Positions 1 through 64,000 of a stretch of 64,000 nucleotides of DNA are shown here, one piece after another. Every line of letters begins with the position of its first letter. Position 1 is the first letter of the stretch. The notes beneath the pieces are model-generated. The model did not search any database and had not been told where the DNA came from. It was given only the letters and a program-made list of their open reading frames with translations. The position numbers and the translations under genes were made by a program. Source of the stretch: Candidatus Planktophila sp. (GTDB lineage: Bacteria > Actinomycetota > Actinomycetes > Nanopelagicales > Nanopelagicaceae); assembly GCA_030649935.1 (NCBI GenBank), contig JAUSFN010000001.1:1-64000 (forward strand), read 5' to 3'.

Positions 1-148
1 CTTTCGAGTACTGAAAAGCTCGCCAACGGTTGGATTAAATTTGCTTCCAGAAATCCGTGTTATTCCGCACTTCAACAAATTCTTTAAGTGGATTCCAGAG
101 AGCGCCGCCAAGCTCTTACTTCACGTTCCCGATGATTCAATATCCTAA
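1..148 (+). CDS. C-terminal fragment of a CDS cut by the window edge, possibly peptidase E/cyanophycinase-like
   Basis: Frame 2 is open from the window edge to TAA at 146-148: ..VGLNLLPEIRVIPHFNKFFKWIPESAAKLLLHVPDDSIS*. The family is only a resemblance. Confidence 0.4.
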   Translation, partial: FRVLKSSPTVGLNLLPEIRVIPHFNKFFKWIPESAAKLLLHVPDDSIS

Positions 149-302
149 AGGGTTTACCTGATCAGCAGTTATTTAATGGAGAGCAAATTCACTTGTCCCA
201 ACCCAGTGATTAAGAGTTAGAGGGTAACCGCAGCTAGAAGATTTCTCGCGCTAGAGAGTTCATTAAAAGTTCGATTTCAAATCACTTATGACCTATGAAT
301 AG

Positions 303-857
303 TTGAGTGCTAACCTAAGAGTTATGGCTCAAGAGCTCAATACAACTCGTCTGAGGTTGCGCAACTGGCAAGTGGAGGATTTGCCGCGTTGGATAGAAAT
401 GAATTCAGATCCAGTCACTTTAAAATATTTTGTTCGAACTGACACTAAAGAGGAGAGTGAAATATCTTTTGAAAGAAATAAGATCTTCCTGGAGCTTCAC
501 GAATTCGGACTTTGGGCAGTAGAGGAAAAAGAGAGCGAGAATTTCATGGGATTCATTGGGCTTTCAGATCGGTCCCTCGAGGGGATTTCATTTACCCCTT
601 GCATAGAGATCGGCTGGAGATTGGATAAGGCATTTTGGGGCAGAGGGTATGCGACCGAAGGGGCTCGTGAAGTTCTAAAATTCGCTCAAGAAAACTTGAA
701 AATTGACCAGATATATTCTTATACGGCGAGAATAAATACCCCTTCAATAAATGTAATGAAGAAGATTGGACTTATAGCCAGACCAGAGCTTGATTTTGAC
801 CATCCCAAAATAAGTGCGGGTCTGCCGATACGAAACCACGTGGTTTTTTCGACCTGA
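303..857 (+). CDS. GNAT family N-acetyltransferase (RimJ/RimL-like)
   Basis: TTRLRLRNWQVEDLPRW..., EIGWRLDKAFWGRGYATEGAREVLKFAQENL, INTPSINVMKKIGL are typical GNAT motifs. Start is TTG at 303, or ATG at 324. Confidence 0.85.
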   Translation: MSANLRVMAQELNTTRLRLRNWQVEDLPRWIEMNSDPVTLKYFVRTDTKEESEISFERNKIFLELHEFGLWAVEEKESENFMGFIGLSDRSLEGISFTPCIEIGWRLDKAFWGRGYATEGAREVLKFAQENLKIDQIYSYTARINTPSINVMKKIGLIARPELDFDHPKISAGLPIRNHVVFST

Positions 858-966
858 AAATCGCTGTGATTTCGCCATATCTGCTCTCAAAGGTAGAATA
901 TCCACGTGCGGCCGATGGATTGGCCTCAGTAACACCTAAATCGTTGGATAGAGGCAAGGCCTTCTA

Positions 967-2895
967 GTGGCTGGCTTCCTAAGGAAAGTAGTTTTCGTGG
1001 CAAAGACCCAAGCACACCTCAAAGACCTGCCAATAAAAAAGCGCGAGAACCTTCGTAACGTGGCGATTATTGCCCACGTAGATCACGGTAAAACGACTCT
1101 CGTAGATGCGATGCTCTGGCAGTCAGGTGCATTCGCGGCCTATAAGAAGCAGGGCGAAGGTCAAGAGCGCATGATGGATTCAATGGATCTAGAGCGCGAA
1201 AAGGGAATTACGATTCTTGCTAAAAACACCGCAGTTAAGCGCGGTGACACGATTGTTAACATTATTGACACTCCGGGCCACGCCGATTTCGGTGGCGAAG
1301 TTGAACGCGGACTTGAAATGGTTGATGGCGTTATCTTGTTAGTAGATGCTTCTGAAGGTCCCTTGCCACAGACCCGCTTTGTTTTAAGAAAAGCGTTGGA
1401 AAAGAACCTTCCAGTTATTTTGCTCATTAATAAAGTCGACCGCCACGATTCACGAATCGCTGAAGTTGTCGATGAGACGTACGAACTATTTTTAGATTTA
1501 GATGCCAATGAATCGCAGATTGAATTTCCAGTTGTGTATGCATCGGCAAAAGCTGGGCGTGCATCATTGACGCGTCCTGCCGATGGTGGAATGCCAGAGG
1601 AGGAAAACCTCGATGTTTTATTCGACACAATCTTTTCTGCAATTCCAGCGCCTATGTATCACGAAGGCGCACCGCTGCAAGCACATGTTACTAACCTTGA
1701 CTCATCACCATTCCTTGGTCGCCTAGCTCTATGTCGTGTTCGCGAAGGTGTTATTAAAAAAGGGCAGAACGTTACATGGATTAAGACCGATGGCACCATG
1801 GAGCGCGTAAAGATTTCAGAGCTCCTCATTACTGAAGCTCTTGAACGTGTACCAACGCTTGAGGCTCACCCTGGCGACATTATCGCTGTAGCAGGAATTG
1901 AAACTATTACTCTTGGCGAAACATTGGCAGACAATGAAAATCCACATGCGCTTCCGTTAATCATCGTTGATGAGCCATCGATTTCGATGACAATCGGTAT
2001 TAATACTTCTCCATTGGCTGGCAAAAGTGGGAAACTGCTTACTGCGCGCCAAGTTAAGAGCCGCCTTGATGCCGAGCTCGTTGGTAACGTTTCATTGCGT
2101 GTATTGACTACGGAGCGCCCAGATACTTGGGAAGTTCAGGGACGTGGGGAACTTCAGCTTGCAGTCCTTGTTGAAATCATGAAGCGCGAAGGCTTTGAAT
2201 TGACCGTTGGTAAGCCACAGGTTGTTATTAAAAAGGTTGATGGCAAAGTACATGAACCGATGGAGCGTTTAACAATTGATGCACCTGAAGAATACCTTGG
2301 TGTTCTAACTCAGTTAATGGCGCTTCGCAAGGGCCGCATGGAACAAATGGTTAACCACGGCACTGGTTGGGTTCGTCTTGATTATCGCGTTCCATCTCGT
2401 GGACTTATTGGTTTCCGCACTGAGTTCTTAACTGAAACTCGCGGAACCGGTTTATTGCACCACGTCTTTGATGGTTATGAAGCTTGGCACGGCGATATCC
2501 GCACACGCGGAACTGGTTCGCTCGTATCAGATCGTATGGGAGTTGTTACATCGTATGCGTTGTACGGTACTCAAGATCGCGGAAGCATCTTCGTTGAACC
2601 CGGCGATGAGGTGTACGAAGGAATGGTTATTGGCGAAAACTCGCGAAGCGAAGATATGGATGTTAACTGTGTTCGCGAAAAGAAACTTACTAACATGCGA
2701 GCATCAGGCACCGATGAATCAGAGCGTTTAATTCCGCCTAAGAAGCTCAACATGGAAGGTGCGTTGGAGTTCTGCCGCGAAGATGAGTGCGTTGAAGTTA
2801 CGCCGGCCGTTGTTCGAATCCGTAAGGTTGTCCTTGATGGCGACGAGCGCGCCCGCACAACTTCACGCGCCAAGAAGGCTAACCAAAACGTTTAA
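967..2895 (+). CDS. typA: Translational GTPase TypA/BipA
   Basis: NVAIIAHVDHGKTTLVDAMLWQSG, IIDTPGHADFGGEVER, NKVDR; full-length with the BipA C-terminal region. Confidence 0.95.
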   Translation: MAGFLRKVVFVAKTQAHLKDLPIKKRENLRNVAIIAHVDHGKTTLVDAMLWQSGAFAAYKKQGEGQERMMDSMDLEREKGITILAKNTAVKRGDTIVNIIDTPGHADFGGEVERGLEMVDGVILLVDASEGPLPQTRFVLRKALEKNLPVILLINKVDRHDSRIAEVVDETYELFLDLDANESQIEFPVVYASAKAGRASLTRPADGGMPEEENLDVLFDTIFSAIPAPMYHEGAPLQAHVTNLDSSPFLGRLALCRVREGVIKKGQNVTWIKTDGTMERVKISELLITEALERVPTLEAHPGDIIAVAGIETITLGETLADNENPHALPLIIVDEPSISMTIGINTSPLAGKSGKLLTARQVKSRLDAELVGNVSLRVLTTERPDTWEVQGRGELQLAVLVEIMKREGFELTVGKPQVVIKKVDGKVHEPMERLTIDAPEEYLGVLTQLMALRKGRMEQMVNHGTGWVRLDYRVPSRGLIGFRTEFLTETRGTGLLHHVFDGYEAWHGDIRTRGTGSLVSDRMGVVTSYALYGTQDRGSIFVEPGDEVYEGMVIGENSRSEDMDVNCVREKKLTNMRASGTDESERLIPPKKLNMEGALEFCREDECVEVTPAVVRIRKVVLDGDERARTTSRAKKANQNV

Positions 2896-2899
2896 GTTT

Positions 2900-3277
2900 T
2901 TACTTAATCGCTTTCTTTAAAATCGTTGCAATACCGGCAACATCCATGTCGCCTTTTGCTATGTCGAGAATCATCTTTTCGGCCGTATCAATCGGCATAG
3001 ATAGATCTCTGCCGTTCATGAGGCAGAAGATACGGCCAGAAGACCAGGCGATTCTCTTGTTTCCATCTATTAATGCATGGTTTCGGGCAAGAGAGTGAAT
3101 GAGAGAAGCTACTTTTTCCTCAAAAGTAGGATAAGCATCTTCGCCATAAATGGTGGTCTGTGGCCGCATCGCCGCAGATTCAAGGAGACCTTCGTCCCGA
3201 ATTCGAAAATCACCAATCAACGATTTTCCAATTTCAATTAGGTCATGTAAATCTAAGTAATCAATAGGGTCGCTCAT
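2900..3277 (-). CDS. Fic/Doc-family toxin (death-on-curing type)
   Basis: Doc-type motif HALIDGNKRIAW; 125 aa; overlaps the upstream antitoxin-like ORF by 4 nt. Confidence 0.85.
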   Translation of the reverse strand: MSDPIDYLDLHDLIEIGKSLIGDFRIRDEGLLESAAMRPQTTIYGEDAYPTFEEKVASLIHSLARNHALIDGNKRIAWSSGRIFCLMNGRDLSMPIDTAEKMILDIAKGDMDVAGIATILKKAIK

Positions 3278-3471
3278 TTAGACAGGCGGTCGAGAAGTTC
3301 GGCATCCTCAACTGATACTCGGGCAATTGCATCGGCCAGACGTTGTGGGCGGCGGGCGATATATGCATTAACGGCTGCAAGTGCAGCTTCCTGCATTGAA
3401 ATGCCATCTTGTTCAGCTGCAGCGCGCAAACCAGCGGTTTGTTCGGGGGTAAGTCGTAAGTTCATAGCCAT
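3274..3471 (-). CDS. Antitoxin (ribbon-helix-helix/CopG-like) partner of Doc
   Basis: Small ORF directly upstream of doc: MAMNLRLTPEQTAGLRAAAEQDGISMQEAALAAVNAYIARRPQRL. The internal ATG at 3471 is preferred over the track start at 3510 because operator-like palindromes lie between the two. Confidence 0.7.
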   Translation of the reverse strand: MAMNLRLTPEQTAGLRAAAEQDGISMQEAALAAVNAYIARRPQRLADAIARVSVEDAELLDRLSK

Positions 3472-3478
3472 GGCACAA

Positions 3479-3497
3479 TGGTACCAGAGTGGTACCA
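3479..3497. promoter_or_regulatory. Twin palindromic operator of the TA operon (2x TGGTACCA)
   Basis: TGGTACCA at 3479-3486 and 3490-3497, centre to centre 11 bp (about one helical turn), just upstream of the antitoxin ATG. Confidence 0.6.
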
Positions 3498-3709
3498 CAG
3501 GTGACTGCATCTAGGGCGGAGAGAGAGGTTCTGTCATATTGGTCGGGCAAGATAACCACCGTGAATCGAAAGATTTCGGAATTAATTACGTTTTAACGGT
3601 TACAGCTATTACGGAATTGATTCAAAGGAATTCTTCTATGAGGTTTCCAACCCCTCTAGACTCAGGAATTTTTAAGGATTAAAGTCAAGCAATCAAAGAG
3701 AGGATTTAA

Positions 3710-4201
3710 ATGAAACGTCTATCTCTGATCGTAATTTTTTTGTTGATTTCAGCAGTTTCACCTTTGCAACTTGCAAACGCTGCAATAAAGGATGGAAGTA
3801 AATGCTCACCTGCAGGTGCAAGTTTTAAACAAAATGGAATTAACTTTATCTGCACAAAAATATCTGGAAAAGTTGTGTGGAAAAAGAAATCGACAGTGCC
3901 AACCATCAAAGCTTCTACCGGAATACAAAGCAAATCATTCAACTTAGAAAGTGTTACTTTTTCCGATGATTTTGGATTGACAAGCGCATCGGGAAGAGTT
4001 AAAAATACCTCTGCAAAGGTAAAAAATGCTTTAATGACAATTACTATTTTCAATTCGGATGGCAAGTCTATTTATACGACTATGGTGGGTTCGGCACAGA
4101 ATGTTAACCCTGGGGAAACGGTAACAGTTCAATTTATTGGCACTGGTTCTTTGCCATCAGGTACTTTTAAATATAGCTTTCAAGTAGATACGGAATTTTA
4201 A
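3710..4201 (+). CDS. Secreted protein with FxLYD-like domain
   Basis: N-terminal signal peptide LSLIVIFLLISAVSPLQLANA; then SGRVKNTSAKVKNALMTITIFNSDGKSI...NPGETVTVQFIG, like FxLYD domains. Confidence 0.6.
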   Translation: MKRLSLIVIFLLISAVSPLQLANAAIKDGSKCSPAGASFKQNGINFICTKISGKVVWKKKSTVPTIKASTGIQSKSFNLESVTFSDDFGLTSASGRVKNTSAKVKNALMTITIFNSDGKSIYTTMVGSAQNVNPGETVTVQFIGTGSLPSGTFKYSFQVDTEF

Positions 4202-4227
4202 ACCAACTAACCAACTAGGGAGAAACA

Positions 4228-4560
4228 ATGCGAAAACTAAGACCGCTATCGTGGGTAATTATCATTACGAATATCTTGTTTGCCTGGTGGATTATCGGCG
4301 GAGTTGGAGGTGCCGTCAATGATAGTTGCACAGGAATGTCGGGAGATGAACTTTCTGCTTGTGAAGCAGGAACTGCTATCGGTGCCGGTCTTGGCACAAT
4401 ATTTATTCTATTCTTGTGGGTAATGGTCGACATTATTTTGCTTGTAATTTTTCTTGTCACCAATAAGAAGGGTCGAGAATGCCCAAGTTGTGGACGCAAG
4501 GTCAAGGTAGGTAAGACGGAGTGCGATAAATGCGGACACAGTTTTAAACAAGTGCAATAA
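4228..4560 (+). CDS. Small membrane protein with C-terminal zinc ribbon
   Basis: Two hydrophobic segments and CPSCGRKVKVGKTECDKCGHSF (CX2C...CX2C). Confidence 0.65.
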   Translation: MRKLRPLSWVIIITNILFAWWIIGGVGGAVNDSCTGMSGDELSACEAGTAIGAGLGTIFILFLWVMVDIILLVIFLVTNKKGRECPSCGRKVKVGKTECDKCGHSFKQVQ

Positions 4561-4664
4561 TTCTCAAAGGAGCATTGATTAGGTGATTTTCCTCATTAGG
4601 AGTCCTCAAATCATGCTTTAAAAGAAATCCCAAAATGTCAGCTACATACGATTGAATAGCGACC

Positions 4665-7600
4665 GTGAGTACACCGAAATTTAACCTGGTGCGACATGCC
4701 AAGAAAAGCGCTGAGTTGAAACTTTCATTGGAACAAAGCGGCGCGGTTACTCATCGCGGGTCACCATTGGTTGTGCAGGGTGGGCCGGGCACGGGCAAGA
4801 CAACGGTATTAATTGAAGCTGCGCTCGCACGAACAAATGATGGACAAAACCCGGATTCAATTTTGCTGCTGACTTTTGGGCGAGAGCGTGCCTCCGAACT
4901 TCGCGATTCGATTGCTCTTCGAACAACAAAGACAATGTTCGAACCCTTAGCCCGAACATTTCATTCGTTAGCCTTTTCAATTTTAAAGATGAAGGCTGAA
5001 AAGAGCGATCCTGAACCGATTTTATTGAGTGGTCCTGAACAAGAAAGTTATATAAAGGAGTTGCTAAAAGGCGACATCGAGGATGGCTATAGAGAGTGGC
5101 CAGAGGATTTACATGCGGCCCTTACAACAAATGGATTTGCGCGCGAACTTCGCGATTTAATTCTGCGCGCATCAGAGCGAGGGATTGGTCCTGCACAGTT
5201 AGAAAAACTCGGAATATCAAAGGGCGAAAAATATTGGTTTGCTGCATCAAAGTTCTGGCAGCGATATTTGAATTCGATGGTGATGCGAGAAATTAGTGCA
5301 ATTGATGCAAAGATGCGAATCGATCCTTCGGAGCTTGTTTCAAGGGCAACGCTGCATTTACACAATAACCCCGACGTGTTAGCAAAATTACGTGCGCGTT
5401 TCACCACCATTATGGTCGATGAGTTTCAAGAGAGTGATCCAGCCCAGCGAGCTTTACTTGCAACGCTAGTTGGCGCAGATGTAATTATCTGTACTGATGC
5501 CGATAGCGCCGTCGGACGCTTTCGTGGCGCCGATCCCGATGGCTTATCTGCGGCGTTAGATCCTTATCGCGCTAAGGAAATTGTTTTATCAACGGTTTAC
5601 CGTAGCGCCCAAGAAATCTTCAGTGTCGGTCTCGAATTTGCACTAGAAATGCCCGGCTCCCATATCACCCGAAAACGCAGCTGTGGTAATGAAAATTCAG
5701 GTGCAGTGGCGGTGCACCGCTTTAGATCAGGGGCTGAAGAGGCGGCATTTATCGCCCATCAATTTCGTAGCGCACATCTGCGCGAAGGAATTTCTTACAG
5801 CGATATGGCAGTTATTCTGCGTAACCCTGGGCTCACGGCCTCTGCGCTTCGACGAGCATTTTCATATGTTGGAATTCCTGTAGCAAGTGAACTGCAAGCT
5901 TTGGCTGGAAATCCCGCCATCGCACCATTTCTCTTATTAGCCCGCGTTGCAATTAAAGCGCAGCCAATGAACTTAGATACCGCCGAGCGATTACTGATGA
6001 GCGAGTTCGGCGGGGCAGATTCAATCTCACTTCGTCGAATTCGTCGCGCCCTAATTGCCGCGCGTGCCGATGGAGATGAACGCTCGGGGACACAGTTGTT
6101 ACTCGATGCAATCGATAAAGGTGAAATTTTTATAGAAGGCGCGGATTCAGTTATTCGTGTTCATACGTTATTAGAAAAAACCCGTGCCGCTGCTCGAAAT
6201 AAATCCGCCCTGGCCGATGATTTGTTGTGGGCGATTTGGGATAACGCCATGACAAGTGATGGTCAAAAACTTAGCGATGCTTGGCGTACTCAATCACTTC
6301 GACCCGGAGTTCGGGGTGCCGCCGCCGATCGCGACTTAGATGCCATGATGCAGTTATTTGAATCCGCTGCCAGATACTCAGAGCGTTTTCCATCATCGGG
6401 TCCAGCCGCCTTTATCGCCGAAATTGCAACCGAGGATATTGCAGGCGATGTTATTACCGCCAAGGGTGTACGCCCGGATTTTGTAGAGATTCTCACTGTA
6501 CATAGTGCGAAAGGACGTGAGTGGGATGTAGTTGCGATAGCGGGGCTTCAAGAAGGAACATGGCCTAATTTAAAGCAGCGCTCATCGTTATTAGGTGCCG
6601 AGCGGTTAGTTGAACGCCAACGCAACCCCGATACTCCACGTGATCAGTTAGATATCATCGCGGCTAATGGACTTATGCAAGACGAAGAGCGCTTGTTCCA
6701 TGTCGCTCTAACCCGCGCCAAAGGCTCACTTTTCATCACTGCAGTGCAACGCGATGATGAAGAGCCCTCACAGTTCTTTGAGGCGATCGAGGTTTTGGTC
6801 AATACAAACGATCTCGATGAGCCAGTCATAACCGAAGTTCCCCGCCCAATAACTGTGCCTGCGCTGGTTGCAGAACTTCGAAGTCAATTACATGGCGAAA
6901 ATGCACATACTGCTGCAGCGATACTTAAAGCTATGAGCGAAAATGGAGTTTATCTAGCCGATCCTCAATCGTGGATTGGGTCACTGCCTTTGAGTACCGA
7001 TGCACCAGTTATTGATGCCGACAAAGAAGTTGTTGTATCGCCCAGTGGCGCTGAATCTTTTGAAGAGTGCGGAGTCAAGTGGTTTTTACAAAACAGTGGC
7101 GGCGTTGATGGAGATAGCACAGCCCAAGTTCTGGGCTCTGCGATTCACGCATTTGCCGCAAAAATGGTTCAAGCGCCAAGTACGACTAAAGAAGAATTAA
7201 TTGCGACTCTACAAAGCTCATGGAAACTTATCGATCCAGATTCTGGATGGGTGAGTGCTTCCCATTTAGAAAACGCGGTTACGATGCTCGAAAAATTCGT
7301 TGACTACCATGTCAACACTACTCGCACAGTAGTCGATGCTGAAATGCGCTTTGATGTGAAATTGGGTCGTGCTCGAATTGTAGGAAGTGTTGACCGATTA
7401 GAAGTCGAAGCCGATGGCTCATTATTTATTGTTGACTTCAAAACAGGTGGCAGTGCAATTAGTGTTAAAGATGCAAAAGAGAATCTTCAGTTAGCTAGTT
7501 ACCAACTCGGAATCGCAGAAGGTGGATTTACTCAAGGCAATGTCAGTGCAGGTGCCGAGCTTGTTTATTTAGGTACAAGCACTGTGGGAGCAACAATTCG

Positions 7601-7766
7601 ATCTCAACATGGTATTGAAGTCGATGAGATTAAAAATAAACTCAATGAAATCGGCGAAGGTGTGGGCGCTGCTACCTTCTTTGCAACGGTCAATAAGCGC
7701 TGTAAAGGCTGCCCTGTGCGTAAGTCCTGCCCGGTCCAAAGCGATGGTCGGACGGTGATTTCATGA
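4665..7766 (+). CDS. adnA: AdnA-like UvrD/REP helicase-nuclease subunit
   Basis: Walker A VVQGGPGTGKTT, motif II VDEFQESD, C-terminal PD-(D/E)XK-type FIVDFKTGG and C..CKGCPVRKSCP. Tandem with adnB (ATGA overlap) and syntenic with the nudC-uvrD2-whiB7 block. Confidence 0.85.
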   Translation: MSTPKFNLVRHAKKSAELKLSLEQSGAVTHRGSPLVVQGGPGTGKTTVLIEAALARTNDGQNPDSILLLTFGRERASELRDSIALRTTKTMFEPLARTFHSLAFSILKMKAEKSDPEPILLSGPEQESYIKELLKGDIEDGYREWPEDLHAALTTNGFARELRDLILRASERGIGPAQLEKLGISKGEKYWFAASKFWQRYLNSMVMREISAIDAKMRIDPSELVSRATLHLHNNPDVLAKLRARFTTIMVDEFQESDPAQRALLATLVGADVIICTDADSAVGRFRGADPDGLSAALDPYRAKEIVLSTVYRSAQEIFSVGLEFALEMPGSHITRKRSCGNENSGAVAVHRFRSGAEEAAFIAHQFRSAHLREGISYSDMAVILRNPGLTASALRRAFSYVGIPVASELQALAGNPAIAPFLLLARVAIKAQPMNLDTAERLLMSEFGGADSISLRRIRRALIAARADGDERSGTQLLLDAIDKGEIFIEGADSVIRVHTLLEKTRAAARNKSALADDLLWAIWDNAMTSDGQKLSDAWRTQSLRPGVRGAAADRDLDAMMQLFESAARYSERFPSSGPAAFIAEIATEDIAGDVITAKGVRPDFVEILTVHSAKGREWDVVAIAGLQEGTWPNLKQRSSLLGAERLVERQRNPDTPRDQLDIIAANGLMQDEERLFHVALTRAKGSLFITAVQRDDEEPSQFFEAIEVLVNTNDLDEPVITEVPRPITVPALVAELRSQLHGENAHTAAAILKAMSENGVYLADPQSWIGSLPLSTDAPVIDADKEVVVSPSGAESFEECGVKWFLQNSGGVDGDSTAQVLGSAIHAFAAKMVQAPSTTKEELIATLQSSWKLIDPDSGWVSASHLENAVTMLEKFVDYHVNTTRTVVDAEMRFDVKLGRARIVGSVDRLEVEADGSLFIVDFKTGGSAISVKDAKENLQLASYQLGIAEGGFTQGNVSAGAELVYLGTSTVGATIRSQHGIEVDEIKNKLNEIGEGVGAATFFATVNKRCKGCPVRKSCPVQSDGRTVIS

Positions 7767-10700
7767 GCTTGAATGCTAAATACTCACCAGAGGAGATCAT
7801 TGCCAAACTTCAGGCACATCCTAAGTTTGGCGCAACGATATCCCCAATCACTAAGTATCAATCGGCGATTATTAGTAGCGATCTTGAGCCATCCGTTGTA
7901 ATTGCTGGGGCTGGCTCAGGCAAAACGGAGACAATGAGCAATCGCGTTCTCTACTTAGTTGCTAATGGTTTTGTAAAACCCGATCAGATTTTAGGTTTAA
8001 CTTTTACACGAAAAGCTGCTGGAGAACTATCGGTACGAATACGCAAACGGATACGCCAACTTGCAACGTTGCCTGAGTTCAATCACATTACATCATCGGT
8101 AACTTCGGTGACAACTTATCACTCCTATGCAGGCAAACTTCTCAGCGAACATGCGATTAGATATGGAATCGATGCCGATGCCGAACCATTAGGCGAGGCA
8201 GCGCTTTGGCAGATTGCCTCCGATGTTGTGCGTAACTGGTCCGATGATACGTATCGAAACCAAAGCGCTGTGAGCACAGTTATTAAAGATCTATTGGGAC
8301 TTTCAAAGTTAATGCTCGAGCATCAAGTCAAAGCTGAAAATATTGCGGCAATTGGCGATGAGATTGTGCGGGAGTTGGCACCACTAACCGGTGCACGCAA
8401 TGAAGAGGTCCGAGCAGTCGAACGTGCAATGCTTCAACGGAACTCACTTTTGCCTATGGTTGATGCTTTCATGCAACGACGCAAGGCGGCAGGTGAATTC
8501 TCATTCGATGATCAAATGTCATTAGCCGCCGATATCGCAGAAAACTTTACCGATGTTGGTGTATTAGAGCGTGGAAAGTATCACGTGGTTTTACTCGATG
8601 AATATCAAGATACATCGCAATCTCAGGTGCGCATGCTCTCATCTCTATACGGTGGCGGGCATCCCGTAATGGCTGTGGGGGACCCATCGCAGGCTATTTA
8701 TACTTGGCGTGGTGCATCGGCGGGCACGATGGCATCTTTTACTAAGTATTTTTCTAAGAATCCTGATCAATGTGGAGCTGCACAATTTACACTCCCAACG
8801 ACATTTAGAAATGATGTAATGATTTTAGCTGCAGCCAATCGCATTAGTGATGAAATTAAGTTGGCGGGTGGCCAAAGCGTCGTTGAATTGGAAGCAAGAT
8901 CTAATGCTGGCAAAGGCGAAATCGCCTATGGAATCTTTGAAACTATCGATGCTGAAGCTGTGGCAGTTGCTGAATACATAAAAGAAAATTGGAGCCCAGC
9001 ACTTGGCAAAAGCACTGCAGTTTTAGTTCGAAAGCGGGCACAGATTACGGCGATTGAAAGCGCACTATGCGAACTGGGCTTACCTGTTGAAGTTATAGGC
9101 ATCGGTGGATTGATTCATGTGCCCGAAGTCGCAGATGTCGTATCGATGCTCAAAATTATTACTAACCCCGATTCAGGATCGTCATTGATGCGACATTTAA
9201 CTGGCCCACGTATTAACTTAGGTCCGCGTGATATTGCAGCACTCGGGTCATTTTCTCGCGAACGCGCAAGGGAGATGCACGCTGATTCGAAGAGTTTTAT
9301 TAAAAAAATCGCAGCTGGTAATCCCGATCAGTTGGAGGCCGATGATCAATTTGCGGGCTCGATTATCGATGCATTAGATGAGATACATAACGCGAAAAAG
9401 AATAGTTTTAGTGAAATCGGATTTCAACGTCTTGAGGTTTTTGCTGGCGATCTACGTCGATTGCGCTCTCGCGCTGGTGGGCAGATTAGCGATTTGATTA
9501 GTGAGGTTGAAAACTATTTAACTCTGGAGAGTGAGATAACTCTGCGCGATGGATCGCAAGCAGGCCGCCGGCATTTGGATCGCTTCTTAGATGAAGCGGC
9601 AAAGTTTGAACGAAGTGGCGGCACGGTAAGTGCATTTTTAGAGTGGTTAGATGTTGCCGCAGATGCCGAAGGCGGGTTGAAGGCAGGTGCCCCTGAAGTT
9701 CGCAGTGATGTAGTACAGATTTTGACTATACATATGGCAAAGGGCGCCGAATGGGACGTTGTTGCCGTACCAGGTCTGGCTGAAGGAACTTTCCCTGGAA
9801 ATAATTCAAGTGATCCCGACAACTGGTTGAAAAACGAGAAACACATTCCCTTTGCACTTCGTGGGGATGCAGAGGAGTTGCCAGTTTTTTCCTTAGATGG
9901 AGTTACGAAAAATAGTGATGCTGCAAAAGTGATAAAAGAGTTTGGTCGGCGTTGCGTTGAAAATATTAAGATGCGCGAAGAGATGCGCCTAGCCTACGTT
10001 GCAGTGACCCGCGCTAAATCGCATTTAATCTGCACAACATCGCGTTGGCGAGATGGAAGCAAGCCTGTCGAGCCAAGTGAAATTTTCTACCTCATCGCTG
10101 AGGCTGCAAGTGGACTCGGAGGTCGCATGCTCTCTGATGCGCCAGCACCCGAAGTTGGTGCTGAGAATCCAAGCATTGAAAATCCAATTACTGGGCAGTG
10201 GCCTTTTGATCCACTTGGTAATCGGCGAACCGCTTTTAACACAGCGGCTGAATTAGTCAATACAAGCCCGGCTCATACTTTGGGCGAAATCAATGACCTT
10301 GAAATTACTTCATGGATTAACGATGCCCAAGCTCTCATTACCGAAATCCAACACCGCTCACATAGTTTAATACACGTTCCGCTACCGCCAAGGCTTTCAA
10401 CATCGACACTGGTCGCACTTCATAAAGATCCACAAGAACTGGCGCTAAATATTCGTCGACCAATGCCGCGCGGTCAGGATCAATATTCGCGTCGCGGTAC
10501 TGCCTTTCACTTATGGGTAGAGCGCCAATTCACCGATGCCGACACATTATTTGGAGATGAGTATTTAGACTACTTAGATCCACTCGATGAAGATTCAAAG
10601 CTGGAGGATTTAAAGAGAGCTTGGCTATCGAGCGAGTTTGCTCATCGGACGCCAGTGCGCGTTGAGGTTCCATTTGAAACCACTATCGCTGGCGTATTGA

Positions 10701-10963
10701 TACGGGGTCGAATCGATGCCGTTTATGCAACGCCTACTGGCTTTGAGGTTGTGGATTGGAAGACTGGATCGACGATGCTCGGAGATTCGGCGGCAGTTCA
10801 GCTAGCGATGTATCGCCTAGCGTGGGCCAAACTTTCACGCACCGATGTATCTACGGTTAGTGCGGCTTTTCACTATGTACCTACTTCGGTTACCCACCGA
10901 CTCGCTGATTTATTAGATGAATCTGCATTGATTGCCCTCATCCAATCGATCGATGCACAATAA
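7763..10963 (+). CDS. adnB: AdnB-like UvrD/REP helicase-nuclease subunit
   Basis: VIAGAGSGKTETM, LDEYQDTSQSQ, GDPSQAIYTWRGA, C-terminal nuclease motif FEVVDWKTG..QLAMYRLAW; 1066 aa. Confidence 0.87.
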   Translation: MSLNAKYSPEEIIAKLQAHPKFGATISPITKYQSAIISSDLEPSVVIAGAGSGKTETMSNRVLYLVANGFVKPDQILGLTFTRKAAGELSVRIRKRIRQLATLPEFNHITSSVTSVTTYHSYAGKLLSEHAIRYGIDADAEPLGEAALWQIASDVVRNWSDDTYRNQSAVSTVIKDLLGLSKLMLEHQVKAENIAAIGDEIVRELAPLTGARNEEVRAVERAMLQRNSLLPMVDAFMQRRKAAGEFSFDDQMSLAADIAENFTDVGVLERGKYHVVLLDEYQDTSQSQVRMLSSLYGGGHPVMAVGDPSQAIYTWRGASAGTMASFTKYFSKNPDQCGAAQFTLPTTFRNDVMILAAANRISDEIKLAGGQSVVELEARSNAGKGEIAYGIFETIDAEAVAVAEYIKENWSPALGKSTAVLVRKRAQITAIESALCELGLPVEVIGIGGLIHVPEVADVVSMLKIITNPDSGSSLMRHLTGPRINLGPRDIAALGSFSRERAREMHADSKSFIKKIAAGNPDQLEADDQFAGSIIDALDEIHNAKKNSFSEIGFQRLEVFAGDLRRLRSRAGGQISDLISEVENYLTLESEITLRDGSQAGRRHLDRFLDEAAKFERSGGTVSAFLEWLDVAADAEGGLKAGAPEVRSDVVQILTIHMAKGAEWDVVAVPGLAEGTFPGNNSSDPDNWLKNEKHIPFALRGDAEELPVFSLDGVTKNSDAAKVIKEFGRRCVENIKMREEMRLAYVAVTRAKSHLICTTSRWRDGSKPVEPSEIFYLIAEAASGLGGRMLSDAPAPEVGAENPSIENPITGQWPFDPLGNRRTAFNTAAELVNTSPAHTLGEINDLEITSWINDAQALITEIQHRSHSLIHVPLPPRLSTSTLVALHKDPQELALNIRRPMPRGQDQYSRRGTAFHLWVERQFTDADTLFGDEYLDYLDPLDEDSKLEDLKRAWLSSEFAHRTPVRVEVPFETTIAGVLIRGRIDAVYATPTGFEVVDWKTGSTMLGDSAAVQLAMYRLAWAKLSRTDVSTVSAAFHYVPTSVTHRLADLLDESALIALIQSIDAQ

Positions 10964-10975
10964 CAATCGGTGAAT

Positions 10976-11785
10976 CTAGTGAACGTCAACCTCTATCTGT
11001 AGTGGCAAATGATCACTCATTCCCGAGTGCGGATATTGAATGTGTCGTACATCGGATGGTTTTAATGTTTGAGAGAGAAAGTAATCAATCTGAACTTTTG
11101 GATACCAACTTGGAAAAGTACGTTGTGATGCAAGTGAGCGCCATTTAAATCCTCGGACAAAGATTGCAAATGGAATATTTAGATCGCCCATAATAATAAT
11201 CTTGGATTTGTCGGTGACACCTAAAGTATTGGCCCAGTGCTTAATCTTCATTAATTGAAAAAAATTAAAGAAAGGAACAAACGAGAGATGAGCATTAATT
11301 ACTAACCAGCCATTATCTAAAACTGCACCGAGTGCACTGCGTGGATGATCACGGACGTAAAAGCGCTTCATCTTTCCATCAACTGGAAATGTCATCGGCA
11401 CACCAATTGGTGAGCCTTTTAAATCTAATCGGTGCCATGACATCACTGGAACTTTAGAAACTATTCCGATTCCATAACCAGGCAATGCGCCTTCGCTCTT
11501 TTCTGTAGCAACTTTCTCATCACCCTCATTAGGGTTGCGCCAATCTTCATCGGGTGAACCCATGAGCGATGGCGCAAATGCCCAGTGCGCGGCATTCATC
11601 ATCGTGGCAATATCGCCCACTTGATTGTGGTTTCCAGAGCGCGACAAAAAGTAGTCGACCTCTTGTAGCCCAATCACATCGCTTTTTAAGCGGTCGATTT
11701 GGGCGCTTAATAAAGCTGCGTTGTCTGCCTCTTCATCTGGAGGCATCGCCAGTCCATGAAGCAGATTCCACGAAGTTATGCGCAT
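10976..11785 (-). CDS. Endonuclease/exonuclease/phosphatase family protein
   Basis: MRITSWNLLHG, IGLQEVD, VINAHLS, IIIMGDLNIPF, SDHLPLQIEV. Confidence 0.85.
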   Translation of the reverse strand: MRITSWNLLHGLAMPPDEEADNAALLSAQIDRLKSDVIGLQEVDYFLSRSGNHNQVGDIATMMNAAHWAFAPSLMGSPDEDWRNPNEGDEKVATEKSEGALPGYGIGIVSKVPVMSWHRLDLKGSPIGVPMTFPVDGKMKRFYVRDHPRSALGAVLDNGWLVINAHLSFVPFFNFFQLMKIKHWANTLGVTDKSKIIIMGDLNIPFAIFVRGFKWRSLASQRTFPSWYPKVQIDYFLSQTLKPSDVRHIQYPHSGMSDHLPLQIEVDVH

Positions 11786-11813
11786 GGGGCGATGCTAGTA
11801 GTCTGACTCCTCC

Positions 11814-12764
11814 ATGAGCGCACGTAACCAATCACTCTCACCCATCGATCGCTCGAGCGAACTGCGTATCGATTCGGCTCAATTAGCCCTGCTCTGGCAA
11901 TCTGCACAGATTCTGCCTCTGATTGAAGGTCATATTGGCGCTGATGAGGAGCAACTCAGATTTCTAACTGCCGAAAGTGTGGAAACCCTATTGGTCTCTT
12001 TTGAAATTGGCGAACGATATTTCTTAGGTTTGGCTCGCGATGGCGGTCAAGCGTTTTTTGCATGGCGCACATCCTGGATCAATGAGCCAGTTAATGAGGA
12101 CATTAAATTTGAGGGCTTTAAAACTTTGCGTGAAGTCGGCGGAAGTTTGAGCGAGGTAGATTTAACTTTGGCAATGCATGCAGTGGGTTTAGGAAATTGG
12201 CATGCAAAGCATCCTCGATGTTCGCAGTGCGGGGCTGAAACGATAAGTGATTTAGGTGGAAGTGTGAGGGTTTGTTCAGTCGATTCGTCGCAACATTATC
12301 CACGGACTGACCCAGCGGTTATTGTCCTGGTTAAAGATGCCGCAGATCGAATCTTGCTCGGACATCAAAGCATTTGGCCTGAAAAACGTTTTTCAACTTT
12401 TGCCGGCTTTGTTGAACCTGGCGAATCTTTTGAAGAGTGTGTATCACGTGAAGTCTTTGAAGAGGCCGGTGTTTACTGCAACGATATTAATTATTTAGCA
12501 TCTCAAGCGTGGCCATTTCCGGCTTCAATCATGATCGCATTTGAAGCAATTACCGATCATCCAGATACCGCCAAGGCCGATGGAGTTGAAATTACCGAGA
12601 TAGCTTGGTTTAGTCGAAATGAAATGAAAAGCGCTATCGCATCTGGTGCATTGCTTCTACCGCCAACAATTTCAGTTGCGCGTAAGATGATTACGGGTTG
12701 GTACACCGCCGCTCCTGGCTATGAAGTTGCGGACTTAAAAAGCACCGAGGCGTGGAGACCGTGA
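11814..12764 (+). CDS. nudC: NUDIX NAD(+) diphosphatase/decapping-type NudC
   Basis: CSQCGAET, HYPRTDPAVIVLV, NUDIX box GFVEPGESFEECVSREVFEEAGV, followed by ASQAWPFPASIM. Confidence 0.92.
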   Translation: MSARNQSLSPIDRSSELRIDSAQLALLWQSAQILPLIEGHIGADEEQLRFLTAESVETLLVSFEIGERYFLGLARDGGQAFFAWRTSWINEPVNEDIKFEGFKTLREVGGSLSEVDLTLAMHAVGLGNWHAKHPRCSQCGAETISDLGGSVRVCSVDSSQHYPRTDPAVIVLVKDAADRILLGHQSIWPEKRFSTFAGFVEPGESFEECVSREVFEEAGVYCNDINYLASQAWPFPASIMIAFEAITDHPDTAKADGVEITEIAWFSRNEMKSAIASGALLLPPTISVARKMITGWYTAAPGYEVADLKSTEAWRP

Positions 12765-14434
12765 GCAACGATCTTCGTGCCGAAGAGATTCTTGAAGCTC
12801 TAGATAACGAGCAGCGCGCCGTTGCTCTGGCATCAAGCGGACCTGTATGTGTAATCGCGGGGGCGGGAACTGGCAAAACACGGGCGATTACACATCGCAT
12901 TGCCTACGCCGCAGCTATAGGAGTAATGGATCCACATAAGGTTTTAGCCCTGACATTTACCGCACGTGCAGCCGGCGAAATGCGTATGCGCCTTCGTTCA
13001 CTAGGCGTTCCGGCGGTGGCCGCCCGCACTATTCATGCAGCAGCCTTAAAACAGGTTACTTTTTTTTGGCCGCAAGTCTTTGGTGGTCGTACCCCGGACT
13101 TGATTACAACTAAAACAAGTTTTATCACCGAGGCGATTAAGCGAGCTGAATTAACAAGCGAACTTTCCATTACTTCGCGCGATTTAATCCGCGATATCGC
13201 ATCGGAAATCGAGTGGGCCAAGGTTTCACAAGTTGCACCTGCTGATTATTTATCTGAACTTGGTAAACGCCCAGTAAGGCCACGTATTAACGCCGAACAA
13301 GTAGCAAAGGTTTATACGGCGTATGAATCGGTTAAGCAGCAAGAGCGCGCAATGGATTTTGAAGATGTGCTGCTGTTAACAACTGCGATGATAGAACAAG
13401 AGCGCGAAGTTCGCGAACGCATTCAAGATCAATACCGTTTCTTTACAGTAGATGAGTATCAGGATATTTCTCCACTTCAGCAACGACTCATTAATGCATG
13501 GCTTGGTCCGCGCCAAGAAATCTGTGTCGTTGGCGATCCTGCACAGACTATTTACTCTTTTGCCGGTGCAACCCCGGTTTTTCTCAACTCATTCACTAAT
13601 CGTTTTCCTGAGGCTGAAGTTGTGCGCTTAACTACTGGCTATCGCTCAACGCCTGAAATCACTTTCATGGCCAATAGCATTTTGCGCAAATCACAAATGG
13701 GCCAAGAGTTAGTGGCACTCAATGACCACGGAGAAAAACCTTCGGTGGATGCTTTCAAAGATGATAGTTCTGAAATCGCAGGTATTGTTGACTGGATTAA
13801 AGGGTTATTGAGCCAAGGAACACCAGCGCAAGAGATTGCAGTGCTTGCTCGAACTAATAGCCAACTCAATTCCATCGAGCGCGCAATGAATACTGCAAAG
13901 CTGCCGTATCAAATTAGAAACAGTGAGAGATTTTTTGACCGTTCAGACGTGCGAGAGTTCTTAAAGTTAGTGCGAAACGCCTCCGTGATACCAACCCAAG
14001 GTGTTTCCTGGTTAGACGAGCTACGCACATTGGCACAGCCTTTCTTAACTGGTGCTCACATCGATGGAATCGCAGCCCTGCTGCATCTAGCACGTGAATT
14101 AGATGGCGATAATGGTTTTACTCCAAAAAATCTTCGCACATATTTGCGTGAACTCGAAGATCGCGTTCAACAAAATAATCCACCAACAATGCCGGTAACT
14201 ACCCTTGCAACCCTGCACGCAGCAAAAGGTCTTGAATGGGAGCGAGTATTTTTGATGGGGGTTAGTGAAGGCTTATTACCCCTCGAAAACTCATCGACCA
14301 CTAATGATCAGGCTTCTATCGATGAGGAGCGGCGCCTGTTTTACGTGGGAATCACGCGTGCCAAGGTCGATTTACACCTGAGCTATAGCGGAAAGCCTTC
14401 GCGTTTTCTTATTGAGGCAGGGCTTATCTCCTAG
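12752..14434 (+). CDS. uvrD2: UvrD2-like ATP-dependent DNA helicase lacking the HRDC/tetracysteine tail
   Basis: VIAGAGTGKTRAITHRI, VDEYQDISPLQ, GDPAQTIYSFAGA, LHAAKGLEWERVFLMG, VGITRAK. ORF ends soon after motif VI. Position between nudC and whiB7-like matches mycobacterial uvrD2. Confidence 0.85.
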   Translation: METVSNDLRAEEILEALDNEQRAVALASSGPVCVIAGAGTGKTRAITHRIAYAAAIGVMDPHKVLALTFTARAAGEMRMRLRSLGVPAVAARTIHAAALKQVTFFWPQVFGGRTPDLITTKTSFITEAIKRAELTSELSITSRDLIRDIASEIEWAKVSQVAPADYLSELGKRPVRPRINAEQVAKVYTAYESVKQQERAMDFEDVLLLTTAMIEQEREVRERIQDQYRFFTVDEYQDISPLQQRLINAWLGPRQEICVVGDPAQTIYSFAGATPVFLNSFTNRFPEAEVVRLTTGYRSTPEITFMANSILRKSQMGQELVALNDHGEKPSVDAFKDDSSEIAGIVDWIKGLLSQGTPAQEIAVLARTNSQLNSIERAMNTAKLPYQIRNSERFFDRSDVREFLKLVRNASVIPTQGVSWLDELRTLAQPFLTGAHIDGIAALLHLARELDGDNGFTPKNLRTYLRELEDRVQQNNPPTMPVTTLATLHAAKGLEWERVFLMGVSEGLLPLENSSTTNDQASIDEERRLFYVGITRAKVDLHLSYSGKPSRFLIEAGLIS

Positions 14435-14470
14435 CTTTTTTGGCAGATTTCGGAGAATTCGCGAAATCGG

Positions 14471-14510
14471 TTTAATTAAGTTGCGAATTCATCGACGCAT
14501 GCTTTACTCT
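14471..14510 (+). promoter_or_regulatory. Putative autoregulated promoter of the whiB7-like gene
   Basis: AT-rich TTTAATTAAG at 14471-14480 abuts -35-like TTGCGA (14481-14486); -10-like TACTCT (14505-14510), 18-nt spacer. Same arrangement as known WhiB7 target promoters. Confidence 0.5.
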
Positions 14511-14565
14511 TGCTACTCCTACATTTCTTGGCGAAATGAGGGTGGATGGAAAGGGAGAAACGAAT

Positions 14566-14724
14566 ATGTCTAACGCATCATTCGTAACAGCAAGCGCTTC
14601 GCGTTCTGCTGCACTCACTTCTGTCCACACAACCAATAATCGCGGCTCTTGGCATACCTCAAAGCCTGCATTTTACGCAGCGTTTTATGCCGGATACGAA
14701 GCCACTTGGGGTTCTACTCGATAA
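14566..14724 (+). CDS. Small upstream ORF (52 aa), putative leader peptide of the whiB7-like gene
   Basis: ATG at 14566 preceded by AAGGGAGAAA; MSNASFVTASASRSAALTSVHTTNNRGSWHTSKPAFYAAFYAGYEATWGSTR*; followed 20 nt later by the terminator stem. Confidence 0.65.
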   Translation: MSNASFVTASASRSAALTSVHTTNNRGSWHTSKPAFYAAFYAGYEATWGSTR

Positions 14725-14744
14725 CATCGAAAAAGAACTAGAAG

Positions 14745-14784
14745 CCAAGGGCCTCGAATCCACACAGGATTCGGGCCCTTTTTC
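14745..14784 (+). terminator. Intrinsic terminator/attenuator between uORF and whiB7-like gene
   Basis: AAGGGCCTCGAATCC (14747-14761) pairs with GGATTCGGGCCCTT (14767-14780), 14 bp with one bulged T, followed by a T-tract. Confidence 0.85.
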
Positions 14785-14873
14785 ATTACCCGAATACATC
14801 TAACTAAAAACAATCAAGAACTAACTAGGAAGAACCGGAGCACTACCTAACAGTAAAACGTTAGCCAACAGAG

Positions 14874-14904
14874 AGACCAGAAACTACAAAAGACCAGAAA
14901 CTAC
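14874..14904 (+). repeat. 14-bp direct repeat (period 17) in the whiB7-like leader
   Basis: AGACCAGAAACTAC at 14874-14887 and 14891-14904. Confidence 0.9.
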
Positions 14905-14925
14905 GAGAGAGAAGAGGTGAGGACG

Positions 14926-15351
14926 ATGAGCGTTCTCTTCAGCGAACTATTAGTACCAGGCTGGGCAGAGGAGAAGATCGGTTTGGATGCCGTAACCGGC
15001 ACTCATAACGATGGCTCATCATTTAATTTGCCCTGCCACACTGCAGATCCTGAGATGTACTTCTCCGAAGATGAGTTAGCTGTTGCAGAGGCTAAGTCGC
15101 TCTGTGGTGGGTGTCCCGTGCGCACTCAGTGTTTAGAGGGTGCGCTATCGCGCAAAGAGCCAGCTGGTGTATGGGGTGGAGAGTTATTTGGAGATGGTCG
15201 TGTTATTGCACGCAAACGCAAAGCAGGTCGCCCAACAGCGATCGAAGTTGCAGCGCGCGATGTAAACGCACCAATAACAAGTATTACTACTTCGTTAGAG
15301 ATCTCTTCTCCTGTTTCTAGCCAAGCGATAAGCGAAGAGAGTGCGGCTTAA
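14926..15351 (+). CDS. whiB7: WhiB-family Fe-S transcription factor, WhiB7-like with AT-hook
   Basis: Cys pattern C...CGGCPVRTQC, G(V)WGGE motif, basic GRP AT-hook-like tail (ARKRKAGRPTA), adjacency to uvrD2. ATG at 14926 has GAGGTGAGG upstream; the track start is GTG 14917. Confidence 0.8.
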   Translation: MSVLFSELLVPGWAEEKIGLDAVTGTHNDGSSFNLPCHTADPEMYFSEDELAVAEAKSLCGGCPVRTQCLEGALSRKEPAGVWGGELFGDGRVIARKRKAGRPTAIEVAARDVNAPITSITTSLEISSPVSSQAISEESAA

Positions 15352-15446
15352 TTTGGCGTCATCGTGCGTTACTAACGGAGAATTTCATATAGTCCAGCGC
15401 TAATATGTCCCTAGTTTCTCCGTGAGGTCAACAACAAAATCGGGGG

Positions 15447-17267
15447 TTGCCCATGCAGGAGTTCACAGATTTTCTAGCTAAGCAACCACCTTTCGACGCC
15501 CTGCCCACAGATGACATCGAGCGCTTAGCGAGCAAAGTTGAAGTCGAATACTTCGGCCTTGGAACGGTTATTGTCACCGCCGGATCAGAGCCTCTAGATC
15601 ATATTTATATGGTTAGAACAGGATCGGTAGAGGTATTAGATCGCGGAAATCTTGTAGATCTACTTGGACCGGGCGATGCTTTCGGACATATTTCTCTCTT
15701 GACTGGCTTACCACCACAGTTTTCTGTTCGTGCCGCCGAGGATACATTGTGTTATCGCCTACCAGATCCACGTTCAATCGTTCAAGATGCTTCTGCTTTA
15801 GCGTTTAATCATTTTGGCACTTTGGTAACTCGTCATCGCCTCACGGCCAGTGCTCTTATGTCAGATGCCCAATCAAATGTGGTTCGTTACATGCGCACGA
15901 TTATTTGGTGTGATGCTTCAGCATCCGTGCGTGAAGTTGCCAAAGATATTACTGATTCCGACCAATCGTGTGCGTTGATTCGTTCCGGAGATGAATTAGG
16001 TCTGGTAACAGATCGCGACTTTCGTAGTCGTGTAGGAGTTGGCGAGGTGAGTATTGATGCGCCAGTGCGCGCGATTATGAGTACGCCGATAATAACGGTG
16101 CCAAAAACCACCACGCTCGCTGCAGCATTTTTACTCATGGTTGAAGCAGGCGTGCATCACCTGGTAGTAATTGATGAGTACGAGAAACCGATTGGCATTG
16201 TGCGGGCGATGGACTTAGCCTCCGTTGAGCTTCGGAATCCCCTATTAATTCGCGGGGCAATCGAATCTGCTCATAACATCGAAGAACTTTCTAGCGCATC
16301 TCGTCTTTTATTGCCATCATTAGTTGAATTGCATGACTCGGGGATTCCTGCGCTACATGTTGGCGGGTTAATGTCCGCCATCGTCGGAGCAATTCTCGTT
16401 CGACTTCTCAAACTCTCTGACTCAATCGAATCTCCAGTAGCCCACTCTTGGCTCATGCTTGGATCAATGGCACGCGGAGAGCCGTTACCAATTTCTGATG
16501 TCGACACGGCAATTGTTTGGGCCGATCTTGCTGATTCAATTGACCCGGCAGAGGAGATTCAAAGAAATGCCAAGCAGATTCTTGATCAGATGGAGCTATG
16601 CGGGCTCCACCGCTGCCCCAATGGAGCCAATGCAGATAATCTACTTTTTACCCGTTCTAAATCCTCTTGGATTGAAGTATCAAGCGGTTGGTTAACCGAC
16701 CCGACAAGAGCCGGGGCGCTACTTTTGTCATCCATAGCAGCAGATAGCCAACCGCTCACACAATTGGCATTAGGTCGCACAATTACCGACACGATTCGGG
16801 CCACAACGCGCAGCAATGAATTTTTAGGAGCGTTGCTGCGTTTTACCTTGGCGAAGAAACCGCCGATTGGGTTTGTCCGCGGATTTGTTGTAGATCAATC
16901 GGGGGAACATCGCGGCGATTTAGATTTGAAGGCGGGTGGATTAACTCCGATCTGTGCGCTTGCTCGTTGGCTTGCCATTGCACAAGGTGACGTTCGAGGT
17001 AGCACTATTGATCGATTGAAGCGAGCGGCTTCGGCCGGATTATTGAGAGATGAAGAGGCCGACATTCTTATAAATGCATTTAAAGATATTTATCAATTGG
17101 TCTTTGAGGCCGAAATTGCTGCAATTCGTGGAGGGAGAGAAGGCTCAAGTTGGATATCTCCTCAAAATCTTGATTCACTTACGCGTCGACATCTGCGTGA
17201 ATCTTTTCGAGCCGTATCGGCTATCCAAACTCGCTTTCACAATGAGTGGGAAACGAGGTTAGGTTGA
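15447..17267 (+). CDS. cNMP-binding/CBS/DUF294 nucleotidyltransferase-like protein
   Basis: Cyclic-nucleotide-binding-type N-terminus, CBS pair (SCALIRSGDELGLVTDRDFRSRV... HHLVVIDEYEKPIGIV), nucleotidyltransferase motif GSMARGEPLPISDVDTAIVW. Confidence 0.88.
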   Translation: MPMQEFTDFLAKQPPFDALPTDDIERLASKVEVEYFGLGTVIVTAGSEPLDHIYMVRTGSVEVLDRGNLVDLLGPGDAFGHISLLTGLPPQFSVRAAEDTLCYRLPDPRSIVQDASALAFNHFGTLVTRHRLTASALMSDAQSNVVRYMRTIIWCDASASVREVAKDITDSDQSCALIRSGDELGLVTDRDFRSRVGVGEVSIDAPVRAIMSTPIITVPKTTTLAAAFLLMVEAGVHHLVVIDEYEKPIGIVRAMDLASVELRNPLLIRGAIESAHNIEELSSASRLLLPSLVELHDSGIPALHVGGLMSAIVGAILVRLLKLSDSIESPVAHSWLMLGSMARGEPLPISDVDTAIVWADLADSIDPAEEIQRNAKQILDQMELCGLHRCPNGANADNLLFTRSKSSWIEVSSGWLTDPTRAGALLLSSIAADSQPLTQLALGRTITDTIRATTRSNEFLGALLRFTLAKKPPIGFVRGFVVDQSGEHRGDLDLKAGGLTPICALARWLAIAQGDVRGSTIDRLKRAASAGLLRDEEADILINAFKDIYQLVFEAEIAAIRGGREGSSWISPQNLDSLTRRHLRESFRAVSAIQTRFHNEWETRLG

Positions 17268-17923
17268 TTCGCCGCAGCAAGTTTGCTCGTTTTACTCGAG
17301 CAGAATTGAATTCCGATTGGCGAAACATTGATTACAGTGCACTTGATGTCGAGACTACTGGCCTTGCTTTAAAAGAAGATGAGATTATCTCTATCGGCGT
17401 GGCACACATTCAAGCAGGGAGAATTAAAACAGAAAATAATTTTTACCGTGAGATTCGACCAAAACGGCTCCCATCTCCCGAATCAATTCGAATACATAAT
17501 TTGCGTGGGATTGACCTAGAAGAGACTGCTCCAATTGAATCCGTAATACCCGATTTTGTTGCTCAAGTAGATGGGAAAATACTCATCGCCCATGCGGCTT
17601 GGGTTGAGTATGCTTTTTTAAATCGACACCTCCACAGAACTAATGTGAGCTTTTCAAAGCAGGTGATTGACACTGCGGCGCTGGCGCGAGCTGCTGGTTA
17701 TGCCGCCGATGTAAATGGAAGTGAACCTTCTCTCGAATTTCTTGCCCGCCGGATACATCTACCGGTCTATGCCCCGCATAATGCACTCGGTGATGCGCTC
17801 ACTACCGCGGTTGTATTCCTTGCTCTAGCAACAGAACTTGAACGAGAGCAGTTAGCTAAAGGTGCGTCAGGACTCACTTTGCGAAAGCTACTAGAGATTT
17901 CCGCGAAAAATGCTAAGAGGTAA
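17246..17923 (+). CDS. DnaQ-like DEDDh 3'-5' exonuclease
   Basis: YSALDVETTGLALKEDEIISIGVA, ILIAHAAWVEYAFL, APHNALGDALTTAVVFL. Confidence 0.88.
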   Translation: MGNEVRLIRRSKFARFTRAELNSDWRNIDYSALDVETTGLALKEDEIISIGVAHIQAGRIKTENNFYREIRPKRLPSPESIRIHNLRGIDLEETAPIESVIPDFVAQVDGKILIAHAAWVEYAFLNRHLHRTNVSFSKQVIDTAALARAAGYAADVNGSEPSLEFLARRIHLPVYAPHNALGDALTTAVVFLALATELEREQLAKGASGLTLRKLLEISAKNAKR

Positions 17924-17999
17924 TCAGTTGGGCCGGAGTGCAGAGGGTCAAAGTGCGTAGCTAAAAGTACACATTAATTAGCCAAGAGATTCAAATTAA

Positions 18000-18812
18000 T
18001 TAATTAGCAAAAAGGTTCAGATTTGTAAGCGATGGCCATAGTGCGAACAGGATTGAGATCGGCAAAATAAGGAAAACAACTGGAACCATCATTGAGATTT
18101 CGGCTTTGCCTGCCGCGTTCATAATGATATTTCGTTGATTGGCACGTGCCTCAACGGCATGTCTCGATAAGACCTCAATTAGTGGGGCTCCACGTAGAGT
18201 TGCTGTCACAATTGCATCAATAAATCTACGGATCATGACTGACTTCACGCGACGACCCATCGCATCAAGACTTAAGTGCAGCGGTTCGCCAGAGCGCACG
18301 GCCACAATGACAGTTGCAAACTCGTGCGAGAGTTCGCCATCGGCCGATTCAGCAATTCTATGCATTGCGCTCATAGGTGTTTCTCCGGCGGCGATGGCAA
18401 GAGTTAGCATCTCTACAATTGCTGGAAATTCAGCCTCAATTCTTTGGCGACGCTTTTTCACCTGGCCTGTGAGCTCTCTATCGATTAAAACAAAGTGCAC
18501 CAGAGAAGTTAATGTGGCCAAAAAAACGGCCGTGAAAATTGTATGGTTCGAGATTAGTAATAGCGCCATCACTAATGTTGCACTAGCTGCGCAGAAACCT
18601 ACTTGTCGAATACGAAAATTCTGATAATCCAGTTCACTGCACTTACCCAGTTCCTCTAAACGCAAATGAATGCCACGTTTATCCTGGATTTTATTTGCTG
18701 TCACTTTAGCGCGGCGCTCTAATTCTTTAAATGGATCACCCTGAGAGTCGAAAATAAATAGCAAACCACCGGGAACTGCAAAGAGCATTGATATGAAAAG
18801 GGTTGTGAACAT
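18000..18812 (-). CDS. Type II/Tad secretion system F-family membrane protein (TadC-like)
   Basis: FPAIVEMLTLAIAAGETPMSAMHRIAE, VMIRRFIDAIVTATLRGAPLIEVLSRHAVEARANQRN, and membrane segments. Confidence 0.82.
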   Translation of the reverse strand: MFTTLFISMLFAVPGGLLFIFDSQGDPFKELERRAKVTANKIQDKRGIHLRLEELGKCSELDYQNFRIRQVGFCAASATLVMALLLISNHTIFTAVFLATLTSLVHFVLIDRELTGQVKKRRQRIEAEFPAIVEMLTLAIAAGETPMSAMHRIAESADGELSHEFATVIVAVRSGEPLHLSLDAMGRRVKSVMIRRFIDAIVTATLRGAPLIEVLSRHAVEARANQRNIIMNAAGKAEISMMVPVVFLILPISILFALWPSLTNLNLFAN

Positions 18813-19546
18813 TACCGAACTCCAAGCTTTGTACCAGTAAATACTCGAGGAGTTTGGGGCAATCTACCTAAACGATTCATCCACAGATATGCAATTGCGG
18901 TCATGAATAATCCAGCTACTAAAATGGCGCTACCAGCCGGAGTGGAATATGCGGCAGCTGTAGTCGGTTGTGTCGATAGAAGAAGCAAAAGTATCCACGG
19001 AGCTGCAGCAGAGAGATGCGCCGAATTCTTAATCCAGCCATGCTTAACTTCAATTTCTCGGCGCAAAGCTAAATCTTGTCGAAGAAAATCCCCTAAAGTT
19101 CGAAGTATTGCAAGAAGTTCGCTGCCTCCGAGTGATTTAGAAACTAAGAGAGCTTCAAAGATTTGATCGCTTCCATGGTGATGAAATAACTCCTTTAACT
19201 CATGAATAGCCTCACTAATGTCACCATGGCGATAGAGAGAAGTACGAAATTCAGTAAAAGCGGGCCGGAGTATTTCCGGTCCTCGCACTGAGAGTCCGGC
19301 AAGAGATTCAGTTAAAGATAAGCCAGACTGAATACCCGACATGAGGTGATCTATAACTTCAGGCCAGGCGGCTATCAATGCTGATTCGTTATGCATGTTT
19401 TTGCTTCGCAATTTCGTAAATGTAATCCCTGCAACGAGTATCCCGAAAGCCAAGGAGATAGTAAGAGCACCAGTGATGAGGAAAATGATCGCGATTGTCA
19501 CACAGGAAACTGCAGTGGTGCGAAGTTTAATTTTCAATGACGCCAC
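18812..19546 (-). CDS. Type II/Tad secretion system F-family membrane protein (TadB-like)
   Basis: WPEVIDHLMSGIQSGLSLTESLAGLS..., LGDFLRQDLALRREIEVKHGWIKNSAHLSAAAPW; overlaps neighbouring tad genes. Confidence 0.82.
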   Translation of the reverse strand: MASLKIKLRTTAVSCVTIAIIFLITGALTISLAFGILVAGITFTKLRSKNMHNESALIAAWPEVIDHLMSGIQSGLSLTESLAGLSVRGPEILRPAFTEFRTSLYRHGDISEAIHELKELFHHHGSDQIFEALLVSKSLGGSELLAILRTLGDFLRQDLALRREIEVKHGWIKNSAHLSAAAPWILLLLLSTQPTTAAAYSTPAGSAILVAGLFMTAIAYLWMNRLGRLPQTPRVFTGTKLGVR

Positions 19547-20574
19547 CAGTCACTCAGAGGTGCACCTATCGCTGAGAATTTGTCGGCATGGGGCAAAGTG
19601 CCAATTCCGCGATCATAGTCATTGCCATTCCAAAGCCATAGCGTCTCAATCTCAGCGCGATCATTTTCATATCTTCCGGTGAGGGCAGAAATCTCTTGAA
19701 TTCTGCGCATTCCACCTTGATCTAGAGATACATGAACAATTAAATCAAATGCCGAGGCGACTGTAGGTGCGATGAATTTGTGTGAAATATTTTCACCTGC
19801 CAACAGGGGAAGAGTTTGGAGTTTTATAATCGCATCACGCGGAGAGTTTGCATGAAGCGTACCCATTCCTGGAAGGCCTGAGTTAAGTGCAATGAGGAGA
19901 TCTAGAGCTTCGGCTTCACGGACTTCTCCAACAATGATGCGAGAGGGCCGCATTCGTAAGGACTCCTTTATCAAGCGTCGGAGCGGTATTTCCCCCTCAC
20001 CCTGCAGATTCGCACTTCGAGTTTGAAGTGCAACGACATCAGGAAGTTGAGGACTGAGTTCAAATACCTCTTCAATTGTCACCACACGTTCGCTTCGCGG
20101 AATTGCACCGGCTAATGCATTGAGCATCGTAGTTTTACCAGACTGCGTACCTCCGCTTACTAATATATTAAGTCCAGCTCGGACCGAGTTTTTCAGCGAA
20201 GTTGCCATGAAGACAGACATCACTCCACGCTCTACGAGATCGTCGATACCAAGGTTGCGCATCAAATGCTTCCGAATATTTACCGCCCAATGTTGTGCCG
20301 TAATTTCGGGAATAGCAACATGCAACCGTGAACCATCGGGCAGGCGGGCATCTACGAATGGATGCGAAAGATCAAGGCGACGGCCACTCCACATCAGCGC
20401 ACGTTCGACGATATTTCGTACATCTTCGCTAGTTAACAAGAGATTTGTTAATTCACTCTTTCCCGCACGTGCAATAAAAATCCGCTCTGGAGAGTTAATC
20501 CAAATCTCCTCAACCGTGGGGTCGCTCATAAAAGGTGCGATAGCTCCAAAAGTAATATCTATATCTAGGTCCAT
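19534..20574 (-). CDS. CpaF/TadA family secretion ATPase
   Basis: NILVSGGTQSGKTTMLNALAGAIPRSERVVTIEEVFEL, RIIVGEVREAEALDLLIALNSGLPGMGTLHANSPRDAI. Confidence 0.95.
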   Translation of the reverse strand: MDLDIDITFGAIAPFMSDPTVEEIWINSPERIFIARAGKSELTNLLLTSEDVRNIVERALMWSGRRLDLSHPFVDARLPDGSRLHVAIPEITAQHWAVNIRKHLMRNLGIDDLVERGVMSVFMATSLKNSVRAGLNILVSGGTQSGKTTMLNALAGAIPRSERVVTIEEVFELSPQLPDVVALQTRSANLQGEGEIPLRRLIKESLRMRPSRIIVGEVREAEALDLLIALNSGLPGMGTLHANSPRDAIIKLQTLPLLAGENISHKFIAPTVASAFDLIVHVSLDQGGMRRIQEISALTGRYENDRAEIETLWLWNGNDYDRGIGTLPHADKFSAIGAPLSDWWRH

Positions 20575-20619
20575 GTGGGAAATCTAAGTCGAGCATGGAG
20601 CGTTATTGAAAGAGGTTGA

Positions 20620-21102
20620 TTAATGCGTGGATAAAGGCGCCTCATCTAGCCGGTTGAGTAGTTGTAGTCCAGATTCCCCGCGTAGCGAGGTCACCATGGA
20701 TATCGAAATATGCAAACTCTCTTTGAGGGAGAGCGCTGAGGCTGAATGCAGGCGAGATATCAACTGCCGCGCAGCAAGCTCTCCATCAGCTATGAGCGCA
20801 ACACACTCATTAATTCCTAGCCGACCAATGCAATCTTCACTTCTGGTCAAAGTGCGAAGTTCATAGGAGAATTTCAAAATATCTTCAGCGCTAACTGATG
20901 CAGAGTTTTCACTTAGTTCGCGACGCATGAAAATAATTTTTACGGCGCTAAAACTCCTCTCACTCCGCGAAGAGAGTGTGACCTGCCTTCGCAGGAGTTC
21001 GTAAAAAAGGGCAGGTGCGGCTAAATGGGTCTGCGAATCACGAATTCCATCGTGAGAGAAAAGTGAGTTGTAATTGGGTAAATGAGTTAATCTCTCCTCC
21101 AT
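20620..21102 (-). CDS. Degenerate GGDEF-like domain protein
   Basis: GGDEF-like layout: LTHLPNYNSLF ... LTRSEDCIGRLGINECVALIADGELAARQLISRLHSA, where RLGINECVAL sits at the RxGGDEFxxL position. ATG at 21102 preferred over track start 21216. Confidence 0.5.
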   Translation of the reverse strand: MEERLTHLPNYNSLFSHDGIRDSQTHLAAPALFYELLRRQVTLSSRSERSFSAVKIIFMRRELSENSASVSAEDILKFSYELRTLTRSEDCIGRLGINECVALIADGELAARQLISRLHSASALSLKESLHISISMVTSLRGESGLQLLNRLDEAPLSTH

Positions 21103-21472
21103 GGCACAGGATCCTTCCAAAGCAGCTAAGGCCCGCGCAGTAGTGGCATCCCTATTGATTGTCGAAGCAATTTTGATTGGCGCTGTAGGTGTGTGGTTGA
21201 TTGTTCTGGCAATCAAGGCCGATAAATTTGAACTTTCACCCCTTTTGGGTGAACTACTTTTTGTCGCTCTAGGAAGTGCCGGCTTAGCGGCATCGGCAGT
21301 TGGATATCGCCGGGGAAAGTACTTCGGTCGTTCTCCCGCCGTTCTTGCTAATTTGATCGCGCTTGGGGTGGTCTCTTATCAGGTGCAGGCAGGGCTGTGG
21401 TTTGTGGCAATTCCATTGGCCGCACTTGCACTGGCTACCGTAGTGGCAGCCCTTCGCGCAATTCCCGAGTAG
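21101..21472 (+). CDS. Small multi-pass membrane protein
   Basis: 123 aa, four hydrophobic segments, immediately upstream of kgd. Confidence 0.7.
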   Translation: MAQDPSKAAKARAVVASLLIVEAILIGAVGVWLIVLAIKADKFELSPLLGELLFVALGSAGLAASAVGYRRGKYFGRSPAVLANLIALGVVSYQVQAGLWFVAIPLAALALATVVAALRAIPE

Positions 21473-21605
21473 CCATTGCCAGAGTTCTCTGTAAATTTCC
21501 GCGCATTGTGGCCATTCTCGCTGTGTGGAGTGAAATTTCGAGTTCATAGCACGTACGCACTGCCTATAGGCTTGCGCCTTATCCACGCCAAGAAGGGGTT
21601 CGCCA

Positions 21606-24600
21606 GTGTCGGCACAGGATTTTGGGGCAAATGATTGGCTCGTAGATGAAATGTACGAGAAGTATGTAGCCGACCCAACTTCCGTTGACCCGACGTGGGT
21701 TGAGTACTTTAAGGTAAATAAACCCGGCAGCTCGGGGGTTTCAAACTCGCCTGCATCAACTCAACCCTCTCCTACTCTCTCAAAACCTGTTCCTCCAATA
21801 CCGAAGTCAGCGCAGATTCCAACCCAACAGGTTCCAGTACAACAACCAATTGTTAGAGATACCGCTTCACCTCAACCGACTCCGGCAGATCCAGTTGTTA
21901 AAGCAGCTCCGGTATTAGCCACGCCAAGTGCATCGACACTTACACCTATTCGCGGAGTTTCGGCACGTGTTGTTCAAAGTATGGAAGCTTCACTCACAGT
22001 CCCAACTGCCACATCAGTTCGTGCAATTGCCGCTAAGTTAATGATTGACAACAGAATTGTGATCAATAACCACCTTAAGCGTGCACGCGGCGGGAAAACA
22101 TCTTTTACTCACATAATCGCATACGCAATGATTAAGGCAGTTCGAGCGATGCCCGAGATGAATGCATTCTTTGGAGAGCTAGATGGAAAGCCGGCCGTTG
22201 GCCATCCTGAACACATCAATTTAGGTATTGCTATCGATTTAGCAAAGGCCGACGGTTCACGCCAATTATTAGTGCCATCGGTTAAGGGATGCGAGGCCAT
22301 GGATTTTGCCCAGTTCTGGCGTGCATATGAGAGCGTCATTAAAAAGGCACGTGGTGGAACTTTAACCGTTGAGGACTTTGCCGGGACTACCGTATCGATA
22401 ACAAATCCCGGAACTCTCGGCACCGTGCATTCTGTACCACGTTTAGTGCAAGGGCAGGGATTAATTCTTGGGGTAGGAGCACTTGATTACCCCGCTGAGT
22501 TCCATGGAACTAGTGATGAAATGCTTGCCCGAATGGCTATAAGCAAGGTTGTAACTCTTACAAGTACCTACGATCACAGAGTTATCCAAGGCGCACAATC
22601 CGGTGACTTCCTGCGAAGAATGAATGAGCTTTTATTAGGTGCCGATGGATTCTACGATGAAATCTTTGCATCACTGCGTATCCCTTATGAGCCGATTCGA
22701 TGGGCAAAGGATTTTGAGTTTAGTAAAGATGAACAGATTAATAAAACTGCGCGAATTCAGCAGTTGATTCACGCTTACCGCACATTTGGTCACTTAATGG
22801 CCGATATTGACCCCTTGGAATATAAGCAACGCTCACACCCTGATTTGGATGTTGTTACACATGGTTTGACGCTGTGGGATCTTGACCGTGAGTTTGCAAC
22901 TGGTGGCTTTGGTGGAAAAACCTTTATGTCACTTCGCAAGATTCTAGGCTTATTGCGAGACTCTTACTGTCGAACTGTCGGCGTCGAGTATATGTATATT
23001 GAAAATCGAGAAGAGAGACAGTGGATTCAAATGCATGTAGAAGTTGGTGCGCAAAGATTTGCACCAGAGGAGCATCTACGAATTCTTCATAAACTCAATG
23101 GCGCGGAAGCCTTTGAAACATTCTTGCAGACTAAGTTTGTTGGGCAAAAGCGTTTCTCACTTGAAGGTGGCGAGTCAGTCATTCCATTGCTAGATGCCGT
23201 TCTCTCTAGCGCTGCCGATCAGGGATTAGATGAGGTTTGTATTGGAATGCCGCACCGCGGGCGCCTCAATGTTTTAGCTAATATCGCCGGAAAATCACAT
23301 GGACAGATATTTCAAGAGTTCCAGGGACACTATGCAGAGAATCAAGTACAAGGCTCGGGTGATGTTAAGTACCATTTAGGCACTGAAGGGGTCTTTACTT
23401 CCCACTCTGGTGCCACAACAAAGATTTATTTAGCAGCTAATCCATCTCATTTAGAGGCAGTGAATCCAGTTTTAGAGGGCATTGTTCGTGCTAAACAAGA
23501 TGTATTGAATATCAAGAAAGCTTACTCAGTACTTCCGGTTTTGCTCCATGGAGATGCATCGTTTGCGGGGCAAGGCGTGAACGCTGAAGTCCTTCAAATG
23601 TCTCAGTTAGCGGGTTATCGCACTGGCGGAACAATTCATATCGTCGTTAATAACCAAGTAGGCTTTACCACTTCACCGCATGCCTCGCGTACTGCTACGT
23701 ACTCAACCGATTTCGCTAAAATTATCCAAGCCCCAGTGTTTCATGTGAATGGAGATGATCCTGAGGCCTGCGTTCGTATCGCGCGTTTAGCTTTTGAATA
23801 CCGACAAGAGTTTAATAAAGATGTAGTAATCGACATGGTTTGCTATCGTCGCCGCGGTCACAACGAAGGTGATGAGCCAAGTTTTACGCAGCCACTTATG
23901 TACAAGATGATCGATGCTAAACGCTCTACTCGTACTCTCTATATCGAAGCACTTATTGGTCGCGGGGATATCTCACTTGATGAGGCAGAAGAAGTCGCAC
24001 GTGATTACCAGAGTCAGCTGGAGGCGGTGTATGCCGCCGTTAATAATTTGCAAACAGAATCTGATCCGAACTTTAAAGCACCGGTTGCACCCGATGCTGA
24101 CGAAATTATAACTTCAATCAGCGAAGCTTTAGCGCGAGAAATTGCTGCGACGCAGTCGGCAGTTCCTGAAGGCTTCCATGTTCATCCAAAGTTATTACCA
24201 CAATTAGCAAAGCGCGTTGAGTCACTCAATGACTCCTCAATTGATTGGTCGACCGGTGAAATGCTCGCCTTCGGCTCTCTTCTGAAAGAAGATCGCCCAA
24301 TTCGCCTTGCAGGCCAAGATGCACGACGCGGAACTTTTAGTAATCGTCATGCAGTTATTATCGATAGAGAAAACGGAAACGAGTGGACTCCTCTTCGCGC
24401 GCTCAATAGTGATGAGAACCATTTCTTTGTGATCGATTCACTTCTCAGCGAATATGCTGCGATGGGCTTTGAGTATGGTTACAGCCTCGAGCGCGAGGAT
24501 GCATTGGTTCTCTGGGAGGGTCAATTTGGTGATTTTGCCAACGGCGCTCAAACAATTATCGATGAGTTTATATCCTCAGCCTTACAGAAATGGGGAGAGC

Positions 24601-25268
24601 GTTCATCGCTAGTTCTATTGCTCCCACATGGATATGAGGGCCAAGGTCCTGACCACTCCTCAGCACGGATTGAGCGATATCTACAACTGTGTGCCGAGCA
24701 AAATATGACCGTGGCCCAACCTTCTACACCAGCTTCCTACTTTCACTTATTACGTTGGCACGTCAAGAACCCAGCTCGTCGACCATTAATTATCTTCACA
24801 CCGAAATCTATGTTGCGACTTCGCGCCGCGGCGTCATCTCTCTCTGATTTTACAAGCGGACATTTCAGACCGGTTATTTCAGATGATTCAGTAAACAATG
24901 CATCGCGACTTATATTTTGTTCAGGAAGGATTTATCACGACCTCGTCGCAGAGCGTGCGAAAACAGGTGAAACATCAACTGCGATCGTTCGTTTAGAACT
25001 TCTTTATCCACTTCCAATTGAGGAAATGGTTGCAGAAGCTAATAAACATCCCAATGCAAATTTACTCTGGGTGCAAGACGAGCCGGCAAACCAAGGTCCT
25101 TGGTCGCACATTGCACTTCGAACATCTGAGCAACATGGGGGTCGCGGTTTTGGTTCTAGAATCTTGCGTCGTGTATCTCGCCGCGCAACTGCATCTCCGG
25201 CAACTGGAAATCACCACTTGCACGAGGATGAGCAAAAAGCCTTAATGCTCGAAGCTTTTACGCGTTAA
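21606..25268 (+). CDS. kgd: Multifunctional 2-oxoglutarate metabolism enzyme (E2-like plus E1; KGD)
   Basis: DFGANDWLVDEMYEKYVADPTSVDPTWVEYF; 2-oxoacid acyltransferase domain (STYDHRVIQGAQSGDFL); E1 motifs GMPHRGRLNVLANI, GDASFAGQGVNAEVLQMSQL, MVCYRRRGHNEGDEPSFTQPLMY. Confidence 0.96.
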   Translation: MSAQDFGANDWLVDEMYEKYVADPTSVDPTWVEYFKVNKPGSSGVSNSPASTQPSPTLSKPVPPIPKSAQIPTQQVPVQQPIVRDTASPQPTPADPVVKAAPVLATPSASTLTPIRGVSARVVQSMEASLTVPTATSVRAIAAKLMIDNRIVINNHLKRARGGKTSFTHIIAYAMIKAVRAMPEMNAFFGELDGKPAVGHPEHINLGIAIDLAKADGSRQLLVPSVKGCEAMDFAQFWRAYESVIKKARGGTLTVEDFAGTTVSITNPGTLGTVHSVPRLVQGQGLILGVGALDYPAEFHGTSDEMLARMAISKVVTLTSTYDHRVIQGAQSGDFLRRMNELLLGADGFYDEIFASLRIPYEPIRWAKDFEFSKDEQINKTARIQQLIHAYRTFGHLMADIDPLEYKQRSHPDLDVVTHGLTLWDLDREFATGGFGGKTFMSLRKILGLLRDSYCRTVGVEYMYIENREERQWIQMHVEVGAQRFAPEEHLRILHKLNGAEAFETFLQTKFVGQKRFSLEGGESVIPLLDAVLSSAADQGLDEVCIGMPHRGRLNVLANIAGKSHGQIFQEFQGHYAENQVQGSGDVKYHLGTEGVFTSHSGATTKIYLAANPSHLEAVNPVLEGIVRAKQDVLNIKKAYSVLPVLLHGDASFAGQGVNAEVLQMSQLAGYRTGGTIHIVVNNQVGFTTSPHASRTATYSTDFAKIIQAPVFHVNGDDPEACVRIARLAFEYRQEFNKDVVIDMVCYRRRGHNEGDEPSFTQPLMYKMIDAKRSTRTLYIEALIGRGDISLDEAEEVARDYQSQLEAVYAAVNNLQTESDPNFKAPVAPDADEIITSISEALAREIAATQSAVPEGFHVHPKLLPQLAKRVESLNDSSIDWSTGEMLAFGSLLKEDRPIRLAGQDARRGTFSNRHAVIIDRENGNEWTPLRALNSDENHFFVIDSLLSEYAAMGFEYGYSLEREDALVLWEGQFGDFANGAQTIIDEFISSALQKWGERSSLVLLLPHGYEGQGPDHSSARIERYLQLCAEQNMTVAQPSTPASYFHLLRWHVKNPARRPLIIFTPKSMLRLRAAASSLSDFTSGHFRPVISDDSVNNASRLIFCSGRIYHDLVAERAKTGETSTAIVRLELLYPLPIEEMVAEANKHPNANLLWVQDEPANQGPWSHIALRTSEQHGGRGFGSRILRRVSRRATASPATGNHHLHEDEQKALMLEAFTR

Positions 25269-25349
25269 CTGGTGTATCTGTTGAATCAAGAACCAATTAG
25301 TTGCAATGTGCCTCATTTCGATAAACATTATTGGTAAGTTTCTAGTAAC

Positions 25350-25655
25350 TCATTTCTTTTTCCGGTACCTGAACAAAACGCGCCCGACCACTTCATGTGG
25401 AGTTATCCAACCCCACGTGCGCGAATCGCTGCTTTCATCACTGTCGCCCTCGACCCAATAATTGCCAGCATGAGCCTTTTGAATTCGCTTTATAAGAAAA
25501 ACACCGGGACGTTCTTCACGTTCAATCACAGCGATGCTTCCTAGAGGCGCACGAAGAGGTGGCTCTGGTAGCCAGAGCACAAGTAAGTGGTCACCATTGT
25601 TATAGGTAGGTGCCATTGAGCTGCCTTCCACCTTGACCGTGCCAAATTTGCTCAC
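25350..25655 (-). CDS. sodX: S26/S24-like peptidase, putative Ni-SOD maturation protease SodX
   Basis: VEGSSMAPTYNNGDHLLV (Ser motif), KRIQKAHAGNYWVEGDS (Lys region); divergent from sodN. Confidence 0.8.
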   Translation of the reverse strand: MSKFGTVKVEGSSMAPTYNNGDHLLVLWLPEPPLRAPLGSIAVIEREERPGVFLIKRIQKAHAGNYWVEGDSDESSDSRTWGWITPHEVVGRVLFRYRKKK

Positions 25656-25713
25656 GAGATGTAGTCTGTCACTTGTAAGGTTTACTCGCGATAATTTTTA
25701 AGGGAGAGATGCA

Positions 25714-26103
25714 ATGTTTGCACCAAAAATAACCGTCTACGCACACTGCGATCTTCCATGCGGTGTCTACGATCCAGCCCAAGCAAAAATTGAGGCATTA
25801 TCCGTAAAAGCATGCATGGAAAAGTACGCAGCAAATACCGATGCCGACTTCCGCTCACGATCTGTAGCAATCAAGGAAGAGCGCTCTCATCAAGTCAAAG
25901 AACACCTATGGGTGTTGTGGACTGATTACTTCAAGGCACCTCACTTTGAGGCATACCCACAGTTACATTCCCTCTTTAATGAGGCAACTAAACTTGCCGG
26001 TGCTGCAGGAACAAAGGGGACGCAAGATGTTGCAGTGGCAGATACATTAATTGCAAAGATCGATGAAATTGCCGAGATTTTCTGGGCTACTAAGAAGGCG
26101 TAG
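25714..26103 (+). CDS. sodN: Nickel superoxide dismutase
   Basis: Ni-hook HCDLPCGVYDP after a 10-residue propeptide MFAPKITVYA; typical 129-aa length. Confidence 0.96.
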   Translation: MFAPKITVYAHCDLPCGVYDPAQAKIEALSVKACMEKYAANTDADFRSRSVAIKEERSHQVKEHLWVLWTDYFKAPHFEAYPQLHSLFNEATKLAGAAGTKGTQDVAVADTLIAKIDEIAEIFWATKKA

Positions 26104-26116
26104 AAATCTAACTAAA

Positions 26117-26158
26117 CTGATCTAACTTAACTGATCTTAGTTAACTGATCTAACTTAA
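26117..26158. repeat. 14-bp tandem repeat x3 between convergent genes
   Basis: CTGATCTAACTTAA, CTGATCTTAGTTAA, CTGATCTAACTTAA in perfect 14-bp register. Confidence 0.95.
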
Positions 26159-26559
26159 CTAATAAGTGATTGAGCGGCGGTGCGCGCGAGGAAAGATACT
26201 CGCTCGACCGTCGCTCTTTTTATAATTGCCGCTGCAACTTGTCGCTCACCCTCATAGAGCTCGCACTCAAAAGTTAACTCTCGATTTTCAACTTCAATAC
26301 AGCGAGACGTGGCACGAAGCTCGGCACCAATCTCTGCTGGACTCAAAGAGATGAGTTCAATGCTGATTGCTACCGTTGTTTCACCTGGCTCTAAATACTC
26401 ATCCAGTGAAATCACGATTGCGTGCTCCATCAGATTGATAAGATGTGACTGAGAAACCACCGGTATATCTCCAACTCCTAGCGCAACACAAGTATCACCT
26501 GGGCGCACTGCCATTACGGAAAAGCCCACAGCTCCAAGAATTTCCTCGGCCGGTTTCAT
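26155..26559 (-). CDS. Hotdog-fold thioesterase-like protein
   Basis: VSQSHLINLMEHAIVISLDEYLEPGETTVAISIEL..AEIGAELRATSR resembles FlK-type thioesterases. Confidence 0.65.
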   Translation of the reverse strand: MKPAEEILGAVGFSVMAVRPGDTCVALGVGDIPVVSQSHLINLMEHAIVISLDEYLEPGETTVAISIELISLSPAEIGAELRATSRCIEVENRELTFECELYEGERQVAAAIIKRATVERVSFLARTAAQSLIS

Positions 26560-26562
26560 CGA

Positions 26563-26973
26563 TTAAATGTCGCGTTCGTCCGGGTAGTCAGTTTGATAGC
26601 GAAACTCTTCAGTGTGCTCGATAGTAATTTCACGGTGTTCGATCGTTCCAAATTCGTCGATTTCTATTGAAATCTCGGTCGTCGTGAACTCCGTTAAAAC
26701 ATCAGTAGTAAATGCTCCGGCCATCTGAGTGTGAATCTGTTGAAATATCGAATCATGAAGATCTTCCGGTGCGGTTTCGCAGCATGTTCTGCGTAATACA
26801 TCTTGAATTAGACTGTGCATTTTCTTTTCATGAGCTAATTCAGCGCTGCAGTTAGGGCACTCAGAGAGATGAATTTCAATAGTGTGCACCATTGGCTGGT
26901 CGGTATTTCCTTCAAGTAAGAGAACAAAAGAGTTGAGAATTTGATTACATGGAACTACTTCAAATTGGTTCAT
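26563..26973 (-). CDS. Zinc-containing anti-sigma factor (RsrA/RshA-like)
   Basis: [12 protein letters not shown] (HX3CX2C) motif; overlaps the sigma gene by 4 nt. Confidence 0.8.
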
Positions 26974-27605
26974 GGAGTTTCCTCCCGATTCGGCTCCAGT
27001 GCTTCAGGTGATTTGCTCGTTTTGACAGAGTAACCAAGATCCTTTGCATACTCAGTTAACCGTTCGCGAAGTTGTTTTCTTCCCCGGTGGAGTCTTGACA
27101 TGACGGTTCCGGCGGGTACACCCACAATTTCTGCAATCTCTTTATATGAAAAACCTTCTACATCGGCTAAATAGACAGCAATTCGAAACTCCTCAGGGAT
27201 TTCAATGAGCGCTCGTTTGATATCACTATCGGGAAGATTTTCAAGTGCTTCAACTTCAGCTGATTTTCCTAAGTTACTGGAGTGCGATGCGGCATCGGCT
27301 AACTGCCAATCTTCAATCTCTCCTCCAGAAATCTGAGGGCGACGCTGATCTTTACGGTAGGTATTAATAAAAGTCGTAGTTAAGACACGGTAGAGCCAAG
27401 CTTTTAAGTTTGTACCAGGTTCAAATTGGTGGAATGAGGCAAAGGCCTTGAGGTAGGTATCTTGGACTAAATCTTTAGCATCATGCGGATTTTTTGTGTA
27501 GCGAAGCGCTGCGGCATATAACTGGTTAGTAAAGACAAGGGCGTCACGTTCAAAGCGGATGGCACGATCCGCCGAGCTCTCTTTTACTAAATCAGTTGAT
27601 GTCAT
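26970..27605 (-). CDS. ECF RNA polymerase sigma factor, SigR/SigH-like
   Basis: Region 2 ([52 protein letters not shown]), region 4 ([33 protein letters not shown]). Confidence 0.93.
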
Positions 27606-27623
27606 CGCAGCAAAAGGCTATCG

Positions 27624-28355
27624 CTAAAAGAGGGTTTCTGGCTCTCCTAATTCGATGCCAGCCGTAAGTTCTTGCGTATTTTGTGCAACTGAATTGACGG
27701 CGCTAGATACGGGGTGGGCCACAACGATTGCCGCGGGGGATTCGACGATCATTAGCTCCTTGAGATTTTCAATAGAATTATTTCTCGGGTCAAGCCATTG
27801 GTTCCAACGTTCATGAGGCATGAAGACGGGCATCCTACTGTGAATTTCAGCCAACTCACCTTGTGCCTCTTGCGTAATAATTGAAGCGCTTTGAATTAAG
27901 TCGCCGCTAGGTGCTCTCCAACTACTCCAAATTCCAGCCAGGGGTAACTGTTTCCCATTTCGCGAAGTGATAAAGAAGGGCTGCTTTGGTGCAAACTTCC
28001 CCAAGGCAGTTGCCCATTCGTAGTAGCCCTCGGCGGGGATTAAACATCGAGTTGATCTAAATGCAGATCGAAAAGTTGGCTTTTCGTGAATCGATTCGCT
28101 GCGTGCATTTATAGCGCGCGATTGTGAGGTTTTTGCCTCATTGATTCCGGTGAGCCACGGTGCAATCAACCCCCACGAAACTGTGGCCAATGCATTTTTG
28201 GTGAAATCACTGGAATCAGCGCGAACTATATAAATGGGATTTGTCGGTGCAATATTCCAATTCGCTGGCAGGGATTGTTGTGGGGAGCTACCAGTAACTT
28301 CAAACTGCTCCATAAGTTCACGCATATCAGCAGACTGCGCATATCTACCACACAT
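27624..28355 (-). CDS. SRAP/YedK (HMCES) family abasic-site processing protein
   Basis: MCGRYAQ (catalytic Cys2), NIAPTNPIYIV, WGLIAPW, INARSESIHEKPTFRSAFRSTRCLIPAEGYYEW, HSRMPVFM. Confidence 0.94.
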   Translation of the reverse strand: MCGRYAQSADMRELMEQFEVTGSSPQQSLPANWNIAPTNPIYIVRADSSDFTKNALATVSWGLIAPWLTGINEAKTSQSRAINARSESIHEKPTFRSAFRSTRCLIPAEGYYEWATALGKFAPKQPFFITSRNGKQLPLAGIWSSWRAPSGDLIQSASIITQEAQGELAEIHSRMPVFMPHERWNQWLDPRNNSIENLKELMIVESPAAIVVAHPVSSAVNSVAQNTQELTAGIELGEPETLF

Positions 28356-28361
28356 ATGGAA

Positions 28362-28371
28362 AGGATAGACT
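28362..28371. promoter_or_regulatory. Putative bidirectional -10 element (SRAP gene/aroA)
   Basis: AGGATAGACT: + strand TAGACT (28366-28371) and - strand TATCCT (28367-28362); each hexamer ends 6 nt before the respective ATG. Confidence 0.55.
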
Positions 28372-28377
28372 TAATCA

Positions 28378-29682
28378 ATGAATCTTAACGACGCCCACTG
28401 GCCCGCGATATTTCGCGGAACAAAACCAGTAGATATTTCTGTCGTTATTCCAGGATCTAAATCCGTTACAAATCGCGCCTTAATCCTGGCGGCCCAAGCC
28501 AATAGCCCATCGACATTGCGACGTCCTCTGGTCTCTCGAGACAGCGAGCTCATGGTTCAAGGCTTACAAGCTCTGGGGATTGGAATCGTCGAGCAGGATG
28601 GGATTGTAAATGGATTACCTGAGTATCAGTTAACCCTTACTCCCGCAGCGATGAGCGGTCCAGCCAGAATTGACGTTGGAAATGCCGGAACAGTAATGCG
28701 TTTTTTACCACCGCTTGCAGCTCTAGCAACTGGTGAAATCTCCTTTGACGGTGATTCACGCTCTCATGAACGACCACTTGCTCCACTCATTAAAGCCCTT
28801 GAACACATCGGTGTTTCAATTGAGCACGAGGGCCGATATGGCTTGCCACTTACACTCCACGGCACAGGCGCAGTCCGCGGCGGGGAAGTCACGATTGATG
28901 CAAGTGCATCTAGTCAGTTCCTATCTGCATTGTTATTAGTTGCTCCGAGTTTTACCGATGGAATTACCGTGACACATAAGGGTGACAAACTTCCGTCGAT
29001 GCCGCATATCGAAATGAGCGTTGCTATGTTACGTGGATTTGGTGCAACGGTTGTTGTTAATGAAGATGCTAATAGTTGGAGAGTTTTGCCTGGCGCACTC
29101 CATGGCTGTGAGTTAGTAGTAGAACCCGATCTTTCAAATGCCGCGCCATTTCTTTCAATTGCCATGCTCTGTGGTGGAAGCATCACAATTGCAGATTGGC
29201 CAGAAGAGACAACACAACCTGGAGATCAATTACGCTCAATTCTTTCTCGAATGGGCGCGCAGATTTCGATGAATGATGCGGGTTTAACGCTGACAGGCAC
29301 AGGAATTATTCATGGAATCGATATTGACTTGCATGACGTTGGTGAACTCACACCATCAATCGCAGCCCTTGCTGTTTTCGCAGATTCTCCGTCGCATCTT
29401 CGCGGAATTGGCCATTTACGTTCGCATGAAACCGATCGTTTAAGTGCATTAACACGTGAAATAAATTCTTTAGGCGGAAATGTTGAGGAACATAAAGACT
29501 CTCTTCATATAACCCCTGCGCCATTGCATGGCGGTGTTTTTCATACCTATGATGATCATCGATTAGCAACGGCGGGGGCTGTGATTGGATTAGTTGTCCC
29601 CGGAATAGAAGTCGAGAATATTGCCACTACTGGTAAAACTCTCCCAGATTTTCCTGGTCTCTGGAAATCACTTCTTGATTGA
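28378..29682 (+). CDS. aroA: 3-phosphoshikimate 1-carboxyvinyltransferase (EPSP synthase)
   Basis: IPGSKSVTNRALILAA, DVGNAGTVMRFLPPLAAL, SASSQFLSALLLVAP, HETDRLSAL, YDDHRLATAGAV. Confidence 0.96.
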   Translation: MNLNDAHWPAIFRGTKPVDISVVIPGSKSVTNRALILAAQANSPSTLRRPLVSRDSELMVQGLQALGIGIVEQDGIVNGLPEYQLTLTPAAMSGPARIDVGNAGTVMRFLPPLAALATGEISFDGDSRSHERPLAPLIKALEHIGVSIEHEGRYGLPLTLHGTGAVRGGEVTIDASASSQFLSALLLVAPSFTDGITVTHKGDKLPSMPHIEMSVAMLRGFGATVVVNEDANSWRVLPGALHGCELVVEPDLSNAAPFLSIAMLCGGSITIADWPEETTQPGDQLRSILSRMGAQISMNDAGLTLTGTGIIHGIDIDLHDVGELTPSIAALAVFADSPSHLRGIGHLRSHETDRLSALTREINSLGGNVEEHKDSLHITPAPLHGGVFHTYDDHRLATAGAVIGLVVPGIEVENIATTGKTLPDFPGLWKSLLD

Positions 29683-29701
29683 GATTGTGAATAAGTAAGC
29701 G

Positions 29702-30724
29702 ATGGTTCCACGCGAATACGATGAGTCCGATGCTCGCATTAGAGCAGCGCGCAGTAGCCGTCCGCGCAGTAAAGATCGTCCACAGCACAACGATGCAATA
29801 TCAGCCTTGGTTACTACCGTTGATAGAGGTCGACAGACATGCATCACCGATAATGGTGTAGTTATTACCGCGATGCGTGCCCGAGAACTCGGTCCAAAGT
29901 CCGTGGTAGTCGGTGATGTTGTTTCTATTGTTGGTGACGTTAGTGGTAAGCAAGGAAGCTTGGCACGCATTGTTGGCGTTCAAGAGAGGCGTAACTCACT
30001 TAGTCGCACCGTTGATGATTCAGCTCAAGTAGAGCGAACAATTGTTGCAAATATTGATCAACTTGTAATCGTAGTCGCCGCTACTAACCCCGAACCACGC
30101 CGAGGATTAATCGATCGTTTCTTGGTTTCAGCTTTTACTGAGGGGATTTCACCTAAGTTAGTAGTTACTAAGACTGATCTTGGCACTGTTCCAGAGTTTT
30201 TATCGGAGTATTCAAAGTTGGGTGTTGAAATTCTGCATATGGCCTTAAAAAGTGAGTCAAGTGAAAGTGATTTAAAAGCCTTACACTCAATGCTCGAAGG
30301 AAAAATCTCTGTTTTAGTTGGCCATTCAGGTGTTGGAAAGTCGACTCTAATAAATGCATTAGTACCTAAAGCTGATCGTTTAACTGGAGATGTAAATGCC
30401 GCTACTGGTCGCGGTCGACATACCTCATCTAGCGCCATCGCTCTTCCACTTGCCGATAGCGATGGATGGATAATCGATACCCCGGGAATCCGAGCCTTTG
30501 GTCTTTCGCATATTGATACACATCGCATAGTCGATGCTTTTACCGATTTATCAGAAGTTGCTGCAAATTGTCTTTCAAACTGCTCGCATTCAGAGAGTTC
30601 TTGCTCACTCGATGCGTGGGCCGCCCCTAATGGCGTCGTGGATCTCGAGCGAACTGCACGTTTAGCAAGCCTGCGCTCATTACTGGCAGTAAAAGAGCAA
30701 CCGATTGAGAGTATTGAGGATTAG
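29702..30724 (+). CDS. rsgA: Ribosome small-subunit-dependent GTPase A
   Basis: Circularly permuted GTPase: VVTKTDL, LVGHSGVGKSTLINAL, GRGRHTSSSA, IIDTPGIRAFGL, plus C-terminal Zn-binding cysteines. Confidence 0.95.
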   Translation: MVPREYDESDARIRAARSSRPRSKDRPQHNDAISALVTTVDRGRQTCITDNGVVITAMRARELGPKSVVVGDVVSIVGDVSGKQGSLARIVGVQERRNSLSRTVDDSAQVERTIVANIDQLVIVVAATNPEPRRGLIDRFLVSAFTEGISPKLVVTKTDLGTVPEFLSEYSKLGVEILHMALKSESSESDLKALHSMLEGKISVLVGHSGVGKSTLINALVPKADRLTGDVNAATGRGRHTSSSAIALPLADSDGWIIDTPGIRAFGLSHIDTHRIVDAFTDLSEVAANCLSNCSHSESSCSLDAWAAPNGVVDLERTARLASLRSLLAVKEQPIESIED

Positions 30725-30736
30725 GATTCAAGCATT

Positions 30737-31546
30737 ATGGTTATGAATTCAGAGCAATACGTCGATGATTTAGCTCTGGCCCATCTGCTCGCAGACATCG
30801 CAGACTCGATTGCGATTGAGAGATATCAAGCTTTGGATTTAGTGATCACAACAAAGCCAGATAACACACCTGTTACCGATGCTGACCGCGCCGTAGAAAC
30901 TGCGATTCGACAAGCAATTGCTACACATCGCCCTGATGATGGACTGCTAGGTGAAGAGTTCGGTAGTGATTTCACCGGAGCAAAGCGCTTTTGGGTAATC
31001 GATCCCATCGACGGCACTCAAAACTTTATGCGAGGTGTACCCACATGGGCATGCCTAATTGCATTAGTTGAAGTTGCAGATGATGGAAGTCAAAGAGTGG
31101 TTGTTGGAGTAGCAAGCGCACCGGCCTTATCGCGTAGGTGGTTTGCTTCACAAGGAAAGGGATCATTTGTCACATTCAACGGAAATACCAAAAAGAATTC
31201 AGTCTCACGCGTGGCATCTTTAACAGATGCATCAATTGCATACTCGGATTTCAAACACTTCGAAGATCGACTTGAAGCATTTCAAAAGATGCTTGCTGCC
31301 GCTTGGCGAACTCGAGGCATGGGTGATTTCTGGTCGCATATGCTAGTCGCAGAAGGTGCAGTTGATGTGGCGATCGAACCTAGCTTGGCTGTATGGGACA
31401 TGGCCGCTTTGGACATAATAGTTCGCGAAGCTGGCGGGGCATTTACGAATGTGAGTGGTAAATCAGGTCCATTCGGGGGTAGTGGAGTGTCAACTAACGG
31501 AATCCTACATAATGCAGTCATTAATGGAATAAATCCGAGCAAATAA
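30737..31546 (+). CDS. hisN: Histidinol-phosphatase/inositol monophosphatase family
   Basis: KPDNTPVTDADRAVE, LGEEFG, FWVIDPIDGTQNFMRGVPTWACLIAL, VWDMAALDIIVREAGG. Confidence 0.9.
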   Translation: MVMNSEQYVDDLALAHLLADIADSIAIERYQALDLVITTKPDNTPVTDADRAVETAIRQAIATHRPDDGLLGEEFGSDFTGAKRFWVIDPIDGTQNFMRGVPTWACLIALVEVADDGSQRVVVGVASAPALSRRWFASQGKGSFVTFNGNTKKNSVSRVASLTDASIAYSDFKHFEDRLEAFQKMLAAAWRTRGMGDFWSHMLVAEGAVDVAIEPSLAVWDMAALDIIVREAGGAFTNVSGKSGPFGGSGVSTNGILHNAVINGINPSK

Positions 31547-31599
31547 GTGCTGTACCTAATGAAAGAGTTTCAGAGGGTTTGGCGGAGAGAAGTGAATCT

Positions 31600-33843
31600 A
31601 TGAGTACAGTGTTAGAGCCAACAACTTTATCGATCGACGGTATGACCTGTTCATCATGCGTGAATACAGTCGAGAAGGCGCTCAATGCTGTAGAAGGCGT
31701 GAGTGCGACTATTAATTTTGCTACTGAGACCGCACACATCTTGGCTCCGGCCGATATGGACATGAAAGAGCTCATTAGAACCGTTGAGAAAGCTGGATAT
31801 AAGGCAGCGCTCTTACAAGATGGTCAATCAATAACGTTGCACAGTAAAAAATCGGCGCGTGCTCTATTTTTTGCCTTTATTTTTGCAGTTCCTGCCGTTG
31901 CGATCTCAATGGTTATGAGTTGGCACCACCAAATTGATATGTGGGTCCTTGATTCTCTCGACTACTTTGGCCTACCTCATCCGCTGTATTCAGCAACGGC
32001 GTGGGTGGTTATTGCTTTAAGCACGCCCGTAGTCCTGTTTGTTGCATGGCCGATTCACCGAGCCGCACTTCGCAATTTGAAACATCCGACTATGGATAAT
32101 TTGATGTCACTCGGTTCACTGTCGGCCTTTGCCTGGTCAATTTATGCAAACTCAACTGGCGAAGGCGATGTATATACCGAAGTTGCTGCAGGAGTTCTCT
32201 TCTTCGTAATTCTCGGCCGCTACTTAGAAACGCGCGCCAAGTCGCGCGCAGGTGCAGCACTCTCCTCACTTCTAGCCCTTGGTAGTAAAGAGGTAACGAT
32301 AATTCGAGAAGGATTGCCTGTAATTATTCCAATTGATGAACTCGAAATCGGTGATGAGTTCGAAGCACTTCCGGGGGCACGCATTGCAACGGATGGAATT
32401 GTCATTAAAGGTGAAAGTGCAGTCGACAACTCAATGCTTACAGGTGAATCGAAACCAGTGGATGTTCGTCCTGGCTCTTTAGTCGTCGGAGCCTCTGTAA
32501 ATCACAATGGACGCTTAATCATACGAGCAACAAGAATTGGCAGCGATACCGAGCTAGCGCGCATCACGGCAATGGTAATCAGTGCTCAAGGCACAAAGGC
32601 TCCTATTCAACGCCTAGCCGATCGAATCAGTGCAGTATTCGTTCCAATTGTGACATTAATGTCAATCGGAACATTTCTTGGTTGGTATTACACCGATCAC
32701 TCACTTACTCGCTCCCTCTCTGTAGCAATCACTGTTTTAGTCATCGCCTGCCCATGCGCACTTGGTTTAGCCACTCCTGTCGCCCTTCTTGTTGCATCTG
32801 GTCGCGGGGCGCAGCGCGGAATAGTTTTACGTGAACCACGAGTTTTAGAGGTTGCTCGTATAGTGGACACTGTTGTATTTGATAAGACTGGAACTCTGAC
32901 GCAGGGGGTAATGAATCTCCAAGAGGTTACGGTCTCTACTACTGCAGGTGCCGTACTGGGAAGCTCTTTTTCTGCACTAATGAGCGAGGAAGCAATTCTC
33001 TCGTCGGCTTTAGCTATTGAAACTCAGAACTCTCACCCAGTCGCCCTGGCAATTGTGCGATATGCACTTGGGAAAGGCGCGCGCTCCTACGAGGTTAGTG
33101 AGTTTGCCGTAACGCCAGGTTCTGGTGCTGCCGGTCGAGTACACATCGGAGATCACTCTCCGGTTGTACTCATTGGTTCACCCGCTGCCGTTGCACATAG
33201 CAGCACTGATTTTCACCCCGAAATAAAATTAGCTATCGCGCGAGGACAAGAGGCTGGACTTACAGTTTCAGTTCTTGCTTGGGACGGTGTTGCTTTAGCG
33301 GTATTTACCGTGGGCGATCAATTAAAAGAAGATGCCGCAGCAACGGTTACGGCTCTGCGCGAAATGGGAATAACACCCTGGCTCGTGACTGGGGACAGCG
33401 CACAAGTCGCCGCTTCAGTTGCAACAACTGTAGGAATTGATAGCGCCCACGTTGTTTCTTCGGCACTGCCTGAAACGAAGCATGAAATAGTTGAGCGGTT
33501 TAAATCAGAGGGACGTTGCGTTTTAATGATCGGCGATGGCATCAACGATGCTGCAGCGCTAACGGCCGCTAATTTATCAATGGCAATGGGAACAGGCACT
33601 GATACTGCGATTTCATCGGCCGATATAACTCTTATGAACTCTGGCCTGGGCAGTGTTATTGACGCACTTAAGTTAGCTAAGAAGACGTTAAGGATCATCC
33701 ATTTGAATATGGGCTGGGCTTTAATCTATAACGTGATTGGCCTGCCAATAGCCGCGCTCGGTTTACTTCGACCAATTTACGCCGCTGGCGCTATGGCTTT
33801 GTCTTCTCTCTTTGTAGTAACAAACTCACTTCGAATTAAATAA
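31600..33843 (+). CDS. Copper-type heavy-metal translocating P-type ATPase
   Basis: N-terminal HMA MTCSSCV, CPC motif IACPCALGLATPVALL, DKTGTLTQG, GDGINDAAAL. ATG at 31600 is a likely start (track 31579). Confidence 0.94.
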   Translation: MSTVLEPTTLSIDGMTCSSCVNTVEKALNAVEGVSATINFATETAHILAPADMDMKELIRTVEKAGYKAALLQDGQSITLHSKKSARALFFAFIFAVPAVAISMVMSWHHQIDMWVLDSLDYFGLPHPLYSATAWVVIALSTPVVLFVAWPIHRAALRNLKHPTMDNLMSLGSLSAFAWSIYANSTGEGDVYTEVAAGVLFFVILGRYLETRAKSRAGAALSSLLALGSKEVTIIREGLPVIIPIDELEIGDEFEALPGARIATDGIVIKGESAVDNSMLTGESKPVDVRPGSLVVGASVNHNGRLIIRATRIGSDTELARITAMVISAQGTKAPIQRLADRISAVFVPIVTLMSIGTFLGWYYTDHSLTRSLSVAITVLVIACPCALGLATPVALLVASGRGAQRGIVLREPRVLEVARIVDTVVFDKTGTLTQGVMNLQEVTVSTTAGAVLGSSFSALMSEEAILSSALAIETQNSHPVALAIVRYALGKGARSYEVSEFAVTPGSGAAGRVHIGDHSPVVLIGSPAAVAHSSTDFHPEIKLAIARGQEAGLTVSVLAWDGVALAVFTVGDQLKEDAAATVTALREMGITPWLVTGDSAQVAASVATTVGIDSAHVVSSALPETKHEIVERFKSEGRCVLMIGDGINDAAALTAANLSMAMGTGTDTAISSADITLMNSGLGSVIDALKLAKKTLRIIHLNMGWALIYNVIGLPIAALGLLRPIYAAGAMALSSLFVVTNSLRIK

Positions 33844-34683
33844 TTATTTAAGTATCACGTTCTTTGTGTCTTGTGCAACGAGTGATCCATCTTTTGCTGA
33901 ATACTCCATTGCAAAAAATTGATAGGTGCCTGGTTTGAGATTTTCAATTGAGACGCTCCAGGGTTTCCACGCTGGTGCCGCCTCTAACGCCGTTGTTGAC
34001 CCCTGTTGTATTAAAACTCCATCTTTGAATACTTTCCAAACGACGTTAGCCTCAAAAGTCGAAGCCATTCCATTAAGTGTGAATCCCTTAGCGGCAACGC
34101 TCTGATTCTCAGCCGGTGAGGTAATCCAAATCGGTGCAAGTACTTCGTATGTGAGGCCTCGCGAGAAAGGTTGAGTTGCATCCATGTGACCTGCAAGGGA
34201 TTCTATTTTCTTTCCATCGACTGTGAGCGAAATTTTCTTAACTGTCGTGTCCGCGGCTGTTGCTGTCCAGATCAATTGAGCAATGGCTAATGATTCTGCT
34301 TCGCTTCCAAGATTGAGTTTAGGGAAGGACAGATCAACTATTGCTAAATCGCCACTTATGGTTACGGAATTTATAGTCGTGCCTAAAGGCCAGAGTGAGA
34401 CATAATCAGAATCAGTGGGTTGTTGTGAAACAAGTTGTCGCAAGGCGGCAGTAATCGCATCTGGGGCCGGATTAGCTCTTACAAACTCACGGTAAAGACG
34501 GAACCCTCTGGAAGTATCGGCTACCCAATACTGAGCCAATGCCTTTGTACTTATTGTTGAAGATGCTGAAGGAGTTGGAGTGAAATCATTAGATGGCATT
34601 GAAGACTGACCACATCCGCTAAGGCCAAGTGAGATTATGACCCCAGCAATTGCAGCTAACATTAAAACTCTTCGATTCTTCAT
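33844..34683 (-). CDS. Lipoprotein with GerMN and Gmad2-like domains
   Basis: Lipobox LSGCG; TTINSVTISGDLAIVDLSFPKL (GerMN); APIWITSPAENQSV..FTLNGMASTFEANVVWKVF (Gmad2). Confidence 0.75.
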   Translation of the reverse strand: MKNRRVLMLAAIAGVIISLGLSGCGQSSMPSNDFTPTPSASSTISTKALAQYWVADTSRGFRLYREFVRANPAPDAITAALRQLVSQQPTDSDYVSLWPLGTTINSVTISGDLAIVDLSFPKLNLGSEAESLAIAQLIWTATAADTTVKKISLTVDGKKIESLAGHMDATQPFSRGLTYEVLAPIWITSPAENQSVAAKGFTLNGMASTFEANVVWKVFKDGVLIQQGSTTALEAAPAWKPWSVSIENLKPGTYQFFAMEYSAKDGSLVAQDTKNVILK

Positions 34684-34898
34684 AATCCCATTCTCCCTCT
34701 TACTGCGGCTTTTAGGTCAAGAGATTGTAGGGAGATCTCTCATCGCCCAACGAGCAACAAAAAAGCGCTCACTACCTGGCACGATAAAACGCGCTTAATG
34801 CACTGGAAAGAGAAAATCTCGCAAGTGGAGAAGCGGAGAAATTTTACAAAACACAAATTTCGTAGCAATCCACTGCGAGATTTTCGATCTCTTCGATT

Positions 34899-34975
<77 letters not shown>

Positions 34976-35107
34976 TCGGTATCGGCAATCTTAGGCGTTG
35001 AATAGGTAAAGACCAAATCCATGAATCAATACCCATGGAAATGCTCTTTATCTCGCACTCTTTTTAGAAGATATTTGGCTTTAGTTGATATTTAAACCAT
35101 CACTTTT

Positions 35108-37945
35108 TTATTTCTTTACTTGTGCAGCGATTGCAGCAGCGATTGCAGATTTCAATCGATCCTGTGCTCGTCCATATGCAGCGAAGTCACCAATTGCAAG
35201 GGCCGCTTGTCCATCTGCCAATGCTTGCTTGGCAGATGCAAGTGCACTAGCCAAAGTGTCATTGGTTGTTCCACTCGTCGTCGGTGTTCCTCCTGAGGAA
35301 GTTGTACCGGAGTTACCACCGAATACTTGATCAAGTGCTCCCTTTAAAGTGTCGTCATATCCGATTTGATCTCCGAAGGAGACAAGTACTTTTTGGAGTA
35401 ATGGATACGCCGCCGAGTTTGCGGTAGCGCGAACGTAAACCGGTTGTACGTACAGTAATCCTCCACCAACTGGAAGCGTGAGCAGGTTACCTAGAACTAC
35501 ATCAGAGCCGCCTCGACGAAGTAGCGAGAGGGAGTTTGCAACTTCAGGCTTAGCTTCAAAATTAGATGCCACTTGTGAAGGGCCTGCGATGTTTGTGCTG
35601 CGTGGAAGTTGCAGAACTGTAATTTTGCCATAATCAGGACCCGCATCAGAGTTCACTGCAGCAAATGCTGACAAGTTCTCACGACCACCACGAGGAACAA
35701 ATGGAGTAGTAAGTGCAAACTCCGGCTTTGTATCCCCTGGCATCTGCAGAGTTAAGTAATAAGGAGGCTGGGCTCCTGCATTTGCTCCGAAAGTCGAAGG
35801 GTCGCGAGGTACGCGCCAGAAATCCTGGCCACCATAAAAGGCTGCAGCTGTTTTCACGTGATACTCAGAGAGAATTTCGCGTTGAACACGGAAAATATCC
35901 TCTGGATATCGAATGTGTGAGAGTAACTCCTTTGAAATCTTTGATTTTGCCTGAACGGTACCCGGGAAGGCTTTGCTCCACGTGGCTAAAACAGGGTCTT
36001 TTTCATCCCACTGATACAAAGTGACAGTGCCATCATATGCATCCACAGTTGCCTTTACTGAGTTGCGAATGTAGTTAACTCCTGTATTTCTTTGGGCAGT
36101 TACAGAGGATGAAGTTGCAGTGAGAACATCATTTGTCGCAGCTGAAAGTGAAATCTGCTTTGAATAAGGATAGCCAGCACTTGTTGTGTAGCCATCAATA
36201 ATCCATATTACTTTGCCACCAATTATCGCTGGATATGGATCTCCATCGAGTGTTAGCCATGGTGCAACTTTTGCAACTCTCTCACGAGGGTTACGCTCGA
36301 ATAGGATTTTTGAATCCTTATTAATAAGCGATGACAGTAAGAGTTTTTGCTCTTGGTACTTAAACGCGAAGACCAATTTATTAATCAGCGACCCAACTGG
36401 AACTCCACCGGTACCTGTGTAGGTATAGTTCTTTTGTCCATTAGCAGAAGAGTCATCTGGATAATCAAACTCAACAGGTGAGTCGGTTTTAATGCCACCA
36501 ATAATTGAATAATCAGGAACGTTTTCACCAAAATAAATTCGTGGCTGAAAATCGCCTAGACCCTTAGTTGGTGGCAGATCGCCAACTGCAAAGGAAGGCT
36601 TTCCATCGGCATCACGTGCATTTGCATACGCTGCAACAAATCCAAATCCGTGAGTATAGACAAGGTGATCATTGATCCAATTTCGAGATGGGTTACCAGC
36701 GATATTTAACTCACGAACGGCGACAACAACGTCGCGTTTTACCCCATCAATTGTGTATCGATCAAAATCGAGAGATTCAGGGAAGGCATAGTAAGGCTTA
36801 ATCTGTTGGAGTTGACGGAAAGTTGCAGAAAGGACATTTGGATCCATTAAGCGAATATTTGCAATCGTTGCTGCATCATCTGCAAGTTGTCCAGCCGAAG
36901 CCGTAAGAGTTGCCTGATAATCATTAACCTGTACACCATCTAGTCCATAGGCAGTGCGAGTCGCATCAATATTGCGCTGAATATATGGGGCTTCTTTAGA
37001 TGACTCACTCGGTTTTACCTGGAATTGTTGAATTGCACCTGGGTAGATTCCTGCGATTAAAACCGAAGAGACAACCAGAAGGGCTGTACCGGCTGCCGGT
37101 AGAACCCATGAGCGACGCACTATATTTGCAAAAAATAGTAGTGCGCAAACAACTGCAATTGCCGCCAAAATAGCTTTAGCGGGTAGGAGGGCATTTACAT
37201 CGGTATAGGTGAGCCCTGTGATGAGTTTGCTCTCTTTAAGTGCCAGCGCGTAGCGATCGAACCAGTAAGCCACTGCCTTTAATAAAACAACTCCTCCGAG
37301 TAATACTGAGAGTTGAACGCGTGCAGCAACTGTTGTGCGATCCTCTTGTACTTGTAAACGAATTCCTCCATATAAGTAATGAACAATTGCTGCGGCGATA
37401 ATGGCAAGGATTAATGTTGAAATACCCCATCCAATTAAAGTTTGCCAAAAAGGTAAACGGAATGCGAAGAAGGAAATATCCATATTGAACTGCGCATCGG
37501 TGACTCCAAACGGAGTCGAATTCTTAAATAGTAGCCAAGTCGACCAGACCAACGAACCGGATGTGCCAGCAAAGTAGAAGAGAGCAAGTCCCAAACCAAT
37601 AACAACCCAGCGTTTAATCGGTTCAATTTGCGCGCGATAACGTTCGAGATTATCGGCCTCAACGGTCATTGGTACATAAAGTGGGCGCTTTTTGTAGGCG
37701 ATCACAATATTTAAAAGTATGAGCGTTGCAGTAACTAATCCAGCGACTACAAAGAGCACAACTTTGGTCATTAATACGGTTGACCACACGGTTGTGAAGT
37801 TCACTGATTTAAACCAGAGCCAATCTGCATAGAAACCGCTCATGGAAACAAGGCCGAAACCAATAGCAACCACGATCGCGATTGTTATTTGAAGAGGGCC
37901 AAGTCGACGTTTGAAATTGAATTGGGGGGCTGCATTACTCATCAT
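35108..37945 (-). CDS. UPF0182 family large membrane protein
   Basis: FGLVSMSGFYADWLWFKSVNFTTVWSTVL, NIDATRTAYGLDGV, YTHGFGFVAAYANARDADGKP, YDDTLKGALDQVFGG. Confidence 0.93.
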   Translation of the reverse strand: MMSNAAPQFNFKRRLGPLQITIAIVVAIGFGLVSMSGFYADWLWFKSVNFTTVWSTVLMTKVVLFVVAGLVTATLILLNIVIAYKKRPLYVPMTVEADNLERYRAQIEPIKRWVVIGLGLALFYFAGTSGSLVWSTWLLFKNSTPFGVTDAQFNMDISFFAFRLPFWQTLIGWGISTLILAIIAAAIVHYLYGGIRLQVQEDRTTVAARVQLSVLLGGVVLLKAVAYWFDRYALALKESKLITGLTYTDVNALLPAKAILAAIAVVCALLFFANIVRRSWVLPAAGTALLVVSSVLIAGIYPGAIQQFQVKPSESSKEAPYIQRNIDATRTAYGLDGVQVNDYQATLTASAGQLADDAATIANIRLMDPNVLSATFRQLQQIKPYYAFPESLDFDRYTIDGVKRDVVVAVRELNIAGNPSRNWINDHLVYTHGFGFVAAYANARDADGKPSFAVGDLPPTKGLGDFQPRIYFGENVPDYSIIGGIKTDSPVEFDYPDDSSANGQKNYTYTGTGGVPVGSLINKLVFAFKYQEQKLLLSSLINKDSKILFERNPRERVAKVAPWLTLDGDPYPAIIGGKVIWIIDGYTTSAGYPYSKQISLSAATNDVLTATSSSVTAQRNTGVNYIRNSVKATVDAYDGTVTLYQWDEKDPVLATWSKAFPGTVQAKSKISKELLSHIRYPEDIFRVQREILSEYHVKTAAAFYGGQDFWRVPRDPSTFGANAGAQPPYYLTLQMPGDTKPEFALTTPFVPRGGRENLSAFAAVNSDAGPDYGKITVLQLPRSTNIAGPSQVASNFEAKPEVANSLSLLRRGGSDVVLGNLLTLPVGGGLLYVQPVYVRATANSAAYPLLQKVLVSFGDQIGYDDTLKGALDQVFGGNSGTTSSGGTPTTSGTTNDTLASALASAKQALADGQAALAIGDFAAYGRAQDRLKSAIAAAIAAQVKK

Positions 37946-38061
37946 GGGATAACGCTAGCGCACCAACAGGGAAGCAACTTTCCAGAATTGAAGGCGAATT
38001 AACGTCTTGCGCCAGGCCAGTGTGCCTAGTAGAGAGGCGAGAGGGCGAAAATCAGGCCTGC

Positions 38062-38811
38062 CTACTCCTTAGAGGTTAATGCCTTTAGGGCATCATCAAG
38101 GGTGGCGACGATCACGACTTTCATGCCTTTGGGGACGCTAGTGATCTCGTCGCGATTTCCAAAAGGAGCTAGAAATAACGTAGCACCTGCTTTATAAGCG
38201 GAGTGGATTTTTTCATTAATACCACCTATAGGGCCAACTTTTCCATCGATTGAGATCGTGCCGGATCCTGAAATATGGCGACCACGCAAAATATCTGTGG
38301 GTGTAAGTAACTCAATCACGCCAAGTGCAAAAATCATTCCCCCACTTGGTCCTCCCGTGCGCTTCACATCAAAATTAATATTCTCTTCAATGAGTTGATC
38401 CGAGGTGACCTCGAAATCTGGATGGCGCGAAAGATAACGCAATCCCGCACCTATCGCTTTACTCTGTGAACGAACCATGTCGGCATCGGCGGCCTTTTTC
38501 TCAGATTCAGTAGTTGCACCGGGTGGGTAAATCGCGGCGCGAGGGTAAACCGCCTCATCACTTCGAATCCATGCATAAAGTACTTCTGGACCGACTATCC
38601 AGTTATTAGGGTTAGTTACCCGAACCGACATTAAATCTAACCGTCCAGTGGCTGGATAAGATTTTTGATTTTTAACTGTAATAATTTTTTCGAAGATATT
38701 TTGAGCGTTGCCCGGCATGACAATCACAAAGGGAAGTGGAGCAATAAGGGCTAAGGTAAAGAAGATTCCAAGAATCGCAGTTGCAAAACGGGGAAGCGGT
38801 GAGAAGCGCAC
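38062..38811 (-). CDS. YlbL-like secreted Lon-type (S16) protease-domain protein
   Basis: GGPSGGMIFALGVIELLTPTDILRGRHISGSGTISIDGKVGPIGGINEKIHSAYKAGATLFLAP (S16 Ser/Lys dyad region). Confidence 0.88.
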   Translation of the reverse strand: MRFSPLPRFATAILGIFFTLALIAPLPFVIVMPGNAQNIFEKIITVKNQKSYPATGRLDLMSVRVTNPNNWIVGPEVLYAWIRSDEAVYPRAAIYPPGATTESEKKAADADMVRSQSKAIGAGLRYLSRHPDFEVTSDQLIEENINFDVKRTGGPSGGMIFALGVIELLTPTDILRGRHISGSGTISIDGKVGPIGGINEKIHSAYKAGATLFLAPFGNRDEITSVPKGMKVVIVATLDDALKALTSKE

Positions 38812-38823
38812 TTGAAAAGTTAA

Positions 38824-39069
38824 TTAAGCGCGAGGCTTAGGGCCGGGTTCTATGACCTCGGGCTGAGTGGGATTAGCAGCTGCCTCAACGTCTCGAGCCT
38901 GAGATTGGCGCAAAGACTCTTGAAAACGCTGAAACTGTCCAACAGATCTTTGTGTCGCCTGCTGATACTTACTTTGAAATTTGGAGATCCAGAGAACGTA
39001 GGCAAGTGCTCCCGTAAGTCCAATTGCGGGAACTATCCACCAAATTAAGGCTGTAGCTGCGCTCGACAT
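38824..39069 (-). CDS. Small membrane-anchored protein of unknown function
   Basis: 81 aa, single N-terminal hydrophobic segment, Gln/Arg-rich coil. Confidence 0.55.
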   Translation of the reverse strand: MSSAATALIWWIVPAIGLTGALAYVLWISKFQSKYQQATQRSVGQFQRFQESLRQSQARDVEAAANPTQPEVIEPGPKPRA

Positions 39070-39262
39070 AGGGTCAGCCTACCCTGCCTTTCCAGCGCTC
39101 GCCCTCTTTCCCTTACGCACACGATTGCTCCATGCCTTTCAACGATGCCATGGCCAGAGAGTGTGAGCTTTGAACTTTCTGTGAGCCTACTCGAATATCT
39201 TTAGAGAATTAGCGGGAAGAAAAGGGAGCCCAATTAGGTTATATGGCTGAGAGGATTACCAC

Positions 39263-40579
39263 ATGACGCCATTTGGTTTTACACCTGACAGTTCCGATGA
39301 TGCCGACAATAAAAAAGGCGACGGTTCTGTTGATTTTGCTGCAATGATGGCGCAGATACAAAGTCAGATTCAAGAACAGTTTTCAAAGCTTGGAATGAGT
39401 GGTCCGGGTTTTGCGCCATCAAGTGAGGTACTACCCAAAAATATTGTTAGAGATACAGCAAAAAAATTTGTAACGGCTAAGGGTTCAGCACCAGTTGGAG
39501 CTAACGACGTGGCTGAGATTTCAGAGGCTTTTTCAATCGCGGAATTGTGGCTCAATGAGGCGACATTTTTTTCGCAAACAAATGTTTCTGCTAACTCAAC
39601 TCTTGCTAGAACTGATTGGGTCGATTCAACTCTATCTGGCTGGCAGAGTTCGGTAGAACCACTCGCCCTTGGTTTAACATCTGCAATCTCCGAACTACTT
39701 AAAGATTCCGCTAATCAAGAGGGTTCAGGTTTACCGGAAGAGGAGATAGCGATTCCAGTCGGAATGATTGCAACGTTACTTCGTTCATTCATCGGCTCTC
39801 TTATGGCAACACAATTGGGTCAATCAATTGGCGGATTAGCGGGTACTTCCACTGGAATTCATGATGTTGGATTACCGTTGGTAGATCCTGTTTACCCTGC
39901 GCTCGTTTCTCAAAATATTGATGAATGGGCCCAGGAGTTAGATATTCCGATCGATGAAGTTCGAATATTTCATGCGCTTCGAGAAAGTGCTGGTGCCCGT
40001 TTATTTTCACATAACCCATGGCTAATTTCATATATTCGAACCGCCATCACGGATTATGCAAAGGGTATACACATAGATATTGAGGCTATCCAACGCCAGG
40101 CGCAAGAGGCTTTCGATGCCTCAAGTAATGGTGGGAGTGAGTTCGATCCAACTAATCCCGAAACTTTCCAGATGGCGCTCAATGAAGGAATCTTTACACC
40201 TGAAGAGACTCCAGCTCAACGTGATGCTCTAACAAAGTTGGAAACAGTGCTTGCGCTCGTAGATGGATGGAACGAAGCAGTCGTTGCAGCTGCAGCAGGT
40301 GATCGCTTGCCAAATATTTCAGCTTTACAGGAAACGTTGCGTCGACGGCGTGCAACATCGGCACCGACACAACAACTCTTCTCAAATCTCTTTGGACTTC
40401 AAGTTTCACCGCGACTGGCGCGCGAGGCTGCAACTTTTTGGCGTTCAGTCACTGTATTACGTGATCTGCAATCACGGGACCAAATTTGGAGTGGAATTTT
40501 GCCAAGTGCGGCCGATCTATTAACTCCAGAAAACTATTTATCAAGTATTGAGATTCCCGACGACCTGTCCTCGCTTTAG
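39263..40579 (+). CDS. DUF2342 zinc-dependent metalloprotease-like protein
   Basis: QLGQSIGGLAGTSTGIHDVGLPL, FHALRESAGARLFSHNPWLISYIRTAITDYAKGIHID, LALVDGWNEAVVAAAAGDRLPNISALQETLRRRRA. Confidence 0.8.
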   Translation: MTPFGFTPDSSDDADNKKGDGSVDFAAMMAQIQSQIQEQFSKLGMSGPGFAPSSEVLPKNIVRDTAKKFVTAKGSAPVGANDVAEISEAFSIAELWLNEATFFSQTNVSANSTLARTDWVDSTLSGWQSSVEPLALGLTSAISELLKDSANQEGSGLPEEEIAIPVGMIATLLRSFIGSLMATQLGQSIGGLAGTSTGIHDVGLPLVDPVYPALVSQNIDEWAQELDIPIDEVRIFHALRESAGARLFSHNPWLISYIRTAITDYAKGIHIDIEAIQRQAQEAFDASSNGGSEFDPTNPETFQMALNEGIFTPEETPAQRDALTKLETVLALVDGWNEAVVAAAAGDRLPNISALQETLRRRRATSAPTQQLFSNLFGLQVSPRLAREAATFWRSVTVLRDLQSRDQIWSGILPSAADLLTPENYLSSIEIPDDLSSL

Positions 40580-40599
40580 ACGACCTGTCCTCGCTTTAG
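40560..40599 (+). repeat. Perfect 20-bp tandem duplication spanning a stop codon
   Basis: ACGACCTGTCCTCGCTTTAG at 40560-40579 and 40580-40599; the first copy contains the CDS stop TAG. Confidence 0.98.
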
Positions 40600-40704
40600 T
40601 TTTTTGAAGTGGTTCGCGTTTTCGAAACTTCATTTGCGTTTTCAAAAATGGCCTTGCACATTGAATTAATGAAACTCCGCTCGTGAATTTCTCATATGTG
40701 TTTT

Positions 40705-40788
40705 TTCACCTTTGTTTTAACCACACCTTTGTTTTAACTACACATTTCTTTTAACTACACATTTCTCTTAACTACATGTTCTTATTAC
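40705..40788 (+). repeat. Degenerate 17-bp tandem array (about 5 copies)
   Basis: TCACCTTTGTTTTAAC, CACACCTTTGTTTTAAC, TACACATTTCTTTTAAC, TACACATTTCTCTTAAC, TACATGTTCTTATTAC. Confidence 0.93.
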
Positions 40789-41173
40789 TAAGCTTATGTG
40801 TCTGGCTTTATTCTTCTCTTGCTCCAGAGAGTGAGTAATTAGTTTGAGCTAAAACGCGGCGAATAAAACGACCCCTTTGATAATGAAGTTATTTAGAACC
40901 TGCGCTGCTCGAACTTCAACAATGAAGAGCGAACTCCCCGGGCGCTCATTCTTTATCAGCCTTCCCCTTGCTGATATAGAACAGTTATCCGAGGAGTTCG
41001 TAGTTGTAAAGTAAACAAAATCGGCCTGAGAATCAACTGAACAAAACGTTGACAAAGCAGTTTTTAATCGTGTAGGCGTTTACCTTTGGCGCAGGCTTGT
41101 CTAGAAAATTAATATCTCTCAACACGTAGTTGAGTTTTCTCATCTTTTGGCTAGCGAGGGATACCTTCACTCC

Positions 41174-41791
41174 ATGAGTCTTGATAGTTTTTTGGATGAT
41201 CTAGAGCCCGATTCCGTCGAGGATTTAGATCGCGATGCCACTTTGCCCGGAATAAACGAGGGCGAGATTGTGGTGATTCGCTCAGCGCGCAGGAAAAAGA
41301 ACATTTCTGCCTACCGAGCGGGTGGCCGAATTGTGGTTTCTATTCCCGCCCGCATGAGTCGGGCCGATGAACGGGCGATGGTCCCGGAAATGGTGGCCAA
41401 AATCCGTGCCCAAGAGGCGGCAATCACTATGAGCGAGAGCGCTCTTGCAGATCGAATCGACCAACTTTTGCGAAAGTTCGCCCCTGAAATCACGATTCGC
41501 CCCTCAGATGTGAGCTGGCGAGCGATGCGTGAGCGCTGGGGCTCCTGTACCAGCGTAGACCGGAGGATTCGTATCTCTGACCGCCTCAAAGGCGCCCCGG
41601 CCCATGCCCTCGACTATGTTCTCTTTCACGAGGCGATTCACTTAGAGATTAGCGATCACAGCTTTGGATTTAAAGCGATCTTAGGGAGGTTTCCCTATAC
41701 CGACGTTGCAACTGCATATTTAGATGGCTATGAGGCGGCCGAAACGGCGCTTGCCTTACCGGAGGAGCTGAAGAAACTTCTAAAAAAATAA
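41174..41791 (+). CDS. YgjP-like (DUF45/M48-type) metallopeptidase
   Basis: MRERWGSCTSVDRRIRISDRL, HEAIHLEISDHSFGFKAIL. ATG at 41174 (track start 41147). Confidence 0.88.
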   Translation: MSLDSFLDDLEPDSVEDLDRDATLPGINEGEIVVIRSARRKKNISAYRAGGRIVVSIPARMSRADERAMVPEMVAKIRAQEAAITMSESALADRIDQLLRKFAPEITIRPSDVSWRAMRERWGSCTSVDRRIRISDRLKGAPAHALDYVLFHEAIHLEISDHSFGFKAILGRFPYTDVATAYLDGYEAAETALALPEELKKLLKK

Positions 41792-41848
41792 GCCCAGATA
41801 GGCGTAATTACGAGCACTCAAGGGTATCGTCATGCTTAATAACGCCTG

Positions 41849-41860
41849 CCCCGTACGGGG
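41849..41860. promoter_or_regulatory. 12-bp perfect palindrome upstream of the DUF5679-like gene
   Basis: CCCCGTACGGGG, about 40 bp before the ATG. Confidence 0.4.
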
Positions 41861-41899
41861 AGCACCCTCTGGGTTGCAAGCGTGGAGTGGAGGAAGAGA

Positions 41900-42058
41900 A
41901 TGGCAGAGACGTATAAAGGAACTGCTTACTGCGTGAAGTGCAAAGAAAAGCATGACTTCGAAGGAACCATTAGCGTGAGTGACTCAGGTCGCCGAACAGC
42001 TAAAGGTGTCTGCCCAGTCTGTGGCACCAAGATCAGCACTTTCCTTAAAAAAGCCTAG
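41900..42058 (+). CDS. Small zinc-ribbon protein, DUF5679-like (52 aa; below the track cutoff)
   Basis: MAETYKGTAYCVKCKEKHDFEGTISVSDSGRRTAKGVCPVCGTKISTFLKKA*, RBS-like GGAGGAAGAG upstream, two CX2C pairs. Confidence 0.85.
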   Translation: MAETYKGTAYCVKCKEKHDFEGTISVSDSGRRTAKGVCPVCGTKISTFLKKA

Positions 42059-42118
42059 TAATTAAATTTCGCTCACCTCGAGCCGCACGTGCGGTGTGCT
42101 GAGCGTCTAGCAGTAGAG

Positions 42119-42152
42119 AAAGCCCCGACTCAGATGTGAGTTGGGGTTTTTT
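42119..42152 (+). terminator. Intrinsic terminator after the DUF5679-like gene
   Basis: CCCCGACTCA / TGAGTTGGGG stem followed by TTTTTT. Confidence 0.88.
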
Positions 42153-42230
42153 CTTGTCGCACTCACGATGACGCGCTAAGCGATAAGAAATTAACTCCGC
42201 GTAGTCAATGCGCGATGTAGCCCACAGTAA

Positions 42231-43580
42231 ATGAAGGAAGATATTTCGACGGCTACCTTCTGGCGCACCCTTGTCACTATGGTAACTACAGAGACTGACA
42301 CCCAAACTCCCGAGAAAATTTCAGCACATCACAATTCATATCCCCGCCTTAAAAATGGCGTTTATATTAGTCGGGTAGCAACACCAGAAGAAGAGTCGAT
42401 GCACGTTGCAACATCACACCACGCAATCGAAATCTTTCATGGTGGGGCACGGGCAATTATCTCTCAACTCAACGGACTTCAAACTCCTGAAGAGATTAGT
42501 ACCGTTCTTTCAGCGCCAATTGAGGTGATTGATCGAATCCTCACCGAACTCAAAGATGCAAACTTCATCGACACAGTTCGAAATAAAATAACCTTACACA
42601 ATCGTTTTCAGTCGGCCATTGCATCCCGCTTGGCGAATACTCAGGATCAAAGTTTGGATGCAGCATTTAGCCAGTTGCAAAAAAGATTAGCCCCTGAACT
42701 CAGTCAAGCAACATGGATAGTTGGAGTCAATGACGGCGGCGTAGAATTGTTATCCAATCGCCAAAACTTTGGAATTGAAATATTCGGAAGCTCGCGTACC
42801 GCGACACTCATTTGTTCAATTTTGTTGGCAAGTGGTGTGACAAATACGCGAATGGCTCTTACGTCAACACAACAACATCCAACTGTTAGTGATAGCGATT
42901 TAGGCACGGGAGCGCTCCGCACGAGCGATATCGGTTTGAATTTTCGAAGCCGTCTCGAAGAGTTATCCCGTGAGTGGTCATTATTTCCAGTAGCATCTCA
43001 CCGTGGCTCCATCCATAAACAAATGGTCGAGTTAATCCCTGAACACAATCTTCGAATTATTGTCGGAAACTACGAACCTGAGCTGATTGAACATTTAACT
43101 CACGACAACCAGGATCACCTTTTTGTCGGAAAAATAGCTGGCGGAGTTGCAACATGCGGACCGCTTGTAAAGCCAGGCAAGACTCCCTGTATACATTGTT
43201 TGACGCTTGGAACGCAGGAAAGAAGCGGTAGATTTCAAAGAGAGTTAATGGCAACTCAAGGAACAAGTGATGAACTACCCATTGCAATTGCCCACCAGTT
43301 AGCTGCAATTGCCGCACATACTGCGCTGCGTTTCATCGATACAGGGGCATCATCATTGATTGGTGCGCAGATTCAGGTGAATTACCTTGAGCCTTTAACT
43401 CCGAAGCTGAACAGTTTTTCACGACATCCGCGATGTGAATGTGTGTGGAGGCAGGCGAATTCGGAGTTTTCCGACGAAGCAATGGTTCTTGGTTTTGCAG
43501 ATATACACAATGCCGAACTGCTTCACATTTCGCATGGGCAAAAAGTAGAAGACTTACACGAAATTTCACTAAAACTCTAG
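42231..43580 (+). CDS. RRE/E1-like (ThiF-related, TOMM precursor-binding type) protein
   Basis: N-terminal PqqD/RRE-like region (LKNGVYISRVATPEEESMHV..HHAIEIFHGGARAIISQLNGLQTPEEIS), C-terminal Zn tetrad PCIHC...RCEC. No clear GxGxxG nucleotide motif. True start may be further downstream. Confidence 0.65.
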   Translation: MKEDISTATFWRTLVTMVTTETDTQTPEKISAHHNSYPRLKNGVYISRVATPEEESMHVATSHHAIEIFHGGARAIISQLNGLQTPEEISTVLSAPIEVIDRILTELKDANFIDTVRNKITLHNRFQSAIASRLANTQDQSLDAAFSQLQKRLAPELSQATWIVGVNDGGVELLSNRQNFGIEIFGSSRTATLICSILLASGVTNTRMALTSTQQHPTVSDSDLGTGALRTSDIGLNFRSRLEELSREWSLFPVASHRGSIHKQMVELIPEHNLRIIVGNYEPELIEHLTHDNQDHLFVGKIAGGVATCGPLVKPGKTPCIHCLTLGTQERSGRFQRELMATQGTSDELPIAIAHQLAAIAAHTALRFIDTGASSLIGAQIQVNYLEPLTPKLNSFSRHPRCECVWRQANSEFSDEAMVLGFADIHNAELLHISHGQKVEDLHEISLKL

Positions 43581-43588
43581 GAGGAGCA

Positions 43589-43822
43589 ATGAACGGATTA
43601 CATACAAAACTTGTAAAGGTTGAGATATCCCTACAAGAAGGATTGACACGTGCACATAGACATTTCCATGCTCGTCTGCGCGATGAACGCGGGGATGTTC
43701 CCGGATGGGTGCTCGTAGTATTAATGACCACCGGACTAGTGACCGCAATCTGGACAATTGCAGCACCTCGCTTAAGTGCGATATTAAAAAATTCACTTGA
43801 TGCAATGAATGGAATTCGCTAA
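43589..43822 (+). CDS. Flp/pilin-like small membrane protein (77 aa)
   Basis: GAGGAGCAATG start; RDERGDVPGWVLVVLMTTGLVTAIWTIAAPRL has a single pilin-like hydrophobic segment after a charged G. Start revised from track 43439. Confidence 0.65.
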   Translation: MNGLHTKLVKVEISLQEGLTRAHRHFHARLRDERGDVPGWVLVVLMTTGLVTAIWTIAAPRLSAILKNSLDAMNGIR

Positions 43823-44240
43823 AGCTGTTAACATGCGCAATTTTTTAAAACAGTTAGAGAATTTCATGCGACGAAAAACTTCAGGTGCTAAAGCTCTTCT
43901 ATGTCTCGAGGATGGAAATGTTGAAAGTTCTTTGGTTTTAATCCCATTACTAATTCTTTTTCTAATGTGTATGCAGCTGATAATTGCCACAAACTTGCGT
44001 AATGGTGATTTTGCCATCGCGCAGGGCGATGCATCTCGGCGTGCAATATCCGGCGAGATTTATTCAACAGATAAAGTAATTGAACTCAACTCACCTGATC
44101 CATTTGCACACATCAGAGTGCTAATTTCGCACAGGCGAACAGGATTGCCGCATTTGGTTCCAGGACTGATCGCTTTAATGGGTGGCGCACCAACAACCGA
44201 TGTAAGGGGTGCAGCGATAATGGAGCCAATAAATGAATAA
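43809..44240 (+). CDS. TadE-like pseudopilin
   Basis: CLEDGNVESSLVLIPLLILFLMCMQLIIATNLRNGDFA; overlaps both neighbours. Confidence 0.65.
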   Translation: MEFAKAVNMRNFLKQLENFMRRKTSGAKALLCLEDGNVESSLVLIPLLILFLMCMQLIIATNLRNGDFAIAQGDASRRAISGEIYSTDKVIELNSPDPFAHIRVLISHRRTGLPHLVPGLIALMGGAPTTDVRGAAIMEPINE

Positions 44241-44706
44241 ATATTGGAGGCTCGCTTATCCAAAACACGCTCTTACTTCCACAACTCATCTTCGACTTTT
44301 TAAAAGAAGATTCATAATTGATGAAAAGGGTAGTGCGATTGTTGAGTTCGTTATTCTTGCGATCCCTCTCTTTATCCCAATTTTCATCTATCTGGCAAGT
44401 TTCGCCTCATTGAGCGGTAACGAGGCGATTGTTCGAACGTTGGCGCGTGAGGCTTTGCGTGCTTATGTAGTTAGCGAAAACGATCACGCCGGACGAGAAG
44501 TTTCGGCACAAGCGCTTGCTGTAATTGCAGACCACTTAGGGTTAACAGATGGTGAGATTGACACACTTTCTGCCCGTTACGAGTGTTCTAAGAATCCATG
44601 TCTGTCAGCTAATGGGCGCATTAGATTAACGATTTCATTTATTGATTCACGGTCACGTCGGACCATAGAGGCATCTGCTCAGGAGCACATAAGCCCATGG
44701 ATGTAG
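44233..44706 (+). CDS. TadE-family pseudopilin
   Basis: DEKGSAIVEFVILAIPLFIPIFIYLASF (G-x4-E pilin-like motif). Confidence 0.75.
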   Translation: MNKYWRLAYPKHALTSTTHLRLFKRRFIIDEKGSAIVEFVILAIPLFIPIFIYLASFASLSGNEAIVRTLAREALRAYVVSENDHAGREVSAQALAVIADHLGLTDGEIDTLSARYECSKNPCLSANGRIRLTISFIDSRSRRTIEASAQEHISPWM

Positions 44707-45278
44707 AGAATGTAAGCAATTCAGGCAATGCAAACAAGCGAAGTTTGAGAAATCTTTTAAAAAGTGAGCGCGGTTCGTTGAGCGTTGTAATTATTGGGTT
44801 ATTTTTCATCACTATTGCATGCTTAGTAGTAATGAGCAATGTAGCGACCCTACTGATTGCAAAGCGTTCTCTCGCGCAAGCTACTGAGGCTGCTGCCCAA
44901 CGCGGAGTTCATTCTCTAAATAAGTCCGCTTATTACACAGGCAAGGGAACAATGTTTACGGCTCCTCTCGCGATGATTACAGGACGTGAACACTCTCCGA
45001 TACCTATTGATTGCAATCGAGCCATTCTCGATGTAGTTCTTGAACTGCGTAATTGGAGTAATGACGATGGCTCCATGAAACGACATGAGCTTCAGGGGAT
45101 AGTTTTAACTAACATGGAGTGTGATGGATCATCACTCGAGATTTCTACTTACTCTGAAGTGAAATTTCCCTTTAAGGTTCCCTTTCTCAACATGGATTCT
45201 GCGGTTCTAACCTCGACCGTTGGAACTACTAATCAAGTTCAAGAGGGATTCTATCTCTTCGGAGTTCGCCTGCACTGA
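44697..45278 (+). CDS. TadG-like pseudopilin/secreted protein
   Basis: SERGSLSVVIIGLFFITIACLVVMSNVATLLIAKRSLAQATEAAAQRGV. Confidence 0.7.
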   Translation: MDVENVSNSGNANKRSLRNLLKSERGSLSVVIIGLFFITIACLVVMSNVATLLIAKRSLAQATEAAAQRGVHSLNKSAYYTGKGTMFTAPLAMITGREHSPIPIDCNRAILDVVLELRNWSNDDGSMKRHELQGIVLTNMECDGSSLEISTYSEVKFPFKVPFLNMDSAVLTSTVGTTNQVQEGFYLFGVRLH

Positions 45279-45297
45279 TGTGTTCGCCTGCACTGAT
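45264..45297 (+). repeat. Tandem duplication (16 bp, period 18) at a stop codon
   Basis: GTTCGCCTGCACTGAT at 45264-45279 and 45282-45297; the first copy contains the CDS stop TGA. Confidence 0.98.
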
Positions 45298-45387
45298 TAG
45301 ATTCAACGTTCACTCGAATTGCTACGGAGTTGGGTCTCTAATTTAACTGTTTTCATATTGTGAGGGGTACTCCGCTATTCTTCGTTA

Positions 45388-46488
45388 ATGGCCGCGCGTG
45401 AATATGGATTAGAAATCAACGTTATTGACGCGACCCTGGTTTCAATAGAGAAGGTATTAGACCTTCCCAAACTGCGAGAACAGGCAGTTATTTTGGAAAA
45501 CGAGGCAGGAGTTCCCCATCTTTGGGATGACCCAGAGAATGCTCAAAAAATTACTAGCCGTTTATCACGAGTACAAGCCGAGATAAACAAGTTAACTGGA
45601 CTTCGCAGGCGAGTTGAAGACTTACCTATTCTCTTTGAATTGGCCGCGAGTGAGCCTGAAGGAAGTGGCACTGAAGACGCTGAGCGTGAATTGGATTCAG
45701 TAAAAAAAGCAATTGGTGAGTTAGAGATTCAAACCCTGCTCAATGGAGAATATGACGAGAGAGATGCATTGATAACAATTCGATCAGAGGCTGGTGGAGT
45801 TGAGGCCGCTGATTGGGCGGAAATGATTATGCGAATGTATTTGCGTTATTGCGAGCGCCACAACTTTAAAGTAGATGTCTTGGAAACATCATATGCAGAA
45901 GAGGCCGGAATTAAGTCAACAACTTTTCGCGTTACAGCCCCTTATGCATATGGAACCTTGTCAGTAGAGCAAGGAACTCACCGATTAGTTCGCATTTCTC
46001 CATTTGATAGTCAAAGTCGACGCCACACATCCTTTGCAGGCGTTGAAGTTGTTCCAGTAGTAGAGCAGAGTGATCACGTTGAAATTGACGAGAAGGAAGT
46101 TCGCACCGATGTGTATCGCTCCTCTGGTCCGGGAGGGCAAGGCGTTAATACGACTGACTCTGCGGTTCGATTAACGCATATTCCTACTGGGATTGTTGTC
46201 TCATGTCAGAACGAGCGTTCGCAGATTCAAAATAAGGCAACGGCAATGGCGGTTTTGCAATCTAAGTTATTGGAACGCCGCCGGCAAGAAGAGCAAGAAA
46301 AGATGAATGCATTAAAAGGTGATAACTCCGGTTCATGGGGAAATCAAATGCGTTCATACGTTCTTGCGCCTTATCAAATGGTTAAGGATTTACGTACGGA
46401 TCATGAGACAGGAAATACGTCGGCGGTTTTAAATGGCGAGATAGATGATTTCATTGAAGCGGGCATTCGCTGGCGCCGCTCAAACTAA
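45388..46488 (+). CDS. prfB: Peptide chain release factor 2
   Basis: [49 protein letters not shown]; one uninterrupted ORF. Confidence 0.95.
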
Positions 46489-46549
46489 AACGAACGGCTA
46501 GTTGATTTCATTGAAGCGGGCATTTGCTGTTGCCGCTCAAACTGAAACG
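46446..46549 (+). repeat. 47-bp near-duplication of the prfB 3' end just downstream of its stop
   Basis: TGATTTCATTGAAGCGGGCATTCGCTGGCGCCGCTCAAACTAAAACG (46446-46492) versus 46503-46549; 4 mismatches in 47. Confidence 0.97.
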
Positions 46550-46801
46550 CGTGAATAAATTGATTAGCTGGGCATAGGTGTGGAATAAATAAAAGTTGAG
46601 AAAGTCCAGAAATACAAACCTTCGAATAGGAGATGGTTCAGCGCGGGAGTGGGAAATTACGGTCAACATCAGGCAAATCACAGATTTTCTGGGCCTGTTT
46701 CGGTGCTAGATGCGCGGAATCCGAAGCTTTTTCCATAAACTATGGGCAGGCCGAAATCGGATTCCCCGATATCCGACTCGCATATGCAATGGGAGATTTT
46801 A

Positions 46802-47491
46802 ATGATTCGCTTTGAAAACGTTACGAAGATCTATCCGGGCCAAGAGCGAGCCGCATTGGAATCAGTCAGTCTCGAGATCGTAAAGGGTGAGTTTGTATTC
46901 CTAGTCGGATTATCAGGTTCAGGAAAGTCAACCTTCCTTCGTTTAATTCTGCGCGAAGATCGACCTACCTCAGGAACAATTCATGTGGCGGGTAAAGATC
47001 TTAGAACTCTAGCCAATCATAAAGTTCCAGATTTGCGCCGTCAGGTTGGAACCGTCTTTCAAGATTTTCGTCTTCTACCAAATAAATCGATTACTGAAAA
47101 TGTTGCCTTTGCTCTGCATGTTTTGGGATATTCACAAAAGGAGATTAATCGTGAAGTTCCTGAGGTTTTGGAGCTTGTTGGCCTTGAAGATAAGGGCGAT
47201 CGCTTGCCCTCAGAGATTTCAGGTGGAGAGCAACAACGTGTGGCGATTGCCCGCGCATATGTAAGCCGCCCACCAATTTTAATTGCTGATGAGCCAACTG
47301 GAAACTTAGATCCTGCAACCAGTGTTGGAATTATGAAGTTGCTTGATCGAATTAATCGCGAGGGAACCACTGTCTTGATGGCTACTCATGATTCGGGCAT
47401 CGTTGACCAGATGCGAAAGCGAGTCATCGAGCTAGACCTAGGCCATGTAATCCGTGATCAGGTACGTGGTGTTTATGGTTATACGGGATAA
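46802..47491 (+). CDS. ftsE: Cell division ATP-binding protein FtsE
   Basis: [64 protein letters not shown]; followed by ftsX. Start at 46802 (track 46742). Confidence 0.95.
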
Positions 47492-47533
47492 GAAGTTACT
47501 TGTGATTACATCATCTAGGAGTAAGGGTAAAAC

Positions 47534-48436
47534 ATGCGTACACGGTTTCTCGTAAGCGAAGTAGGTATTGGGCTGCGTCGAAATGTGACAATGACCTTTG
47601 CTGTAATCGTCACGACCGCCATATCGCTTTCGTTACTTGGAATCGGCCTTCTTGCAAACGCTCAGGTAGGGGCGATGAAAGATTATTGGTACGACAAAAT
47701 TGAAGTCTCTATTTTCTTATGTAGCTCACTCTCAGAGTCACCATCGTGTTCTGGCGGTATTGTCACATCAGGACAGCGCCTTGAAATTCAACAAGAAATT
47801 CAAGATATGCCCTCGGTTGAGAGCGTTTTCTATGAGTCACAGTCACAAGCATTCGCTCGCTTTCAAGAGCGCTTCAAAGGATCAGCGATTGCCCAAAATG
47901 TGACAGTCGATCAGCTTCCAGAATCATTTCGCGTGAAGTTAAAGGATCCAACGCAATTTGCCGTGATCGTCAGTGCTTTTACCGGCCGACCAGGGGTAGA
48001 TGTTGTACAAGACCAAAGAAGTATTTTGGAAAAATTCTTTAAACTCTTAGAAGTACTTCGCAACGGTGCCCTACTCGTTGGTTTAGCATCAGTACTTACT
48101 GCGGCGATGTTAATTAGCAATACTCTTCGAATCGCTGCGTTCAACCGTCGCCGTGAAACTGGAGTAATGAAACTGGTCGGCGCCTCCTCGTGGTCGATTC
48201 AACTCCCATTTCTTTTAGAGGGCATTATTTCAGCGATTATCGGTTGGGGATTGGCAACGGGATTATTGGCGGCTTTGAAAAGCGTTGTTGATACAAAAGT
48301 TGCACCTCTTCTGACATTTACTAAGTTCTTTAGTTGGAATGAAGTCTGGGTGGCATCCGGGTATCTCTTAGGAACCGGATTATTAGTCTCGACCGTTGCA
48401 TCTGTGATTACCCTGCGCCGCTACCTGAAGGTTTAA
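47534..48436 (+). CDS. ftsX: Cell division protein FtsX
   Basis: Four membrane segments, IEVSIFLC..., TLRIAAFNRRRETGVMKLVGASSWSIQLPFLLEG. Confidence 0.95.
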   Translation: MRTRFLVSEVGIGLRRNVTMTFAVIVTTAISLSLLGIGLLANAQVGAMKDYWYDKIEVSIFLCSSLSESPSCSGGIVTSGQRLEIQQEIQDMPSVESVFYESQSQAFARFQERFKGSAIAQNVTVDQLPESFRVKLKDPTQFAVIVSAFTGRPGVDVVQDQRSILEKFFKLLEVLRNGALLVGLASVLTAAMLISNTLRIAAFNRRRETGVMKLVGASSWSIQLPFLLEGIISAIIGWGLATGLLAALKSVVDTKVAPLLTFTKFFSWNEVWVASGYLLGTGLLVSTVASVITLRRYLKV

Positions 48437-48516
48437 ACACCTCGCTCTTAATGAGAGAATACGCCGGGAAGATTAGACGAGAAGTCTCGTTTTAAATAGA
48501 GGGCGGTGATGCGGTA

Positions 48517-49020
48517 ATGGTGAAAGAGGTCGGCCGCAAGGTCATTGCCCAAAACAAAAAGGCGCGCCACGATTATTCAATCGAGGATGTTTTTGAGTTC
48601 GGGTTAGTGCTCATGGGCACAGAGGTTAAATCCCTGCGCCTGGGGAGGGCTTCCCTCATAGACGGCTTCGCCATGGTCAATGACGGAGAGTTATGGCTCA
48701 GCGGAGTTCATATTCCTGAGTACACCGAGGGTACGTGGACCAACCACACTCCACGACGCGATCGCAAACTTTTGCTCCATAAATCCGAAATGACAAAGTT
48801 AATTGCAAAGCTCAAAGATTCGGGGACAACGCTGGTTCCACTCTCACTCTATTTTAAAGATGGGAAAGCTAAGGTGGAAATCGCTGTTGCCCGTGGAAAG
48901 AAGTCCCACGATAAGCGTGAGGCGATAAAGGCGCGCGAGGCCGATCGAGAAGTTGCTCGCGTTGTGTCGCGGGGAAATTCTGGAAAGAGCGGTAAGGCTT
49001 CTAAGCGCTACGAGGATTAA
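48517..49020 (+). CDS. smpB: SsrA-binding protein
   Basis: [44 protein letters not shown].. [13 protein letters not shown]-like region, basic C-terminus. Confidence 0.96.
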
Positions 49021-49406
49021 TTCTTCGTATTTCAAGAGAAGTAGCGCTTAGCGGGAGGCAACGATTTTTAGCCAGGCTGTATTTCGAAATCCATGAGAAT
49101 GAAAAATGATCGATAGTTAGATCGCGTTTAATTGAGACAAAGATAGGATTTCTCCATACTCCTGGCTGCAAATCTCGCCTCAACCTAATCCCGAGTGCGC
49201 ATCGTTAAATAACTCTGTGTAACTAAGCGTAATGTTTGAGGATTATGAAACCTTGCGATCATGACCTACAATTTATGCACCGCCGCTTCGATACCTCAAT
49301 TTTTGAGGTGATGTTGCGACGACAAGCAGTAGTTGACAATTAAATAGAGGATAAGAAATACGTTTCTTTTTCTCCAAGTCATATGTGTGAAAGCACAATA
49401 AATCTT

Positions 49407-49774
49407 GGGGGTGAACGGTCTCGACTTTGGATGTTGAGGCAGGGGAAGCGGGCCGAGGAAGCCGGAATGATCTCGTAAACCAATAATCCGTGCAAAAAAT
49501 AACTGCTGACACTAATCAGCAAGCTTTCACACTCGCTGCATAAGCTAGTTTGAAGCCGTTAGCCCAGATGCCGCTCTCGGTCTGGAATCTAGCGTCGATA
49601 GAGGGCTTTTCATTGCATAGGTGTTACGAACTATGTGAGAGAACAGTTTCGTAACTGAGTTCGTCGAAGAGTTGTGTGGCAAAACTTCGGGACTGAGAAA
49701 GCGCTAATCACACTACGCCCGTAGAAGCCCTGTTTTTGCACCGAAGGACCCGGGTTCGATTCCCGGCACCTCCA
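49407..49774 (+). ncRNA. ssrA: Transfer-messenger RNA; predicted tag ADTNQQAFTLAA
   Basis: 5' GGGGGTGAACGGTCTCGACTTT and 3' GGACCCGGGTTCGATTCCCGGCACCTCCA pair as an acceptor stem; tag GCT GAC ACT AAT CAG CAA GCT TTC ACA CTC GCT GCA TAA at 49505-49543; follows smpB. Confidence 0.95.
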
Positions 49775-49844
49775 CAACGGGGGGCTAGTGGAATTCCAGG
49801 AAATACCTAGTGGAATTCATAGCTCCTTGATTGCTTTTTAACAT

Positions 49845-49889
49845 AAAAACCCCGTACTTTCCATCAATTGGATAGTCCGGGGTTTTTTT
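49845..49889 (+). terminator. Intrinsic terminator downstream of ssrA
   Basis: AAAAACCCCG ... CGGGGTTTTTTT, loop containing ACTTTCC/GGATAGT. Confidence 0.88.
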
Positions 49890-50094
49890 ACATTGCACGC
49901 AAGTTGGGAGTTTTTGGAAGCAGCAGCACTCTCATTCCCACTTATTGCTCGATAGTGGGTTTACACTGCCATGCATGTCCCTAATGCAGCAAAGGCGAAC
50001 TCGTTTGCCTGGTTATTCTTGTTGCGATTGCGAACACTAACTCACTCCGCTCTTCGTTAAGCCAATCAATTCCCACTCTTTCGGAGGAGTTCAC

Positions 50095-50994
50095 ATGTCC
50101 AAAAATTTTAGGGTTAATTCTTATCTGACATTAGCAATGTTGTTTTGGGGTCTCGGAACGGTTCTCACGAAATCCGCCTTGAATAACTTTGATTCTTTGA
50201 CCCTGCTTCCAATCCAATTAGCGTCCAGCTCAATATTTCTAGGCCTATTGCTTTTTTTCTTACGTGAAAAAGAGTTGTCGGTCTCATCTCGTGGATCTTA
50301 TTTAAAACTTGCTCTTTTGGGAGTTTTAAACCCGGGGATTGCGTATGCGTTGGGTTTGAGTGGACTGGCGCAGATACCAGCATCCATCTCGGTAGTCATC
50401 TGGGCAACGGAGCCGTTATTGATTACGGTTTTGGCCTACTTATTCATTCGAGGAACGGTGAAGCGAGAAACCATCCTCGCAATATTTCTGGCTACCTCTG
50501 GCGTTTTATTGATAATAGGAAAACCGTCAGGTCAAAGCGAAATCTTTGGAATCCTCTTAACGTTTTTATCGGTTGGGGCATGTGCCGGATATTCGATACT
50601 TCTGAGTCTCATGAAACTTAAAGATGGCTCTCTCTTTATCGTTTTCATCCAACAATTGATTGCATTGATATTTGCGCTATTTCTCATGTTTGTGAAGTTT
50701 GTACATAGCGGCTTGCCTCCTATGAACATTTCTGAGTGGAGAATATTCGAAGCCGCAGTAGCAGGCATTGCTTACTACGGAATCGCTTTCTGGCTATATG
50801 TTTCTGGACTTCGCAGGACTTCTGCATTGAAGGCAGGAACGTTTCTTACATTGATTCCCGTCTTTGGACTATTTTTCAGCGTTCTACTTTTGAAGGAGCA
50901 CATTAATCAACGTCAAATTCTCGGATCCTTGATTGTCATTGCGGCAGTGGTTTCATTGTCGCTTTATGAGCGACGCGGTCGCACTTCCGACTGA
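50095..50994 (+). CDS. EamA/DMT-family transporter
   Basis: Ten hydrophobic segments, two EamA-like repeats; GGAGGAG RBS before ATG. Confidence 0.87.
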   Translation: MSKNFRVNSYLTLAMLFWGLGTVLTKSALNNFDSLTLLPIQLASSSIFLGLLLFFLREKELSVSSRGSYLKLALLGVLNPGIAYALGLSGLAQIPASISVVIWATEPLLITVLAYLFIRGTVKRETILAIFLATSGVLLIIGKPSGQSEIFGILLTFLSVGACAGYSILLSLMKLKDGSLFIVFIQQLIALIFALFLMFVKFVHSGLPPMNISEWRIFEAAVAGIAYYGIAFWLYVSGLRRTSALKAGTFLTLIPVFGLFFSVLLLKEHINQRQILGSLIVIAAVVSLSLYERRGRTSD

Positions 50995-51262
50995 CATGGC
51001 GACACTTCTCTAGTTGTGTGAAATATTGGGAATTTCCCTGTGATTAGGGTTCTAATCAATACACAATAAGAGCCCGATTTACGGCTAAATATCGATTTCC
51101 ACTAGCCCCCCACAACGAACGAAGCAATTGAAAGTACTCGCATTTTCAAATAGTCGCGCGAGGCGCAGTGGATCAGCGTCTTGGCACAAAACCTCCACAA
51201 CTCATGATGAACACTTTTGCCACCCCTTATGGGAAGGTGAGTTCATACTTACCGCTGAAATT

Positions 51263-52516
51263 TCAGTTAGAACTTTCAGTCTGAGAGCTTTCAGCGATTT
51301 TAAGAAAGAAACTTATTGAAAGAGTTGCAATCACAGTGGCGAGAACGCCGCCCACATACATGGGCAGGCGCAGGTCAAAGTTAGCCAAGACACCACCTAA
51401 GAGTGAACCGAAGGGCATCAATCCCCACACCAAAGTTCGACGGGTTCCATGAATGCGACCATAGAGTTCATTCGGAATTACACTTTGATACGTAGACATC
51501 AGCAAAATATTCCACTGAGTAATCGCAAATCCGACAAATGTTGCAAGGGCCACAAAAACATAGATATTTGGCGAGAAACCTTGAAGAAGCAATGAGACTG
51601 AACTCGAAACTATCCCAAATGTCATTAATTTATTTCGACCAAACTTACTGGACAGCCGTGGCGCAGCAAATGCTCCTACAATCGATCCAACTCCTTGAAT
51701 CGCCAGAATAACTCCGAACAATCTTTCCGGCAACTCCAACTCTTTGATGATGAAGAGAACCATCGTTGCAGTTCCCATGGAATAACAGAGACCAATGATC
51801 GCCGTCGTTAGCACCAATCGTCGCAATTCCTTCTGATTGAACAAGTATAAAATACCAAACTTCATATCTGCGATGAAATGGCTTGGCGCTTTTTCTGCAA
51901 CTTCCACTCGAACATCTTGTAGATACTTAATTGGAATTGACAGTGCCAATAATGCAGATATAGCAAAACCGATGCTGTTAAAGAAGAATGGCAGATAGAT
52001 TGCTAAAGCGTAAATAAAGCCACTTATTGGAGCTCCAATGAAGCCTTGGATCACTGTCTCTGATATTTGGAGCTTTGAATTACCTTTCTCAAAATCTTTC
52101 TCCTCCAAAATTTGTGGAATTAGAGATTGAGCGGTTGTATCGGCGGCAACCTCACAGACTCCGACAATAAAAGCCGTTGCTAATAGCCAGAAGATAGTTA
52201 CAAGGTCCGTTGCAATTAGCAGAGTTAAAACACCAACTACTCCGCTACGGATCGCATTTGCTCCAGCCAAGATATATCGTCGATCTACGCGATCTACCAA
52301 TGCACCAATAGGTATTGCAAAAAGCAGCCAAGGCAGCATAACCATTGCTCCAATTGAGGAGATCAAGACGGGGCTATCTGTTAAGGAAATTGCAAGCAGA
52401 GGTACCGCCGCGAGCATGACTCCATCGGAAAGGTTTGAAACGATGCTGGATGCCCACATTCGATTAAATGCGGAATTCATAGCTCCGACTTTACAGCGCT
52501 GGCCAATCTTTGCCAA
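51263..52516 (-). CDS. MFS transporter
   Basis: FNRMWASSIVSNLSDGVMLAAVPLLAISLT, IPIGALVDRVDRRYILAGANAIRS, ELYGRIHGTRRTLVWGLMPFGSLLGGVLA. Start may be MNSAFNRMW. Confidence 0.88.
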   Translation of the reverse strand: MAKIGQRCKVGAMNSAFNRMWASSIVSNLSDGVMLAAVPLLAISLTDSPVLISSIGAMVMLPWLLFAIPIGALVDRVDRRYILAGANAIRSGVVGVLTLLIATDLVTIFWLLATAFIVGVCEVAADTTAQSLIPQILEEKDFEKGNSKLQISETVIQGFIGAPISGFIYALAIYLPFFFNSIGFAISALLALSIPIKYLQDVRVEVAEKAPSHFIADMKFGILYLFNQKELRRLVLTTAIIGLCYSMGTATMVLFIIKELELPERLFGVILAIQGVGSIVGAFAAPRLSSKFGRNKLMTFGIVSSSVSLLLQGFSPNIYVFVALATFVGFAITQWNILLMSTYQSVIPNELYGRIHGTRRTLVWGLMPFGSLLGGVLANFDLRLPMYVGGVLATVIATLSISFFLKIAESSQTESSN

Positions 52517-52619
52517 TTATTTCGCAAGTATAAAGATACTTAGCGGGAAGCGATGTGGAAATATCTGACCTTACTATTCTTTGAGTTATTAGTCTTGAAC
52601 TCCATACTTGCGAATCAAC

Positions 52620-53195
52620 TTATTTATTAAGCCAGCTATCCATCTCTGCAACTTTCAATTTCTTAATGATTGTCTTGTCACTGCATTGAATGACTTGTGA
52701 GCCAATCATCAAGTCATGAAGCGTTTTTTGACTACTTGTGAAAATAAATGATGCATCAATTATGTAATTGACCATAAATAAGAAGCCACCAAGAATCCAA
52801 TGCATAAGACCCTTGATGAGAACTTCGCGAACCACCATCTTTTTCCAGCCGAAAACTTCACCGGATTGTGAATCGACTATGACTTGACCCATTAGATAGT
52901 GGCCTGGCGTCGTGCCTTTTTCGGCAAGAGTGATAAACCAGATAATCCAGACAATACCTAAACCAAATCCAAATATCGCGGCGTCAATCAAAAATGCAAT
53001 TAAGCGCGATTGGGGGGTTGCCAGCTGACCATATTTTTCTACTCTGGAATTTTTTGCAGAGCCTCGATCGAAGAGGCTTGTGTGAACCTCCGACCTTGGA
53101 GATTGCGAATTCGTGGTTCTTGGCTCTGACTTTGAGAAAACTGAGGCTGTCTTTACGGGTGTTTCTTCGTCATCTCTAATGATTTTTCTATTCAT
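52620..53195 (-). CDS. RDD-family membrane protein
   Basis: ATPQSRLIAFLIDAAIFGFGLGIVWIIWF, GTTPGHYLMGQVIVDSQSGE, NYIIDASFIFTSSQKTLHDLMIGSQVI. Confidence 0.82.
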   Translation of the reverse strand: MNRKIIRDDEETPVKTASVFSKSEPRTTNSQSPRSEVHTSLFDRGSAKNSRVEKYGQLATPQSRLIAFLIDAAIFGFGLGIVWIIWFITLAEKGTTPGHYLMGQVIVDSQSGEVFGWKKMVVREVLIKGLMHWILGGFLFMVNYIIDASFIFTSSQKTLHDLMIGSQVIQCSDKTIIKKLKVAEMDSWLNK

Positions 53196-53263
53196 TTCCG
53201 CAGGTTAGTTAGTTTTTCGGCGTTAAATTCAGTGAGTGGAACGCTGTGGATATCTAGATATGT

Positions 53264-53302
53264 GCCTGCCCACCCGAGCCTGCCCACCCGAGCCTGCCCA
53301 CC
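53264..53302. repeat. 14-bp tandem repeat (about 2.8 copies)
   Basis: GCCTGCCCACCCGA at 53264-53277 and 53278-53291, then GCCTGCCCACC at 53292-53302. Confidence 0.97.
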
Positions 53303-53365
53303 TATACCTACCAAATTTCAATTGTGGGCCTCCGCTGTAAGGCGAGGTTAAATATCGATTTGCGC

Positions 53366-53406
53366 ATAGTTGAAATTTCAACTATAGTAGTTGAATATTC
53401 AACTAC
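53366..53406. promoter_or_regulatory. Two tandem 20-bp palindromic operators upstream of yceI
   Basis: ATAGTTGAAATTTCAACTAT (53366-53385) and GTAGTTGAATATTCAACTAC (53387-53406), both perfect; starts 21 bp apart. Confidence 0.85.
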
Positions 53407-53474
53407 TCCTTGTGGGGTATTTGGATTAGTCCATATTCGATATCTACTAACGCCTTCCAGAGGGAGCAAATCTA

Positions 53475-54035
53475 ATGACAACTTCAGCTATTTCATCGTT
53501 AACCGGAACATACACAATCGATGCCAGCCATAGCCAGATTGGCTTCACCGCCCGTCATCTCATGGTGACAAAGGTGCGCGGCGCATTCAACGAGTTTTCA
53601 GGCGGAGGAGTCATCGATTTCGAAACTCCAGCTAACTCAAAGGTCGAACTCAAAATTCAGGCATCAAGTATTGATACTCGCAACGCAGACCGCGACGCTC
53701 ACCTTAAGGGTAACGACTTCTTCGACATGGTGCAGTTCCCAGAGATTTCATTTGTTTCAACATCAGCGGTAAAGAACGGTGATGCCTATGCAGTAACCGG
53801 CGATCTCACAATCAAAGGAGTTACTAAGCCTGTAACGGTTGAGTTTGATTTCACTGGAACAGCTGTTGATCCATGGGGCAACACACGTATTGGTTTTGAA
53901 GGTAAGACAACTATTGATCGCACCGAATGGGGCGTTAACTGGAATACAGCTCTTGAAGCTGGCGGAGTTCTTGTGAGCGAAAAGATCAATCTTGAGTTTG
54001 AACTTTCAGCTATCCGTAGTGCGGATGTCGCTTAA
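53475..54035 (+). CDS. YceI family protein
   Basis: GTYTIDASHSQIGFTARHLMVTKVRGAFNEFSG, DLTIKGVTKPVTVEFDF, GVNWNTALEAGGVLVSEKINLEFEL. Confidence 0.94.
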   Translation: MTTSAISSLTGTYTIDASHSQIGFTARHLMVTKVRGAFNEFSGGGVIDFETPANSKVELKIQASSIDTRNADRDAHLKGNDFFDMVQFPEISFVSTSAVKNGDAYAVTGDLTIKGVTKPVTVEFDFTGTAVDPWGNTRIGFEGKTTIDRTEWGVNWNTALEAGGVLVSEKINLEFELSAIRSADVA

Positions 54036-54216
54036 TTCAAGGGGCGTATGTGGGAAGCAATTACTCCCGCTGAGAAAAATCTCCTGAAACACTTAGATAG
54101 TAAATGTTGGACTGCTAATCATAGGTTCTTAATTTAGAGAATCGATTGACTGGCAGTCCAACTTTCATTGCAAGCCTCATTATCCATAATTGCCGCACCA
54201 CTTGCTTTCGGAGAAA

Positions 54217-54660
54217 TTAGTCTTGTCCGCCAGGACCATGACCATCCTTGCCTGTAGAGCCTCCGTTGCGAGGCCACTTTAATATCGGTCCAAATCGTGA
54301 TTTCGAATCTCCAGCAGGTGCATCAGTATCTAAACCTTTGGACGAACTTCCTTTGAATCCCAATTTTGCCAACAGTGGAGCGAGAACTTTAACGTCAGGA
54401 AAATATTCGCGGCGCATTGCTATGTAGCCCATGACTAATCCAAATAAACCAATGAGATGAACGAGGAATGGAAGATCTGGGTTGGAGAAAAACATCAAAC
54501 CAACCCACATCGACATAGCAACAAAAAAGCCATGAAGAATTTTCCTTATTACATTCACAATGAGAGATTTTGCTCTGACCGCAGAAAGAGCTATTGCGAT
54601 TGGTCCAGCGAGAAAGGCAATAAGGAATAAGATCGCAACAACTATCGCCAAACTCTCCAT
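54217..54660 (-). CDS. Small membrane protein of unknown function
   Basis: 147 aa; three hydrophobic segments, Gly-rich polar C-terminus. Confidence 0.6.
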   Translation of the reverse strand: MESLAIVVAILFLIAFLAGPIAIALSAVRAKSLIVNVIRKILHGFFVAMSMWVGLMFFSNPDLPFLVHLIGLFGLVMGYIAMRREYFPDVKVLAPLLAKLGFKGSSSKGLDTDAPAGDSKSRFGPILKWPRNGGSTGKDGHGPGGQD

Positions 54661-54709
54661 TTTTCTCCCCTATATTTATGATTCGCTGGAATTTAACTGT
54701 ACTTGAGGT

Positions 54710-55282
54710 TCAAATCTCTTGCCACTCATCACGAAGTGCGGAAAAGAGAGCCATATCGATTTGGGAGCCATCGTATCGCCGTGATTTCTTACGTAAAATA
54801 CCTTCAAGACCATACCCGGCTGCCAGGAGTAGTTTCTTAGAAGCTAGATTCTCAACATCAACTAAAGCTTCGATTCGTTCAAAGCCCATCGATTCAAATC
54901 CAAAATTCGTCAACATTCGCGCAGCAGTTGTGCCAGTGCCTTTTCCGCGAGCATCAGATCTAATCCAGTAGCCGAGCTCTGCAACTAAATCGGGAAGATC
55001 CATGCTGTGGAAAGAGATGACGCCGGCGAACTTTCTATCGCCTCCATTACCGAATTCAATTGCAAAGGCAAGCTCTGTTTTTTCGGCTAGTGATTTAGGA
55101 GTTTTTTCGCGGACGAAGAACTCTGCATGGGCCATGGTGTAATCACGTGGCACTCGAGTGAATTTGGGGATTACTGGATCTTGGCAACTTGTGTAAATCT
55201 CTGGAATGTCACTCTCATTAAGTGGTCGCAGAGTTATTAATCCATGAGTAAGCGTTGGAACTTCAGATGGCCACCAGATCAT
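54710..55282 (-). CDS. GNAT N-acetyltransferase (RimJ/RimL-like)
   Basis: GLITLRPLNESDIPEIY, LGYWIRSDARGKGTGTTAARMLTNFGFESMGFERIEALVDVENLASKKLLLAAGY. Confidence 0.9.
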   Translation of the reverse strand: MIWWPSEVPTLTHGLITLRPLNESDIPEIYTSCQDPVIPKFTRVPRDYTMAHAEFFVREKTPKSLAEKTELAFAIEFGNGGDRKFAGVISFHSMDLPDLVAELGYWIRSDARGKGTGTTAARMLTNFGFESMGFERIEALVDVENLASKKLLLAAGYGLEGILRKKSRRYDGSQIDMALFSALRDEWQEI

Positions 55283-55315
55283 TGCGAAAGTATGGCAGTT
55301 ACATGGTCGTTACCC

Positions 55316-56860
55316 TTAAATGGTTTCATTTATCGGGCGCGCGGGTACAAAGTATTTTTTGCCAACAGGGGATGTCCACTCGCACGAGCCATCTGAATTG
55401 CTTACCAGTGCCCAGCGACCGTGTGTTTTTAATCGATGATGCCGACGACACAAGAGCCCCAGGTTCTCGGGTTTAGTTTCACCACCTGTCTCCCAGCTTT
55501 GCGCATGATTAATATCGCTCTTGGACGCAGGTTGGCGACAACCAGGGAAGCGACAAGTACGATCGCGGGCAAGAAGAAAATCTACGAGCGCTTGCGGCGG
55601 TTCATATTTCTCGCGTCCATAATCTAAAAGATTTCCTGTCTGCGGATCGGTAATAAATCTCTTCCATGTTGCATCAGATGCTAATTCACGTGCAACCGAT
55701 GCTGGAATTGCACCGTAACCCGAGAGTTGGCCTGGATTTTCCGCCAAACCAAGAAGCGTTGGAAGATCTATCGTTACATTGACCGTTACTGGACGACGAT
55801 GGGGGCGAACTTCATCGACATTATTAGCTAAAGCTTGCGAAAGAATTGCAGTAAGTGCATCGGCACGCTTATTATCGGCAGAGAGTAATGACCATGTTTC
55901 GGTTGCGCTCTGTGCGCCGGTTGCAGGTATACCTTCATGTGTGTCGCTCATGATGTTAGTGCTCTTTGCATCGGAATCAATCACAGTGTTACAGCTCATT
56001 GAATCGGAATCAACATGAGTCGATGTGTTTGCTGCATATTCGTTCCGCTTCTTCTCATCAATCTCGTTCATCTTCAATATGTAGCTCTCAATAGATTTCA
56101 TGACCATCTGTGCATCCTGTGCTGGAAGGATAGCCACCACAGTGGCCATGCCATCGGAATCGTTATAACAACTAACTCGACGCGATTCACGGGCACGATC
56201 AACAACCTGTTCAAACTCGGCAGGTGCTAAGGCAGCGATAGTAGTTCGAACTTTGTTGGCAACCTGTCCCGGAGTGTGAAATTCAGCGTGAGCTAATGCC
56301 TTTTCCTCTATCTGGTAAATCGCAAACTCACTTATGCCATTTCTAATAGCAGCAGCTGTTTCCTTAGCAATGACCGTGGCATGCGAGGCGGAGATTTCGC
56401 CCATTGCAAGTGCTGAACATGTATTTGGAAGATGATTGATTAAAGTGCGTGCCACATCAATTCGCATCTGCGCTGTATTTCCAGATAATCGCAAGGCCGC
56501 TGCGACTTCTTCCCGTTCAGCCTCATCAATCCCATCCCATGTCTTTTCGGGAGTTGATGGATCGTTGCCAGCCACTGCGACAATCGCCCTTTGCATCACC
56601 GCCTGTAACCAAGCACTTTGGCGCTCAAGTGCAGTTAAGAAATCGATACGTCCACTTTGATTCAACTCATTGGGATCAATGGCAACTAATCCGGTAAGAG
56701 TTTGAATACCTGGATATGCAGTGAGTAAGGCAACTACGCGGGCGTTGAGATCGGTATCGGTACCGCGGGCTGCTACAGAAGCGTTTCGTACAGAATCGTT
56801 TCGTACAGAATCATTTGTGCGCGATTCGTAATTCGCATTCTGAACCACTGTACTTGTCAT
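55316..56860 (-). CDS. DUF222 / HNH endonuclease domain protein
   Basis: DRTCRFPGCRQPASKSDINHAQSWETGGETKPENLGLLCRRHHRLKTHGRW (HNH) with upstream DUF222-like region. Confidence 0.9.
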   Translation of the reverse strand: MTSTVVQNANYESRTNDSVRNDSVRNASVAARGTDTDLNARVVALLTAYPGIQTLTGLVAIDPNELNQSGRIDFLTALERQSAWLQAVMQRAIVAVAGNDPSTPEKTWDGIDEAEREEVAAALRLSGNTAQMRIDVARTLINHLPNTCSALAMGEISASHATVIAKETAAAIRNGISEFAIYQIEEKALAHAEFHTPGQVANKVRTTIAALAPAEFEQVVDRARESRRVSCYNDSDGMATVVAILPAQDAQMVMKSIESYILKMNEIDEKKRNEYAANTSTHVDSDSMSCNTVIDSDAKSTNIMSDTHEGIPATGAQSATETWSLLSADNKRADALTAILSQALANNVDEVRPHRRPVTVNVTIDLPTLLGLAENPGQLSGYGAIPASVARELASDATWKRFITDPQTGNLLDYGREKYEPPQALVDFLLARDRTCRFPGCRQPASKSDINHAQSWETGGETKPENLGLLCRRHHRLKTHGRWALVSNSDGSCEWTSPVGKKYFVPARPINETI

Positions 56861-56943
56861 AGGTAGGACTCTCTACCGAGCCGCTGACATTTATAAAAAG
56901 TTATTAACAGGAAGCTTCAACTTTTCACTTCCGATGCTGCTTG

Positions 56944-58032
56944 TTAGCCCTCTTGCATCGTGGTAGGCGCTCCGTGAACTTTAAGAACATCGGATGCATT
57001 ACTCAGATCGGTTTCTGGGGTAGAAATTGAGCTCTGTTTTGATCCCTCACCACTGCGATTCAAAGGCTTCTTTGCATCATCTCTATACATGGCTGGAACC
57101 GTACCCAGTAAACCCTTTTGGAAATCTTCAAAAGCTTGGAGAACTTCACGCTTGGTATTCATGACAAATGGCCCCATCCATGCGACGGGTTCATTAATGG
57201 GTGCTCCACCTAAAATAAATAACTCCAACGCAGGAGAGCGGCTCTCTTGCGAATCGGCGGCCCGCACAACAATCGTGTCACCTTCACCAAAGACCGTGGA
57301 TTGACCAGTGTGTACAGGGCGATGTTCATCACCTACATAACCAAAACCTGCAGCAACGTAGACCAGTGCGTTGTAATCCTTACGCCACGGAAGACGAAGT
57401 TCTGCACCGGCCGCAACCGTTGCGTGGATTACAGTAATTGGAGTCTGCGTTGTTCCAGGACCAGAGTGTCCATCGACATCTCCTGCGATAACGCGAATCA
57501 ACGCACCACCATCGGCCGAAGATAAAAGCGCAACATCTTTAGCGCGTACATCTTGATAAGCAGGTGGAGACCATTTCTTGGCAGCAGGTAAGTTGACCCA
57601 CAATTGAAATCCGTGAAATAAACCACCGCTCATCACTAAACTCTCAGGCGGAGTTTCAATATGTAAAATTCCGGCACCGGCGGTCATCCATTGTGTATCG
57701 CCATTTGAAATTCTTCCGCCTCCACCATTGTTATCTTTGTGATCAAAGATTCCATCAATTATGTATGTAACGGTTTCAAAGCCGCGGTGTGGATGCCATG
57801 GAGTTCCCTTTGGTTCACCCGGGGCGTATTCAACTTCACCCATCTGATCCATCATGATGAAGGGATCGAGTTCGGACATATCTATTCCAGCAAATGTTCT
57901 ACGAACCGGAAAGCCTTCACCCTCATACCCCTGCGGCGCGGTAGTAACGTTTTTAACCGATCGGGCACGGGCTCCAGGAAGTTCACTCACACGTGGCAAA
58001 ACAGTTATATCGGCAACGGTTATAGCGGGCAT
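56944..58032 (-). CDS. Pirin family protein
   Basis: DPFIMMDQMGEVEYAPGEPKGTPWHPHRGFETVTYIIDGIFDHKDNNGGGGRISNGDTQWMTAGAGILHIE. Confidence 0.94.
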   Translation of the reverse strand: MPAITVADITVLPRVSELPGARARSVKNVTTAPQGYEGEGFPVRRTFAGIDMSELDPFIMMDQMGEVEYAPGEPKGTPWHPHRGFETVTYIIDGIFDHKDNNGGGGRISNGDTQWMTAGAGILHIETPPESLVMSGGLFHGFQLWVNLPAAKKWSPPAYQDVRAKDVALLSSADGGALIRVIAGDVDGHSGPGTTQTPITVIHATVAAGAELRLPWRKDYNALVYVAAGFGYVGDEHRPVHTGQSTVFGEGDTIVVRAADSQESRSPALELFILGGAPINEPVAWMGPFVMNTKREVLQAFEDFQKGLLGTVPAMYRDDAKKPLNRSGEGSKQSSISTPETDLSNASDVLKVHGAPTTMQEG

Positions 58033-58059
58033 ATTCTCTCTCCTTTGTTACCCCCAATA

Positions 58060-58079
58060 GTAGTTGAACTTTCAACTAC
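58060..58079. promoter_or_regulatory. 20-bp operator upstream of pirin, same family as the yceI operators
   Basis: GTAGTTGAACTTTCAACTAC: 9-bp arms identical to the 53387 operator, only the central dinucleotide asymmetric; 28 bp before the pirin start. Confidence 0.8.
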
Positions 58080-58296
58080 ATGCAACCCGCACCAAACCCA
58101 AAGGACCGACTACGTCGATTTTCACAGTTAAGAGTTCGTAGAAATCCTATCTTTGTCTGAAGTAGACGATTGCGCTGAATTTTGCCTCACTATCAAGGCC
58201 CTGGGATTTCGAAGAAGGAGTCAACAAGAAAATCGAGAGTTCGGCAGTTTCCCCGACAATATCCACTATTTGCCTTACAGCACATACCCTTGGAAA

Positions 58297-58671
58297 ATGC
58301 TAAGAATCCAATGCATCACCATTGATTGCCACAATCCGACGGTCCTCGCGCAGTTCTGGGCACAAGCACTCGGCTGGAAGATGGATGAAAACCCCACGGA
58401 GAATGAGGCCTATATTGAAAGCAAACTAGGACCAACTAACACCGATGGCTACCCAGATATTCTCTTTATTAAAACGCCTGATCAGAAAAGTACCAAGAAC
58501 AGAGTGCACTTAGATCTTCGCCCGACAAATCAATTGGAAGAAGTGGAACGTCTTGAAAAAATCGGTGCCACACGAATTGAAATAGGGCAGTCTAGTTATA
58601 GCGAAACAACATGGATAGTTATGGCAGATCCCGAGGGAAATGAATTTTGCATACTTAAAGCTCTTGGTTAA
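58297..58671 (+). CDS. VOC-superfamily (glyoxalase-like) protein
   Basis: IQCITIDCHNPTVLAQFWAQALGWKM, NRVHLDLRP, WIVMADPEGNEFCIL. ATG at 58297 (track start 58153). Confidence 0.82.
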   Translation: MLRIQCITIDCHNPTVLAQFWAQALGWKMDENPTENEAYIESKLGPTNTDGYPDILFIKTPDQKSTKNRVHLDLRPTNQLEEVERLEKIGATRIEIGQSSYSETTWIVMADPEGNEFCILKALG

Positions 58672-60059
58672 AGAGCTTTAAGCGCAGAGACAACCTTTGT
58701 TAATGAGGCTTTGGCATCACCGAACAGGAGCATGGTCTTAGGATCATACAGAAGTTCGTTTTCGATTCCAGCAAAACCTGGACGCATCGAACGCTTTAAG
58801 AAGATGACATTAGCCGCGTTAGCAACGTGCAGAATTGGCATTCCATAGATTGGACATCCTGGAGTATTTTCAGCGGCAGGATTAACAACGTCATTTGCAC
58901 CAATAACAATTGCTACATCGGTCTGGCTAAAGGTTGGATTAATCTCGTCCATCTCCTCTAACTGATCGTATGGAACATTTGCCTCTGCCAACAACACATT
59001 CATATGTCCAGGCATGCGACCAGCAACGGGGTGAATTCCATATGCAACATCTATCCCTTTGGACATCATTAAGTCCGCTAATTCGCGCACGGTATGTTGT
59101 GCTTGTGCAACGGCTAAACCAAAGCCCGGCACAATTACCACGCGACGTGCATAGTTAAGCAGAATTGCAACGTCATCAGGTGAACCAGATCTTACTGGGC
59201 GCACTTCAGCTGAATCTGATTCAGCTTGCGGTTTCGCGGTGAAAGCGCCGAAGAGAGTTCCAAATAATGAACGTCCCATAGCCTCGGCCATTAAGCGCGT
59301 CAAGATAGTTCCAGAGGCACCGACGAGAGTTCCGGCGATGATTAAGAGAACTGAATCAAGAACATAACCACTTGCTGCCACAGTCAAACCAGTGAATGCA
59401 TTTAATAGCGAGATGACGATAGGTACATCTGCGCCTCCAACTGGAAGCACAAAGAGCACACCAAAGAGAAGTGATAAGCCGGCAAGGACAAGCAGAGGTG
59501 TAGTTCCTAGGGCTGACACAACCCAACCACCAACTCCAATTACGCTGACTAAGGTAGCGGCGATTATGAATCGGCCAGCAGGAAAGATCACTGGTCGAGT
59601 TGTCATAAGCTCCTGCAACTTCATGAAGGTAATAATCGAGCCGCTAAAAGATACACAACCGACGATTACGGTAAAAACGGTGAAAATAACTTCAGCCGTT
59701 GTCGCTTCATCGCCTAGGCGAAGGTATTCAACAATTGCGACAAGAGCGGCCGCTCCGCCACCTACACCATTAAATAGCGCAACGAGCTGAGGCATCTGCG
59801 TCATCTGCACTTTACGTGCTGCAGGTATACCGACGGCGAGTCCAACAAATATCGCTCCGAGAATCCAGCCCAGATTATTTAATGGAAGTGAAGATCCAGG
59901 TGCTGCATAAAAGAAGACAACAAGCGTTGCTAGCGTTGCACCAAAGGCACCGATTAAGTTTCCACGACGCGCAGTTTTTGGATGTGAAAGGCCTTTAAGG
60001 GCCAAGATGAATGCAACCCCTGCAGCTAGGCCTACGAGGTCATACAGTGTGCGGCTCAT
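58668..60059 (-). CDS. pntB: NAD(P) transhydrogenase subunit beta
   Basis: FNGVGGGAAALVA, VIVPGFGLAVAQAQHTVRELADLM, YGIHPVAGRMPGHMNVLLAEANVPYD, DVAIVIGANDVVNPAA, FLKRSMRPGFAGIENELLY. Confidence 0.96.
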   Translation of the reverse strand: MSRTLYDLVGLAAGVAFILALKGLSHPKTARRGNLIGAFGATLATLVVFFYAAPGSSLPLNNLGWILGAIFVGLAVGIPAARKVQMTQMPQLVALFNGVGGGAAALVAIVEYLRLGDEATTAEVIFTVFTVIVGCVSFSGSIITFMKLQELMTTRPVIFPAGRFIIAATLVSVIGVGGWVVSALGTTPLLVLAGLSLLFGVLFVLPVGGADVPIVISLLNAFTGLTVAASGYVLDSVLLIIAGTLVGASGTILTRLMAEAMGRSLFGTLFGAFTAKPQAESDSAEVRPVRSGSPDDVAILLNYARRVVIVPGFGLAVAQAQHTVRELADLMMSKGIDVAYGIHPVAGRMPGHMNVLLAEANVPYDQLEEMDEINPTFSQTDVAIVIGANDVVNPAAENTPGCPIYGMPILHVANAANVIFLKRSMRPGFAGIENELLYDPKTMLLFGDAKASLTKVVSALKAL

Positions 60060-60337
60060 TTTTTCTTTCCCTTGAACATTTCAAGCATTCGATCAGTAAC
60101 GACAAATCCACCAACCATGTTGATGGTAGCTAAGACGATCGCTGCAACTGCAAGACCGAGTTCAAGATTGGTTGAACTGTGATCGGCCACAATAATCGCA
60201 CCGACCAAGATAACGCCGTGGATTGCATTAGCACCTGACATTAGTGGTGTATGAAGTGTGGATGAAACTTTGGATACAACTTCAAAGCCAACGAAAACGG
60301 CTAAAACGAAGATAGAAAGGATTGCTATCGGCTCCAT
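60056..60337 (-). CDS. pntAb: NAD(P) transhydrogenase subunit alpha part 2
   Basis: 93-aa membrane protein: FVGFEVVSKVSSTLHTPLMSGANAIHGVILVGAI, NMVGGFVVTDRMLEMFK. Confidence 0.93.
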   Translation of the reverse strand: MEPIAILSIFVLAVFVGFEVVSKVSSTLHTPLMSGANAIHGVILVGAIIVADHSSTNLELGLAVAAIVLATINMVGGFVVTDRMLEMFKGKKK

Positions 60338-61465
60338 TTATTTACCTCCTTCATTTCTACGAGACCCACCATGCGTAACGGCCGCCCCATTGATAATTTC
60401 ATCCTCGAAGTTGAGTGCGAATGCGACTTTTTCATCATCCTTGGCTGGAGTAGTGAAGAGAGTCAGAAGATTTACTACGTTGCGCGAGTATAAGAATGAT
60501 GCGTGGAAAGGAAGCTGACTTGGAACATCTTTTCCGCCCCAGATTCGAACTCCACCTGATGTTGTAATTATTTCGCCAGGCTTTGATCCCTCAACATTTC
60601 CGCCAGTTTCAGCGGCTAAGTCGATGATAATTGTTCCGGGTGCCATTGAATCGACCATGGCCTTTGTCATCAAACGCGGTGCTTGGCGACCAGGTACGGC
60701 GGCGGTAGTAATCACAACATGGGATTTGGCAATGAATGGTGTGAGAAGTGCTTGTTGTTGTGCCGCACGATCTTCAGTCATTTCGCGCGCATAACCACCA
60801 GTGCCTTCTAAAGCTTCGAGTTCAAGTTCGATAAATGTTGCACCCATCGAACGAACCTCATCGGCAGATGCTGGACGAACATCGTATGCAGATACAACGG
60901 CTCCTAAGCGACGTGCAGTTGCGATAGCTTGCAAACCTGCAACTCCTGCGCCAAGAACCAATACCTGTGCCGGAGTAACCGTTCCTGCAGCAGTCATGAG
61001 CATTGGGAAAAATCGAGGCGATAGTTCGGCCCCCACTAACGCTGCACGATATCCGGCGCATAAAGCCTGAGACGAGAGTGCATCCATTGATTGAGCACGC
61101 GAAATTCGCGGAACAAGTTCAAGAGAGAATGCAGTAACACCTGCAGCTGCTGCTGCATCGATTGAATCAACTGCAGTAACCGGTGACATAAAACTTATAG
61201 TTATTGCACCTTTCTTCAACGTTGCAATCTGAGTTGGTGTTAATGGTTGTACAGAGAGAACGGCATCAGCGGTGCTGAGAACCTCACCGTTCGAGATCGT
61301 TGCACCAGCGTTGACATAGTCAGCATCTGTTGCTTGCGAAAGTACTCCGGCACCAGATTCGATAACTACATCGAAACCTAGTCGAGTTAATTTATTGATA
61401 ATGTCGGGAACTAGCGCCACGCGCTTTTCTCCCTCATGAATTTCTTTAGCTACGGCTATAAGCAT
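60338..61465 (-). CDS. pntAa: NAD(P) transhydrogenase subunit alpha part 1
   Basis: EIHEGEKRVALVPDIINKLTRLGFDVVIESGAG, VLVLGAGVAGLQAIATARRLGAVVSAYDVR, GGYAREM. Confidence 0.95.
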   Translation of the reverse strand: MLIAVAKEIHEGEKRVALVPDIINKLTRLGFDVVIESGAGVLSQATDADYVNAGATISNGEVLSTADAVLSVQPLTPTQIATLKKGAITISFMSPVTAVDSIDAAAAAGVTAFSLELVPRISRAQSMDALSSQALCAGYRAALVGAELSPRFFPMLMTAAGTVTPAQVLVLGAGVAGLQAIATARRLGAVVSAYDVRPASADEVRSMGATFIELELEALEGTGGYAREMTEDRAAQQQALLTPFIAKSHVVITTAAVPGRQAPRLMTKAMVDSMAPGTIIIDLAAETGGNVEGSKPGEIITTSGGVRIWGGKDVPSQLPFHASFLYSRNVVNLLTLFTTPAKDDEKVAFALNFEDEIINGAAVTHGGSRRNEGGK

Positions 61466-61475
61466 GCGGGAAATA

Positions 61476-62420
61476 CTACTGGCTCGAGCCTTTCAGGTCA
61501 CATCTGACAAGGTGATACAGCAATGATTGAATGGTGGTCCTACGGTGATATGCCTCGCGCCAAATTAGTGATTTTGTTCCGTCAATCACAGAGGCTTCGA
61601 CCTCTTCGCCACGATGCGCAGGTAAACAGTGCATGAACACAGAATCTTTTTGTGTGAGTGACATTAAGTTTTCTGTAACTGCAAATGGTGAGAGTGCTAG
61701 CACTTTCGCATCGCGTTCATCTTCGGAATCGCCCATGGACATCCATACATCGGTATACAAAACGCTTGCATCTTTTGCCGCTGCCTCTGGATCATGAAGT
61801 ACTTCAATCTTTCCGCCACTTTGCTTAGCAATATTTTGTGCGATTTCAACAACAACAGGATCAGGTGACCAATGACCGGTTGGAGTAGCCGCAACTACAT
61901 GTGCGCCCATTATTGCGCCCATAATTAACCAAGCATTCGACATATTGTTTCCATCACCTAAGTAAACAAATTTGCGTCCAGTAATATCTTTCCCAAAACG
62001 TTCGCGAATAGTTAACCAATCTGCAAGAAGTTGTGTTGGGTGATCATCATCAGTTAACGCGTTAATAACTGGAATCGATGCATGAGCGCCTAGTTCATTT
62101 ACATCTGCCTGAGCGAAGGTTCGAATTATCAAAGCACTGCAGTAACTGCTAATAATCTTTGCCGTATCGGCAATACTTTCACCGCGACCTAGTTGCAACT
62201 CATCACCGCGGATGAATATCGGGGTTCCTCCAAGATGGGCCACCGCCGTTTCTGAGGAGAGTCGGGTCCGAGTAGAAGGTTTGGTCATGTAAATCGCAAC
62301 GCTCTTATTGGCTAGAGCAGTGTTAGAGCGCAAGGGATTAGTTGCAAAATCAGCTGCCGTTTCCAGCAAGAGCTCTATATCTTCTCGACTCAGATCCTGG
62401 GTGCGCAGTAAGTCCTTCAT
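61476..62420 (-). CDS. argF: Ornithine carbamoyltransferase
   Basis: MTKPSTRTRLSSETAVAHLGG, DDHPTQLLADWLTI, YLGDGNNMSNAWLIM, FMHCLPAHRGEEVEASVIDG. Confidence 0.96.
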   Translation of the reverse strand: MKDLLRTQDLSREDIELLLETAADFATNPLRSNTALANKSVAIYMTKPSTRTRLSSETAVAHLGGTPIFIRGDELQLGRGESIADTAKIISSYCSALIIRTFAQADVNELGAHASIPVINALTDDDHPTQLLADWLTIRERFGKDITGRKFVYLGDGNNMSNAWLIMGAIMGAHVVAATPTGHWSPDPVVVEIAQNIAKQSGGKIEVLHDPEAAAKDASVLYTDVWMSMGDSEDERDAKVLALSPFAVTENLMSLTQKDSVFMHCLPAHRGEEVEASVIDGTKSLIWREAYHRRTTIQSLLYHLVRCDLKGSSQ

Positions 62421-62473
62421 TTGCGAATTCTACCCGTAGTTTCTCAGGCGCTGAAGGTATTCTAATCCACCTT

Positions 62474-62743
62474 ATGGGAATCTTCAGAAAAGGCGCAATC
62501 GAGAACGAGTCAGATACCGCTCTCTTAACCAGACCTGTCCTAGAAGAAGATGATGGCGGGCATGATCGCTTTGCCCATTATGTAAAGAAGGACAAGATAG
62601 TTGAGTCAGCGGTAACAGGTAAATCGGTTCGTGCACTGTGTGGGAAGAAATGGACGCCATCCCGAGATCCTGAAAAGTATCCGATCTGCCCAACGTGTAA
62701 AGAAATCTATGCAGGCCTGAAGCAAGCACCAGAAGATAAATAG
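62474..62743 (+). CDS. DUF3039-like small protein
   Basis: HDRFAHYVKKDKIVESAVTGKSVRALCGKKWTPSRDPEKYPICPTCKEIY; ATG at 62474 (track 62342). Confidence 0.83.
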   Translation: MGIFRKGAIENESDTALLTRPVLEEDDGGHDRFAHYVKKDKIVESAVTGKSVRALCGKKWTPSRDPEKYPICPTCKEIYAGLKQAPEDK

Positions 62744-62745
62744 CG

Positions 62746-64000
62746 ATGCACAGTAAGTTTCGCATCGCCACTGTATTGTTGCTGTGCACGATGTTTTCTT
62801 TCGCGCTCACCTCTAGCGCAGTGGAAAACCAACCTCGCACAATTGTCAGTGGGTGGATTCCTTACTATTCAGTCAAAACTGTTCTACCTTTTATAAAGAA
62901 ATTACCAACCTCAAATCCTCCAGTTGCAGGTGCACCAGTTACTTGCGAACCAAGTGAGTACACCCCTCAAGATATCGCTGCATTAAATGCCTCCTATTTG
63001 TTTACAAACAAAGACTTAATGAAAGAGGTAATGCCCTTTTGGTTCTCTTTAAAGTCGCCGACATTCATTCGTAATGACTACTTAACTGGCAATCCATCGT
63101 GGCCGATGGCTGACACGCTTTGTTTAATGCGTAAAACTGGTTTGAAGATTATTCCAACCATAACAGATGGCACCAACAAGTTAGTTTTAAGTGGATATTT
63201 AGCTAATCCTCAAATCCGAACAACGATAGTTAATACAATTGTAGATTTAGTCAATAAGAATGGGTTTGATGGAATTGATTTAGATTTTGAAGGTTTTGCC
63301 TTTGTGGATCCCAACACAACGTGGGCTAAAACTGCGCCGCTTTGGGTGAGCTTCATTAAAGAATTAAGTGTTCAACTCCACGCAGCGCAGAAACTCCTTT
63401 CTGTTTCTACGCCTTATGTATTTAATCCAATTGAAAAACAAAAGGGATACACGGTTTATGCTTGGGCGGAAATCGCCTCGAGTATCGATCGTTTAAGAAT
63501 CATGACGTATGACTATTCAGTTGCCAGACCTGGGCCAATCGGGCCTATAGCGTGGACTGAAAAAACTTTGAAGTATGCGATAAGTATTATGCCGGCCTCA
63601 AAGGTCTTTATTGGCTTACCCGGATATGGTCGAGATTGGATTACATCGATTGTAGGAACATGTCCTACAAATGCACCTGTAGGATTAAAAGTTGGGTCAA
63701 GAGCTGCAACTTTCAAAATGAATTATGCAAACACTAAAGCGGCAATCGATAAAGCAATTCCTGTCTTTGATGTGAAAAATAGTGAAGTAACGTATTCCTA
63801 TGTTCAGACATTTAATGGATTAACTTCCAAAGGGGCCGCGACTTCTTGCGCGGTATCACGCACAGTTTGGTATCAAAATGATCGCAGTTATACCGAACGA
63901 ATGAACTTAGTCGCCAAGTATCAACTAGGTGGAGCTGCTTTATGGACCCTTGGCATGGAGGATCCAACTGCTACTACCGCAATGCGAAATGTCGCGCTTG
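62746..64000 (+). CDS. Secreted GH18-family glycoside hydrolase-like protein (3' truncated by window)
   Basis: ATG at 62746; signal peptide MHSKFRIATVLLLCTMFSFALTSSAVEN; catalytic motif NGFDGIDLDFEGFAF (DxxDxDxE); open to the window end. Confidence 0.82.
   Translation, partial: MHSKFRIATVLLLCTMFSFALTSSAVENQPRTIVSGWIPYYSVKTVLPFIKKLPTSNPPVAGAPVTCEPSEYTPQDIAALNASYLFTNKDLMKEVMPFWFSLKSPTFIRNDYLTGNPSWPMADTLCLMRKTGLKIIPTITDGTNKLVLSGYLANPQIRTTIVNTIVDLVNKNGFDGIDLDFEGFAFVDPNTTWAKTAPLWVSFIKELSVQLHAAQKLLSVSTPYVFNPIEKQKGYTVYAWAEIASSIDRLRIMTYDYSVARPGPIGPIAWTEKTLKYAISIMPASKVFIGLPGYGRDWITSIVGTCPTNAPVGLKVGSRAATFKMNYANTKAAIDKAIPVFDVKNSEVTYSYVQTFNGLTSKGAATSCAVSRTVWYQNDRSYTERMNLVAKYQLGGAALWTLGMEDPTATTAMRNVAL

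Follow-up and report, generated by a model that had tools for sequence, protein, structure and literature searches.

The whiB7 locus and the parts of its leader

The window analysed here is a stretch of 64,000 nt from Candidatus Planktophila sp. (positions 1 to 64,000 of contig JAUSFN010000001.1), and all features described below are on the plus strand. The whiB gene at 14926..15351 starts with the ATG at 14926 and encodes a product of 141 aa with four Cys residues, a GVWGGE turn and a GRP hook. The product matches the Pfam family PF02467 (Whib, E 1.6e-16). Its best matches in the PDB are Mycobacterium WhiB7 chains (E 5.3e-22), in an alignment that covers both the turn and the hook, and WhiB1, WhiB4 and WhiB3 rank far behind. 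This bears out the first-pass annotation, which had called the gene whiB7-like. The gene upstream, at 12752..14434, encodes a uvrD2-like helicase according to Pfam; it lies outside the switch and serves as a synteny marker. Of 100 family loci, 92 have the end of UvrD2 before whiB; the same order was seen in six of 60 stretches that are mostly from the outgroup and have short flanks. One genome of the family (G092, an assembly that is 81% complete with low contamination) has two near-identical whiB7 loci, L069 and L070, each with its own leader; this is either a duplication or an assembly artefact.

A uORF of 52 codons (MSNASFVTASASRSAALTSVHTTNNRGSWHTSKPAFYAAFYAGYEATWGSTR) is located at 14566..14724, exactly where it had been annotated, with its ATG at 14566 and its TAA stop codon at 14722-14724. 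The sequence AAAGGGAG precedes the ATG and the region of the ribosome-binding site (AAAGGGAGAA) is at 14550..14559, a purine-rich site that is kept in close relatives. Orthologous uORFs of 47-70 codons are present in nearly all of the 101 family leaders, and their stop codons are 10-23 nt before the terminator stem. Among 13 close relatives, substitutions in the uORF are most frequent at the third codon position (32, compared with 18 and 16 at the others) and pN/pS is 0.41 overall, falling to 0.11 in the WHTxKPAFYAAFYA stretch. Judged from its sequence the uORF is translatable, and we infer that it is translated. In the peptides of the family uORFs, Asp, Glu and Leu are strongly underrepresented, at 0.18-0.25 of their share in the proteins of the window, and Ala, Thr, Ser, Tyr, Trp and His are overrepresented.

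An intrinsic terminator is located at 14747..14783, with 14 bp, one bulge and a U5 tail, and its predicted energy of -24.2 kcal/mol agrees with the strong terminator that had been claimed at 14747-14784. The left arm consists of AAGGGCC (14747-14753), a bulged U (14754) and CGAATCC (14755-14761); the loop (14762-14766) is followed by the right arm GGATTCGGGCCCTT (14767-14780) and the U5 (14779-14783). All of the 101 family leaders have a strong terminator, identified by script except in L074, where it was identified by eye. These leaders include near-copies, and 89 unique regions were used in the arm comparison.

Promoter and 5' end of the uORF

A promoter with an AT-rich box (TTAATT-AAG-TTGC-N20-TACTCT) lies upstream of the uORF at 14472..14510. 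Its spacing is conserved: the motif TTAATT-N3-TTGC-N20-TACYCT was found with fixed spacing upstream of the uORF in 58 of the 64 family leaders tested. In the window, about 50 nt of 5' region with a ribosome-binding site precede the uORF. The uORF ATG follows the -10 element at a distance of 3-9 nt in 14 of the 58 leaders, which suggests that these uORFs are leaderless, a difference from the leaders of Mycobacterium and Streptomyces. Sister genera of those with a leaderless appearance have a uORF with a leader and a ribosome-binding site. The sensing uORFs are probably leaderless in several genera. A distance of 6-7 nt between the -10 element and the ATG was seen in L026, L028, L062, L065, L073, L075, L080, L096 and L102.

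The position of the promoter bears on a rival explanation, in which the terminator is constitutive and ends a short uORF transcript while whiB7 is expressed from another promoter downstream of 14784. The first-pass annotation had raised a start in that region as an objection to attenuation. The distance from the terminator to whiB, about 48 to 240 nt across leaders, is enough for a promoter. However, the only conserved promoter is the one that precedes the uORF with fixed spacing, and no conserved promoter was seen past the terminator. A promoter scan of the plus strand from 14300 to 15500 gave no promoter-like site, but the same scan also misses the conserved promoter. Additionally, the co-variation of the antiterminator described below would be without reason if the terminator were constitutive. 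We consider this explanation highly unlikely.

The TTAATT box is conserved and is located 3 nt before the TTGC -35 element. In Streptomyces, WblC binds 3 nt before the -35 element and the box is GAAAWY (PMC7157823); the place is the same, but TTAATT is found here instead. We regard the TTAATT box as a candidate for WhiB7 autoregulation. When the motif was searched with TACYCT or TAYYCT as the -10 element and at most one mismatch, there was a single match in the genome, at whiB7, and the motif occurs once in most relatives. Weaker copies with three mismatches were not enriched (71 compared with 66 in the reversed control). Taken together, the single match and the lack of enriched weaker copies mean that no WhiB7 regulon using this box can be detected.

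Alternative pairing and co-variation

The uORF codons for GYEATW (segment 1, 14692..14709) can pair with segment 2 (14745..14761), which from 14747 onwards is the left arm of the terminator. The helix has exactly the 15 pairs, two mismatches and one bulge that had been reported, and an energy of -19.7 kcal/mol. Pairing between the uORF tail and the left arm reaches -24.6, a value matched by eight of 2000 dinucleotide shuffles and, elsewhere in the window, by six of 1589 stretches. The fold of the leader from 14540 to 14800 has a z of -5.7 against shuffles.

The complementarity between segment 1 and the left arm could in principle be incidental, a by-product of peptide conservation and of a terminator rich in GC. 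The window leader taken alone is compatible with this, as the pairing of its synonymous recodings is almost equally strong (z = -1.1). The pairing is unremarkable here because GAAGCC stands where relatives have GAGGCC. Across the family the picture is different: in 41 of the 64 leaders the pairing is stronger than that of 95% of the synonymous recodings of the leader's own tail. Cognate arms have a mean of -23.9 kcal/mol compared with -20.2 kcal/mol for arms permuted among the 64 family leaders (z = -9.8), and the advantage was lost on permutation (0 of 20000). The same comparison gave z = -9.5 for 54 leaders that represent 28 other families of the class Actinomycetes. This test is free of alignment; since the leaders are related, its z cannot be read as a probability, while the recoding control applies per leader. 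Additionally, the segment 1 codons show less synonymous change than the rest of the uORF among the 13 close relatives (pS 0.13 compared with 0.28-0.36), as constraint on the RNA would predict. We give next to no credence to the by-product explanation.

The first-pass annotation had treated the alternative pairing as something that orthologous leaders should share, and they do. Between genera the two arms show compensatory changes, with CTTGG/CCAAG, CCTGG/CCAGG and CCCGG/CCGGG, and also GAGG/CCTC and GCGG/CCGC, as segment 1 and left arm pairs. RNAalifold on a MAFFT alignment, which is blind to structure, gave zero consensus pairs because the register of the helix slips by one base between genera. 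The leader architecture that had been claimed, with its uORF, terminator and alternative pairing, is confirmed as real, well beyond chance.

A further hairpin (P) is located at 14710..14739, between segment 1 and the terminator, where GGTTCT..TCGAT pairs with ATCGA..AGAACT and the uORF stop codon is at the tip. It is nested within the antiterminator and is compatible with both the terminator and the antiterminator states. Its arms co-vary, with a cognate versus permuted z of -8.0 in the family and -9.0 in the other families; TATCGG-NTAA-CCGATA is one example. We can only guess at its role, which might be faster closure of the antiterminator, pausing of the polymerase or the timing of release. 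The uORF, the terminator and the alternative pairing of the first-pass parts list all stand, but the list had overlooked this co-varying hairpin and the spaced promoter.

The same leader architecture is present in the 28 other families of the class. Outside the family the terminator is often AGGCCGCGGA...TCCGCGGCCT and the uORFs often end in AWSPPV. In genus g6, the leaders L145 and L146 have a uORF of 27 codons (MASTYHYVTVSHAAKTAFWYAMIPPTE) and a strong terminator, and no significant antiterminator pairing was found in them.

Predicted switching and relation to known attenuators

The behaviour of the leader was predicted with the ribosome modelled as a mask of 31 nt and the transcription intermediate as RNA ending at the terminator loop. 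Masking the uORF, a check that the first-pass annotation had proposed, did not flip the fold of the full-length leader, as the terminator prevails with and without the mask. At equilibrium the terminator is nearly always favoured in full-length leaders, so the switch must be kinetic, and it is visible only in the predicted co-transcriptional intermediate. For the window intermediate the predicted antiterminator probability is 0.86 when the RNA is naked and drops to 0.00 once a ribosome occupies the stop codon. In these predictions the antiterminator mostly survives stalls at codons 1-35 and is abolished by those at later positions. Across the 64 leaders, the antiterminator exceeds 0.5 in the intermediate in 51 when the RNA is naked, in 62 when the 5' part of the uORF is covered and in 16 when the ribosome is at the stop codon. 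In the model, a ribosome parked at the stop codon is thus an imperfect block in some leaders (16 of 64). In the naked fold of the window, the uORF stretch GGCTCTTGGCATA (14643-14703) pairs with the TATGCC...GAAGCC region (TATGCCGG...GCC). This stretch could act as an anti-antiterminator, and the predicted pairing is lost in some relatives, for example L046.

The stall profile also bears on what is sensed. The aromatic-rich tail of the peptide (FYAAFYAGY..W) had led to the alternative proposal of an amino-acid-specific attenuator that senses a shortage of Phe, Tyr or Trp, like the trp and phe leaders. Consistent with this, the family uORFs show an excess of Tyr, Trp, His, Thr and Ala and a strong deficit of Asp, Glu and Leu, and aromatic residues are often found directly before segment 1. 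However, the FYAAFY run of the window (codons 36-41) lies on the margin of the zone in which a stall frees segment 1, or outside it, which weakens the proposal. The exact aromatic motif also differs between genera, and what is under control is the gene of a general stress regulator instead of a biosynthetic operon. An aromatic-specific attenuator is therefore unlikely, and the predicted stall profile favours a general sensor of elongation.

According to PMC10727445, which cites Lee 2022 and Burian 2018, whiB7 genes of actinobacteria typically carry leaders of this kind, with an antiterminator built from overlapping uORF and terminator sequence. Attenuation of whiB7 and wblC by a leader uORF, which the first-pass annotation had taken as established in Mycobacterium and Streptomyces, is confirmed by PMC10727445; PMC11550727, PMC4128351 and PMC13393426 agree on this. 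The whiB7 (Mycobacterium) and wblC (Streptomyces) attenuator (Burian & Thompson 2018; Lee, Lee & Roe 2022; both as cited in PMC10727445 and PMC11550727) shares the uORF, the terminator, the antiterminator and the whiB7 gene with the locus studied here, whereas the terminator and uORF sequences of the window have diverged. Every structural feature of this attenuator that was tested is present in the window leader, as read from the DNA. The suggestion that the architecture may be undescribed in this lineage stands for the lineage: a literature search for Nanopelagicales with WhiB7, or for a whiB7 leader in the lineage, found no paper. It does not stand for the architecture, which is that of the known whiB7/wblC attenuator. 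No Rfam covariance model came near its gathering score in the window leader or in ten family and outgroup leaders.

Two other types of attenuator are similar in part. In the ABC-F and erm-type antibiotic attenuators (the uORFs of lmo0919/rli53, are5sc and tiaA; PMC12421871) a drug-stalled ribosome on the uORF likewise flips a terminator to an antiterminator. Those leaders control a resistance gene directly and often have very short uORFs, whereas here a transcription factor is controlled and the uORF has 47-70 codons. In Mycobacterium tuberculosis, the ilvB1 attenuator (PMC13236596) likewise forms its terminator when a ribosome that has reached the stop codon masks an antiterminator segment, but that leader has specific branched-chain codons and no such shared amino acid run is found here.

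The conserved and co-varying pairing, the WhiB7-like gene and the promoter upstream of the uORF all support the interpretation first proposed, and we consider it very likely that the leader is a translation-sensing attenuator of the whiB7/wblC type. Transcription would start just upstream of the uORF. With prompt translation to the end of the uORF, the ribosome would mask segment 1 and open the stop-codon hairpin while the terminator is being synthesized, so that the terminator would form and whiB7 would be off. A ribosome slowed or stalled within about the first 35 codons, the inducing signal presumably being an antibiotic or a shortage of charged tRNA, would leave segment 1 free by the time the left arm is made. 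The first structure to form would then be the antiterminator, in which the stop-codon hairpin is stacked, and the polymerase would read through into whiB7. The resulting WhiB7 would probably activate its own promoter.

A more far-reaching reading is that the leader is an RNA of three parts (antiterminator, stop-codon hairpin and terminator) found throughout the class, in which, owing to the hairpin, what is sensed is the ribosome reaching the uORF stop codon, and that the freshwater WhiB7 response has either been rewired or shrunk almost to WhiB7 itself. The last part is suggested because the recognizable promoter box is confined to the promoter of whiB7 itself. We put this reading forward tentatively and consider it doubtful as a whole.

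The uORF, terminator and antiterminator logic is already known from Mycobacterium and Streptomyces, and what is new is the lineage. With these data the known range of the translation-sensing whiB7 switch grows to include a freshwater lineage that is abundant and has streamlined genomes, and there is strong comparative support for the antiterminator and the stop-codon hairpin across the class. The leaders have no Rfam family and the present alignments could seed one. Finally, the finding raises the question of what job WhiB7 does in bacteria with genomes of 1.2-1.8 Mb.
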